In this document: positions 1 through 64,000 of the stretch, in pieces
Layout of the letters: every line of letters begins with the position of its first letter
How positions within the stretch are numbered: the stretch's first letter is position 1
Assembly (NCBI GenBank): GCA_032358165.1
Contig: JAALGY010000004.1
Span: 186,001-250,000 of the forward strand
Source: Diplosphaera chodatii
Taxonomy: Eukaryota > Chlorophyta > Trebouxiophyceae > Prasiolales > Stichococcaceae
Length of the DNA stretch: 64,000 bases
Direction of reading: 5' to 3'
Position numbers and translations under genes: made by a program
The notes under the pieces: model-generated
The model's input: only the letters and a program-made list of their open reading frames with translations
Database searches by the model: none
Told to the model about the DNA's origin: nothing

Positions 1-352
1 GCCGGACTACCACCTTCCTACAATGCTCGACACACATGGAACGAATCTCCTCGACCCAGGCGCTTCTGCAGATGCATGCCCTTGTTGTTGCAGCTCCTTG
101 CAAGTGCACATGGATGGCCCCAGAGCATGCGCAGCGACCGATCGTTCCTCTGCTGAGTGGTGTGCCACTGATATGGACACATCCTCGGAAGCAGCCATTG
201 CCATTGCCGAAAGACCGGCTTTGCTTGAGCTTGACGACGACAGCAAACTGGAGACCGCTGCTGCTATGACTGCGTCATGTCCAGCATGCGGCTTCCAGCT
301 GCCAGCCGCCAGCAGCACCCGGTGAGTGGATGCAGCCACAGGACAAAATGCG
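1..352. other. 3' flank of NOG1, no gene seen
   Basis: This stretch lies downstream of the NOG1 stop codon on the minus strand. Short open frames exist on both strands (for example 23-325 plus) but none shows a recognisable domain, and they contain no convincing splice structure. It may be 3' untranslated sequence of NOG1 or part of a gene that continues outside the window. Confidence 0.5.
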
Positions 353-3300
353 CTACCGCCGGTCCGTCTTGCCGTTGCCGCGCTTGCCTGCACATCAACC
401 ACATCGCATTTTGTACAGACGCACTCCAGCCCGTAGCCGAGATGCAGGTCGGACGATATACTGCGGCAACACGAGTGCACAGCCCTGCACTGTGACGCTG
501 TGAAGCGTTCATGCAGGGTGTCGTGCATGCCGGTCAGCAGCGTGCACCCGAGAACAGGTGCTTGGGCTTGAGGTCGGGGACGTGCCGGTCGCCCTCTCCC
601 TGCAGCCACAGCCACAAAGGCGATCAGCTTCCAGCACCAGGCAGCGGATGCCCCCCGCACCCGTGCACAGCAGGCTCGCACGCCGCATCTGCAGCTGCGC
701 AGCCGCCAGCCTCGGGCCTGCCGCCGGGCCGAGGCAGGCCCTGGCAGCGACTGCTGGACGTCTGTAAGGTGCTGCACAGTATCTGCTGCCAGACTGTGCA
801 GCCCAGGAGACGCGGCACGCACGACCTATCTGATAAACGTGTTCAGCCCGGCGCACCTTGCGGGCCATCTTGCCGGCCCGCCGCTGCGCGCGGTCCGCCG
901 CCTTGACCGCCGCGTTGCGCTGCCCGGCGTTCTTGAGGCCCGACCCCGCCAGCGGCTTGGCCACCGACAGCGCGCGGCCGCGCGACATGGACCTACGCAT
1001 GGGGGCCAGGCGCCACCGCGGGTCAGGCCAGATGGCGGAAATTGCCGCTGGTCGTGCTGCCGAGAAGCAGGCGGAAGCGAAAGGAAGCACAGCAACCACG
1101 CGTGCGGCCTGCAGGCAGCTGGGCGATGCATGAGCGGCGCACGGCCTGCCGGCCCGTGCTGCGGCTGCGCCGCGCACAAGGCTTCTCTGACGCGTTCCCC
1201 TCCTGCTGTCCATGGCGCTGCACTCAGCCAATAATAATAATGATCCATCCTAATCACCTGGACTTGGAGCTGTGGATGCGCTTCTTGGGCTGCGCGGGGG
1301 TGCCGTCCACGTCCATGGCGTCGCCGTCGCCGGCGGCGCCCCGCGACTCGCTGCGGGTGCGCTTGCGGGCCACCCTGGAGCGGGAGCGCTCCCGTGCGCG
1401 CGCCACCGCCGCGCTGGCGTCGATGCCCACCGCCGCCAGCGACGCCTGCGACATCGGCGGCGGAGGCGTCGAGGCAAAGACCCAAAGGGGTTTACACATC
1501 CATCGGCCACTTTTATATGTCTACAGTGAGACAAGGGCGTGCCACCCGAGGCTGTCGATCCACTCTTGGGAGAGCTCTGGCCGCTTTGTGAGCCCTGGCA
1601 GACCCGATGCACGCTCGTGTGTGCAAGGCGGGGTTCGGAGCAGGAAGTGGGTTCCCCGCCGCACCCGCATGTTGTCGGTGGTGGAGGTGCGGCCGGCGTC
1701 GGCGCGGCGCGGCAGGATGGACTGGTTGTTGGCGGCGCCCTTCTTGCGCCGGTGCGCCGCCAGCACCCTGCAGCGTGTTTGAGTGTCTGGCATCCCGCCT
1801 CGAGATGGCGCGTGCCACGGCAACTCCCAGTTGCAGATTCGACAAGCTGGTGAAGCGGCCGTGGGTCATGGCTGGCAGCCGCACCCGGGTTCCGGCCACC
1901 AAGGTCTGCACAAGCATGCACGCGAGAGGGGTCTGGGAGCATGCCAAGGCACAAGCTGAACGGCGGCCGCACCGCTGCTTGCGGTCGCGGATGGCGCTCA
2001 GGGTGGCGCGCTCCTCTGCTGTCAGCTCCTCCACGTCCATGCCCTGTGGCGACGAGGTTACAGTTGACTCGATTGTCGAATTGTGCCTCACAGAGCGGGA
2101 ATACGTGCTGCAAAGGGCCTGGACTCGTGGGCTGCTGCAGCTCATGGCGTGCTTCGGCACACAGCATGCTGCACAGCGAGGCAGCACATGCTGCGGCTGC
2201 GCACGTCTGATGCAGGTGCAGCACCAAGCTGCTCAAGATTTCAACACAGAAGCTGCGGGATGTTGTCGGAACAGGACGCCGCCTGCCCAACTGAGTGTGA
2301 ACCGTCCATGCAGCCTAGGATCGAAGCCGTCACGTAACGTGCAATGGCACCGGCCCGGAGGCTGTTCCCAGAAAGCCATGCGCCTATGAACTTGGACCCG
2401 ACAAAACCCTGCCCCCACCTCCTGCGCGGTCTCCCAGGCGGCGGCCGCCGCGTCCTCGTCCCGCTCCAGGGCCTCCAGCCGCTCCTCGATGTCCGGGTCC
2501 ACGAAGTCCGCGATGTTGTGGCCGCCCCAGATCTCGGGCAGGATGTCGCGCCGCTCGGCGGGGCTGACAGTCTCCCACAGCGCCCGCTCGTCCATGGAGT
2601 AGACGCCCGCGCCGCCCTTCTCCTCCTGCAGGGCGGGTTGCGCGCCAGGTCGGAGTCTGTTGGCAGCTGCGCGGGGACCCCTGGGGCACATGCTGCTCCA
2701 GAGCCGTGCTGGGCTTGGACACCCACAGAGCCCTCGCCCCACGATCGCAGTTTGCTCCCTGATCTACTGCAGTGGGCATGAACGGGGGCGCAGCGAAAGA
2801 CCTTCCCCTGACCACTCATAGGCAGGCCCGCTCTTCGCAGAGCCAGTGTGCCAAGGAAGGGCGCGATGTTGTGGATCGATGGTTGCTGAACCTGAGGACG
2901 CATGTTCAAGCTGACCTGGATGTCCTTCTGCAGCTTGCGCGGCGCCGCGGCGCGGGGCTGCCCCGCCTGGACGGCGAGCACCGAGGGGGGGATGACGGGG
3001 GGCCGCGCCACGCCGTCCCGCGGCTTGGGCAGCGCCACGTGCATGCGGTTGGTCACATCCGCCACGCGCTTGCCCTGCAGCGGGACGGGACAGCCGACAG
3101 GCTGTCAAGGGACGCGCAGATCCTCGTAAAAAGCCGGGGGCCTGCCCCGCAGGCGGCATGTGCGCATGCACAGCTGGTGGCACAGCATGTGGCGCTGGAT
3201 GTTGTGACCGAACAGTCTGCAGGATGCGTGACCCCCACCTTGAGCTTGAGGTCGACGCGGGAGGCGAGGAGCCGGTCGCAGGCGGCCGACCGCACCGCCA

Positions 3301-6300
3301 TGACGCCCTCCTCGTTGAGCGCGCTCATGCGCAGCACCTGCGCCGTCTCGTCACCCGGCCCCGCCAGCCCTGGAGCGCACCACAGCATGTGCGTTTTTCT
3401 TCTCCACCGCCACCGGCGCTCTGATGCAGCGGTTGCAGCGGCATGGGTGTTCCGACCCAGAAGTCAAACGATAGGTCCTGACTCGGGACCTATCGTTGTG
3501 GCTCCAGCTTCGGTTGCCAGACCGTTCTACCTCGTCAGCTATGGTGCTTCAGGTCGGGTCCAGCGTCCATGAGCAGGGAACGTCAGCAATGCGCACCAGC
3601 TCTGACACCAGCAGACTACTAACAAACCCTCAAACCCTACTGACACCACCCTGCAGGACCAGAAACGATTGATGGAACACCCAAGGTGTATTGCGAGCGA
3701 CTGCGCTGGCCAGTTGTACTTGTGTCTTGCAGCAGGACATGTTCTCCACATTCGCATTGCACAGAAAACCTCTGCTGAAGAGAGCCGAAGCACTGCAAAT
3801 GTGCATCCCAGTGGCACTCGCAAGACGCAAGTTCAGGAGCCAGGTTTCAGTGCCAGCTTGGAAATTGTAGATTGTAGATTGTACACGTCAACGGACTGGA
3901 GGTTGTCAAGGCTCACCGCCAGACGACAGCTTGGCGGCCTCCGCGCCCATGGCCTCGATGGTGGCGCGGTCCTCGGCGCTCAGGCTGTCCCACGGCGCGG
4001 CATCCACCTGCAGGCAGACACGGCGCGAATCACTGACTGTATGAACACAAGCGACGAGGCTGTGTCAGCGGGGCCAAAGCACCACACGGGTCATGCCAGC
4101 AAACAGTGCATCGATGCAGGGTCATCAGCTTTGTAGCGCCTGTGGCCAGCTTGAGTTTCGTGAGGTGCCTCAGATCGGGGTGAGGAACGCAGCGTCAGAC
4201 GCAGTGTGCACAGGTGGGCCAGACGTGCGACACGGCAAGTGCTGCTTTGGGCTGCGGATAGGCACTTGCCATGTTGCAGTCCTGTTGCTGCCTGGGCACT
4301 TTGTCGACACGCAGACAGCACACAAGCGAGTAAACACAGCAGTCCAACTGGCGGGCATGACCGGCAGCGGGATGCAGTGCCACTACAGGTTCGACGGCCC
4401 AACCTTCCGGACTCGCTTGTCTGTCGCAGTACCCGCCGTGCATGTGCTCCCCGCACCTTGTTGGCGACGACCAGCAGGGGCTTGGAGGCGAAGAGGGGGG
4501 AGATGGAGTGGAACAGCGCCGCCTGCTGCGCGATCGTGTACCCGCACGCCTCGCTCACATCCAGCACGTACAGCACCGCCGCCCGCAGGTGCGCCAGCGC
4601 CGTGATGCTCTGCGGGTGGCATGCACGGCTTCAGAATGTAAAGGACTGAAGCATCAGCATGTACAGCAGTGCTGGACATGTCGATGAGATGCTCCTACCC
4701 CTCATGCGTGTCCCACATGGCAGCCATGACGGCAGCTGTCCACTCACAAAAGCGCCAGTAAGTCGTCAGCTTCACGTCACCGTGTCATGTCAACACGCCG
4801 AAATGTCACCTGCATCTCGATGGTGTTGCGTTCCTCCAGGGGGCGGTCCAGGATGCCGGGGGTGTCGATGACCTGCCACCGCAGGTACCGGTAGTCCATG
4901 TGCCCCACGAACAGCGACTTGGTGGTGAACGCGTACGGCTGCACCTCCACATCCGCCCGCGTCACCTGCGTATGTCATGGGATCGAAGGGCTGATGTTCA
5001 GCAGGTGGGCAACAGGCAGACTGGGATGCTTGGCGTCTCAGCGCCTGTGCCACTGTGTGCAGCGGCAAAATGCACCTGCGAGAACGCTTGCAAACACCGA
5101 AGGGTGAATTGACTGCGCACATCACCACATTATAAGATCTCAGATCTATGCCTTTCGTCAGAGCCTGATCTGTACCAGAAGACATGCAGAATGATGTGTG
5201 CACGCTGGCAGCAGCAATCCATAGGCAGATCAGCAGCACAGATGAGGCTCACACGGGGGTGAGACCCCTCGTCTGCAAATGCACCTTTCACACAGTGGCT
5301 GTGGAGCCGGATTGTAGACACTCCCAATATCTTGTGGACTCAAACTGAGCTGAGTTCAAAGCCTTCTGGAGCCCACCTTGTTCATGAAGCTGGACTTGCC
5401 GACGTTGGGGTAGCCGCACACCAGCAGGGTGCGCGTGGCGGGGTCGATGCCCGGCAGCCGCCCCATGTGCTGCCGGACCTCCTCCAGGTATTTGAGCGAG
5501 GGGCCCTGCCGCTTCATGATCGTGCACATGCGGCCCTGCGGGGTGCATGAAAGTTCAAGTGGCAACCACATACCCATGCCAAACAAAGCTTGCGCCGATT
5601 TCTGCCGGCCTGCAGACGGGTCCTGCACAAGCAGCGACAGTGCATGCTGCTGCTTGGTAAGGTGTTTCGACTGCAGAAATGGTTGCTTTACTGCATGCTG
5701 CAGACATGCGCACCAGGGCTGCGCGCTTAAGCTCCTTGCAGCGGTACAGACTGTCACCATACTTCAGCAACCGCACGTAGTCTGCACGAGCACAGCTGCC
5801 AAACTTCAGGGGCAGATAGCTGGCTCACTTAGCCTCATGCATTGCCAAGCCCAGCCCCTGCCGAGAATGCTGCTATGCTGGGATCCCTGAGGTGCTCATG
5901 TAACATGCAACATGCCCAGCTTATGCAAGCTGAAGCAGCTAAGTTTGCATTGTGAGCGTGCTTGTTCCTGCCGCACCCGACGCAACGCGGTCGATGAGGT
6001 TGCGTGCGACCGCCAGCTGGCCCAGCGCCAGCTTGTAGTGGTCCCGGTCGTACAGCACGTTCAGCAGGTCTGCATAAAAAGGGTGGATGTCGTCCACCTG
6101 CACGCAGGTAGGGACCGTCAGGACTAAGGCCAACCCAGCTGAAAGAGGCGTGTAGTGGTGAGGCGGTGGGCGTGTTGATGCATCGAAGCTCGTGTGAACA
6201 CTTTCTGAGCATGCAGGATGTCCGCTGCTGTGCTAGTTGTTGCCACGCTGCAGCAGCTGACCTTGGGAAAGTCGTCCACGATGGTGGTCAGCCGATCGTG

Positions 6301-6622
6301 CCAGTTTTGCTGCGCAAACTTGACCTGCAGCATGGAAGCACTGAATTTCAGTGCAATGTCAGGATGTAAGGGACAGAAGATGGACAGCATGATCGCGTGG
6401 CCCACCCTCTGAGCATGCCATCGAGGCCTTGATGCTCAGTTCTGAGCCTGGGCCCCACCGCATGTCGCCCACCTTGCGGGTGTAGAACGCCCTGATGCGG
6501 GTGATGGCCCAGCCCTTGTGCACAACAGTCGGCGTGCCGCGCTGCGTCTTGGACAGCACGATGTCGATGAAGTCGGCGGCGGGCGGCACCACGCCGATCG
6601 ACTTGAAGTTGTACAGCACCAT
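353..6622 (-). CDS. NOG1: Nucleolar GTP-binding protein 1 (NOG1), 680 aa, 17 exons
   Basis: NOG1 is the Obg-family GTPase that joins pre-60S ribosomal particles in the nucleolus and travels to the cytoplasm during large-subunit maturation. Exons (minus): 6473-6622, 6262-6324, 5977-6097, 5714-5781, 5377-5535, 4810-4965, 4457-4609, 3917-4007, 3239-3369, 2916-3074, 2419-2625, 1973-2043, 1665-1767, 1258-1445, 857-992, 548-599, 353-387. The frame is continuous and gives 680 residues, near the usual 650-670. The start [13 protein letters not shown] matches the family N terminus. G motifs are visible: GYPNVGKSS at about 175-183, DTPG at 221-224, and NKVD at 289-292, which is assembled across an intron. 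The C terminus [19 protein letters not shown] is diagnostic and is built from two tiny exons. All introns are GT-AG. It shares a 1.3 kb divergent upstream region with the lipase gene. Confidence 0.96.
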
Positions 6623-7939
6623 GGCTGCAGCCGCCGCCGCTCTCGGCTACCCCGCTGCTTGCCCCGTCGCGAGCGTGGCTGGCTGTGCTGCCGCGCAGCC
6701 GGGGCTCCTGCTGACGGAGCGCTGTGCTGCAGGTCCGCCGCTGTCAGCTAGCCTGCATGCACCATGCTGAAGCTGTCAACATGAGCCCAGTGTTTGCTGG
6801 CTTCGGGAGGTTGTGACCAGTATGGCAGACGGAGTAAGATGTGGTCCAGCGGAAGGATTGAGCACGCACAGGGCCTGCCATCATGCGTACTGTACAGGGA
6901 ACGTTGTGCAGCACTGTCTGCAGAGACTCATCAGCAGCGTGCATGCTGTCACCTGTCAGAACGCAGCCGCCTAGGCGGCGGCGATGGCGGCTCTCGAACC
7001 CCCGCCCCTGGCAGCTGGCCTCAGCGGCAAGCTCCAGGGCCCAGACAGTCTGATTGAAGGGGTCCAGACGGCTTCGCCGTCTCTGTTTGCAGGCTGCACA
7101 GCGAGTTGCCCTGCTGAGGCGAGCCCAGCACGAGGCTTGTTCAGTGGCGAGGTATCGGCAAACAGCAGACTGTCAGCTCTGGGACAAGCTGATGCAGCAG
7201 CCAGTCAGCTGTTTGTGTTGCTGGGCTGTTGTGAGGCGCGCTTGCACAAGGCGCAGGGTCCGCTGCGGATGTCGGCTCACCAACACAAGCGCACTGAAGC
7301 AAGAAAGCTACTGCCGCTTGCAGCAGAGCAAGCTTATAATTCAAGCAAGCGAGACAGATGTGTCGTGCATGGCTTGCAGGGGCGGCACTGACGCTGCACA
7401 TCCGTTCTCGGATGCTGCCAAGGCGCTCTACCGCCGTTCAACCGCCGGTATCGACCCCCAGAAGCTGTGCCCGCAGAGCGCACACAGCCAGTCTCTGCTA
7501 CCGATGTTGCATGCAATTGCGCAGCGCTCAAAGCATTGTAAAGCCTTGTGACTCTGTTGGCCCCGTTGCAACGCTCCTCCAACACCTGTCTGCATTGCAA
7601 AACCGGAACCCTGCACGATCTTCAGCAGACCGACGAGCACAACCTCGAGTGCTCTGGTCGTATCGTCCTCTGGAATTGCTGGCATCGAATGCCCAGTCCT
7701 GCCGACTGCTTCCGAGACATCCAAGGGTGTTGCCTCTGCGAATCACCAGCATTTTGCGCTGATATTGGTGCATAGCCTGGCGGCACTCGCGGCAGCTTGT
7801 CTGCACCGTTTTCCTTTGAAGTGAGGAGTGTCTGCTCCGTGCTCTTCCACTGAGGTGCAACACAGGCGGATCTATCGGCTGGGTGACGCAGCGCTGCACA
7901 CAAGCCGCAGCGCCGCTGCATCTGGCCCCGCCTGCGGAC
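6623..7939. promoter_or_regulatory. Divergent intergenic region NOG1 / lipase
   Basis: About 1.3 kb separates the two start codons, which face away from each other, so promoters of both genes should lie here. An open frame at 6984-7391 (plus) starts with Met and runs 135 codons but has no recognised domain and no splice link into the lipase; I treat it as 5' leader or chance. No sequence motif in the region can be assigned with confidence. Confidence 0.5.
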
Positions 7940-10900
7940 ATGGCCGGGGACGCGCAGCAGTGCCAGGCAGCGGCGGACGCCGGCGGCGGCGGCAGCGGCG
8001 CACACCCCATGGCGGTCGCGGCGCAGCAGCAGCTGGATGCGGCTGAGCAGTGCAGCGCGGGGGATGCTGCGGCCCGTGACTGTGGCGGCGGCGGCAGCGG
8101 CGGCGGCAAAGGCCTGACAGGCCTGCTCGGCAAGTGAGCAGCCATGTTTAGCATGCGTAGTGCTACTCCTGACGCCATGACGGAATTGAGGATCGTCATG
8201 CTTCACTGTTTGCACATTAGCACATTAGGTCGCTTCGAATGCAGCATGTTCCTGTAGGTATGACCAGAGTTTGCGGTGCAGGTGGGGCGCCGTCACCAGC
8301 TCCGTGTACCGCTCTGCAGCAGAGGGCTGGCTCAACCTGCCGCCGCAGCAGGTCAGCTCACTGCACAGCCGTCCTCGCATCAGTTGCAGTGCGAATGTGA
8401 ATGTTGCGTGGTTCAGCGACCTCATGTTTTTTATCGATGCTGGGGGAACCGTGATCAGATTCCATGCACGGCGCATGCGCTGACACACACCCGCTTTTCG
8501 CCTGCAGGACAGCCTGGCGTTCCTGCGCCTGGCGTCGGTGCTGCTGCGGCTGAGCAGCCTGGTGTACGACGTGGACGAGGGGCATGTCGGGCAGGCGGTG
8601 GGGCACGAGGTGCCGCTCGCTGGGCGCGCTGGCGACTCCGCGCGCGTCACCTCCACCCTGGTAGAGTTCAGGTGCCGCTCGCTCCCGACCGGCGGGGCGC
8701 GGCCGGGCAATGGGGAGCCACCCCCTGCTGCAGGGCGGCGCAGCTGCATCCTGCTTCCGCAGTGGCACACCACGCACCTCGTTCCGCAAGCAGGACGCCT
8801 CGCACATGCTTAGACGCCCCTCACGAACCCATGTCCACGCATCATACTCATTTGCACCTGGTGCACTGGAGGCTGACCGCTCACGGTACAGGACGTCCGT
8901 CTCGATGCGCAGGGGCGCGGTGCAGGGCGAGGGGCTGTCGTCGCCGGAGCAGTTTGGGGTGTGGGAGGTGGAGGGCGTGGGCCTGGTGGTCGCCTTCCGG
9001 GGCACCGCCAGCGCGGAGGACGTGCTGGTGGACGTCAATATCCGGCCCGCGCCCCTCGCCACCACCCGCAACATGCGGGGTGCGGGTTCCACACTTCAGG
9101 GCAGGATCTACAAAGTCAGGGCAGGGTCTACAAGGACACGAAAGCTGTACTGGTAGATGTCCATATCTGGCCGACTGCTGTGCCACCACCCGCAGCATGC
9201 GGGGTGCGGTGATGCCTCCTTGCTGCAGCACAACTGGTAATGAGGTCAAAATGAGAAAGAAGCATCGCTGATGAAGGGTCAACGGTGGGATGCCCCCCTT
9301 CCACAAGACTGCATTCCAGGCGTCGGATGAGCTGCACGCAGGCATGGCACTCCTGCACCCGCACGTCTGGCTCTTTACACAAACCTGGCCAGGCAGCTGG
9401 GTCTCCCGGACTGCTCGAGGCCAGTGTCCCCTGCCCCCGCAGGCGTGCAGCAGCTGCAGGTGCACCAGGGCTTCTACAACGGGGTGCGCCGCCACCTGCC
9501 CGCGGTCGCGGAGCTCATCGCACAGCGCGCCGGGGCGGCGCCCGAGTCCCTGCTGCCGCCCGACCGCCGCGGGAAGGGCAGCCGCAAGAAGCGCTGGCCG
9601 CCCGTCTGGATCACCGGCCACTCCCTGGGCGGTGCGCAATGCCTTCTACCTGAGAGCCGTGAGGCTGCAGCGGCGTACCTCAGTGGAAGCAGGTGTAGCT
9701 GACGCCTTGGCTAGCTGTGCCCTACTTTGCCAAGACTTAGACGTGCATGACTCATGTACTTTACAAGTTTAATATGTACCCTGAGCTCGCCTTTGTACCG
9801 CGCAGGCGGCTACGCCAACTGCGTGATGCTGCACCTGCTGGCCAACCGCTCGTGCGGCGAGCTGTTCGGCGGCGGTGAGGCGCCCACCGCCGCTCCTCTC
9901 CCTTGGTTTAGTGGCCCGTCTGCTGGCCCCTGCGTGGGAGCCCCGGTCCTCAGCCGTGCGAGCACTGCAGCATCACATGTCAGCCGCCTCTTGTGTGACG
10001 GACATGCCGGTCAGAGTGCACAGTCTGCACACGAGGACGCTGTGCTGCGCAGGCGGGGGCTCCGTGACGTTCGGCGCGCCCATGGTGCTGTACGGCGAGG
10101 ACGCCCCCAGGCTGTACGCCAGCCTGCAGAAGGTGGGCGGCCCTGTCCCACTGCCGGTGCGGCATCATGCAGGTAGAACACGCCCAGCTGACCGCGTGCA
10201 GCCGCGTACAGCAGATGCCTGAGCGCACATTGGGACCGGTCTCCGTGTGTTGCAGCTGGAGGAGGCGGCGGAGGCGGCGGCCGGCAAGGCGGGCCACCCC
10301 CCGCTGCACTTCCACAACTTCGTGTGCGGCTCCGACATCGTGCCCAGGTGCGGCCGTGTAACTACACGGCATGCACCACGAAGCTGTTGTGGTAGCAGGC
10401 CGCTGGTGGCAGAGCCGCAGCAGAGCGCGCCCAGAGAGTGCCTGTGCTGGTGCCACTGCTACACTACTGCTACAGCTGCTGCTTCCAGCTTTGGACTGCA
10501 TGTCTCCGTGAAGCTGTGGCATGTGCCTTCCTGCTCCCCCTTTGCTTACCAGGTGATGTGTTGACCCATAACTTTGGCCGCCCGCAGGCTGCTGGGCGCC
10601 AGCCTGAGCACGGTGCACGACTCGGTGGCGGACTACTGGAAGGTGTTTGGCCGCCTGACCTCGGTGAGAAAGCATCCCACCTGCCTTGCTGTTCGGGTGT
10701 GGCCCCCAGACATTAGACAGCAATGAATTGATACTCAAGCGCCACATCTCCTGTTTCGACGGTATGATCGAGCGAAACCAGGTGCAAGAGCCGTGCTCCT
10801 CAGCAATGCAGTGCGTGTGCGCTGCAGGCAATGACGGCAACCTCGCAGCAGTACCACCCGTTTGGAACCTACCACTTCATCCTGGGCAAGGTGACCTGCT

Positions 10901-12259
10901 GCCTGCAGGAGTTGACTTGAAGATGATACAGGCCACTCGGCAGTTTGCATACAGCCACAAGCCTGGTTGTCCTGGAGTGATGTGGCACTGCTGTGTATAT
11001 GTTTGCCCAGCATCAGAGATTCTCCATGGCCCCAAAGCATTTGAGTGCACTGGTGAAGCGCATGATGTTGCCGCCCTGGTGTCATGCCGGCTTCCACGCT
11101 TTTCTGCAGGAAGTTCGGACGCCGCGCCACGGCAGCGCGGCATCCTCCGGCGGCGTGGGCGATGCCGAGTACGCCGCCAAGGTGAGCGCTCGTCTGCAGT
11201 GGTTCCAGGGCTATCCCATTCTCCGACTGCCAGCGTGGCTGGAAGCCGTGCAGCCTGTGGTGTGAATGCAGCTGTCTGGTCTGGCTGCACCGGGCGACAG
11301 CACCACCCAGCAGCGGTGCATCACCATGGGGCTGCGCGTGTGACCCGGGCCCAGGATCAGAACCCCGCGCTGCCCTGCCCGCAGATCGCGGCGCAGCTGG
11401 ATGTCAACGCCGCGATGAAGGCCATCCTGCGCGGCGCGGCCAGCTCCCCGGCGCACGACCACTTCCTCAACGCCTACGAGACCGGGCTGCGGGCACGCAA
11501 ACTCCATTGTGTGGCGTGTTCCGCACTACTTTTGGGGAAAGTGGCCCCCGCATGCGGTTGATATGTTGTGCTCGACTTGCTCACAACAGGTGCACGTTCC
11601 CTCTGCAAGCTGACAGCTACCAGCACTGCGTCACAGAGTCGACAAGCTGCAAATCCTTGCTCCGCAGGCCACCATGGACACCATGGCGGCGGGAGCAGAG
11701 GCGGACAAGGGCGAAGATGCGGCCGAGCCGTCAACGCTCTTCCTGCTGCCGGCGCCGTCCGCCGCCGACCCGATCGCCGCGGCGCTGAACCCCGACGCCC
11801 ATGTGGATGCCCTGGGGCGCACCATTGGGCAGGCGGGGTGGACGGTGGCCTCTGCGGCCGCGGGGTTCGCCGGCCGCGCGGCCGTCGAATACATGAAGCA
11901 GCCGCGCAAGCCGAAGCCCGACACAGGGTGAGGCAGCAGCAGTGGCTTTGCATGTACCCAACGCCTTTCTGCGTGGCGTCTGCTGTAGAGCAGGGGGGGC
12001 TGCAACTGCAGCCGACACGTCAGCTTCAATCGGTGCAGGCTGCATGGCGCAGTGGAACGGGTTGAAGAGAGTTTGGCAGCTGGTGCTTGGTAGAGCTCGT
12101 GAGCGCATTGCAATGTGTGGGACTGATGGCAATATTCTCGCACATTGCAGCGGTGCGCAGCTGGATGCAGCCGCTGCAGCCGGCAGTGGCGGCGGCAGCG
12201 CCAACGGCAAAGGCACTGGCGGCAGTACCTCCTGGGGCGGCTGGCTCAGGGGCAAGTGA
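7940..12259 (+). CDS. Class 3 lipase (alpha/beta hydrolase), about 577 aa, 14 exons
   Basis: Predicted triacylglycerol/monoacylglycerol-type lipase (lipase class 3 fold). Exons: 7940-8133, 8282-8351, 8508-8671, 8892-9079, 9443-9631, 9806-9874, 10053-10132, 10256-10347, 10588-10663, 10828-10890, 11110-11181, 11385-11492, 11668-11927, 12151-12259. The nucleophile elbow GHSLG places the catalytic Ser near residue 266, with a GLVVAFRGTAS oxyanion-type strand upstream and FVCGSDIVPRLLG (likely catalytic Asp) downstream; a later YHPFGTYHF segment may supply His. The exon 12 donor is uncertain: either GC (CGG^GCACGC, used here) or GT six codons later at 11510. Start 7940 was chosen for its GACATGG context; an in-frame ATG at 7883 is possible. 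There is no obvious transmembrane helix. The N- and C-terminal exons are Gly-rich and resemble each other. Confidence 0.85.
9147..9211 (+). repeat. Decayed partial copy of lipase exon 4
   Basis: Inside lipase intron 4 there is a roughly 60-base copy of the 3' end of exon 4 (9021-9086), including the donor context (CATGCGGGGTGCGG in both). The copy has diverged and contains an in-frame stop, so it looks like a relic of a short tandem duplication that kept a usable donor sequence. Confidence 0.8.
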
Positions 12260-13103
12260 GAAGGGGTTTCCATAGATTTCCCTCAACGGCATAGTGTCTG
12301 GTCACTCTCCAGTCAGGGCAGACCTCCTGGTATCCCAGCCAGCTGACTGACAATGGTGAGCAGCACTGGCGGGGGCAAGCATGGGCGTCCCTTGGTGTCA
12401 GCCATGCAGGCGGTCTGCTACAGTCCGGCTTGGGAGCAGGGAATGATCAGCGCCTGCTGACTTGTGCCATCTTTGCACAGTACAACTGAGCTAGGCTTGC
12501 TCACTGCTGCTTGCATGTTTTGTGAAAAGGTACGACAGTCGCGTGCAATGCTCAAACACAGCTGCACCTGCAGCATTGATTAGCTTGGCGCTTTCACACC
12601 CCTGCATCACTATGTATTGTACAGTATTTTGCAGTGTGCAAGTGGTCGGAAGTCCTTAGGCTATACATATTGTCATGCAACAGCGTTGGTGCCATGCACG
12701 TTGCCTCGCTGTATTAGCATGTACCTGTATAGGAACACATCAGTGTGCATCATTGCCCTTGCATCACTGCTGAGTGCTCAATCAATGCAAGAGCAGGGAA
12801 TGCTATCGCCTACATACTCTTTGCACTCGTCCTATAGATAGCAAACACATGAGACACCATCGGCATGTGTGCTGCGCTTTGGGGTGGGTGCTTGTAGCTG
12901 GCAGACGACCTTGATCATCTTCCAGATGGTTGCAGCAATGCTGTCTGTTCCCAGCAGCATGATACACATGTGGGTTCGGTGTCGTGCCTGTTTGCCGTTA
13001 CATTCGGAAACATTTGCCTGTTAGTCCAGCACATAGAAGACCACAACCTGCCACGCCCAGTCAAGTCACATGCGTGGCCAACCTGCAGCCGCACGCAAGC
13101 CAA
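12260..13103. other. Convergent intergenic region lipase / mL46
   Basis: The 3' ends of two genes face each other across about 840 bases. The middle (about 12480-12850) is less GC-rich than the flanks and should hold the 3' untranslated regions of both genes. I see no further gene. Confidence 0.5.
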
Positions 13104-14842
13104 TCACAACACATCCTGCAAGAGGGCCGCCTGATCTGGGTCGTCCTCGAAGTACTCTGGCAGCTCGCTGGCGGCCACCCAGGCGAAGTCGTACCACCGC
13201 TGGCCCTTGGGCACCGCCCCCGCCGACAGGTTCCCCTCCAGCAGCTGCATGCGGATGTAGAACAGCACGCCGCTGCCGTCCGCTCTGCGCGCGAGGCACA
13301 CATCACATAATGGGGCGACCGCAGAGCGACTGCATGCAGCAGCCCTTGGCGCTGGGTCGATACGGCATCAGAAGCATGCCGCGCGGTACAGTGAGTCGTG
13401 CGTGCAGTTTAGACGGTGGAGTCACGAAGCCAGGCGGATGATCAACAGCAGCTCACGAGGGGTGGAATGCTGCAGGCGGGTTGCCGACTGTGAACGTCCG
13501 CAGCTCCCCGCCCGTCGCCTCCCGCAGCGCGCGCTCCGCCGACTCCCTGCAGCAGCAGCAACAGCATGGAAGTTGTGTCCTCCTGCCATGTTCCAACCTC
13601 AGGAACAGCTGTCCAGACGGTGTGTGACCTGAGAAAGTCTCATGGTTCGGGTGATGCACTACAAGTTGAGCCACTGCCAACCTCTTTGCATCATCAGACC
13701 AGACTGAAGGCCGCGGCGCACCTGATGGTCTCGCTGTCCTGGTGCTCCACGAACGGCAGATGCCAGACGCCATCGCCGCCGCCACGACCTAGCCTCAAGA
13801 CCAGCAGACACGATCAGCATCACAAAGGCACTGCCCATGTCGCACACTTGCCGGCAGTGTTTGCCAGCCATAGATAGCAAGATCCACTGGTGCGTGACCT
13901 GGAGCCCTGCACACAGAGACAGCTATGCTCTGCGGGACCGAGCATGGGCATGTTTTTGAGACTTGGACGGTGAAGCGCACCTGGCGACTTCAGCAGCAGA
14001 ATCAGCCGCTCATCGAGCCGGCGGTCCGTCGACCGGCGGTCGTCTGCCTCGTCTGCAGCTGTCCGCCGCGGCGCCGGCTGCCACAGCGCTGCTGTCTCGG
14101 CCGCCTTCAAGACACAGGACATGGTGGTTTGCTGCGTGCCCGGATCCACCATGAGCATGCAGCTGACGGTTGCATCATCCTCCGGTGGCGAGGCAGCCTG
14201 ACCAGCAGCCGCCTGTCGGTGCAACGGTCTCAGGGACCAGCATCCCTGTGCACGCAGCCTGGCGCACACCAAGCAACTTACCGTGGCACTGGCGCCGATG
14301 GTGCGCTTCTCGTCGATGAACTCCGGCGGGAAGTGCTTCTTCCGCCGGTCGCGCAGCTCGTGCATGTAAGTGTGGTGCTCAATCTCCCATTGTGGCGGCT
14401 CCGGCAAAATCACCTGGTGCATGGGTCTGGTTCAGGTTATTAGACAGTTTTCAAACAGCATGCCTTGTGCTACCGTTCAGCTGACTCAACCGCTTGACCA
14501 TATTGTCCTGAGTGTCCTCAAGTCCGCTGGAAAGGTATGCCTACCGGGAACCGCTCCAAGAAAGCAGCGCCAAGGATGGGCGGCGCGTCTGGCACCTCTG
14601 CTGCGGCGGACTGCTTTCAGAACACTCACGTCAGCCGCAGCAGATACTCTGACCACCCAACGCAGCGATGATGCCCAGCAGTGTCACTCATGCATGGCCG
14701 GCGCTGTGCCGGCATTATGGCAGCTGACATGACAGCAGGTATAGGGTCTGTGACGCACCTCAGCAAATGCTTTGCAGCTCTGGACCGCGCCGCTGCCCGC
14801 CAGGCGCCGCAGTAGCTGCGCGGCTGGCAGGCGGGCCAGCAT
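13104..14842 (-). CDS. MRPL46: Mitochondrial large-subunit ribosomal protein mL46, 247 aa, 7 exons
   Basis: Component of the mitochondrial ribosome large subunit, a non-enzymatic member of the Nudix fold. Exons (minus): 14759-14842, 14545-14610, 14282-14413, 13981-14104, 13722-13788, 13457-13546, 13104-13284; phases are continuous. The N terminus MLARLPAAQLLRRLAGSG is Arg/Leu/Ala-rich without acidic residues, typical of a mitochondrial presequence. Family landmarks are WQPAPRRT followed by DRRLDERLILLL, the strand GVWHLPFVEHQDSETIR, ESAERALREATG and the C-terminal block FYIRMQLLEGNLSAG with WVAASELPEYF. Length (247) fits the family. The acceptor of exon 4 is the least certain boundary. It shares a 0.7 kb upstream region with SEC13. 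Confidence 0.9.
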
Positions 14843-15558
14843 GGCTGCTCAGGATTTGGCACAGGTTGACACAGGTTCACAAACAGCAGGTTGCAAGCGC
14901 GACCAGCTTTGATGCAATCTGTGTACGTTCAGACGAGATAGAACGATGCGTGAGTTTGAAGCGAAGCGACACACCCGGCACCAAGACGACCGGCAAATGC
15001 TGCAGAGGCAGGCACAGCTGGCAACAGCAAGGTAGCAGGAAGTCCTTCATGGGAGTGTTGTCGCAGGGCCTGTGCACAATTGCCTGATCACAAGTGGTCA
15101 GCCAGCGTTGACATCATACACGCGTTGCGGGCGCGTCACTCAAGGCGCAATTCGCGCGCTCACGGGTTCTGCCTGTCAGACCACCGTTTTGACACTGATC
15201 CGGAGCTGCATTTAGCAGCACCTGGAGCATCACTGACGCATATCTCCGGGCTGCCGCAGCACTTCTCAGCTGCAGCAGTATTCGTACTGGCTGGCGGGTC
15301 GCCAGGGGCTGCTTGACTCTGCTGCAGCCCCCGAGCTGTTGATCAGCCACTGCATCTGGAGGTGCAACCGGCTCAGCTGGCACCACGGTTTGCATAACAC
15401 CGTCAGACCTGCAGTCATATCACGATAGACTTTGACAGTCCACACTACGGGTCCAGCAGCAGCTGACAACCCCAACTGGAGTTGGCCGCTCTGAGGCAGC
15501 ATCCAGCGGCGACTGCCGGAAATACAGCAGCCACAGTTCAAGGGCCCGCGCAGCCGCC
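14843..15558. promoter_or_regulatory. Divergent intergenic region mL46 / SEC13
   Basis: The start codons of two divergent genes are 716 bases apart, so a shared or back-to-back promoter is expected. No coding exon or named motif was found. Confidence 0.5.
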
Positions 15559-17708
15559 ATGGCGACGACGCTGGCCAGCTTCGAGGCGGGGCACGGGGAC
15601 ATGGTGCACGACGTGGCGCTGGACTACTACGGGCGGCGCCTCGCGACGGCATCCTCCGACCGCTGCATCAAAGTGTTCGACGTCGTCGGCGACCAGGTAC
15701 GATGCCCGCTCAAGGAGCGATGATCTATCTTGAAGGCTGCGACGCCACCGGGAGCTGCTTGCTCCGACATTGTTGTGGTGCTCTCCACTCCAGACGCTGT
15801 CCAGTGTGCACAACAGACGGAGCAGCAAACGCTGCACTGTGTTTGCTGGGGACGACAAGTACCCTGGCACAGCTGGAGCGCGCGGACAAAGCAGCTCACA
15901 GCCAAGCAGGCGCCGAAGGGTGCCTCGTATAAAACCGCGCAGGTGACGCACGTGGCGGACCTGCTGGGGCACGAGGGCCCGGTGTGGCAGGTGGCGTGGG
16001 GGCACCCCAAGTTCGGGGCGCTGCTCGCGTCCGCGGCCTTCGACCACCGCGTCATCGTGTGGAAGGAGGGCCCCGACGGCTCCTGGGCCCAGGTGGGTGA
16101 GGACGGGAGGCATGTGATGCCTCTCACTTCGACTATCCTGCCGACGAGCGCCGGTTGTGATAATGCAACCTGGACCGATCTGCCCACGCGTCAGCTTTCG
16201 TCGGACAGAGACGACCAGGGTGCATGGATGCTCCGCTTCCTCCGTCCGACAGCGCATCACATGTTTCGTGTTGCTGGGCAGGTGCACAGCAGCGCCGCGC
16301 ACACGGCGAGCGTGAACGCGGTGGCCTTCGCGCCGCACGAGCTGGGGCTGGCGCTGGCGGCGGCGTCCTCCGACGGCAGCGTCAGCGTGCTCACCCACGC
16401 CGCCGACGCCGGCTGGCACACCGAGAAGGTGAGGGCGCGCCTCCTCCCCAGCTTGCGCCTGGTGGAGGGCCGTCGGGCTGGGCAGGCGGCTGCGCAGCAG
16501 CGGTGCCTTGAGAAGGCAGCGGTGCCTGCAGCTGCGGGTCGTAGGGCCAGGTGCAAAACAGGAGATCGTGCGCAGGTCGGAGGCGTCGCACAGCACCCAA
16601 GCATGGTCGGCAGCGCCGCCGCCTGCGGCAGGCTGCCTGCGGCGCGCCGGCCGCAGCGCTGCAGGGTGCATGAAGCCGAGGCAATCAGGCTGTGCCCTGC
16701 GCAGGTGGAGGGCGCGCACACGCTGGGGGTACTGGGGGTCAGCTGGGCGCCCGCGGTGCCGCGCGGCAGCCTGACCAGCGGCAAGGCCCCGGGCGCCCCC
16801 GCCCGCCGCTTCGCCACCGGCGGCTGCGACAACACCGTCAAGGTGCGTGACCCCAGGCCTCGCTGCTGCCGTGTGCCTGCCACACCGAGGCCGAACATCA
16901 GCTCCGCCGCCGTGGTCTCCGACATGCGGCTGCAGGGTCCGCCGGGCCGCAGAAACCCTTGCGTTACCTGGGGATCAACAGAATCACCGCTGCCGACATC
17001 GCCGCTGCTGCGCGTGTCCAGGTGTGGTTCTACAACGAGGCGCAGCGGCGGTGGGAGCAGGAGCCGGCGGCGCTGGCGGGCCACACAGGGTGGGTGCGCG
17101 ACGTCGCCTGGGCGCCCAACCTGGGCCTCAACGCCAACACCATCGCCTCTGCGAGCCAGGTGAGCATAGAGGCGGGCATTGCCCTGCGCCAGACATCACT
17201 GCGTGGCACCCTGCCAGTGGCTTCTGCTGTGCTTTGGTGTATACCAGCTGTGGCGTTTCGCGAGCGCATGCCTTTGGACGTTGCAGGACGGCACCGTGGT
17301 GGCGTGGGCGGAGAAGCCGGACGGCAGCTGGACGCGCACGCTGGTGCACGACTTTGGGGCGCCCGTGTGGCGCGTCTCCTGGTCCATCACAGGTGTCCTT
17401 CCCAGGGTTCACATGCGCTTTCCGTACTGATTGCCTTGCAGCCTGGGCACGCCTCTGTGTTGGTGCCTGGCAGCCCTGTAGTGACACAGCTGGCTCTGCA
17501 TCCAGCTCGGCATCTGCATGATGGCAGCCTCGTCAGGGACGCCAGCTGCATGTAGCACACACCTGTTCCGGCGCTGCTGTGCTGTGGAAGTCAGCTCTTC
17601 TGTGCGCTGCCACCTGCAGGGGGGCTGCTCGGAGTGTCGGACGCCAAGAACAACGTTACCGTCTGGAAGGAGACGCTCGACCACCAGTGGCAGCAGGTCG
17701 TGGAGTGA
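15559..17708 (+). CDS. SEC13: SEC13 WD40 protein, 301 aa, 7 exons
   Basis: SEC13 is a six-bladed WD40 protein shared by the outer COPII coat (with SEC31), the nuclear pore Y complex and the SEA/GATOR complex. Exons: 15559-15696, 15943-16092, 16282-16428, 16705-16842, 17022-17159, 17287-17392, 17620-17708. Blade boundaries nearly coincide with exons: [24 protein letters not shown], then [52 protein letters not shown] and APVWRVSWS, ending in the family C terminus NNVTVWKE. Length matches the roughly 300 residues of the family. All introns are GT-AG. The start codon is the first ATG of the first blade exon. Confidence 0.96.
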
Positions 17709-18172
17709 GAGGGTGTGCCACGGCGAAGAGTCCAGGGTCGTGTCGCAGCCGGAGCATCAGGATGGAGGCTGGCGAGTGACGCCAGCGAGGACTGCGGCAC
17801 AGCGGCACAGAGTGTGTGGCTGACCACGTTGGTGCCATCTAGACCGGTGTTGGAGCGGGACCATGTGCGTGAACATAGCCAGCAACTAGTACCTCGGCTT
17901 GCAGACACCTTGCCTCGCTGTGTGTGCGTTGCTCAACGTCCATGGCAATGACCGCAAGCCACAGCCGCTGTGCAATGTGGTGCAGCCACTGCTCAACGAA
18001 CTACAAAACGGACGCCAGGGCAGTGCATTGATAGCGATGCACATCAGCCGGTAAACCACATGCAACTGTCACTGCGTCACCCTCAAGCGTCACTGACGGT
18101 CCTCATCAGCATGCATCCATGGGCTGATATGTGCACTAAGGGTGCACTGTACCCCGCTTTGGGGCCCTCCCT
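17709..18172. other. Convergent intergenic region SEC13 / channel
   Basis: The 3' ends of SEC13 and the channel gene are 464 bases apart. I see nothing in it beyond expected untranslated sequence. Confidence 0.5.
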
Positions 18173-21100
18173 TCAGTACTCCTCTCTATTTTGCCGCTCC
18201 GCAATCTGCCGCAGCAAGTTCTCCAGCTGCACGTTCTGCGCTGCGAGGTCCGCAACCTGGCCCCGCAGCTCCGCCAGCTGCCCTTTCACATCCTGTTGGT
18301 AGGAACCAAGCAGGTCGACAAATATTCAGGGGACAGGAACCCGCGTGTGCCAGCTGCCCCTTTAGTGTGAGCGGTGGTCAGACTCGGCCGGTCGCATGCG
18401 GTGTGTGTAGGGTTGATACTCTGGCATAGCGGATGCAATGGCGCACGTCTGCAGTGGCGAAGAGCTTTGCGTTGTCGCCCTCCTTTGTGGCGAGCGTCCA
18501 CAGCCGGCCGCAGTCCACCTTCTGAGCGCTCGCCGGGTTCACCTGTGCGCAGCAGGCGTGCAAGTCATCACACAGCTTTCCAGACATGGTGCACATGGCA
18601 GCTACCTCGGATTATATCTTATGCTGCAAAACAAACACGCGACACATTCCCCGCTTCCAATGCCCCGGCAATGCCACATACGGGCGTCTGACATGCCGCA
18701 TATTCGTAAGGAGTGCAAACGCCAGCCCAAGCCCGCTCAGCGCACCTTCAGCATGTGGATATACGTCGGATGCCAGTGCGGCTGACGCACCCAGTCCGGC
18801 AGCGTCGCCTCCAGCTCCTCGATCAGCTGCGCCTTGCCCTTCAGGTACTTGGTGCCGTCCTCGTCCGTGGCCTGCGCAGGGTTTAGGTTTGAGCATTGAG
18901 GATCAGCCTGCGTAGGTGCTGGTGCTATTGGTCATGCGAGCTGTGGTGCAGCATGCAGCGCGGTGGAGATTGACTCATTGAATACAGCCAGCCTCAATGC
19001 CTGTGCAGGCGATGGAACAAGCAGCTGCAGCTACATCAGTGGCGATGTCATAGCACGATGTGAGCACCTTTGATGCTGCCTCGGCCATCATTGCAATGAC
19101 CTGCGCAAGTGTCAGGAGGACAGGGTTCGGGATCACTGCATGCACAGAGGTGCATATAAAATCGTGTTGCGAGGCGTTGGTGCAGGTAGGGTGCTACTCA
19201 CCACGTTCAGCAAGACCAGGCTCATCGAGAAAACAAATATCAAAACAAGCACAGTGCCCAGCACCGCGTGCCGGCTGTCGTAAAACATGTTGGGCTCGAA
19301 GCCATCGAGCATCACCCTGCAAACATGGCAGACGAGGAGCACGACGTCAGATATAACAGCAAGGCAGCTGCATGCTCGGCTGTAGTGGAGCAGTGTCATC
19401 TCCGGCGTGAGCTGGTGGCAAACTGCATCTGGTTGCACATGCAGCATGCACACATACAGTCAGAGATGAATGCGCAAGCGGTTCATGAACTTACTTGAAC
19501 AATGTGAGATTGGTGTGCCTGCAGCACAGCACGACAAGCTGTTGTCCTGCATGCAGCTTATTGCGAGCATATGAATGGAGCATGCCGCTCTCGATGGCAT
19601 GCAACCTACCAGATGTTGGCAAAGCGTGTGCCCTGCACTTAAGCCAGCATTACTCAGCAGCTTGCTCGAACTACACAGTCGGCAGATCGGTCGTAGATTG
19701 ATATTCTTCATCTGCATGTCAAGATGCTGAGCATACACGAATGCAGTCGCACCTGGTCGTTCCTGAAAAGAATGTAGAATGCGGATGCAAAGCCCCAGCT
19801 GCGATACATATTCCAATGTTGAGTCACACATTCAGGTACCAGTCGATCATGAATCTTTGCAGGCCTGCCAGCCATCGCAGAAGGGCTCAACTGCTGCCAA
19901 ACATGGGGTGGCGAGTGAAGCTTTTGACGTGCTGGCAGGAGTTTGTCGGTCACTCACAGCGTCACCATCAGCAGCGCCAACAGCCAGCGCACATCCGCGA
20001 TGACGGCGCGCATTGAGTCCATGAAGCTGCAGGATTTAGATGTAGGTTGACCATAGCGCATATCATACATATGTCTGGATGCTGTAGCAGGAGCGACTCA
20101 GTAGCAGTGGAAATGCAGATGCCGCTGAGCACGCAGCAGTATGGCAGCCTGTCGTATGCACCTGTGCTTCAGCGGCAGGAAGGCACGTGCATAGAACTGG
20201 ACCTGCACCCAAACTTGCAGCATTCTAGGTCAATTTCAGTTTTGATACAACATCGCTGTTCTTGGCTTTCGTCCACTGCTGCTGCTGAAAGCGGCCAACA
20301 GGTCCAGTGGAAGATGCGGCCCAAGCCTCTGCTCATTATGACAAACAACCATCATCCTCAGCAGTGACAAAGCCCTGTCAACCCTGCTTTGAATAGAGTG
20401 CATCCGCACCTTCCAGTACAGCAGTAGCACAACGGCGGCAGCCATGACAGAGGCCACCTCCCCACGTAGATGACTCCGCGAGAACCACAGCACGGCCACC
20501 GCAACCTGCACAGCAGGATGCATGAAAAGGGCTCTGCACCAAGTGCACCATGCGGTTGACAGCAGGAGGTGCGATGACTCTGCCATCGTGAGTTTATATG
20601 CTATGGTGCAGGTGAAAGTTGGTTTCCTCATTCAACAGCTGCACAGCTGGCGCATGTCAGAGGCTGCATGTGCAAGGAGATGGTGAATTGGGGTGTACAT
20701 GGCTGGGGCTATACCTCCAGTAAGCAGGTGGCGGTCCCGGTGATGTTGCAGGCGTTTGCCCAGCACCGCAGGCCGAACTTCGCCAAAAAGCAGAACTGCA
20801 TGAGCAGGTCAACCTCTGAAACATTGCTGCAGCGTTCAGCACCTGACGCTGGCAGTGGTGAGCCTGACGTTGGAGCCGTCAGCAGGCAGGGTGCCTCGAA
20901 TGTCAGCCTCAACCACATTCACTTCCTTCCACAGCACCTCAAAGTACAGGAAGGGCAGCATCCCGAGCAGTGATGCCGACAGCGCCGCGGCCTCTGCGAT
21001 GCCGCGCGGCGTGCGCAGCAACTCACCAAGACTAGCGTCTAGGTCCTCGTCCTGCCAAGCAGCACTTCACAGACTAACGTCTCATGGGCACCCCACATAA

Positions 21101-22986
21101 CATGGGCTTCTCTTGAAGCCCCATGGCTTGTTTTGAAGCTGGCTACAGGCCTGTAGTGAGAGTGTCAGCAGGGCAGACTGTGGCATGCACAGCAGCCGAA
21201 CCTGGAACAGAATGATAAAGGTTTGGTACCCTGCAAGGCACCTGCAGATGATAGGATACACACTTGCAAGATTGTGCGGCTGCTTGTTCAGGCGCAATGG
21301 CGCAGCTGCAGAACAGATCATGGGTGTGCAGAAATGCTTCAAGGCATGCAACTCTGCAAAGTATGCACGATAATTCATGCACGACTCACAGCAGGTAGCT
21401 GCAGAACTCGAGTTTCAGCAGGTGGTATGCATACGCATTCCACCTATGTGTGATCACAGCCTGCGCAGCAAAGCAGCAATCCTGGCGTGCTCAAATGGCG
21501 GCCACTGGACATGGATACACTGCAGCTGTACGGCAGTGCAGGAGCATCAACACATGGCGTGCTCATGCCAGGGTGCAGCACGTCGTCATGCGCAGAAGCG
21601 TCCCCTGGCCCACCTGTACTGCGGGCAGACCGAAGACCTTGGTCGACAGCGCCCTGCGCAGCAGCATCTCCCTTCAGCGGGGACGTCTGGAGTGTGGGGC
21701 GCATCGACAGTGCCAAACCCCCAGCACCGACGCTGTCACAGCTGCGCAATGGCCCTGCCATCGCGTGCGCAGCACGGCGCCTCTTGCTGCACATGCGGCC
21801 CTGCTATACCACTCCTACTGCTCAGCTGCACAGCAAATAAAGTTGAGAAATGATGCACAGATGCTCATCGCGGCGCGTGCCCGCCCACCCGTCGTGCCAC
21901 TTCCGCAGCAGCGGCAGCAGCAGGCCCTCGTCGCCGGGCCGCGCCGCGTCCCGCAGCGTCACCACATGCGCCTCCACCTCCAGCTTGGAAGAGAACCCTG
22001 GGCGGCAGGAGACAGGAGCTGCAGAAACAGCATCGAGGTACTTACGTTCTTGCACCCTGCAGCAATGTCGAGTGCGCCTCCAGCTGTGTCCCCCATGGGC
22101 GTCGTAGAGTCTGAACACTGCACAAATCTGGCAGCGCTGAGATCACCACAGTTCTGGCATCGTTCCATGGCTGGTTGTGCACACGCTCATATGGTTTTTG
22201 GGCCAGAAATATAATACAGGCCCGCATCCCTTGCGCCTCAGGGGCATCATGCATGTGCCATGCGTCTGTGGGGCCGGCGCTCGGAGGCTGGGAGTGGTCG
22301 CACCCTTGAAGCGGCAGCAGTGGTCCCGCTGCAGGCTCTGCCGCCACGCCGCCTCGTAGTCGATGTCGGCGCTGTCGGCGCCCAGCGTCCAGCAGGTGCC
22401 GTCCCGCACCAGCGGCAGCACATCGGTGTCCTGCCGCCACCACATGCACGGGCGTTGACTGGTGCGTGCTGGACTGGCGCAGCCTCGACATGCTGCGCCT
22501 CCTCGGCTGCGGCCAGTCATGGTGGCACGCATGCCTGTGTTGCTTGACAGCTGCGCTGACCATAAACCCTGCTACCCCACGGGATGCCCCAGAGTCCAGG
22601 ACCCCGTCTGCTCCAGCGCACAGCAGGGTTGCTGCACCTCGGTGATGAAGGTGCCGAGCAGCTGCGTGCCGCGCTCCGCGATGTGCTCCACGACGTGGTC
22701 GGGGTCCGCCGCCAGCAGCTGCTGGAACGTCGTGTGGTCCTGCAGCGCGGAGTCCGAGTTCGCACATCCGGCAGAGCGCCAAGTGAGATGGGTGACCTTC
22801 CCGTGCCGCACGTCCTCTTGACAGACAATGCCACTCTGCATGCACGCTGAAGCATGGTGGCCGACAAGACACATAGGATGCAAGCACCTTGGCAAGGTCT
22901 CCTGTCTCGAGGCTGCCGCCGCCGGCCTGCATGTCCGCAGCATCGCCATCCTCCTCCAGGAGCGGCGTCAGCGCAGTGGGGGACAT
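18173..22986 (-). CDS. TRP/polycystin-like cation channel, 515 aa, 18 exons
   Basis: Putative six-helix cation channel (ion transport superfamily). Exons (minus): 22888-22986, 22638-22739, 22304-22430, 21889-21997, 21614-21653, 20869-21051, 20715-20813, 20410-20505, 20162-20202, 19958-20026, 19753-19798, 19610-19632, 19495-19518, 19202-19316, 19068-19100, 18746-18871, 18447-18542, 18173-18292. The pore region reads FANIW...MLDGFEPNMFYDSRHAVLG, followed by a last helix ending SLVLLNVVIAMMAEAASK. The LLNxxIAMM ending is typical of TRP S6. Earlier hydrophobic segments lie at about 175-195, 223-252, 254-284 and 309-333. The C terminus (about 477-515) is a predicted coiled coil with leucine heptads. 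The N terminus (1-150) has no recognised fold; ankyrin repeats are not evident. Two pore exons are only 23 and 24 bases. An extra exon around 21082-21199 cannot be excluded. Confidence 0.75.
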
Positions 22987-24213
22987 GGCACCGCGTCCGG
23001 GCTCTCAGCGTCTCAAGGTCTATAGTACGATCTGTACAGGGTGAAGCAGCGTCAGTCAGATGACGCCCAGCCTGCAGTGGCACGCAGATCATGCGCAGCA
23101 TCTGGCACAACCTGATCAGAGAAGCTCATCTGGGGGACCCTGCCTGACGTGAAGCAAGGTTAGGTTCAATGGATGCACAAACCACCTGACAGCAGCTTGT
23201 ACGCTGCGAAAGGTTCCGCCCTGGCCTGACGAATGTCGATGGCAGTGCGGGGATGCGCACATGCACAAGGCGCGCACAGCCCACCGGTGGGCCTGAAACC
23301 TTTCAAAACGGAGCATCAATGATGCAACATGTAGCTACGGTTTGGCATTACTAACTGAAGATGCAGGCTTCACCTCTGCACCAACTATTTGTAACGTGCA
23401 CGTGCATGTGGGGTCATCTTCCGAAATGTGCTGCAGATCGATGCTGCCACAACGGCCCTCACAGGACGACATCGGCACGTAGCTCCGCGAATGGCGCTCA
23501 TGGATCTGCATGTGCGTGTCGACAGTAAGCTGGTGGGTTTGTATGCATTGCAACATGCCTGCATTCGTTCAGCGGTGCAGGTTGATACTGTAAATCAAGA
23601 CCACGACTTTGTTTGTGCAGTGCTCGAGTGGTGAAGATTAACCAAGCTCAGCGATGGAGACCTCCATCTGCAGCACGCAGTGATAGCTCTGGACTGTGCA
23701 CCGTTTGTTGACGCCGCAAGGTGCGCTGCTGAGCAGAGGCTGGTAAGTAGTTTGCAGGGCAGCTCCGTGCAGATGTGTGTGAATCTCATTCATGTGTTAC
23801 AAACGAATTTGCTGAGCCCAATGCAACAGCAGGGGGGCAGTGCGCCGATATTCAACGCTGACTCTCTCGCTCACAACGGAAAGGTTGTACCCAACAAAAT
23901 TGCAACATTTGGTGTTGACCTGCATCGTATTGCAAAAGAGGCGCGTCATATGACGCGTCCACATGCCCCTGCTCTTCCTTGCGACCCCAAAACCTACATG
24001 TTCCCAACTGGTCTACCAAGTTCCCGTTGTCGCAGGCTGCATGTGCTCCCGCACGCCCCCCCTGCAGCAAGCGCTGTCCCAGACGCCGCTGCAGCTCCCC
24101 TGCGGCGCCCTGTCGTGTGGCGGCAGTCCCTTGCGGCGGCCGCCCACTCCCCTCATGATCCGAGTTTCGTGCAGCCAGCTGGCGAGTGTGCACCGGCGGC
24201 CACGTGTGCCGGC
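22987..24213. promoter_or_regulatory. Intergenic region between channel start and chelatase H stop
   Basis: Both neighbours read leftward. This 1.2 kb should contain the channel promoter and the 3' untranslated region of the chelatase gene. A plus-strand open frame at 23680-24417 overlaps the chelatase terminal exon antisense and shows no domain, so it is not called. Confidence 0.5.
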
Positions 24214-27200
24214 TCACACGCCCTCAATCTGGTCCTGCAGACACATGGCAGAAAGCATGGTCAGCTGAAATCCGTGTACATCGCAGCATGGGGACACCAC
24301 ATGTGGCGCAGTGAACATGCCGCAATGAGGCGTTCAACCTCCCAGCCAGCCTTTGCAGAGCCAGCTGTGCATCGACCATGGTCTGGTTGCAGATCCAGTG
24401 GCAAAGCCAGCCTATAGCAATCGTCAAGGGACTGGCATCGCACCTCGACATCGGTGTACAGCTGGCGCAGGCGCTCCAGGTTCTCCTCAGACGTATCCCA
24501 GTAGCCACGGCCATTGGCCTGCACCGTACCATGTAGCTTTGCCAGTGAGCCGATATATGCAACCCCAAACGCAGCCCAACATGCGTGAATGGACAGCACG
24601 CAGCATTCTGCATCTACAGGGTGAGATGTGTTTGGGGAGACATGCGCGGCAGGCGTAGCAGGGACAAGCGGCAAGATGGGCAAGCCCACCTCCAGGAAGC
24701 TGGCGACCAGCTTGCGGAAGGAGTTGGGGTTGGTCTCCATCAGCCGCTGCTGCATCTCTGCATCCTCGATGTACGTCCTGCAGAGGCATGGACAAAGGTG
24801 CAGTGAGCCAGCAGTCTTAATAGTTGGATTGTGCCGTCCTTCAGCCTTCCACTCAGGGCCCAAAGTCGTCCGGACCATATGCCGCCACTGCTGGCAGACG
24901 CACGACCATGACATTGCCCAATCAAGACGCAATCAGGTGTCAGATTGTGGACAGCACAGCAGAGGCGCGCACTTGTTGGCCTCGTCGTACACCCAGTTGT
25001 CCACGGTGCCCGAGGTGGCGGACCAGCCCATGGTGTTGGTCAGCCGCTTCTGGATCTCCCGCACCCCCTCGTACCCGCTGCCCAGCATGCCCTCGTACCA
25101 CTTGGGGTTCAGCAGCTTGGTCCTGCGGGCAGCAGCGCGCGTGCAACTCAGGGGGCACGTGTGGGCATGCAAGAGGCATGTGCGTCAACGCAGATGCGCA
25201 CACTGCAACGGCACACTGGAACGACAGGCGGTGACGCAAGTGGGTCGGCAAGCTCACATGGCCGTTGGCAGCTCTCGTGGCATGGCATGGCAGGCCCAAG
25301 CTGGTGCCCCAGTGACATGTGGTGACAGCTCGAGGGAGGAGGAGGTGTCTACCTGGCATCCAGGCGCACGGTCTCGGACAGCGTGCGGACCTGGGCGTTG
25401 GCTGTGGTCGTGTCTGCAGCAGACAGAACCGCAGGTCAGCCCTGCATGCATGCTGAGTCCAGGGCGCGCATCAAGCGGCCGTGTAGTGCAATGGCAGCTG
25501 CAGGCTGCCCAAGACAGCCACAGCCGCCGGCAGAACGTGCGGCCCTGATTGAGGCGCCCTTGCACTGCACGGGCCCAACATGTGAGCATCATGCATGGGT
25601 GTGCATGGGGGGCGGCGCGGGAGCCGGGGCGGGCACCTGCGATGTAGGACGACGGCATCTTGCCATCCCCGCGCAGGCCCGACACCAGCTTGGTGGGGTC
25701 GCTGTCGAAGTAGTGGCTGACGTCCGTCAGGCTGATCTCGCTGCTGTCCAGATTCTGCAACAGCACAGCACCACCACGCTCAGCACCGACACCCCAACTC
25801 TGCTGTCCCCGTCGTGCTTATCGTTTATCATTGGTAAACATGCCCCTCCGCTCTGTGTGTCAACATCAGCAGGGCTGCCACTGTCGGCGCCTGCTGCTGT
25901 TAAATCCAGGGTGGCGGCCGAAAAGAAACGCTTGTCCAACCAGTTCACTGCCATGTTAGACTGGCTCTGCACCTGGAAGGTTGCGTCGACGGTCTTCATT
26001 GCCGACTCGAAGCCTTCCCTGTTTGCCTCGCCGCCAGCACCGGGCCTAGAGAGGTAAACAAAGACGAGTGTGAACAACAAGCCAATGCTACCACTGATGT
26101 TCTGCAGAATAAGCAAGTCAGATATGTGGTTTGATAACAGGCTACCATGCATTGCCTGGCGCATAGCTGGTCATGACGAGGACACTGCAGCACTGACTGC
26201 ATCATTGTGGGCGCACACACCGGTCGCTGTTGAAGGCGAAGCTCTTGCGCGACAGGTACATCTCCTGTAGCTGCTGCTCGTCAGACCTGCATGCATACAG
26301 CTCTCGGTGTGAGCCTGACACCAAGCAGGACTCTGCCCGGAAGACATGGCCTACTACACTAGAGCATGACTTCCCAAGATGGCAGCGAACGAGTGCACAA
26401 GTGGGCTGCTGCCGAGCTGACGTGGCTCCTGAAACAGAAGGACGCATGCGACCAGGGCGCACCAGGAGCTGTTCTCCACGGCCAGGTTGACGTTGGAGCT
26501 GTAGCTGCCGCTGGCGTTGGAGAAGATGCGGCAGGCGGCCTCCCGCATGCTGACCCCCCGCTCCTTGGCCTGCATTCAGTGGGATACCCTCGGCACCGGG
26601 GCATGATGTGTGATTGCCACAATGCATTGCAGGCTGCCAATGTCTGGACAGCATGAGCGTGCTGCATAGCGCCACCGTGCTGAATAGAGAGAGGGAAGCC
26701 TGAACGGCGCAGGTGAAGCCGCTGCAGCGCACCTGCTCCTTGGCGTGCTTCCGCACGAAGTTCATGTCATCCGGCTCGTCCTGCTCCGCTGCCATCTTCA
26801 CCGCGCGGTCCAGCAGGTTCATCTGCAGGCATGACACACAACTCCTTGAGCCAAAATTCTCGAGAACACCGCATGGGGTCAAACAAGTCTTGCTGCACAT
26901 TGTAGCTCAGCGGCTGCGGAAGGATGCTCTGTGTTTCTGCCCCCATTCATATTGACAACTGAAGGCCAGAAGCCACCAGGGCAGTCGTAAAGCAGCAGCA
27001 CGCAGGGCGGCAAACAGTCCGTGTGTCACCTGGTTGACGAACAGGTCGCGGAAGACGCCAGAGCAGTTGACGACCACATCAATGCGCGGCCGGCCCAGCT
27101 CCTCCAGGGGGATGACCTCCAGCTTGTTGACACGACCCAGGGCGTCTGCCACTGGCTTCACGCCCACCATGATCATGACCTGCCGAGGCGTAGCAAACTC

Positions 27201-30200
27201 ATAAACTGGGCTGTCTCCATAAGTATTTGACATACAAGCTTGACTGGAGAAGTCAACAGTTGCAGAGGGATTTTTTGAAGTCTGCCAGCAGGATGCCGCA
27301 GCTCACCTGCGCGAGCGACTCGCCATAGGTCTTGATGTTGTCGGTACCCCACAGCACCACCGCAATCGTCTCGGGCCACTTGCCGCCGTTGTCCAGCTTC
27401 TGGCGCTTCAGCAGGCGGTCCACCACCACCGTCGCCGACGCCACCGCCGCGGAGGTGGGGATGGACTGCGGGTCCAGCGCGTGGATGTTCTTGCCCGTCG
27501 GCAGCACCTGCAGCACGGGGATGTGTTGCGGGTCAGCCGCCGTTGCTCTCGCTCAGTCAGACAGCTGACACAGAGGCGGCGGGCCCTGCGAGTCCACAGC
27601 ATGGGCAGGCTTGGCGGCGTGTCGAGCCTGTTCCTGCCAATGGCTGCTACGATCCCAAGACTTGCTACACTGAACGATGCAGCGTAAGGGGTCAGGGTTT
27701 AGGTGGATGACCGCACCTTGGGGTTGCGGATGGGGTCGCCGCCGGGCCCGGGCTCGACGTACTCGCCGTTGAGGCCCTGCTTCAGGGCCCCCAGCTCATT
27801 GTCCTTCACGATCTGCAGGGTTGATGGAGGCCCGGTGTCACAGGACGTTCAACACCATACTGCAGAGATGGGGGCATGCGCTGAGACGCAGATGTCAGGG
27901 ATGGGGCATATTCATGGCGCCTGGGCTTGTCAACAGCAGCATGCAGCGGATGCTGTGTTCAGAGGGGTGGAAGAGCAGGAGCACCTGCTCCAGGCAGAAC
28001 TCCAGGTACGTGAACAGCAGCCGCATGTCCTGCAGGTTCGCCTTCTTGAACTGCGTCTTCTGCAGCGCACAACCAGGAGCAGAGGTTCAGTATCCAACCA
28101 TGCCCGCTGGCCAGCAGGTTGTGACAAGCTGCAGTTCCTGCACACTCGAACTTGTTGTATGCTGAACACAAGTGCTACAGCTGCAGCTCCTCCGATATCT
28201 GTCTTGCGTCGTCATGCAGCAGAGGGGTGCGCCAGGCCACTGACGCAGCCGCCAGGGCAGACCGCAACAGGGCTGCGACCCCGACCCTCGCGGGCGTGTC
28301 GGATTGAAAACAAACGTGCTTGGCTGTCGTCATAGGAGCCGCGCCTGCTCCCCATGCCAGGCCACACACCCCTTCATCTGCAAAACCCGCAGCTTACACA
28401 AAGTGGAAGCGAGAGTAGGAAGCAGGGGGGGAATTCTAAGCACCTCTAGCGCCTTCATGTACGGCTCGCGGTCGAAGTTGGCGAGGCGCGCGAAGTTCTT
28501 GAGCGCGGAGCCGGACACGCGGCCCTGGCTGTCGGTGCGGTCCGCCACGAAGGCGCCCACCGCCTCGCGGCTCGCCATGGTGATCTCCTGCAGCAGCTCC
28601 ACGTCCGCCAGGATGCCCTGCACCGGTGGCACAGCCCAATCAGTGTCTCCGGAAGTGAGGAGCACTGCACTGAGCTGATGTTCTGCGTGCTGCCTTCCGG
28701 CTGCTGGCTTGCTGACGGGTGCCAGGACGAACCGCACCCTCAGCAATGGCCACAGCATGCGGAAGCTGACGACAACTGGTTTTATGCTACCGCGCCGACC
28801 TTGTTGTTGGCGGCGTAGATATCCTCAATGCGGCGGCCAATGGATCGGGCCAGGATGCCGGGCAGGCCGGCCGTCGGCGGCTCATTCTCGGGGCGGTCGA
28901 TCTCGGAGATGGACACCAGGGTGGCGACGGCCTCTGGGGCGGAGGGCGGGGAGCCGACCACATGCAGCCCGCACGGCAGCAGCCGGGACTCAATCTCCAT
29001 CAGCCTGGGGTGCAGAATGGCAGCACCCGGTCAGTGCTTGTCTAGCGAGCAGTGCTGAGTCGTGCACCCCATTTCGCATCTGCAGTGCAATCTCACACAG
29101 GTGGGCCCGCTGCATATCTGGCACCGCTGCCAGCCAGACGGCAATGCTTCTCCCATGTCACGTCTGCAGCCGTATCCTGCCATTGGTTCGCCACCATAGA
29201 GATGGCTCACATGTGACAGCCAGATACTCAGCTACCACGCAGATGGCGTACAGGTAATGGGCAGATGTGAGCGAGTGTGGCAGGGCCCTCACTTGCGGTA
29301 CACGTTGCCGACGATCTGGTCGCGCTGGTCCAGCGGCATCGCGGCGGTGTCCGTCTCGTCGGGCGGCAGGTTGCAGTCCTTGTCCATGTTGCACACGCGG
29401 GCGGTGGAGATGATGGTGGAGGCGATGGCCGGGCCGCGGCCCCCCTCCCGCAGCGTCTGGTAGCTCGCGATCAGCTCCTTCAGCTCCTGTCGGCGAGACG
29501 GGGACGGCCAGCACCTCAGGAGAGAGCTGGCATGCTTTAAGGCCCGTCGCGGCAGCGCATGACAGTCTCCAACAGGGTAAACCGTCCAGATGCGCTGACA
29601 GAGCTGAGCACCTCGGTCACAGCCAGAGGAAAGATGCCGCGGTCTTCTGTTCTGCTCCGCCCGCACCTTCAGGCCCTTGTACAGGCCGGCGTTCTCGGCG
29701 GGCGGCGTGAGGTAGGAGATGGTGTTGGCGTACGACCGCCGCTTGGCGATGGTCGCCTCGCTGGGGTTGTTGGCCGCGTAGTAGTACAGGTTGGGCGTGG
29801 ACGCGATCAGGCTGTCTGGGTAGCACACGCCCGACATGCCGACCTGCGCGCGTTGCGGGATACCAGTTGCAGGAGGGCTGAGTTGTGTGCGGGTTTGTGT
29901 GGCTCAGGCACAGGTGTCCGCAGTTGCGCAGCACCGCATGCCGTGAAAGACCCACCTGCTTGCCGGGCATGAACTCCAGCGAGCCGTGGGTGCCAAAGTG
30001 CAGCACTGCATCTGCCTGCAGCAGCCACATCATGCGAGTTGTAGTGGTGCTGTTGGCCTGACACTCAGTATCAAGAGTGCACATGAGGTGAGCAGATGCG
30101 CAAGGCTCCTGCAAGGCCTTCGCCGACGACGCCTCCAGACTGCATTGCTGCCGCGCACCTTGAAAACGTGCTCCAGGTAGGTGTAGTACGCCGCGAAGCC

Positions 30201-33200
30201 GTGGTGCGGGCTGGCGGACTTGGAGAACAGCAGGCGCATCGGGTCGCCCTCGTACCCGAATGTGGGCTGCAGCATGTACACGCTCACATGTCAAGAATGG
30301 CTTGAGCACCGCCAGTGCTAGCATGGCAGTAGCTCTGGATGTATAGACGATGGATGATCAACACTGTGACTGCCTTGGGGACAACCAGCGCTGCCTGCGA
30401 CGGCGACATCTGAGCGATATCTGGCAACATGCTAACCTGCACGCCGATGAAGATGTTGCCAAAGTGGCGGCCATACACCAGCAGCTCCTGTCCATTGGTG
30501 TTCAGGTTGCCTGCGGCGCAGCAGTATACATCTTTCTGAGCCAGATCCCGACAAGTAATGCGAAAGTGCTGGATGCTGAGTCTTCAGGCAAGCAATAAGC
30601 TGTGCTAATGCACAGTGAGGCAGGCACAGCTTGTCAGTCCACTGGGCACACCTGGCTTCTTCAATGCAAATTGGACAGCTAGCATGACAGAAAAGGGGGC
30701 AGCCTGCTCACCTGGCGGCTTGCCCCAGTTCTCCTCCAGGGCCTCCGCGTATGGGCACAGCCGCTGGTACTCCGCCACGCTCATCTTGTATGCGATGTTG
30801 AGGTCCGCGGAGTTGAAGCGCGCCGTCTCGTCATTCAGCACGCTCTTGATGAGGCCGCCCTCCTCCTCTGGCAGCTCACCCACATTGTAGCCGTCGTCTT
30901 GCAGCTCCTACATCGTTGAATCGACCAGTCAGATGGCCAGCGCTCATCAGCTGCACCACCTTCACGACGCGCTTGCTGAGCATGTGCAGCTGCAGCACAT
31001 CGATAGCTTGTGATGTTTTCGATGTGCTCCTGCTTGAATCAACCCCTCATGCAGGTTGGGTATGTATGCTGAGCGCGGCCACAAGCCAGGGCACAGGAAA
31101 GGGCTGCTGCAGCATGGGTCGCGCACCTTGAGCACGCGGTAGATGGAGCCGAACACGTTGAGGTAGGCGGCGGTGCCCACGTTGCCCTTGTCGGGCGGGA
31201 AGCTGAAGACGGTGACCGCCAGCTTCTTGTGCGCGTTCTTCTTGCGGGCCAGGCTGGCCCACTTGATCGCGCGCTCCGCCAGGCTGTCGATGCGGTCCTG
31301 TCATGTTGAAAAGTGATTTGTTTGAAGCCAAGCCATCGGATGCTGGTCAGTGTGTGTCACTGTTTTGGTGAAGCCATTGCGGCAGATGCTGAGATCCTGC
31401 AGCATACATGGGAAGGTCAGCACCTAGCACGCTGCAACGAGCAACTGCTGATCAGGTCCGCACCGGCAGCGAGTGGCTCTTGCCGGTGTTGGAGTCGCGG
31501 CCGGCAAAGATGATCGGCTCCAGCGCGCCGTCCAGCTCCGGCAGCGCCACCTGCCACGGCGGTGACCACCCCTCAGTCGCACGCCACACAGATGATGCCC
31601 AAGGAAGGGCAGCACTCTGCATGTGCAGGCATGCTAGCTGCTGGTGCAACGCGAGTGTTATCAGGCGGAAGCTGGCAGCAGCACCTGCAGGGCGACCTGC
31701 ACCGGGTGCAGCCCCAGCTCGGAGTCCATCCACTCCTCGGTGGTCTGGAACACCAGGGGCAGGGAGACGAGGTAGGGCACGTTCAGCCGCTTCAGGGCCT
31801 CCACTGCCTTGGGCGCATCCTGCCGTGCCGGCCCGCCCACCAGCGCAAAGCCTGCAGGGAACGCTATCAGCGGCGCTCACGCTTGCAGGGCACGTGGTCA
31901 AGCCACCTTGGTATGGGCGAGAGCAGCATCTGTGTGCCCAGCTAGGTGCCACAGATGCAGCCGGAGGGCAAGTGGCCAACTGTGGGGTTCCGAGCACAGC
32001 TGCCGCTCTTGCATGACGCTGACCGTAGGTGCAGAAGGCCGCTTTGGCCCTGGAGGCCCTGGAGGCACTGTAGCCCACCTGTGAGCGAGACCACGGTGGA
32101 CACGAAGGCCTTGCCGGAGCCCAGGGGGTCGAAGAAGAACTTCTTGACGGGGGAGGAGAAGTCCAGGCCGCCGGCAAACACTGGGATGACCTGCAGCCGC
32201 CACCACAGTGCAGCGTCTCATCTGGCCGCACACAGCTAGCATGGGCAAACGTCACTGCCGGGCTGGCCACGCCAAGACCACTATACCGCTGAGCTGTTCA
32301 CAGGTGGCCGCCGGCAGGTCGAGACATGTACACATTGATAGCTGATGCCTCACGACTGTGTAGCACTGTGGCAGGCTGTGGTGGCACAAAACGTTGGGCA
32401 CCATGCCGAGGTCTGTCTGCTGAGAGATGTGTGCACCTTGGCGCCGCGGGACTCCAGGTTCGACACCACGCCGGAGTAGTGGCCCTCGTCGCCCGTCACC
32501 AGGTGGCTGCGCTGCAGCACCAGCCCGATGATGGGCGCGTCCTTCTCGAACTTCACATCCGACCGCGTGTCATACCTGCATGACCAGAGGACCCCCGTCA
32601 GGAGCAAATCAGACCACATAGCAACCGCTGAGACACTGCTGCAGGTCAGCGCAGCTATTCTGGTGCAGCATCTGGCTGGCAAGTGCTTACAGACAGCAAC
32701 AAAGCTGCATGACAGGGCCACAATTAAGACCAGCAAGACGCGGGACGCCTCGTGTTACACTTGCAGCGATGCCGCCAGCATGCGCCGGGCATCGGTGTTG
32801 CAAACCGACTTCACTTCGGTTGTGCATACGATGTTGCTTCAGGCTGTCCCAGAAAGGCAGTCGAGCATTTGACATGTCAAACCCACCAGTTCAGGTACTC
32901 CTTCAGGTCCTCGTAGTAGGCGGGCGCGAGGGGGTGCCAGATGCCGACCTCGGGGAACAGCTGCGGCTCGGCGACCTTGAACTCCACGCCCTTGAGCGCG
33001 GGCACGTAGTTTGCGGAGGTGCTGAGGATGAGGTTCTCCAGGTTCTCCGGGTTGCCGCCCTGCCAGTACTGCAGCGACTCCACGAAGTGGCGCGCGTCCT
33101 GCGCCTTCTCCATCGGCAGGAACTTGAGCACCTGCCAGTGGGAAAGAGGAGTCTGGAGGGGATTTACAGGAGCAAGGATTTGACACAAGAATCTATCAGC

Positions 33201-35378
33201 ATCATCGCAGGTCACAGTGCAGCATGACGATGCCAGCTGGTTGGGTGGCAGCGTCCAGCAAGCAGTGTGGACTGGATGCAGGCGCCATGTGCGCTGGCCA
33301 GCATGGTCACTCACCTTGGGCAGCGTGCGGACGAGCTGCAGCATCTGCTCCTCGAAGTTCTCGTTGTTCTTGCGCTGCAGCAGCCAGAGCATCACGGTCA
33401 GCAGTCATAATGGGTCATGAAGCCCCTTACATGGTTCACATTGGAAGCAGCGCTGCTGTGCGCAGTGCAGCAACAGCTGCCGCCAGGTAGCAGTGTCACG
33501 GCGTCAGCACGCACAGCAAGTGCATTGCTGCAGGTGAGGGACCAGACAAACCCGCCACCAGCCACCACCCACCTGCTTCTTCATGAAGTCGGAGATGACG
33601 GACTTGCCCTGCCCCAGCTGGCTCATCGCAAAGCTGCCCAGCTTGTTCAGCCGCATGACGGCCGGCATCGACGGGAACACCAGGATCGCGTCGAGGCTGT
33701 CCCGCACCGGGCTGACCGCCTCCACAATCTGCAGCAAGAGGCGGTCAGCGTTGAATTAGCAGACTTTTTCTGAAGAACTGTTTGTTTGTGACGCTTCTAT
33801 GCCAGCAGCTGCTCATGTAGTTGACAACAAGCAAATTGCAGCGCTCCTTGGCAGAGTTGACACTGGCAGTCTTGGGAGGCGTCGTAAGACTGCCCACCTT
33901 GTCAGCCAGCTCCTCAATAAAGATGAGCGAGCCGATGAAGATGTTGGCGGACGCGACGTCGGCCTGCAGCGCCTTGAAGTTGGACGCATCACGCAGCTCC
34001 TCCAGCAGGTAGCCCACCTGACAGGCAGTCGCAAAGGCAGCTCGGTTGGGAGAAGGAGGCACAGTCCCTCGGCGGCCGACGAAACACACCGACATCATCA
34101 ACGTCAATAGATTGGCGAGTTGCAACTCTGGGCACTCAAGGGGCAGGGACACTGCAGCAGCGCACCAGCTCCACGGCCATGTGCTTGTTGTGCGCGTTGA
34201 TGTTGCGCACAGCCGCCGTCAGGGATGCCTGCGGGCATCAGGGCAACGCTGAGCGGAGGGACCTTGAAGGTATCGTGCTGCGAGAGGGCATTTGGCAGAG
34301 CCTTGTACGTGCTGTGTGACTCGCAGCACATGGCTCTGTGGCCGCCACCAGTGCTGCATCCTCCGCCATCGCGCCAGTTACTGAACATATTGCAGCCGCT
34401 GCTGAGTGCCGCCTGAACACTGCTGCCCACCTGGTACTGCGCCTCCAGCACCACATACACCATCTTCACTACGGTCTTGCCCTGCCGCTCCGCGTCTGTC
34501 GGCACGATGCGGCGGGACTCTGGATCCACCGCTGTGTACCCAGCGCCTGCAGCAAAATGCGATGTGCAATCTCACATGCTGACGGTGCACACCGATAGGT
34601 GTCACATGCCATCACATAAACCGGTGCCATCCCAGCCACTATGTGCTGGCCTTTCGCTATTGTGTGCGGAGCCACAGGCTAATGAGATGGCACGTGCATC
34701 TGCCGCCAGCTGTAGCAGCCGCATGCTGCGCTGCCGCCAACCGACACCCACCTGGGCCGTCGCCGATGTTCAGGCGCAGCGGCTCATCGGTGCCGAAGGT
34801 GCTGCTGCGGCTCTGTGGCGAAGACGAGCTGCGCTGCCGCGGCGGGGACGCAATTGCCATGGTCGCCTACGACAGCAGCAGATCAGGACGACTGTCAGCA
34901 GCATTTTGGTGGATCGCAGGCCGGCGCAGCAGACATCGTAGCCTGCAGCTCCTTGTCGTTCAGGATGCAGCTGCAGCGCCGCATTTTGGGCGCGCCAGGC
35001 GCTTTATATCGACGTGTCCAGTTGGGAGCTTTTGGCACAGTTTGCAGCGGCCGGATGCGCGATACCGCTCACCTGCTGCGAGCCACGGGCTGCCTTGCTC
35101 CGACTGCATGTCTGCCGTTGCAGCTGCCGGCCGCGTGCCGCCTGCGGAGGCAAACACTGCGATCCTCTGCACTAGCTCCAGTCCCGTCCACTGGCACCCA
35201 GTTGTGTATCGTTGCTAATACCTGTGCATGTTTGCATGCAAGCAGCCCATAACGCTATCCAGCACACCTGCGAGCGGCTGCTGCGCAGGTCGTCGGCCTT
35301 GAACGCCGGCCGCCGTGTGTTCGCCTGCCTGCCCGCCAGTGGCACCTGGCCGCTCGGCAGCAGCGCGCCTCCCGCCAT
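24214..35378 (-). CDS. CHLH: Magnesium chelatase subunit H, plastid, 1402 aa, 35 exons
   Basis: Porphyrin-binding subunit of the ATP-dependent magnesium chelatase, which inserts Mg into protoporphyrin IX in the chloroplast with ChlI and ChlD. Exons (minus): 35268-35378, 34752-34866, 34431-34546, 34166-34228, 33898-34017, 33573-33728, 33315-33374, 32887-33131, 32437-32575, 32079-32190, 31697-31851, 31464-31550, 31127-31297, 30712-30907, 30437-30510, 30159-30266, 29956-30015, 29667-29843, 29293-29486, 28800-29004, 28444-28617, 27985-28059, 27717-27812, 27307-27507, 27030-27179, 26733-26822, 26463-26569, 26221-26286, 25973-26045, 25637-25754, 25353-25413, 24973-25122, 24690-24777, 24444-24518, 24214-24234. 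All phases join, giving 1,402 residues, the usual size. Landmarks: a Ser/Arg-rich transit peptide (about 1-55), [11 protein letters not shown] at 681-691, [53 protein letters not shown] and a C-terminal DQIEGV in a seven-codon exon. Confidence 0.97.
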
Positions 35379-35816
35379 GCTGCTCCTCTGTCCTGCTCCT
35401 CTAGGGTCCTACGCACACATGCAATACGCAGCGGCCGGACAGGTCGATGGTTGAACCGGTATATTTGCTTCCAGGCCAAAGTGCAGATTTGGGTAGGCCT
35501 GGATATCTTGCAAGTAGGAAGCAGGACCAGTCGTTGGTGGGCGATTTGGCGGGAAGCACAGGGTGCATGAGCAAGTGTGGGGTGTGGGCGGCGCCCTGAG
35601 CACCATCGGCCTCCTCTCCTTCCGCTTGCGGGTGCTGCTGTCAGAATGTCGTCAGACGAAACCACAGCTGGTCCCTGCCACTATCTATTGCTGGTGTACA
35701 GTCTCATCAGTGCGTGTCTGATGAACCAATATGTGAATGGCTCCGGCCCACACAGCTGACATCGTCCAGCAGATCTGTCCTGATGAGTATTTACTGGTGA
35801 TGGAAGTCCAGCGTGG
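35379..35816. promoter_or_regulatory. Upstream region of CHLH
   Basis: This 438-base gap separates the CHLH start from the TRM112 stop, both on the minus strand. It should hold the CHLH promoter, which in green algae is normally light-regulated, although no specific element can be assigned from sequence alone. Confidence 0.5.
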
Positions 35817-36819
35817 CTAGACTTCGTGTTCGTCGAGCAGCAGGTTGGGGATGCCCTTCTTGACCAGGAAGCGGCGGCCATCCAGGGGGCAGACGAGCGC
35901 GCCCTCCTTCAGGCCCACCTGCAGGGTTCAAGGAACCATGCACCTCTTGAAACAACCTGCGGTATCCGCATCCTTCGGTGCTCTTCTCCACTCCGTCTGC
36001 AGTTGAGGGGCAAAGGCACACCCCTCTCTTGGTGTTGTGCTGCACGTAACAACTGCCACCGCAGCCGTCAAAGCAGATGCAGTGCAGCATGCAGCCTCGG
36101 TTGATGTCCGCCACGCATTTCAAGACGAAGATGCAACAGCACACCAACAAGAGCATGTGGTGGACTGAACCATGCATTGTATGTGCACAGCCACACTAGC
36201 CGTATGGAGGTACTACACAGGATGTTTGGAAACATGCCTCCAGCAGTGCATGGTGGAAGGCGGCGAGGAAGTCGTCGTCCTCCAACGACTCCACTGACGC
36301 TGTCTCTGGCAGGTTGTCAATGCCTGTGGACGGCGACACACATGACTGTCATTCACTTCCTCATCAAATGCACGTCCAGCAATAAACACCCGCCGCACGC
36401 CTGGTGCTGTTGAGATTCACAACACACTGATAGAAGATTCAATGCAAACGACGGTTTGTGGGCATTCAGCACGCCAGGACACGGTCATTGCAAGCGCATG
36501 CGCTACAGGGGCTGCCATGCATGTCGCCACACAGCGCAGTTGCAGCACCGTATATGCAGCGCGGGAAACCGGCTGCGTCGTGTGGTATACGATAGTAGTC
36601 ACCGACTGGTGTGTACGCATGTTGAAACTCACCGAGGCTGGCGGCGGCCGCTCGCAGGGTGTCCCACTCAATGCGATCGAAGATGTGCCGCAGAAAGTCC
36701 GCGTCGAAGTCGGCCTCTTGCTCCTCTATCTCCTCAGCCTCAATGATGAACGGCTGCGGCTGCTCGTGCTTGTGCGACCGAATGTGGCATGCAAGAAAAT
36801 TATGTGTGAGCAATCTCAT
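35817..36819 (-). CDS. TRM112: TRM112-like methyltransferase activator, 124 aa, 3 exons
   Basis: Small zinc-binding partner that activates several methyltransferases acting on tRNA, 18S rRNA and release factor eRF1. Exons (minus): 36633-36819, 36238-36323, 35817-35918; length 124 matches the family. The start MRLLTHNFLACH and the C-terminal block EGALVCP...GRRFLVKKGIPNLLLDEHEV are diagnostic. IEWDTLRAAAASL matches the central helix. Intron 2 only joins in phase if it uses a GC donor (GAG^GCATGT), giving HALLE-VGLKEGALVCP. The usual N-terminal CxxC zinc pair is reduced: one Cys is visible at LACH and one in LVCP, so zinc binding may be altered. Confidence 0.92.
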
Positions 36820-37094
36820 GCTGGCAAGGGTCAGCAAATGGCGTCCGGGCAGCGCAGCATCATCGCAGCTGACAGACCGTTGTGAGCAAGCATGGCCGAC
36901 TGTTGTGTATGTGGGTGCCTGGAAATACGACAGTGTGCAATAGGCATCATGTGTGTCCGGTATGTACTACAGGGGTGCCTGTGCTGGAGGGCGGAATCCT
37001 GATGTCCCTGATGCAAACTTTGTTACGTTTCACACGACCGCCTGTGAGATGGAATCATGAGACGCAAGGCATCGGCTTGTGCAAAAACTATCTG
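36820..37094. other. Upstream region of TRM112 and tRNA 3' flank
   Basis: Short gap between the TRM112 start codon and the tRNA-Pro gene. It includes the T-run that should end tRNA transcription at 37083-37087. No other feature is seen. Confidence 0.5.
37083..37087 (-). terminator. RNA polymerase III terminator of the permuted tRNA
   Basis: On the minus strand a run of five T follows the 5' half of the permuted tRNA-Pro by seven bases. This is a standard RNA polymerase III stop and supports transcription through the whole permuted unit. Confidence 0.75.
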
Positions 37095-37188
37095 CCCTAA
37101 GCGAGAATCATACCACTAGACCAATCACCCTGCACATAGTTTTGGGGTGATCCGCGAATTGAACGCGGGACCTCTCGCACGTTAGAGA
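37091..37188 (-). other. Bulge-helix-bulge splice motif of permuted pre-tRNA
   Basis: In the minus-strand transcript the leader (37179-37188) pairs with the trailer (37091-37100). The order is: anticodon stem CTCGC/GCGAG, a 3-base bulge CGT (37181-37179), a 4-bp helix TTAG/CTAA, a 3-base bulge GGC (37096-37094), then AGA/TCT. This is the canonical 3-4-3 motif cut by tRNA splicing endonuclease. Cutting each bulge after its second base leaves the loop TTAGGG plus T, exactly seven bases. Confidence 0.88.
37095..37179 (-). tRNA. Circularly permuted tRNA-Pro (anticodon AGG)
   Basis: The 3' half comes first in the transcript (37179 down to 37144), then a 13-base linker (37143-37131), then the 5' half (37130 down to 37095). 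The 3' half holds anticodon-stem strand GCGAG, variable loop AGGTC, a perfect T arm CCGCG-TTCAATT-CGCGG, acceptor strand ATCACCC and discriminator C. The 5' half holds acceptor GGGTGAT, D arm GGTCTAGTGGTATGAT, stem CTCGC and loop TTAGGG. The acceptor strands pair fully, and the ligated RNA is 72 bases with anticodon AGG, as in eukaryotic tRNA-Pro. The gene joins at position 37/38, the usual intron site. A TATA-like stretch lies near 37243-37249 upstream. Permuted tRNAs are known from Cyanidioschyzon, prasinophytes and chlorarachniophyte nucleomorphs. Confidence 0.93.
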
Positions 37189-37989
37189 AATTTTCTCTGG
37201 GAGGCATCCAGCAGGAGTTGCAGCAGCGATTTCTCGTGCATTAGTATATCAGTAACGCCGCTTTGCCACAAATTCAGCGGACGGCCACCTGTTTCGGATC
37301 CAAGTGGTATCAAGCACTCAACAGTGCACCTTTTGGGACACAAACCGCCTTCACATCACATCTTCAGATGTTTGTTCACCTGGACAAGCGGCGGAGGGGC
37401 CACGGCATGTGCTATAGACCGACTTGTTCCCGCGTGTTCGAACGGCGGGGATGCGGCGGATGAGGCTTGGCGGCGATTGCTGTGTGGGTGTTCACGGAGG
37501 CGATGGCATTACGCGACTGAGCCTAGACGGGACATACAAAGGTGCGTAAAATTGATGTGGTTGTTTCATCATTCTGATATTCATACACAACTGGAGTGGT
37601 TGTGACAGGAGCGTGTTGACACTGGGTGTAACCACAGTGGCAATCGTCCTGCTGTATCGTCAGGTCTCACCATGGAGCACCGACGCCTCACATGCAATGC
37701 GTACCCAACAACATGTTTCAACAGTAGCAAGTGACGCAACAGACGAGAGTAGGCCGCAAACCACGTAAAGCGCACGAAACACTCGACCAGTTCCTGAGAT
37801 GCAACAATGTCATCCCGCAGAAGGGAAGAAACAAACACACACCATACGAGCGCAGCTGCTACCAAACAAATGATGTTGCCACAGCGGCAGGCCAGCAGGT
37901 CCACTGCTCATGTGCCTTGATGTACACCTGATCACAGTCGGATGCTGCCACAGTGACGATAGTTGCAACATCGAGCTGTTGGTACCATC
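37180..37989. other. Region between permuted tRNA and wall-protein gene A
   Basis: About 800 bases upstream of the tRNA and downstream of gene A. An inverted repeat AGAGAAA/TTTCTCT sits at 37185-37199 directly beside the tRNA leader. The rest shows no coding exon. Confidence 0.5.
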
Positions 37990-40900
37990 TCATTGCTGCC
38001 AATGTGGCCGCACGTCATCCCCCGGCGGCGTGAAGGGGTCATATCGCCGCACAACCCGCCCCGGACTGTCGCCGCCGCGCATGCTGCCCTGCCAGTCTGG
38101 GTGCTGCTGCTGCTGCTGTAGCTGCTGCTGCTGCTGCACCGCAGAAAGGGTACAGCTGTTTAGGGCAATTTCGATGCTGCCCACACCGCAGCAGCCAATG
38201 TCTCATGAACGAGGGTACCACTCGCACTAAGTAGCAAGCTAATGAATGCCACACAAATGCCAAGCACACAATCCGACGCAGCGCGGGAAGCGGGTGATTG
38301 TTTGGTGCACATCGGGCAGATAATTCCTGGACTTCATCTGGACCTTGGTGTTTCATGGCGTTGTACACAGGACTTTCAGCACCGCAGGAAGAAAGAGCGC
38401 ACCTGTTCATTGCGAATTTGCCAGGCCTCCCGGATGCGCTGTACCAGGCTGTCCCGGAGCGGTGGCGGGTCTGCTGCCTCTGGTGGCCAGCTGTCGGACC
38501 CCGAGCTGGCGACGCTGTGCTGCTGCGCTGCTGTCGGATGGGGGTTGCCCTGCGGTTGCCACTGCGAGTCACCAGACAGCTGCCAACCAGAGGGCGCGGC
38601 TATTGCCTGTGGTCGCCAGGCTGGAGGGTGCTGCTGCTGATGCTGCTGCCACTGCTGCTGCAGCTGCGCCATCGGGGTCGGCGGCTGCGGCTGCAACGGC
38701 ACTGCCTGGCTTGACGTCGGCGGCACAGCTGCCCTGCTTTGCCACTGCTGGGGTGCTGATGCCGGCACAGCTGCCAGCACATACGGTGCTGCCTCCTGCT
38801 GCTGCTGTCGTGGAGTTGGCCATTGGGGCCCGCGAGTTACTGGCGCCGGCTGTGGGCTCGCCTGGAGGGCTGGAATCCAGTTGGCCACCTCATGCCTTGT
38901 GGGTGGTGATGCCGGCACTGGCGTCTGCACGACAAGAACACATTCCCAGTCAGCTGTTGTGATGCACTTCGGTTCCAATGACATATGCGGCCATCTATAT
39001 ACGCTGGCCAAATCACACCTCAAGCTGAAGGCTGCACATCGTCAGCGTGCCAGGACTGCTGCGGACAGGCTTGTGGCAACATGTACACCCTCGTGACTCT
39101 CATCAAACCGCAACATACGTGAAGTAGCACACCTGGCCGCGGGGTGAGGCCCGAGGTGTCAGCGCTGAGGCGGGCGACCCCTGGCGGTAGCTGCCAAGGC
39201 TGCTGACCGGCAGGTGGCTCCCACAGCTGCTGACTGGCAGCCGCGGCACAACCTCGGCATGGTGTAACCCCCCGCCGGAAGCCTGCCAGATACACATGCG
39301 ACCTCACTTCGACCACCAATCCTCAGGTTGCACACCAGCTGCCATCCCGGAACCTGCCAGACCGGAGCACCCTGGCCGGACAACGGCTCAAGCTGCAATG
39401 TGATGTGAGGTGTTGACACTCGGACAACGGCAGAACACTGCTGACTTTAGGAGAAGCCCCGAGTCGTCAGACAGGAGCGCCACCAACATGCTGGAGGTTG
39501 TATCCAAACAGATGTACGGCATCGCACCTTGATGACGTACGCTGCCTCCAGTGAATCACGGGGGTTGTCGGCAAATGGGTTGTGGTGCATGCGCTTCCCT
39601 GTTGACGAAGACCCTCCCATCTTGGAACCTGTCGTGCTCGTGTCTGACGAAGGAACCACAAAGGCTCCGTTGAGCTCGCTGGACACCTGCCGCCGCTTCT
39701 TGATGCGCCGGTGGCACAAGCATGCCACGACTGCGCATCAGCAGCAGGATGTATGAGGAAACAAATCACTTTTGCACTCAGAGCATGCTGGAAAGAAAGG
39801 ATGCGACTGTTGTGACTGCAACATGTTTCGTCATCACCAGCCGGCACTTGTACAGCAGAGGGTGTGATCAATGTCACATGCACAGCATCCAGCTGTGCCC
39901 CAGTACTGAAGGGAGTGGTGGCAGCAACTAGCGCACCAAGGACCAGCAGAAAGGCAGCAACAACACCGCCGATGATGCCGCCCACGATGCCACCAATTGG
40001 GCTGCTGGGCCCGCCGCTGCTGTCCCTAGTGGCGGAAGCGGGCGCCTTTCCCTTGGAGGAGGTGCCGCTGCTGCTGCTGCTGCTGCTGCTGTCGCCCGTG
40101 CTGCTGGCGTCTGCACTGCCGCCGCCGCTGCTGCTGGTGCTGCCAGCGGCTGCCGCAGCTGCAGCAACCTCTGGGGGTGACACGCCGCCTTGCTGCGTGA
40201 CGACCAGAGTCAGGCTCTGCACTTGGACACCTGTATGGCACGAGATGCCTCTCTTGTGGTGACCTGAAACCGTCTGTCTTGGTGATTCAATTGGAGCGTT
40301 TCCAATTGAAACGCTACAGAGCCAAGATCACGACCTCCTCACATCGAACGGGCACACTGTGTGCAGCATTGCTCGGGGTATGTGACTGCATGCTCAGCAC
40401 ATTCCGAGGTTTCTCAGCAAAGCAGCCACAGCCTTGCTGGCGCGCGACGCACCAGCTTGCTGCAGGAGGTTTTGAAAGGCGTCGATGGCCGCACCACTGC
40501 CCAAGTCCGCGCTTGCAGACTGGGCCTTGTCGGGCTGTACACCGCCGATGTCATAATAGACGGTAACCTGTAACAATAAGGCTTGCAGTGGTCAGACTAC
40601 CCTGTTCCGCTGTGACGACACCACTGCTGCAGTCGCATTTACATGCTGATGCGATTCGACGGTCGCACAGGGCTGACTTGCACAGCACAGATGGCTTATA
40701 CTTCAGATACCTGGTCATCTGAACCTTGCTGCATCAGGCGGCGCCGCCGCCGCTGCGCTGTGGAGCTGCTCCCCGGTATGCCCTGCAGCCAAGTGGAGCC
40801 TGTCATTTTCGTAGGTGGCAGTGCAGCTCTGCGACCAACGCTGTGAACCACCAGAGATATGTTATTCAGAGGTGCATGCAGATAGCCACGACATCATGAG

Positions 40901-42279
40901 GCGCATACTGCTGTCAGACATGGCGTGCTGATGTACTGCAAACTCCCCACTGCCACTGACGCACCACCGAGCCAACGTATGTGAGGCTGCTGCTGCTGAT
41001 GTTCCGCTGTGTGAGCCACTCGCCGTACTGCTGCTCGAAGTCGCGGCGAACCTGGCCGGCCCAGGGGATCAGCCCAGCGCCCGTCAGCTTGTGCGCGGTC
41101 TGCAAGGGAAGCAGACCCTCACGATGAGCTGCCGCTGGTGGGTGTCGAGGGACAACATGTGCCCACCCCTACTGCACAATATGTACGGCCCACATACTGA
41201 AGTCCTACAGGCGCATGACAGCTATGCGCACAACGGCCATGCGCCCTTCGAACAGGGGTGGATGGGATGGCGGCAGGAACGAGTTTTGGGTATGACATGT
41301 GGTGCGAAGACGAAGTTACAAAAGACCTCACCCCCACTGTCACGGTGCCCGCCGGCGCTGGCGGCTGCACGGTGGGCGCAGCTGTCTGGACCTGCGGCTG
41401 GACGCGCGCAGCCGCCGTCGAGTTGCCCGCTGCCGCCGCCGGTGTGGCGGTGTCCGGCCCTGGAGCAGCTCCAGATGGTGCGGGTGCCGAGCGCGGCGTG
41501 GCGGCTTGCTGCCGCTGCAGGGTGGGCTGCCGCACCGCCGCCACCTGCCCCGCAGCGGGCGCTGGAGCGTTCGCCGTTCCTGCCGGTCCAGCTGGGGTGG
41601 CGGTGGCGGCAGGACCCGGCGCCAGCGCACCAGAGGCTCGCCTGGTAGCTGGGTTCGGCTGCGTGGGGGACGGCTCTGGGGACTGCAGCTGCTGTGGCGC
41701 TGCCGCGGAGGTGGAGGATTGATCCGCCGGCGCAGGCGACGGCGACTGCTGCTGCACTGCCGACGGCGAGGGGCCCTGGACAGCGGCTGCAGGCTGCTGC
41801 TGTCTCGGCTGCGGCCCCGGCGTGGGCGCCTGCTGCGGGGTGGGGGCAGGCGATGGGGTCTGCTCCGGGGTCGCAGCTGGGGACGGCGACTGCTGTGGGG
41901 TGGGTGCGGGAGATGGGGCCTGCTGCGGCTGCGGGGATGGCACTTGGGATGAGTCGACTGGCGATGGCGATGGCACCTGCTGCGGGGTGGGCGCGGGCGA
42001 TGGCGCCTGCTGTGGGGTGGGTGCGGGCGACGGCGACTCCGGCTGAGGAGACACCTCGGACGGCGACGGCGACTGCTGCGACGGCGCAGCATCTGCACTA
42101 GGCGCGCTGCCGGGGCTGTTGCTGCTGCCGCCCGTGCTACCGTCGCTGCTGCCGCTCGGGCCGTTGTCCTGGGTGGCTGCTGTTTGTACATTTGCCAGCA
42201 ACAGCGCGGTCAGCAGCGCCGCAGCCCACGCGTGGCGGGTTCGGCTGCCGCCACACCATGGCAGCTGGCTGCGGCGCAT
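37990..42279 (-). CDS. Mucin-like single-pass wall/surface protein A, 859 aa, 10 exons
   Basis: Unnamed family; function not known. Exons (minus): 41332-42279, 40965-41099, 40711-40782, 40453-40567, 39937-40230, 39528-39730, 39354-39392, 39119-39226, 38403-38924, 37990-38133. Order of parts: signal peptide (1 to about 36, AWAAALLTALLLANVQTAATQ), Ser/Pro-rich stalk with repeated PSPAPTPQQ (about 37-316), a SEA-like domain (about 317-440: helix PWAGQVRRDFEQQYGEWL, strand LTYVGSV, strand VTVYYDIGG, helix, strand VQSLTLVV), a separate 24-codon exon carrying RRRRR between the two strands, a Ser-rich linker, a transmembrane helix with GGIVGGIIGGVV (about 503-527), a basic stop CHRRIKKRR and a Gln/Pro-rich tail with LVQRIREAW. 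It is paralogous to the divergent gene at 44059-47921. Exons 7 and 8 are the least certain. Confidence 0.8.
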
Positions 42280-44058
42280 GCTGGTGTGAGGCCCTGCAGA
42301 CTCCCAAAGCCTCCGCGTCACCAGAAGGCTGACAAAACCTGCTTCATACCAGCCTCGTGTGGAGTATACATGCTGACTTTGCCGGAGCTGGCCCAACGGC
42401 CACGCTCGACCGACTGCTGGCACGCATGCATGCGTGCCATCGCCTACAACCTGCTTGGCTTGGCGTGCCTGCAGCTAGATGCTGGGTCTTCCATGTCATA
42501 ACTGACTGGAACAGTGGCTGCTCACCTTGCCGATGGACTGCGGCGCGTCACAGCCTGGTGCCGCTGTGCTGCAGCTGCCAGCCCCGGTGCGAAGGTGCGC
42601 GCCGGCGGCTTAGGCCTTGACCCCGTCAAAGCAGGCATGAGTCCATAAATCCTTGACAGTCGCATTGCTTGGCATGTTGGCAGCCGCAGACCGGGGATTT
42701 CTGTTTTTGTACCGGACGAGATTTTGCAGGCGCGATGCCAAGCAGTAGGTGCAGGAGACGATTGCGCAATCAGCGCCTTTTGACAGCCTTCTGCACAATC
42801 AAGGGCCGATCTTTGATAAGTTTGTTGTTGCGTAATGGAGCTGCGCGGCGCTGCGCTGCCTGATGTTGCATGCAAAATATCCCCGGTCGTTGGTGATCTC
42901 TAACTTCTCGGACCATCCGCCAACAGCTTCTCCGGCGGCTGGGCCCACCTTCCAGAGCCAAGGTGATCATACTGGACCACTCATGACGATCCGTGAGACC
43001 GCTCGTGCAGCAGACGTTGCTCAAGAATGTCAGCTGCTGGGTGTCTGCTTTGTTGCTGCGGGGTGGGTGCGGCAAGCAAGAGTGGTGCAAATCACCATGC
43101 AAACCCTAAACGTGCTAGTTGTGGCTTCAAGCCCTGCAGGCGCCATGTTGGGTCCGAGAGACAGCGTGTAGCTCTTCTCTATGTGTTCTGTAGCCGTTTT
43201 ACAAACAGGTGCCGACGACCACGCAGCGTACCAGACTGACGTTGCTTAGCACCACGCACCGTCCGCACTCACCTGAACAGGACACACACATGTGACCCCA
43301 CAACCCTGTCGGTCACGGCTGTCGCCGTCCCACATCGGTGCTTGGCTCTCACGTGGACCAAGCGGAATGGAGGTCCAACCTTCAGAGTAACATGATATTC
43401 AACTGGGGTGCCTGATCAGCGATCAGCGAGCACGTGTGAATGGCGATCCACGACAGCATGAGAAGCTGATGCCAGCTGGCGGGATGCTGACGAACACTTG
43501 CACCGCACAGGCGACAGCCGCAAAGCCGCCTCGCCGCTCGCCAATCAAGAACCGCCAATTCTGAAAGACTCAACTGCGCGGGGCTGCCCTGCTGTCGCAC
43601 AGGCCGGTCGAGGTGGATGCCAAGCTTGTGTTGGCTGTACAGAAGTAGTTCCTCTGATTGGCGACGTGATGATGTGCACTGCAGCCTACCCGTGTAGACG
43701 GCACGCAGATCGTGCGTGTCCTGACTATATGCGCAATGTTCCATCATCGTGAGAAAGTGTGATCGGCGCGCCACTGGCCAACCCACGCCTGAGGGGATTT
43801 GCTAGGAAGCTGTGAACTTCGTGCGGCCGGGGCGTCGTGCGCGGGCCGGCAGGCGGTGCGCACGCAGCACGCACGAAGTGGAGGACGCCACTTTCAGCAC
43901 CAGCCGCGTTGCACAGCGTCCTTTGGTCCTCTTGGCAACTGATCAGGTGTGCTGGCGAACATCGTAGTCAGAGCAACGCCTACATTCATGTCCCAGACCG
44001 CCTGGTGATTGGCGCAACGGCACAGCGACTGTTGTCCACGAGGACTTCTGCTTGCCAG
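42280..44058. promoter_or_regulatory. Divergent intergenic region of the paralogous surface-protein pair
   Basis: The two paralogues start 1.8 kb apart and point away from each other, suggesting shared regulation. Frames open upstream of both chosen starts (to 42423 minus and 43837 plus), but signal peptides begin only at the chosen Mets. A minus-strand frame at 42522-42875 has no domain. No other gene seen. Confidence 0.5.
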
Positions 44059-47000
44059 ATGCCGGGATTGTGGCGATCTTCTGCGGCACGGCGGTACCGC
44101 TGCCGCCGCAGCGCAGCCGCAGCACTGCTCCTGGGCCTCCTGCTGTGCAGTACCGCCCTGGTCACTGCACAGAAGGGCGCAGACTCTGGCGACAGCGGCG
44201 GGGACGGCGGCAACAAAGACAATGCCAACGGCCCTGGCGGCGGCAAGGGTGGTGACGGCGGCGGCCCCAAGGGCGACAACGGCAAAATTGCCGCCCCTGG
44301 CAATGGCAAGGGCAATGACGGCGGCCCTGGCGGCGGGGAAAAGGGCGGCGACAGCAGCGGCCCAGCCCAGGTGGCCACACCGGACGACCGTGGCAGCAGT
44401 CGCATGCCGGACAACTCCCTGAGCCCCTCACTGGAGACCTCTCCCTTGCCTGACAACTCGCCGTCTCCGTCTCCCTCCCCACAGCCCGTGCCTTTCCCGC
44501 AGGCGTCGCCCTCGCCATCACCCTCGCCAGCCCCCTCACCTGAGCCGTCGCCGTCGCCGTCGCCATCACCTTCCCCTGAGCCGTCGCCGTCGCCGTCACC
44601 CGAGCCAACGCCATCGCCTGAGCTGTCGCCGTCGCCTGAGCCCTCGCCATCACCGTCTTTCTCCCCTGAGCCAACGCCGTCGCCGTCCCCCTCCCCATCC
44701 CCGTCGCCCGAGGCGGAGCCGTCGCCGTCCCCGTCACCGTCACCAGAGCCGAAGCCATTGCCCTCGCCCTCGCCATCCCCCTCCCCCTCTCCATCACCAG
44801 AATCCCCGTCACCGGACCCCTCGCCATCCCCCTCGCCATCCCCCTCGCCTGAGCCGTCGCCCGAAAACGGGCCAGATGTGTCGCCATCACCTTCTCCTTC
44901 GCCGTCACTACCCTCTGAGCCGGAGCCGTCGCCTGAGCCACAGCCGTCACCATCGCCGTCCTCCTCACCAGAGGTGCGTCTGCTATCAGATCTGGCTCAG
45001 CCTCGCAGCCTGCACGGAAACCGTCACTTGGTGCTACCATATCTGGCTCAGCCTCTCGGCTTGCACGATCTGTGACATGGTGTACAGATCGGAAGAGCAC
45101 AGCGGCTACAGGGGCCTGACACAATTAGTGTTTGACTTGACTTGTGTTCTGCGCACAGCCGAGCCCCTCGCCGGAACCCTCACCATCCCCAGAGCCGGGG
45201 ACCAGCCCTCAGGCTGCGTTAACAGTTGTTAACACAGCCGCCCCGACTGCGCGGCGGCCTCCACCGGCGCCCGCAAACACGACCATCTTGGGGGTGGGTA
45301 CAGCAGGAGAGACGAGGTCATGGTTAAGTGTCAGGGGCATTAACACCAGGCGTCAGGCCAGCATCAGTCCAACTCAGTCACTCACATCAACAGGTGTGTA
45401 CGAGATGTAGGCACACTTGCAGACATGGCAGCTGCCGTGGTCTGCGGCCTGTTCGCACCCAGCCGTGCTGTTGTGTGCAGACGGCGCACAGCCTCAACGG
45501 CAGCGGGCTGCTGCCCTGGAGCGGCGATGTGCGGCAGGCCTTCGAGCAGCAGTACGCCGCGCTGCTCGACAGCCGCGACATCGCAAACACCGGGATTGCG
45601 TACGTGGGGTCCGTGGTGAGTGGTGGACAGGCCCTGCCACAGGATGGCATCACTGTGCAACTGCACCACTGCTTACCCAGGTGCTTCGGCCGGCAACCTG
45701 TGAAGGATTGCCAGCATCGTTCTCCGCTGCTCCAGGGTGCCCAGATCGGCAGCGTGGCTGCACGGCGGCGGCGGGCGCGCAGCCTCCTGCAGTCTGCGAG
45801 CAACGATCAGGTGAGCACTGCGGGGCACCGCTCGGTGCCGCTCCTGTGGACCGCGCTGCGTTCGCTGCTCTGCACGCTGTTTGAACAATCGACGTGCACA
45901 GTTTGGGAGTGCTTAGCAAACTGCAGTTGCCTCAGGCAGGCGCGGCCTGGTCAGCCTGTTGAGCCTTTGGGGGCATCGCACTGCGACTGCTGTTGTGGCT
46001 GACTTGCAGCCGCTGCGTTGCAGGTGAACGTGTACTACGACATCAGTGGTGTGCCGGTGACGGGCTCCAGCGGCGCTGCGACGACGCTCGGCACTTCGTC
46101 CACCCTGGCTGCCTTCCTGCAGCAGCTGCGGCAGTCAGGTGTGACCTGCGCGGCAGCACATCGGGCCGCAGCCGATGTCGGATGCCGGGCGCTCTGATGG
46201 TTGCTGCATGCTGACTCCTACGTCTTGGTTTGAGACGTCTTGGTTTGAGAGACGCTGGTGTATAAGCAAGGCGTGGTGCGAGCTTTTCCAGAGGCTTGCG
46301 CTGTCGGTCAAAGCCAGCAACCACGCGTCATCGCCCCCGCTGCTGCAGGCGTGAACGTCAACCAGATCACATTGGTGGACACCGCGAATGGCGGCATCAC
46401 GCTGCCAGTGGCTCAGGAGGCGGGAAGCGGGAACGGCAGCAGCGGCGGTGGCAGCTCCATCGGCGCAATTGTGGGCGGCGTTGTTGGCGGCATCGTCGTG
46501 GCTGTCCTGCTGCTGCTATGTGAGTGTTTCAGTTCCCCATCTCTGTTGCAAGCTTGACATGCAACACACCCCGAACTGGCAGGCTTCAAGCTTTGGTGGA
46601 GTGCACACGAGCAATGGTCGTCACTGCTGTGTTGCTTCTGTAGCCAGTCACGCGTGAGGAGCGGCATCGGCAGGTGCTGAACCTTCAAGACGCTTTGTTC
46701 CAGGTGGCATCTGGTTGTGCAAGCGGCGCAGGAAGGCGCGGAAGGTGGAAGAAGTGACCGCAGCAAAGCCAGAGGCCTTCCGTGGGGACTCGGCAGCTGC
46801 AGAGGTACTGTCCTTCGCTGCTTGGTCGCTGATGCTCTCTCTCATGTCACGGCATTGTGCTCATACCGCACTCCGTATCATGTTAGTAAACGCAAGCGCG
46901 AGTAGGCATGCTGTCCAGAGCCAGCCGGCACACATTGAAGAAACCGCAGAAAGGACTGCAACAGGACCGACGTGCTGGTCGCCAGCAGGCGCATGTGGGC

Positions 47001-47921
47001 AAGCCAGCCACCCTGGAGCAGTACGCCAGGGTCCAGCCTGAGCCGGCGGGCCTGGACACAGCCGAGGGCAACTTCCAACAGCCGTACGGCGGCAACGTGC
47101 CGGTGCAGCCGCTGCAGTATGGCGTGCATGCGGGTCATGTGCAGCCGGGTCTCGGCCAGCCTCCGGCATGTGCGCAGCAGTCAGACTCCTACGTGCCGCT
47201 AGGGGCATATTTGGAGGATCGCATACCTGAGGCGCCGTCGGCGGCTCAGAGGCCTACCTATGCAATGGTGAGCATTGACATGTGCTCAGACGAACACCGC
47301 AGCCGGGCAGCCGGCGCCGAGCACTTGCTACATGAAACCCACAGGATTTGTGCCCCGTTCATCGTCGGCCTACTCCCCGCAGGAGGCCCCGCAGCCGGAG
47401 GCGGCCGAGCCGGCGGCGGCGGCGCAGCCGCTGCGGCACTCGTTGGTGCAGCGCATCCGCGGCGTGTGGGAGGAGCGGCAGCGCCAGGTGCTCAAGGGTC
47501 TAAGGGTTTAGCTGACATGTGCTGAGATTGAGTGCAAAGCTGCTGACATGCAGGACCTGTCTGTGTTGCACTGGTCTGGCTGCCCCAGCCCTGTTGGCTG
47601 GTTTGCTGGTGAGAGAAGAGGCATTGGCGCATTTGTGATTGTGTCAGCCAAACCACAAGCGGCAGTTGATGTACACTGGTGTGTGCGGTGCATGTACAGC
47701 AGCAGGCGGCAGCGCCAGTGGGACAGCCGCAGAACAGACCGCAGCCGGCAGAGCATTCGGAGCCGATTCACGAAGGGGTGCCGTACCCGAGCCCCGTGCC
47801 GCTGCAGCAGCCGCGGGCCATGCCGCCGTCGCCGACGCACCTGCAGCTGGGGCGGCAGCCGTCGCAGCCATTCGACCCCTATGCACCCAGCCTCCAGCAG
47901 GTGCAGCGGCAGCGCTACTGA
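44059..47921 (+). CDS. Mucin-like single-pass wall/surface protein B, 763 aa, 10 exons
   Basis: Paralogue of gene A; function not known. Exons: 44059-44973, 45159-45293, 45481-45615, 45736-45810, 46024-46138, 46349-46519, 46704-46804, 46950-47267, 47383-47487, 47700-47921. Signal peptide (about 1-35, [20 protein letters not shown]), Gly/Asp/Lys-rich segment (about 36-110), a long Ser-Pro dipeptide stalk typical of hydroxyproline-rich glycoproteins (about 130-330), SEA-like domain (about 351-475: [40 protein letters not shown]) split by a 25-codon exon with ARRRRARS, transmembrane helix with [15 protein letters not shown] (about 496-521), basic stop CKRRRKARK and a Gln/Pro tail with LVQRIRGVW. 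The SEA-like exons have lengths 135 and 115, identical to gene A, with the same phases. The acceptor of exon 8 is uncertain. Confidence 0.82.
44455..44970 (+). repeat. Ser-Pro dipeptide repeat tract
   Basis: About 500 bases encode tandem Ser-Pro and Pro-Glu-Pro-Ser units in exon 1 of gene B. (SP)n runs are classic sites for prolyl hydroxylation and arabinosylation or arabinogalactan addition in algal and plant wall glycoproteins. The tract is prone to slippage and misassembly. Confidence 0.85.
44990..45085 (+). repeat. Imperfect tandem duplication in intron 1 of gene B
   Basis: Two diverged copies of a unit of about 50 bases begin with ATCTGGCTCAGCCTC at 44990 and 45041. They lie in intron 1, directly before a 16-base stretch that matches an Illumina adapter. 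Confidence 0.7.
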
Positions 47922-49064
47922 GCAGCCCGCCAGCCTGGCAGCCCCACATTCACCATGTGGAAACTGGCAGGGGCGCGACGCTGGAGGCGCCAGCGGGTGC
48001 CTGGCAGCGTGATGCAGATGAAGGATCTCTAGCAGGCGGCACGCCGCCGGAGTTTTGGCAATCACATGCATGCACAGAAGCGAACCTGTTGTTGGGGAAA
48101 ATGTACGGGAAGGAAACACAGGGAAGCGCAACATTGAGGGTGGCCAGCAGAAACAGCGGGGACTGCCTCAAGGATGTTGGTTTGTGGTTTACGCACCAAG
48201 ATGCTTTGAGGCTTCCGAAGGCCACATTGGTGCTGGCACATTGCCAGCGCTTGCAACAGACTTTGCCACAGCCTTGATATTGATAGCTTAATGCAACGCA
48301 TGCCTGCAAGACCGCAGCAGGTCTTGCTGAGGCTGCCCCACCTTATTCATTGCGGACACGAGTTGAAAAACTGCATCTTTGTTTCTTACTATGGCTGCAC
48401 GGCAGCTTTCGCCTGAGGGGTATCTCTCCTTGGTTGTGGTAACTGAACTGTCATAACTGCTGAACCGTGCAAACAAGCATGGGTGCAGTGTGAGCATGCT
48501 TTCATGCTGCTTCTGTCAGAAGTGGCAGCTGCTTGTGGTACTGCTGCATCATCAGAAGGATGGCTGCGGTTGTGTGGTAACCAATGTGGTGACGCAGAGC
48601 AGAATGGTACCGTAGTCTTACAACTGCATCAGCAATTCAACTGTCATCAGTAGGTAGGCTCTCAATGCGCTAACGTCCTAGCCAGTGGGAGCAACGTGGC
48701 ATTGCTGGAAAGACTACGCTGTTTGGTTTCTAGCAGCTGCCTTCGCATGAAACCACACTGCAGTACAGAGTCCGTTGCTACAATTCCCCGGCACGCAGCA
48801 CAGCCGCACAACCACCACACATGACGGCCATCCAGCAGGAATCAGTCCTTCGTCGCAGAAGGCGACTCCCCGGCACCCGGCGCATGGCAGTCGTGCAGCC
48901 CCGATCGTCAGTTATCTTGGTCCCAGCAATGTGTCAACTCGCCGCCTTGTTGTCTGGCCAACTGCGGTGTGTCCAACCACCCCGCTAACAAACAACAATC
49001 GCCCCGTTGCCTGCTTGCACGCGCTGCTGCTGCTGACGCTGCTGCAGCAGGCCGGCTGCAGAGC
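47922..49064. other. Convergent intergenic region gene B / GT2-GH9 gene
   Basis: The 3' ends of two genes converge across 1.1 kb. Short open frames are present but none has a domain or splice support. It presumably holds both 3' untranslated regions. Confidence 0.5.
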
Positions 49065-52000
49065 TCAGGATTTGGCGTCGCAGATGGTGGTGTCCCGCGA
49101 CAGGATGCCGTTGCCCTGCAGGCACTCGTTCCAGTTGCCGGGCGCCTGCTTGACTGCCGCGAGCGCGCCTGCACGAAGCAACAAAGATCCAGGTGCGTCG
49201 GGAACAGCAGCTGCGAGTGGGACACATCGGCCGTCCAGCTGGGACACGGCCCGGGTCCGAGTGTGCGGGACAGTGCCTGCTGCGGGGCAGCGCATCCAGG
49301 GACAAGGCTGCAGCAGCAGGGTTTTGTGCCGTCATGACTGACAGGGTAAGACGCAGCCCAGGCGTACGCCTCAGAGGCCGGCGCTGTACTCGGGTGCGGT
49401 GCGGCTGTCATTGGCACATGTTGCGCTAGAGTTGCTGCTCAGGGTTTTGAAAGGGTGTAGAGCGGCGCGCACCTATGAGGCCGGCGTTGTACTCGGGGGC
49501 GGTGCGGCTGTTGTTGGAGGCGCGCACCACGGACAGCTGGTCGCTGAAGGACGACTGCTCCAGCAGCGCGCCGGTCGCCGTGTGCGGGTTCGTCTTCTTG
49601 CTGATGAGCTGCGCCGCCGTGCAGTTCTGCGGTCGGGACGCACGGAGGACGAGCGTCAGCACGGGCCACCGCGCCACAGTCTCAGTTTGAGATGCGCGTG
49701 GCGAGAGTGGGGAAGCGTGACAAAGTGCAAGGCGCATGGCTGATCAATCGGCGCACAACGTTTTTCAAAGCCACGACGGGCTGGTGGCTGGGAGCGACTT
49801 GCAATTGCGACCTCTCTGATCGCAGGAGGGACGGAGCGAGGGGACCGACACACGCGGATGCCTGACAGTGAGACCCACCTGCGCCTTGCCCTGGACGGGG
49901 AGGCCGGGGCAGGAGGCGCCCATGACCTGCGCGTAGCCGGCGCCGCCGCTGCCGTAGCCCACCTGGTACACGTTGCCGCTGTCCCCCAGCACGTACCGCG
50001 TCTGCCCCTTGGCGAAGCAGTTGTACCGCTGCGCCTTGCTGCTGGAGTTGGACCTGGGGGCAGGGTGCACAGTGAGGACGTCAGATGTAATGGCTGAAGT
50101 CGGTAGTCCAGTAGCCCGCCCCGATCAACTTGCCTGCACAACATCTGCGTTTCCAGCGGCACACAGCAGAAGCAAGGCACGTGGCCGTCAGACGCGACGC
50201 TGGCGCCAGGGACATGCCGCTGCTGGACAACAGCAAATAAGCTGTGGAGCGGCACCATGCACATTCAGGGTCGGCACACGCACTGGAGGGTCTGCGCGTA
50301 GGCGGCGGACAGGAACGCGGCGTTGGCGGTGGTGCCCAGGGAGCCGTCGTTCACGTTCCACGCGCGGCCGAGCGGCGTGAAGCTGATGGGGTTGCCGCCC
50401 GTCGCGCAGATCCAGTACTTCAGGAAGTACTGCGCCTGCTTGTGGTACGCCGGCGCGCCCTGCGGGGTCAGGTGGCAGCGGGCTCAGGCGGCACGGGTTT
50501 GGCCAGCGGACATACCAGCAAAAGCCTCCACTTTTGGGACTGCATTGGGCAGCTGTGCAGGCAGAGAGGCGCCAAAGCAGGCAGCGCGGCTGGTGGCCGA
50601 GGTGCTGATGTCTGCAGGGAGGCGCAAGCACACCTGCAGCTGCGCGAGCTTGAGGTTGGCGCCCCAGAACGTGTTCTGCCAGTTGAACAGCAGCTGGTCG
50701 TCGTACACCTGCTCTGGGCCCTGCAGCACCGTGGCAAGCAGGTCATGAGAGCCAGCTGCACTGGTGACAGGTCCATCTGCAGAGTTTCGGATTCTCAGAC
50801 ACGCCTGTGAAGCAGCTGTGCACCCCGAATCTGCAGCATGCATGGCCTGCAAGTCCGGATCTGTTGCGGCTGCCCCAGCCCAGTTGGGAGACCAGGTTCC
50901 TGCGGCAACAGTACCTGAGAATGCAGCACGTAGTACTGAATAGCGTCATTAAGGTATGTCGCCTGCCGCGTGGCCTGGTACATCCATGTGGCCGCCCACG
51001 TCATGTCGTCATAGTACGACGTGCTGTTGTACCTGTTGCAGCGGCAGGGAGCCGGGTGGTAAGCACAGCTTCCCAGGCTAGCACTTTGACAGCAGGCGGA
51101 AGCGTACACCTGCTGTGAAGGACTGTGTAATCAGTTCAGCACTGCACAAGCTGGGGGTGGCACGTGCACCACCAGCGGCGGACGCAACATGGCTGCAAGG
51201 GGGGCGGCGGCGGCACACCAGGCGAGCGCGGAGCCGTTCAGGGCGTCGTAGGGGCCCTTGCACACGCCGGTGTTGGCGGCGATCGCGCCCGTGGGCCCGA
51301 TGCTGGCGCGCTCGTACTGCAGGACATGATATGGAACCACTGAGCGACTCAGACACGAAGCTTGGTACCCCGGGTGAACCTGCCCGGGGCCGTTAGTTCA
51401 GGAGCAGACGCTGGCACGGACACGTAGACGGCATGCATCTCAACATACCATGGCATGCAGATGCTGTTGCAGCGTTGCAGGCAGACTCACCTGTGTGGTG
51501 CAGACGCTGCCGCGGATGCGCACGGAGTACGACCCCGGGTACGCCTTGGCCGACGCGTACAGGTTGGCGGCAAAGTTGAGCAGGCCCTGCACACCGCAGG
51601 ACAATGAGCAGCCGTCAGGTTGCGCTCAGCAGCGCTCTCAGGCGGGCAGCTCCACGACAGACGGCAACGCAAGCCCGCTGATGGCTCGCAGCTTCAGCAG
51701 GACGCCTGCAGCTGTTGCTGTGCGCACAAGACACATCCTGAAAAGTTTTTTTGTCGTCTGATTTCTCACAAACTGCAGCGAGACTGCCCAAAGACATGGC
51801 CCAGAGCAGCACGAAGCGCACCTGCGCGTACGCCTTGTCCACGTTCTGGAAGGCGAGCGAGGCCGCCGCGAAGGCCGCCGACATGGAGCCCGTCAGGTCG
51901 GAGGTGCCGATGGTGGTGGGCACGTAGTAGGACGGCCGCACATTGGTGTTGGCCTCCGGGTACCCCCAGTACCGGCTCTCCGTGCTTAAGTTGCCCACCT

Positions 52001-55000
52001 GCGGTATGCAGCAGCAGCCACGGCGTCAGCTGCACGTGCACTGCTCCTGCATGCTGCATGGGCCGATCTCCCAAGCGAGTCGACCCTGGGCCTCAGTGGG
52101 GGAGGCGGAGGCATGACGGCATGTAAGGGGTGCCGAGGCACCGGCTTCGTCCCGATGCAGAGCAGCCGGGGTGCGCGGCCAGGGTGCGTGCCGCAGGGGG
52201 GGCCAGGCGCCGCACCTGGTAGATGACGTAGAAGTCGGGGTTGTTGGCCTTGTACTGGATCAGCGTCTTTTTCAGGAACTCTGCGCCCACCTGCAGACGG
52301 TAAAAGCCAGTATCAGCACACGGGCGCTGGCCAGTACAGTGCCTGTCTCTATAGCATGTCGTTCACATGATGCTCAGGTGCCAGAGTGCACACACCAGAA
52401 CCCAGCACAGGTGTTCTCATCTGACGACTTCACACACTGGCGCTTCGCACCTGGATCTGCTGCAGCACGCCGTTCTTGCTGGCGCCAAAGCCCTTGGGGA
52501 ACTGCAGCAGGCCCCACGCCAGCATGGCGGTGGTAAACGCGATCGGCTGCGTCATCTTGATGTTGCCTGCATGCAGGAGGCACCAAAGGGCTCATCACAG
52601 GTCATACATGACAGCAAGCAGCACGTCCTGTGCAAAGCCACTTCCAACTACATGACCAGCAGCCAGTTGCCACACGCATCACAATACACTACCACAGCAC
52701 ACAGACCGTGCAATTGGCCATGGGACGTTGATCAGGTTGCAGGCAAGCTGGTGAGACTGGCTCACCGCCGGCGCCGCCGGTCATCCAGCCGCCAGAGGAG
52801 TCGTGCGCGACACCCTGCACCGCGGTCAGCGGCGCCACGATGGGCGACTTGGCGTCCTGCGCATACGCCGTCGACCGCCAGTCCACCCCGTAGCCATTGC
52901 CGGGCACGTTGCCCACCATTGTGCTCTGCACAGTGTTTAGAGGGATGAGTCAGACCCCAGGCATGGTACCAGCCCACTGCTCCATGGCAAAAGAAAACGT
53001 CCAAGTACCTGCGAGCAGCTTCGCAAGATGCCCCCGTGCAGCGGCACATATGCTGGATGAATGCTATGTGAAAGCAGGGAGGCGTGCCTGGAAGTAGGTG
53101 ACGTTGTCCTGGATGGCGGTGGGGTAGTCGAAGTCCTTGGGGTACAGCAGCCAGATCAGGACCAGCGCCGCCACGCCCACCAGGAACGACAGGTAGAAGC
53201 ACAGCCTGGCAGTGGGCGCCCAGCAGCAGGCGTCAGGTCCCTTGCGCGACTGAGTGGCGGGCGCAGTTCTCATGGCATGTGGGTGCTGACACATGATAGT
53301 GTGGGTTGCTAAAGAGGGAGGTTCTGGAAGCACGCTTCTGGCACGAGGATGCAACTGGAGCGCACTTGCAGGCGATCTTCAGGGTGGTGCCGCGCCCGAC
53401 GAACTGGTAGTGCATCAGCAGGTACGGCGGGATCATGTTGAAGATCATCCAGGCCAGCGACACCAGCAGCGTCGTCTTCACCTGCAGAGGGCAGCATACA
53501 CGAGATGGTTGAGCACAGGACCGCTGAGTGTACGATGCAACAGTGCAGCTGCGCATCTGCGAAAAGCAGGATGCAACCGGCTAAACAGGGACGCTGCTGC
53601 GATGCAAAGAGGTGCAAAAGGGCGCACCCCCGAGGCATTGTTGACGACTTTGCCGATGCCGATGCCCAGGGACACCAGGCATAGCAGCAGCACGATGATG
53701 GGCACGATCAGGTCACCAAAGGCGCTGTCCTGCAGCCTGCCCAGACCCTGCATGGCACCAACATGATGTGGCTCAGCAACTGAACAGCAAGCTGCAGGTG
53801 GCAGTGAGCAGCCACCGCTGAAGTGTCGCTATGTCTGCCTCCGACAGCACTAACACCTGGTGCGGAGCACCTGCTCTCCAGCTGTGAGTCATCCACCCAC
53901 TCACAATTAAGCTAGCGTTCAGCAGTGCTCTGCAACAGGAGTTGCCATAAGGTCTGAGAAGGCAGAGGCGTGCATCAGCGCTTTTGGGGTACCTTCAGCG
54001 TGGTCTTGAACTTGATGCCGCCGCTGAAGTACTTGCCGATCGTGGCACGCCACAGCGCCTTGATGTACGTCCAGAACATGATGACGGTCGACACGTTGGA
54101 GAACCACAGCGGCATGAAGTGCTTGCCCTCCCGCGCATAGTTCAGCACCTGCAGACGGCGGCAATGTGTTGTGGCGCCGGTGATTGGCACCACCCCTTGC
54201 TAGAGCCCTCACGACTGTCGCTTTGCGGAAAGCTGCACACAACCTAAGCCAGCACCTGCAAGCGACTCTGCGCCACAAGCAGAAGCATGACAAGAGGTGT
54301 TCACAGAGGCTGAGGGACGCACCGCTGTGGTGGCGATGTAGTAGACGGTCAGTCCGAGCGCCGCCCACCAGTTGAGGATGATGGGGAAGATGCCGAACCA
54401 GATGGTCAGCAGCGGCACCTGTGGAGCGACATGGATGCAACACACTCAGCAGCTCTGCCGGCAAGGCTGCGACCAAAGTAGGGAGCGCCTGCCAGTGCTG
54501 AGGACACAGCTGCTGGTAGGAGGGTGGCCAGGTAGGCAAAGCTCACCAGGATGAAGGTAGGCGTCGCAATGGAGGCTACCAGGTACGACCACACTCCTGA
54601 GCAGAAGAGGATCTGCAGCACAAACAAGCGAACGTGTGTGGACCGAGACGTTGCGTGTGTTGCTGCAGGCACGCACGAGATCAGTGGAGATTATCTGGTG
54701 ACAGATGTCCAGCCTACCTTCATGAAAAGGCCGAGCCGGCGCTGCAGGAATGGGCAGTGCTGCCGAGAGAACACCACCTGGAAGTGACCCTGCAGTGCGA
54801 AGGCGGGCACAATTACCGTCGGCAGGTGTGGTCGGCCATGTTCGCCAACAGGAAGGCAGACATGAGCCAGAGCAGGAGCTGTATCCGCACACACTTAATC
54901 GGTGCAGAGAGTGCATCCCAAGCTACATGATGGTCCGCAAGCGCACCTTGCACCAACGCGACCGCTGCTGGAAGCAGTTACGGACCTGGTCGGGGGCCTC

Positions 55001-58000
55001 GCCCACCGCCAGGTACTCCGGCACATACCGGCACTGCAGGCAGACAAGGAGCGCCGCTGAGCACAATCATTCAAGCCATCGAACACACCCGTCATCTATA
55101 ACAGTCAACAGGGTCGGCAAAGGCATGTAACCCATCGAAAACAGTCAACAGGGTCGGCAAATGCATGTAACCCATCGAAAGGTGTGTCGCAAGGCTCCAG
55201 GCCATGGTGTTGCGTCTGAATGTCGGAGCGTAGCCCACCTGCCAGTGCCGCATCTTCAGCTCCATGCCGAGGCCGAAGTCCTCGGTCAGGGTGTACTCGG
55301 GCGACCAGCCGCACTCCTGGAACGCCTTGCTGCGGATCAGGAAGTTGGTGCCCGTGCAGGAAATGAAGCCCAGCGCGTCGTAGCCTGGCTGCATGTACCT
55401 GTGAAGAAGTGCAGCGGACCATGTTCGTGATGGTAGGGGGCCCGAGATGATGTGGTGGGAACGTTGCTTCCCGTGCACGCAACATTGTTTGACAGCTTGC
55501 GGCGCGAGTGTCACAGTGCTGAGCGACTGCTGTGGGTATGGGGTTGGAAATCTGCGGATATACGCCGGGCGGGGGTGCGCACTCCCAGAAGTGGATGTTG
55601 GAGTGGTTGAAGATGTCGGCCTCGGCGTTAAGGTTGTGGAAGCACTGGGGGCTCAGCACCATGCCCACATCATCGCCGCCGTCCATCATCGGGATCATCT
55701 TCATGAAGAAGGTGGGGTCCGCAATCTGCAAGGGAGCAACAGATGCTGGTTTCGTCCCAGCCTTTGCTGAGCTGCAGACATGCACATAGAACAGGCTCTT
55801 GGGTGCAGATGCGCCGACGACATCCACAACACTGAATGCAGCACTGAAGCGGCATATGGGAATTGACACATGCAACAGGAAGCATTGTTGTCACCTGATC
55901 AGCATCCATGACGCAAATGACCTCGTTGTCGGGGATTTTGCAGCCAGCGGGGTAGATCTGCCGGCAGGCGTTGTTCAGGTTGCCAGACTTGCCGTTCGTC
56001 TCGCCGGAGGGCCGGGTGCGCCCTGAAATGTATTGCACCTGCGAATGCAGCAGCAAGCAACAGCTCAGCAACAGCTCACTGTCATCACTGCGCATCGGTG
56101 GCTGATGACTGCAGTCATGGGCGCGACGCAGTGCATTAGCATGGAAATGTTCCCAGTGGATGCTTGCTCACCTCGCGCCCCATGCGCTGGCACATGCGCC
56201 GCTTGAACTTGTCTTTGCCGTCATCACACACATAGATGGTGCGGTGGCAGCCTGCGCACGCAAGCCACACCCAGCGGGTCAGACACTCGGTGTCATCCCT
56301 TCCTGATCCAATGGCCATTAGCGGCGGCGGTGACGACGGCAAATCGCGGACGCAGGGGTATGCATGGCGGCAGCTGGCACAAAGGAAGGAGGTGAGAGAG
56401 TGAGGCGATGTCGACGACCACAGCATCGATGGAGGTCCGCACCTGGCGGCAGCACGGCGGTGCGGATCGCGGCGACGGTCTGGCGCACGATGTCCTCGGG
56501 CTCCTTGTAGCAGGGGATGAGCACGCGGATGTGGTACTGCCCAATGGGCGGCGCCTCATCCTCCACTTCTGGGTCCTGCATGCACCAGGCCACGCATTCT
56601 TGCTCTGGCAACGCTCCCAGCACTCCATGACAGGTACTGTCCACGGCAGATACCTTCCACGACAGGTGCTGCACGAGACCAAAGGCTATCATGTCCCCAG
56701 TGCCAACAGGCATGTGCTCTCGCTGCTGTGAGCATCGGGCAGCGATGGCAGCAGGCGAAGGCGTGCCACACCGTCGCTGCAGCCGCACCCCAGCCCTTGT
56801 CACGCAGACCCAGGCAGGCCTGCGCTGATCCAACACACTGACGCCCCTGGTGTGCAGATGTGCCAAAGTGCCGGCCCACCTTGCCGACCCCGCCCTCCTC
56901 CAGGTCGCCGGCGACCGACATGTCGCCCTCCAGCCCCGACTTGACGGACGCCGAGTCCGACACCGGCAGCTGGGGCTCCTTCCCCTTGCGGCCCTTGAAG
57001 GGCCAGAAGCCCTTCGGTGCTGCCTTGACCTTCAGGCGGTCCAGCTCCGGGTTGACCGGCCGCCAGATGAGGTTGGTGCCTGCAGCAGCAACGGTCCCCG
57101 GATGATACACAGCTGCTGCGGTGCCAGCCTGCTGCAGCGCGCCAGCAGGACCGCGGCGGCCCTGAGAGGCAGTGGCGGCGCGGCCAGGCGTCTGTAGTGC
57201 TCTTCAGCGCATCAGATCTGCACCCTCGCAACCCCGGCAACTACGGATCGACAGCCACGCGCTGACAGCGCACCGTAGATGAGGGTGGTGGTGGCGCCCA
57301 GCACCTCCACCGCCAGCACATACAGGCCGTACACGAAGTACGTGCCCAGCGCCAGCGTCTTGGTGATGCGGATGAACATGTAGCCCAGGAAGGCCAGGAT
57401 GTACGCGAAGAACACCTGCGGGTGTGGTGCCAATATGCATTAGGGTTCGCACATCGAAAACTCTGCCTGAAAGCTGGCGATGCATGACAGTTGTGCCCAG
57501 TGCGGAACCACAAGACAGGTGTTCAGGGCAGAAGCAGCACATAGCAGACCCGAAGGCCGGGCATTGCACAGAGGCTTTAAGACCCGGGGCACTCACGATG
57601 CTGCCGATCCAGTTGAGGCGCCGCCGCCGCTTGAAGCGCCGCGCGAAGCGCTTGGGGTCGTACGCCGCCGCCTCGCGCGCCTTGCGCTCCGCCTTTTCAG
57701 CTTTCGTCTCCTTCCCGCTCCCCTCCGGCTTCTCCACCATGCTCCCTGCGGGGCGGGTTGCGGCCGGGACGATCAGCAAAGCCACCCCGCAACAGCCACC
57801 ACCAATTGGCGCCAAGGCCACGAACCAGGGCATGCAAGCCCTTTCCACGGTCTGACGCACCAGCTTACGAACACGGCTGGTGACAAGGATGTGCTCCATG
57901 ACAGCACAGACACTTCCCACAGGGCCACATCGTTTGCCCAGCCCAGTTGCACTGTCAGATCCACCAGCGGCTGAGAGCTTCAGGCAGCGTGCTCCATGTG

Positions 58001-60766
58001 GCGACCCTGCCTGCTCTGAGGCCGCCTTGTAGAGAAAACACCTTGTAGAGAAAACATACCGAAAAGTCGTTCAGGTTTCACTTCTGCGCCCACCTTCGGG
58101 GGGCGTGCCGGAGGCGGAGCCGCTGTCTGCGTCGACCTTCTCCAGGTCGCTGTCGAAGCTGCCGGGCGCCAGCGCCCCGCTGTCTGTGTAGAAGGGCCGC
58201 GCGCTGTACACCGCGGCCTCCTCCTCATCGTCCTGTGTGTGAGGCGAGGTCGCAGGATGAGGGTGTGCTTTGTGCGCGATACATAAGTGATGGACCACAG
58301 GTATGCTGGCAGAGGCCCCGCGGTGTGGCTATCTGTAATGCGTTGAACCATCTGCCCAGGGTGGCGGTCGGGATACGAATGTATACACATGCAGAAGCTA
58401 GGCAGCGTGACTTGTGGTGCTGGATGACACTGGCATGCGGCGGCGTGCTGCTGCTGCTGCTGCTGCTGCACAAGGGTTTCAGGTGCACCTTGGCAAGCAG
58501 GGCCTCCTCGGGGTCGAAGACGGACTCCTCCTTGCCGCCCAGGCTGCCGCCGCGCGAGTGCCCGCCAAAGTCGCTGCCGCCCTTCACCGGGATGAAGTCG
58601 TCCGAGTTGGGGCCCCGCCGCGCCACATACCGCTGCAGCATTGCATCGCAGCTGGTCAGCCGGCGCACCACTGCAGCCCAGCTGGGCAGCTGTGCCGGCA
58701 AGATACTGCATGCTGGGCAACTGATGGAAGACACAGACTTCGCACGCCAGCTGTCACGCCCTGCCCAGTTGCTGCCGCACGTGCTGGCAGGCCGCCACAC
58801 ACAGCTTGTGTGCGTAGCGCAGCGTCATAGGCACGCGACATGCCATCGACCGACGAGTGCTGCCACATCCCTGCGCTTTCTTTCTGCTGCATCTCCACTG
58901 AGCACACCTTCTGCTTGCGGGCGGAGCGCTGCGCCTCGCCGCGCGACAGCTCATCCTCGTCCTCCTCGGAGGAGAACTCCGGGTAGTCCTCCGGCAGCAG
59001 GTCGCGCCCCCCGCGGCTGTGCACCTGTTGTGAGGTACATCAACGGTTGGGTCCAGTCCCTCGTCCTTGATATCACTTATGTTATATTCGACGACAGCCA
59101 TGCAGAGACGCCTGGGGAAGTGGCGTAGCAGCGAAGGCAGCGTCCAACACCCCACACCCCAAACAGCAGCAGGGCGTGCACCTCTGACCGCCGCATCTCA
59201 TCCTCCTCCTCCTCCTCATCGTCGTACGTCTGCAGCGCGCCCTTCAGCCTGCACAGCAAAGGTGCCGGCGCTCGACTACCGACCAGGTTCCACTGCAAGA
59301 CGTGTTGGTGCATGGTGCATGCAGGCATGGCGAATCAGGTCGGACTAACGAGCAGACTAGCCCCACGGGTGCAGGTGCATGCAGGAGGGCGCACTTTCTG
59401 AGCAGCAGCAGCGCGTGCATCTTGCGCAGGTACGTGATCCGCTGGTCGGACACCTGCACCATCTGCACCGCGTCCCGCAGCGCCGCGTCCAGGTTGCGCA
59501 GGCCCCGGTTCTCCCCGGAGTACTGCTCCAACATGGCCTGCAGGAGGGATCAGAGGTGCGAGTTGATAAAGGACTGCCCCATTGGCAAGGCATAACATCT
59601 CTAAAGGAACACAGGAGGTGAGGCTGATTGGCTGGGTATAATCTGCGTATGGTTTTCTGCACGTCTCAGCCTGCTGCTCGCGCTGGCTGTGTGATCAGGT
59701 GCGTTGCGGGGCGCATGCTGCTGTGCTGAAGCCGGAGGGCTGGCCCGTCCTTCCGGCTGCCCAGCTGCAGGGGCGCCGCCCACAGGCCCGACAGCTGGTG
59801 CTGGTGACCCGCCGTGTGTGTGCTGATAGCAGCAGCCGCCTTGCAACTGCCAGCTGCAGGGCATCATGGGCATGCCGCTGCCGAGTTGAGGTGACAGCCT
59901 CGGGGCGTACATCGCATGCCACTGGCGGCTGATTGCATCTGCCCCGCCTTCTGTGTAGCTATATTGCTGACAGTGCTGTATGCCCGGAGTGCTGCACCGT
60001 ATGGCAGCCGGTGGAGCGTCCTGGGCTGTCTGTCAGCTCGTTGTGTTGCAGTCTACAGCTTCGATACAATGCCCGCTCCTCACCCGCTCCTGCGGTGTCA
60101 GCTCCAGCTGCTCCCGGAACACATTGTCGTCCTCCGGCACATCAATAGCGCCGTCGTCCCACCTGCAGGTAGCACGCGGCCCGGTGTCAGGACGGTGGTG
60201 AGAAGACAGATCCTCGCACCGGCAACAGCCTCCGGTGATGGAGGATCAGGCACCGCCCGCAGCGAGGACACTTCTAGCACATCTGGTCAGCACGGGATTG
60301 GGTAGGCCAGGTGGAGGTCGCAGCGTTGAGCTACCCTGCAAAACACAGTGCGGGTGCGAACCGCATGCCACTGCATGCAGGAAGACCGCCGCGGCCGATG
60401 GTGGCCCGTCGATTGTCAGTGTCTGCTCGTTACCAAGCAGACGCGCAGGGCAGCTGAAGCCAGCTGCGGCCAGGGAAGGCTGGGCCTGACCATTGTCGGC
60501 AAACTGCAGCCCTGACGCCCCGGTGGCGTGGCCGCAAGAGCCAACTCCGCTGGCTCTTGCACGGCCCATACTGACGCATCTGTTACGCTCAGCCCCGACC
60601 GGCTGGCTCGGCCAGCAGCAGCACGCCCGATTTGAGCTGCAGTGGCAGGAGCGATACCCGCTTGCGCCACAAACCGTTGGACCTACCTCTCCTCTGCTGC
60701 CTCGCCGAAGCCGTCTGACGCCGGCAGGCGGTCATCCCGCAGGTGCGCATCCTCCGGCTGGTCCAT
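49065..60766 (-). CDS. Cellulose-synthase-like GT2 fused to degenerate GH9 module, 1428 aa, 35 exons
   Basis: Predicted membrane beta-glucan synthase with a C-terminal family 9 hydrolase fold. Exons (minus): 60687-60766, 60084-60162, 59395-59537, 59182-59248, 58908-59024, 58489-58632, 58094-58232, 57597-57745, 57274-57415, 56880-57079, 56443-56575, 56172-56251, 55895-56038, 55583-55725, 55239-55398, 54947-55033, 54718-54789, 54547-54612, 54323-54418, 53993-54148, 53628-53747, 53366-53481, 53088-53205, 52766-52925, 52451-52566, 52216-52290, 51822-51998, 51491-51586, 51219-51316, 50915-51032, 50634-50720, 50284-50459, 49879-50053, 49473-49626, 49065-49168. Residues 1-300 are acidic and disordered; helices at about 308-350; GT2 motifs CDDG (473-476), MDAD (535-538), TED (625-627), QRSRW (663-667); further helices at about 695-901; GH9 from about 918. 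The join into GH9 uses a GC donor (CAG^GCACGC). Normal GH9 catalytic residues are missing (see findings). If that join is wrong, these are two adjacent genes. Confidence 0.82.
55101..55180. repeat. 40-base tandem duplication in intron 15 of the GT2-GH9 gene
   Basis: Two adjacent 40-base units (55101-55140 and 55141-55180) differ by one base. They lie wholly in an intron and look like a recent duplication. Confidence 0.95.
58448..58468. repeat. CTG trinucleotide microsatellite (7 copies)
   Basis: Seven perfect CTG copies in intron 6 of the GT2-GH9 gene. Similar CAG/CTG runs encode the poly-Gln (38102-38133) and poly-Ser (about 40066-40093) tracts of surface protein A. Confidence 0.95.
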
Positions 60767-61401
60767 GGCGCCGCGGCGCCCGCGCCGGAAGCGCCCTCGC
60801 CGCTGCCTGTGCCCGCCTCAAGTTTGGGATTCCTGGCGCAAAGTTGCAAGACCCTCCCAGGACTCGCTGCAGGCGCCTGGGCCTGATCAGAAGCTGGGCC
60901 TTCCCGGCCTGACTCAGCTCAATGAACCGTCGCCTGGATGCGGATGGCCGGCCTTTGTGTGCTCCACAGCTGGCTCTCACGAGCTCTGGGCAAATTGAGG
61001 GTCGCTATGGGGACAGAAACGGGGTGGGTTGCGCAAGTAGGCCAGAAGGGTTTACTGTTGATGTCAACGTAATCCGACTTCGCCGGGACGACGTGCAGCA
61101 CAACCGCTGGTTGTGATCTTGAGCCGCAACACAGCTCGTGCATACTTTGCGGTGTGCTGCTGAGCCCGGCTCGATATTGCGCCGCGGCCCCTACATGGGA
61201 AGCTGATTCACGCCCACGTGTCGTGAGCTTGAAGCTCCTTCAGTGGCAGCCTACACCCCGAACAGACCTGCCGGTCGTGTGTGGTGATCCACTGACGGAG
61301 ACCACGCGCCGCTCAGCTCAGCTTCGTTGCGCAGCGGCAGCATAGACACCTGCCCGTCCGAGACCTCCGACACCTGTGCTTTTCGTTGATCACCCAGCGG
61401 A
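60767..61401. promoter_or_regulatory. Divergent intergenic region GT2-GH9 / RING gene
   Basis: The two start codons diverge across 635 bases, so promoters of both genes should be here. No motif can be named with confidence. Confidence 0.5.
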
Positions 61402-62934
61402 ATGGCGTTGATCCGCACGGCGATGCTTGCTGTGCTTCTTCTGGCCTGCGGTGCGGCGGCACGCCGGCTGCACTCCGTACAGCCGCTCCTCCTGAGGCTG
61501 CCAAGCGACGCGTCCAGCAGCGCACACAGCGGCGCCACCGAGATACAGCTGCCGGCACAGAGCCTGCTGGCAGCGTCAGACGCCAGCCTCCGGCAACGGC
61601 AGCGCAATCGCCCCGCACACGGCAGCATCAGTGGCGCCGGCATCGGCTGTGCCGCCATCAGTGCAAGTGCCAACGCCGCCAGGGCGGTTCTGCGCTTTGC
61701 CTCGGGCCTGCAACCCCACAAACATAGTGCCGCCAGAGATGCCGCTGCCGGCGGCAGCGACCCGCAGCGGGCGCCGCTGCGCCGCGCCGGGCGGCGCCTG
61801 GCGCAGAACCAGGGCTCGCGGCGTTGCGAGTCCGGCTCGGGCTGCGTGATCGCGTTCTCGCTGCTGCTGGCGGGCGCCCTCACCTTCCTCGTCAGCGCGC
61901 TGTGCTGCTTCTGCTGCTGCAAGCGGACGTCCAGGCCAAGGCCCAACGCAAACTCCATAGCGGCGACCGCCGCCGCGCGGGCAGCAGCAGGCGCGCCTCG
62001 CTGGGCCGCTGCGCGTCAAACCTGATGTAGTGCACATGATGCAGCGCTGTCAGCCTGCGTGTCCGCACTTTCCCCAAGCTGCACGCACACAGTTCCTGCC
62101 GGATGTGCTGGGAACATCCTCTTAGCAAACCGCGGCTTCTCACCTGCGCTCCAACCCGCAGGCGACCCCGCGGCGGCGGCGGCGGAGATCATGGAGAAGC
62201 AGCTGGTGTCGAAGATCGGCGACGCGCACCCCATGGCGGGCGTGGAGTGCCCCGTGTGCCTGGACACCCCCTGCGAACTGGTGCGGCTGCTGGTCCCGCA
62301 GTCATGCATTCCCAACCCTGGCTGCCAATGCGGCCATGCCATGTTCCACGTGCATCTGCTGTGCTCTCGGGTGCATCGAGCCCTAAGCTCAGGCGTCTGC
62401 CGCAGGTGCTGCCGTGCAACCATGGCTGCTGCCACATCTGCCTCGACAAGCTCATCACCCGCGCGGTGCGCCTGCGGTGCCATTGTGCCAACCTGCAGGC
62501 CCGGCAGGCTGATGTGTCCTTGCCGCAGGGTTGATATTGACTACAGTGCCCCCGGGGTCACTGCTGTGAGGCACGTTCAGTCCACATCAGCACTACACAC
62601 TGACCTGCAGGCACGCCTCACCCTGTGCCCCATGTGCCGGGAGAGGATATTGCCGCCCACGATTGAGGCGGTGGTTGTGGCCGACCCCAGCAGCGCTAAC
62701 GGCAGCGCAGCTGCCGGCGGCAGCAATGAGGTCACCAGCGACGCCAGCGCAGCGGATGGCGCCGACGCAAGCAGGCGGGGCTGGCGGCGGCTGCTGCCGA
62801 CGCCGCTCCCGCCCAGGGAGTGGGTCATGGTCGTGTGGTGGCGGCAGCGGCGGCAGCCCCGCGGAAATTCGGCACAGCCGCCCGCTGGGCAGTACCTGGT
62901 CGGCATTCCAGCGCACACGGGCGCTTGCCCGTAA
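61402..62934 (+). CDS. Membrane-anchored RING-finger protein (putative E3 ligase), about 371 aa, 4 exons
   Basis: Exons: 61402-62014, 62162-62280, 62406-62465, 62611-62934. A signal peptide (MALIRTAMLAVLLLACGAAA) is followed by an Arg/Ser/Ala-rich lumenal or extracellular part, one transmembrane helix at about 149-173 (IAFSLLLAGALTFLVSAL) ending in a Cys cluster CCFCCCK, then a cytosolic RING finger assembled from three exons: CPVC, LPCNHGCCHIC and CPMC, giving the C3HC4 ligand set. This suggests a ubiquitin ligase on a membrane. The C terminus is basic and Gly/Ser/Ala-rich. The donor of exon 1 is uncertain: GT at 62015, or a GC donor at 61991 (GCAG^GCGCGC); both keep phase. Substrate is unknown. 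Confidence 0.72.
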
Positions 62935-64000
62935 TTTGCAGCGGATGAGGGCATATCGCGAAGTATCAACGAAGTACCCATCGCCCATGGCGGCAGAGCG
63001 CTGGCACACCATTGCGAGGCCATAGCAGGGTAGGTGTAGCACTGGGGGCTGCAGGGTAGAAGGATGCGCGCTGAACTACATGAACTTCCTAATGGCTTTA
63101 TGGAATGCGCCAGTAGAAGTAGCAGTTGAAGCATTACCCAATGGACAGGTGGCGTGCAATCAGTTTAACAGTACTTGGGTTTGCGGCGCTGAAGTTTCCT
63201 TCACTTTATCAATTTGCGGCCCAGGCACCAGGGTCCTTGCCACGTTCCGCGCTGTTTTGTTGTCCTCCATTGTTCGTCCGGTTTCATCAGCGAGTGTATG
63301 CTGCCGTTGTCACGTTGACAAATCTACATGAGATTGGAAGGCAGTCCACCACTCCACCCTAAGGTCTGCTGGGTAAGGTTGCGACCCTGAACAGCCACCC
63401 TGGAGTTCCAGGCCATGACTGTGCACGGCCGCGGGAGGAGACCCACTCAAGCGCAGGCCTGGGGCGCTCAGATGGATGGATCTTGAGGCTCAGAGTAGAG
63501 TTCTCCTGATTCGTACCGCAACTGATTGCGTTCACAGACGTGCGCACGCCAGACAGCTGCCTGGTGGGTCGACCTTCCCGCCATGTTGGCACCGGCAGCT
63601 GCAGCGGCCTTGTGCTGCTGCCATCCTGTCGCATGTTCTCGTCGCCAACGCGGGCGTCATCGGCCTGGCGGCTGCCCCGGAACGTGAGTTGTTTGCACCC
63701 GCCGTTGGCCCATCCAATGCTCTAGCGATGCGCATCCCGCAAATACGTATCGGCGCACGAAATGGCCATGCATGCTGCATGTGAGCCTGATATGCTTTTG
63801 ATGTCGGTCTAGACAGTCGCGGCTCATCACCCCGGCTGTGGTGTCCACATTTTTCAGCGAACGTTCACTTGGCAACGGTGTGAAAGCATCGGATGTGTGG
63901 CCCGTCATTCCTTGGATCCCTAGATGTCATACATGATGATTCATAGTGCAACAGAGCATATCCTATGCATCGCTATTTTTTTTTTGCAAAGCATACCAGT
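62935..64000. other. Right end of window, no assignable gene
   Basis: The sequence from about 63060 to 63360 is less GC-rich than the rest of the window and holds overlapping open frames (63080-63331, 63126-63362) with no recognisable domain. The last 60 bases include a run of ten T. It may be 3' flank of the RING gene plus the edge of another gene. Confidence 0.4.

Follow-up and report, generated by a model that had tools for sequence, protein, structure and literature searches.

A predicted circularly permuted nuclear tRNA-Pro(AGG) gene in the green alga Diplosphaera chodatii

Results

Organization of the permuted tRNA-Pro(AGG) unit

The window, that is, the whole 64,000-nucleotide stretch of contig C3 analyzed here, very probably carries a nuclear tRNA-Pro(AGG) gene whose two halves stand in circularly permuted order, and its RNA is predicted from the sequence to mature through a cut at a bulge-helix-bulge (BHB) and a circular RNA. 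This reading, which the first-pass annotation had put forward, was supported by ARAGORN run on the circularized unit and by a counterpart on contig C10 in which the mature tRNA is the same. The features of the unit are the following.

37095..37179, minus strand: permuted tRNA-Pro(AGG) unit made of 3' half, linker, and 5' half (C3:223095-223179 of genome G000), found with the R1 model and with ARAGORN on the circle
37144..37179, minus strand: 3' half, tRNA positions 38-73, 36 bases, CCA not encoded
37131..37143, minus strand: linker of 13 bases, AAAACTATGTGCA, that connects the acceptor strands; no T run longer than 1
37095..37130, minus strand: 5' half, tRNA positions 1-37, 36 bases
37096..37098, minus strand: anticodon AGG, positions 34-36
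37182..37185, minus strand: CTAA, leader strand of the 4-bp central BHB helix
37097..37100, minus strand: TTAG (positions 32-35), partner strand of the central BHB helix
37179..37181, minus strand: 3-base bulge CG^T, with the cut before base 38 predicted from BHB geometry
37094..37096, minus strand: 3-base bulge GG^C, with the cut after base 37 predicted from BHB geometry
37186..37188, minus strand: TCT, leader strand of the outer BHB helix
37091..37093, minus strand: AGA, trailer strand of the outer BHB helix
37083..37087, minus strand: TTTTT, predicted RNA polymerase III terminator, at +8
37245..37248, minus strand: TATA-like motif, a candidate promoter element by motif match, 69 bases upstream of the unit

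On the minus strand, the 3' half reads TGCGAGAGGTCCCGCGTTCAATTCGCGGATCACCCC (37179-37144) and the 5' half GGGTGATTGGTCTAGTGGTATGATTCTCGCTTAGGG (37130-37095). Joined as 5' plus 3', they give a 72-base tRNA-Pro(AGG) without an encoded CCA, with an acceptor stem of 7 bp (GGGTGAT/ATCACCC), a T stem of 5 bp (CCGCG/CGCGG), and an anticodon stem of 5 bp. Inspection by eye found T8, G15:C48, G18G19, T33, and the TTC of the T loop, the conserved residues listed in a review of permuted tRNA genes (PMC3978253). The order is that of a type II (37/38) permuted gene, with 36 + 13 + 36 bases and the 3' half first on a single strand; a TATA-like motif lies at -69, TTTTT at +8, and the linker, with its T run of 1, holds no terminator.

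The leader end (TCT-CTAA-CG^T) and the passage from the 5' half into the trailer (TTAG-GG^C-AGA) form a 3-4-3 BHB, with a central helix of 4 bp (TTAG:CTAA), the bulges CGT and GGC, and an outer helix of 3 bp (AGA:TCT). Cutting both bulges behind the second base leaves exactly TTAGGGT as the loop, i.e., a split at 37/38. The first-pass annotation had described all of this, from a 3' half preceding the 5' half on the minus strand with 13 bases between them, through the 7-bp acceptor stem, the T arm, and the anticodon stem, to the 3-4-3 BHB formed by leader and trailer, the T5 terminator, and the TTAGGGT loop left by cuts after the second bulge base. Its description proved correct base for base, with every element present and the loop exact.

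An intron-containing tRNA gene is ruled out by the reverse order of the halves, and ARAGORN (intron option off) was blank in the window. Nor does the locus resemble a split (trans-spliced) tRNA encoded at separate loci: the halves lie 13 bases apart on one strand, joined by a linker without a T run of 4 or more.

Detection of permuted units and background level

Permuted units were searched for with R1, a covariance model built from tRNAs rotated at 37/38. Its training set has 22 rows, namely both permuted Pro tRNAs, AGG and TGG, and 20 nuclear or organellar tRNAs of this genome; these 20 were taken from 35 distinct tRNAs, of which the remaining 15 were omitted by choice. R1 gave a single match in the 64-kb window, at 37095-37179 on the minus strand, with 64.3 bits and an E value of 2.4e-19; because the window tRNA is itself 1 of the 22 rows, this score is partly obtained by construction and is not independent. 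The nuclear Phe and Cys units, which are absent from the training set, scored 58.1 to 63.6 bits, and the best other R1 match reached 24.5 bits among the loci scanned (42, 28, 2, and 4 new ones in four runs).

ARAGORN called the expected tRNA in 10/10 units circularized at the predicted junction and in 0/10 of the same units left linear; the window unit accordingly gave tRNA-Pro(AGG) when closed into a circle and nothing when linear. Linear scans of the whole 64-kb window returned no tRNA with ARAGORN and none with Rfam at gathering scores, as expected of a permuted gene.

Counterparts in two diverged contig sets

The genome searched comprises 85.6 Mb in 55 contigs, among which two diverged contig sets can be recognized. 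Homologous contigs are ~72-77% identical near four permuted loci, and there are in addition one plastid-like and one mitochondrion-like contig. Judged from sequence, the divergence of the two sets suggests an old hybrid or a very divergent diploid. C10 carries four tRNA loci of C3 in collinear but reversed order, namely Thr(TGT), Pro(AGG) locus 1, Pro(CGG), and a gene for Leu.

The counterpart of the window unit, at C10:2956061-2956146, encodes a mature tRNA-Pro(AGG) identical to that of the window (72/72 bases). Around this locus, a BLAST comparison of C3 with C10 aligned a 1.06-kb stretch that is only 72% identical; the linkers agree at 11/13 positions and the upstream 60 bases at 47/62 aligned columns. 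A query of 201 bases around the locus had 6 matches in the genome, all of them permuted tRNA-Pro genes, and the permuted Phe and Cys units were found with D-arm patterns followed by R1. Altogether, the genome holds 10 permuted units at 5 locus pairs, each pair spread over both contig sets.

Pro(AGG) locus 1: C3 (window) and C10
Pro(AGG) locus 2: C35 and C38
Permuted Pro(TGG): C11 and C25
Permuted Phe(GAA): C17 (L083) and C45 (L085), by D-arm pattern, then R1
Permuted Cys(GCA): C17 (L111) and C45 (L112), by D-arm pattern, then R1

That the permuted order of Pro(AGG) is not an accident of assembly follows from the C10 counterpart, which has an identical tRNA in DNA that is 72% identical. A misassembly, the doubt raised in the first-pass annotation, or a rearrangement of recent date that misordered the halves has nothing found in its favor and is left with a vanishingly small chance, as all five loci have counterparts on other contigs with different flanks and linkers and as the BHB suits the permuted order.

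The mature tRNAs of the five pairs agree at 72/72, 72/72, 72/72, 73/73, and 71/72 bases, the last value being that of Cys, in which the sole difference changes an acceptor U-G pair to C-G. The linkers agree at 11/13, 22/31, 7/9, 6/11, and 24/30 aligned columns, and the last 8 bases of the leader are the same within 5/5 pairs. In the four pairs compared with BLAST, the main aligned stretches span 1.06 to 3.1 kb at 72 to 77% identity, and in the short flanks compared for the Cys pair, 43/68 columns match upstream and 29/58 downstream. The mature tRNA and the end of the leader are thus conserved and the linker has diverged; therefore, this sequence comparison suggests that the mature tRNA and the BHB leader are under selection and that the linker is not.

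A T run of at least 4 begins +6 to +21 downstream in 10/10 units, and all 10 linkers, which range from 8 to 31 bases, are free of such runs. A scan of 66-80 upstream bases found a TATA-like motif in 7/10 units and none in the other 3. These features bear on whether the halves might be transcribed apart and joined in trans like archaeal split tRNAs. Separate halves would be served by an identical BHB, but linkers this short leave little room for a promoter, none of the ten contains a T run of 4 or more, and the halves are adjacent in all ten units, which makes joining in trans extremely improbable.

In the L111 unit (permuted Cys on C17, minus strand), the final part of the 5' half is briefly duplicated in tandem, together with the T tract, just past the 5' half; the C45 copy does not have this duplication. 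In the review's account, Ostreococcus lucimarinus has an extra 5' half beside its permuted Cys(GCA) gene (PMC3978253).

Covariation and folding of the bulge-helix-bulge

In the exact register, which is the one demanded by two 3-base bulges, bases 32-35 pair with the leader at 18/20 positions over the 5 loci (36/40 over the 10 units), with Phe and Cys contributing a mismatch each. No more than 13/20 positions (24/40 over the 10 units) paired in any of 42 other registers, and none of 100,000 shuffles attained 18 pairs. The central helix also covaries: TTAG of the AGG genes goes with CTAA or CTGA, and TTTG of the TGG genes with CAAA. The intron of Pro(CGG) follows the same covariation, with TTCG and CGAA. 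Between the permuted Pro(AGG) and Pro(TGG), the acceptor pairs 4:69, 5:68, and 7:66, each of which joins the two separated halves, are changed on both sides. The outer helix is more variable: it measures 3 bp in the window and in one member of the Cys pair, 4 bp in the C10 counterpart, and 5 bp in the other Cys unit, and it is weak or absent at the second Pro(AGG) locus, in Pro(TGG), and in Phe.

In the predicted free-energy minimum of the window precursor, the central helix and the acceptor stem are kept and the T arm is mispaired. The central helix is present in the minimum of 4/6 Pro precursors (1a, 1b, 2a, and TGG_a). Unconstrained folding gave the full cloverleaf in 0/6 Pro precursors; the complete set of four arms appeared in Phe_a and Cys_a. 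When the cloverleaf and the central helix were imposed, in a constrained fold without D stem or outer helix, the energies of the six Pro precursors exceeded the minimum by 5.7 to 17.3 kcal/mol. These modeled values for the Pro precursors argue against taking folding energies at face value.

Search for ordinary copies and an intron-bearing Pro(CGG)

The joined 72-base tRNA-Pro(AGG) had 8 half-matches in the genome, all within the four permuted AGG units, and no contiguous match. The sensitivity of this query is limited, because it missed the Pro(TGG) loci found with the 201-base query. A pattern for the Pro 5' half (28 bases, 27 specified positions, up to 3 mismatches) matched the genome at 8 places, six of them in permuted units and the other two in Pro(CGG) genes, and the reversed-pattern control had 0 matches. 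Hence, no ordinary Pro(AGG) or Pro(TGG) gene occurs among the 8 genome-wide matches of this pattern. The first-pass annotation had called for a genome search for a conventional tRNA-Pro(AGG), and none was found within the limited sensitivity of these searches; the absence rests chiefly on the 28-base pattern and, because the genome searches give lower bounds, a divergent ordinary copy may exist.

Both Pro(CGG) genes have the ordinary order and an intron.

C3:453330: Pro(CGG), ordinary order, intron (L139, G000:C3:453190-453500)
C10:2783949: Pro(CGG), ordinary order, intron (L140, G000:C10:2783806-2784116)

In each, a 32-base intron lies at 37/38, with the BHB in the same register as at the permuted loci. 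The mature Pro(CGG) differs from the permuted Pro(TGG) at 2/72 bases (70/72 the same) and from Pro(AGG) at 9/72. By eye, its intron shows no likeness to the leader or trailer of the permuted Pro(TGG) beyond the BHB. Three kinds of proline tRNA were found, of which two (AGG and TGG) are permuted; the family holds permuted and intron-bearing genes, so both forms coexist in one tRNA family.

For the other two families, D-arm patterns were used, which would miss copies with more divergent D arms. The Phe pattern had 20 matches, 7 on C54/C55 and 13 nuclear. All 13 were run with R1, 11 were read by eye, the other 2 being Lys(CTT) genes, and ARAGORN was applied to part of them; among these 13/13 nuclear matches, only the permuted pair was Phe. 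The Cys pattern had 16 matches, 4 on C54/C55 and 12 nuclear, of which 10 were examined and 2 are Thr(TGT) genes; with all 12 accounted for, only the permuted pair was Cys. Another pattern had 16 matches (1 on C55, 15 nuclear), and all 15 were checked by R1 and by eye. For a pattern with 30 matches, 5 lie on C54/C55 and 25 are nuclear, with 16 of these examined; for one with 22 matches, 1 lies on C54 and 21 are nuclear, with 9 examined. Coverage is therefore partial in these last two (16/25 and 9/21), and more permuted loci may exist. A whole-genome Rfam tRNA search returned 63 matches, many on the organelle contigs C54 and C55, without the places matched by the Trp, initiator-Met, and Arg(ACG) probes; since this census is incomplete, it was not used to argue absence.

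Several other tRNA loci were observed during these searches. At C1:1790116-1791977 (G000), 8 tRNA-Trp probe matches form a tandem array with a spacing of 227-264 bases, and one more lies on C46. Just upstream of tRNA-Leu(CAG) on both contigs (L127 and L128), a stretch that resembles a T arm and closes like the 3' end of a tRNA was seen by eye; it differs between them and is possibly a relic half gene. An intron-containing tRNA-Tyr(GTA) is intact on C27, and its C26 counterpart keeps the 5' part and has no gene called by ARAGORN (L076 vs L077). Between the counterpart tRNA genes L082 and L084 (C13 and C22), one anticodon-loop base differs, and ARAGORN calls them Val(CAC) and Met(CAT), respectively. 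On C17, L116, L117, and L118 are near-identical blocks with an intron-bearing tRNA, read as Asn by eye, with L117 called Val(GAC) by ARAGORN; 2/3 of these blocks lose the T arm and the 3' strand of the acceptor where a different sequence starts, so broken tRNA copies occur in this genome.

Such truncated copies (L116 and L118) lend some plausibility to the idea that the window holds dead tRNA fragments, pseudogenic or retroposed, that lie in reversed order by chance and go unprocessed. This is nonetheless very improbable. The mature tRNA is identical in a counterpart set in 72% identical DNA, the last 8 leader bases are conserved in 5/5 pairs, the BHB keeps its exact register over 5 loci, the acceptor and BHB pairs covary, and the genome searches found no ordinary Pro(AGG) gene. 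Circular RNAs can serve other roles, and a circular intermediate is expected here; the locus might then yield a regulatory circular or fragment RNA and not a working tRNA. The probability of this is close to negligible, since conservation bears on the full tRNA sequence rather than on the linker and since the Pro 5'-half pattern found no other Pro(AGG) gene.

Discussion

Relation to known permuted tRNA genes

Permuted tRNA genes are a known but rare class, reported from a few algae and one archaeon, of which the gene described here is a further member with a precedent among trebouxiophytes. A 2014 review tabulates 34 of them, spread over C. merolae, Ostreococcus, Micromonas, the Bigelowiella nucleomorph, and Thermofilum; its table has no Pro or Phe gene and includes Cys(GCA) in green algae (PMC3978253). 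Permuted Ser genes are described in the Amorphochlora nucleomorph (PMC4494063). The first-pass annotation knew of no report from green algae of this kind, a statement that has to be corrected: permuted tRNA genes were reported in 2025 in the trebouxiophyte Auxenochlorella UTEX 250-A (Plant Cell, PMC12636532; preprint PMC12633428). The two cases are alike in that the host is a trebouxiophyte and the permuted genes are nuclear and, as that paper recounts, were found after an ordinary scan had left the tRNA set incomplete (PMC12636532). The two hosts differ in placement. Auxenochlorella belongs to the Chlorella group, whereas D. chodatii belongs to the Prasiolales. Among the listed 120 of 1684 matches to the plastid AtpE protein of this genome, the nearest that bear a legible organism name come from Prasiolopsis (89%) and Edaphochlorella (85%), both members of the Prasiolales (Trebouxiophyceae).

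The window unit also resembles the permuted genes of the four algae of a 2010 study, as summarized in the review, which are nuclear and have mostly a 37/38 junction, a short linker (11-64 bp), and a BHB formed by leader and trailer (PMC3978253). Cys(GCA) is permuted in 3/4 of those algae (PMC3978253) and in this genome, whereas the Pro and Phe genes permuted here have no equivalent among the review's 34 (PMC3978253). The review describes green-algal junctions as hBH (PMC3978253), to which the window copy adds an outer helix of 3 bp. With Cyanidioschyzon merolae, as portrayed there, it shares the order of the halves, the BHB, a TATA-like motif upstream of most units, and a downstream T stretch (PMC3978253). 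That species is, however, a red alga with junctions at four positions and a demonstrated circular intermediate (PMC3978253), whereas the junction here is at 37/38 and the intermediate is predicted from sequence. A further comparison lies within the same genome, where Pro(CGG) (L139 and L140) has the same 37/38 site and BHB register but the ordinary order, with its 32-base intron.

Proposed processing

We propose that RNA polymerase III, using an upstream promoter, would transcribe the unit into a single RNA, which the tRNA-splicing endonuclease would cut at the BHB. Ligation of bases 37 and 38 would then yield a circular RNA, and RNase P and tRNase Z would excise the 13-base linker from this circle. 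After addition of CCA, the tRNA-Pro(AGG) would be used in the cytosol, and the cell would obtain its Pro(AGG) and Pro(TGG) tRNAs from the permuted genes alone. A circular-RNA pathway of this kind is described in the review for red and green algae on the basis of RT-PCR and sequencing (PMC3978253). The tRNA-splicing endonuclease domain PF01974 was detected above the cut-off at 2 places in the genome, on C47 and C15, with two weaker matches below it, and frame 0 of L141 reads GGDFLCYQGDP..HAQY.

Implications for the proline tRNA family

Permuted tRNA genes can escape ordinary scans, as ARAGORN and Rfam were both blank in this window, and the main proline tRNAs of this alga appear to depend on such genes. 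The most unusual feature is the near-twin pair of a permuted Pro(TGG) and an intron-bearing Pro(CGG), with 2/72 differences. The coexistence of intron-bearing and permuted Pro genes agrees with the idea of a recent origin that Soma reviews (PMC3978253).

It is slightly more probable than not that all cytosolic Pro(AGG), Pro(TGG), Phe(GAA), and Cys(GCA) tRNAs come from permuted genes via circular RNAs, while Pro(CGG), 70/72 like Pro(TGG), keeps a plain 37/38 intron. There would hence have been a recent switch between intron-bearing and permuted forms within one family, which would support a late origin from intron-bearing genes. The near-twin pair offers a concrete case for how permuted tRNA genes arise and, if this view is true, it would be direct support for permuted tRNAs having arisen late from intron-bearing ones.
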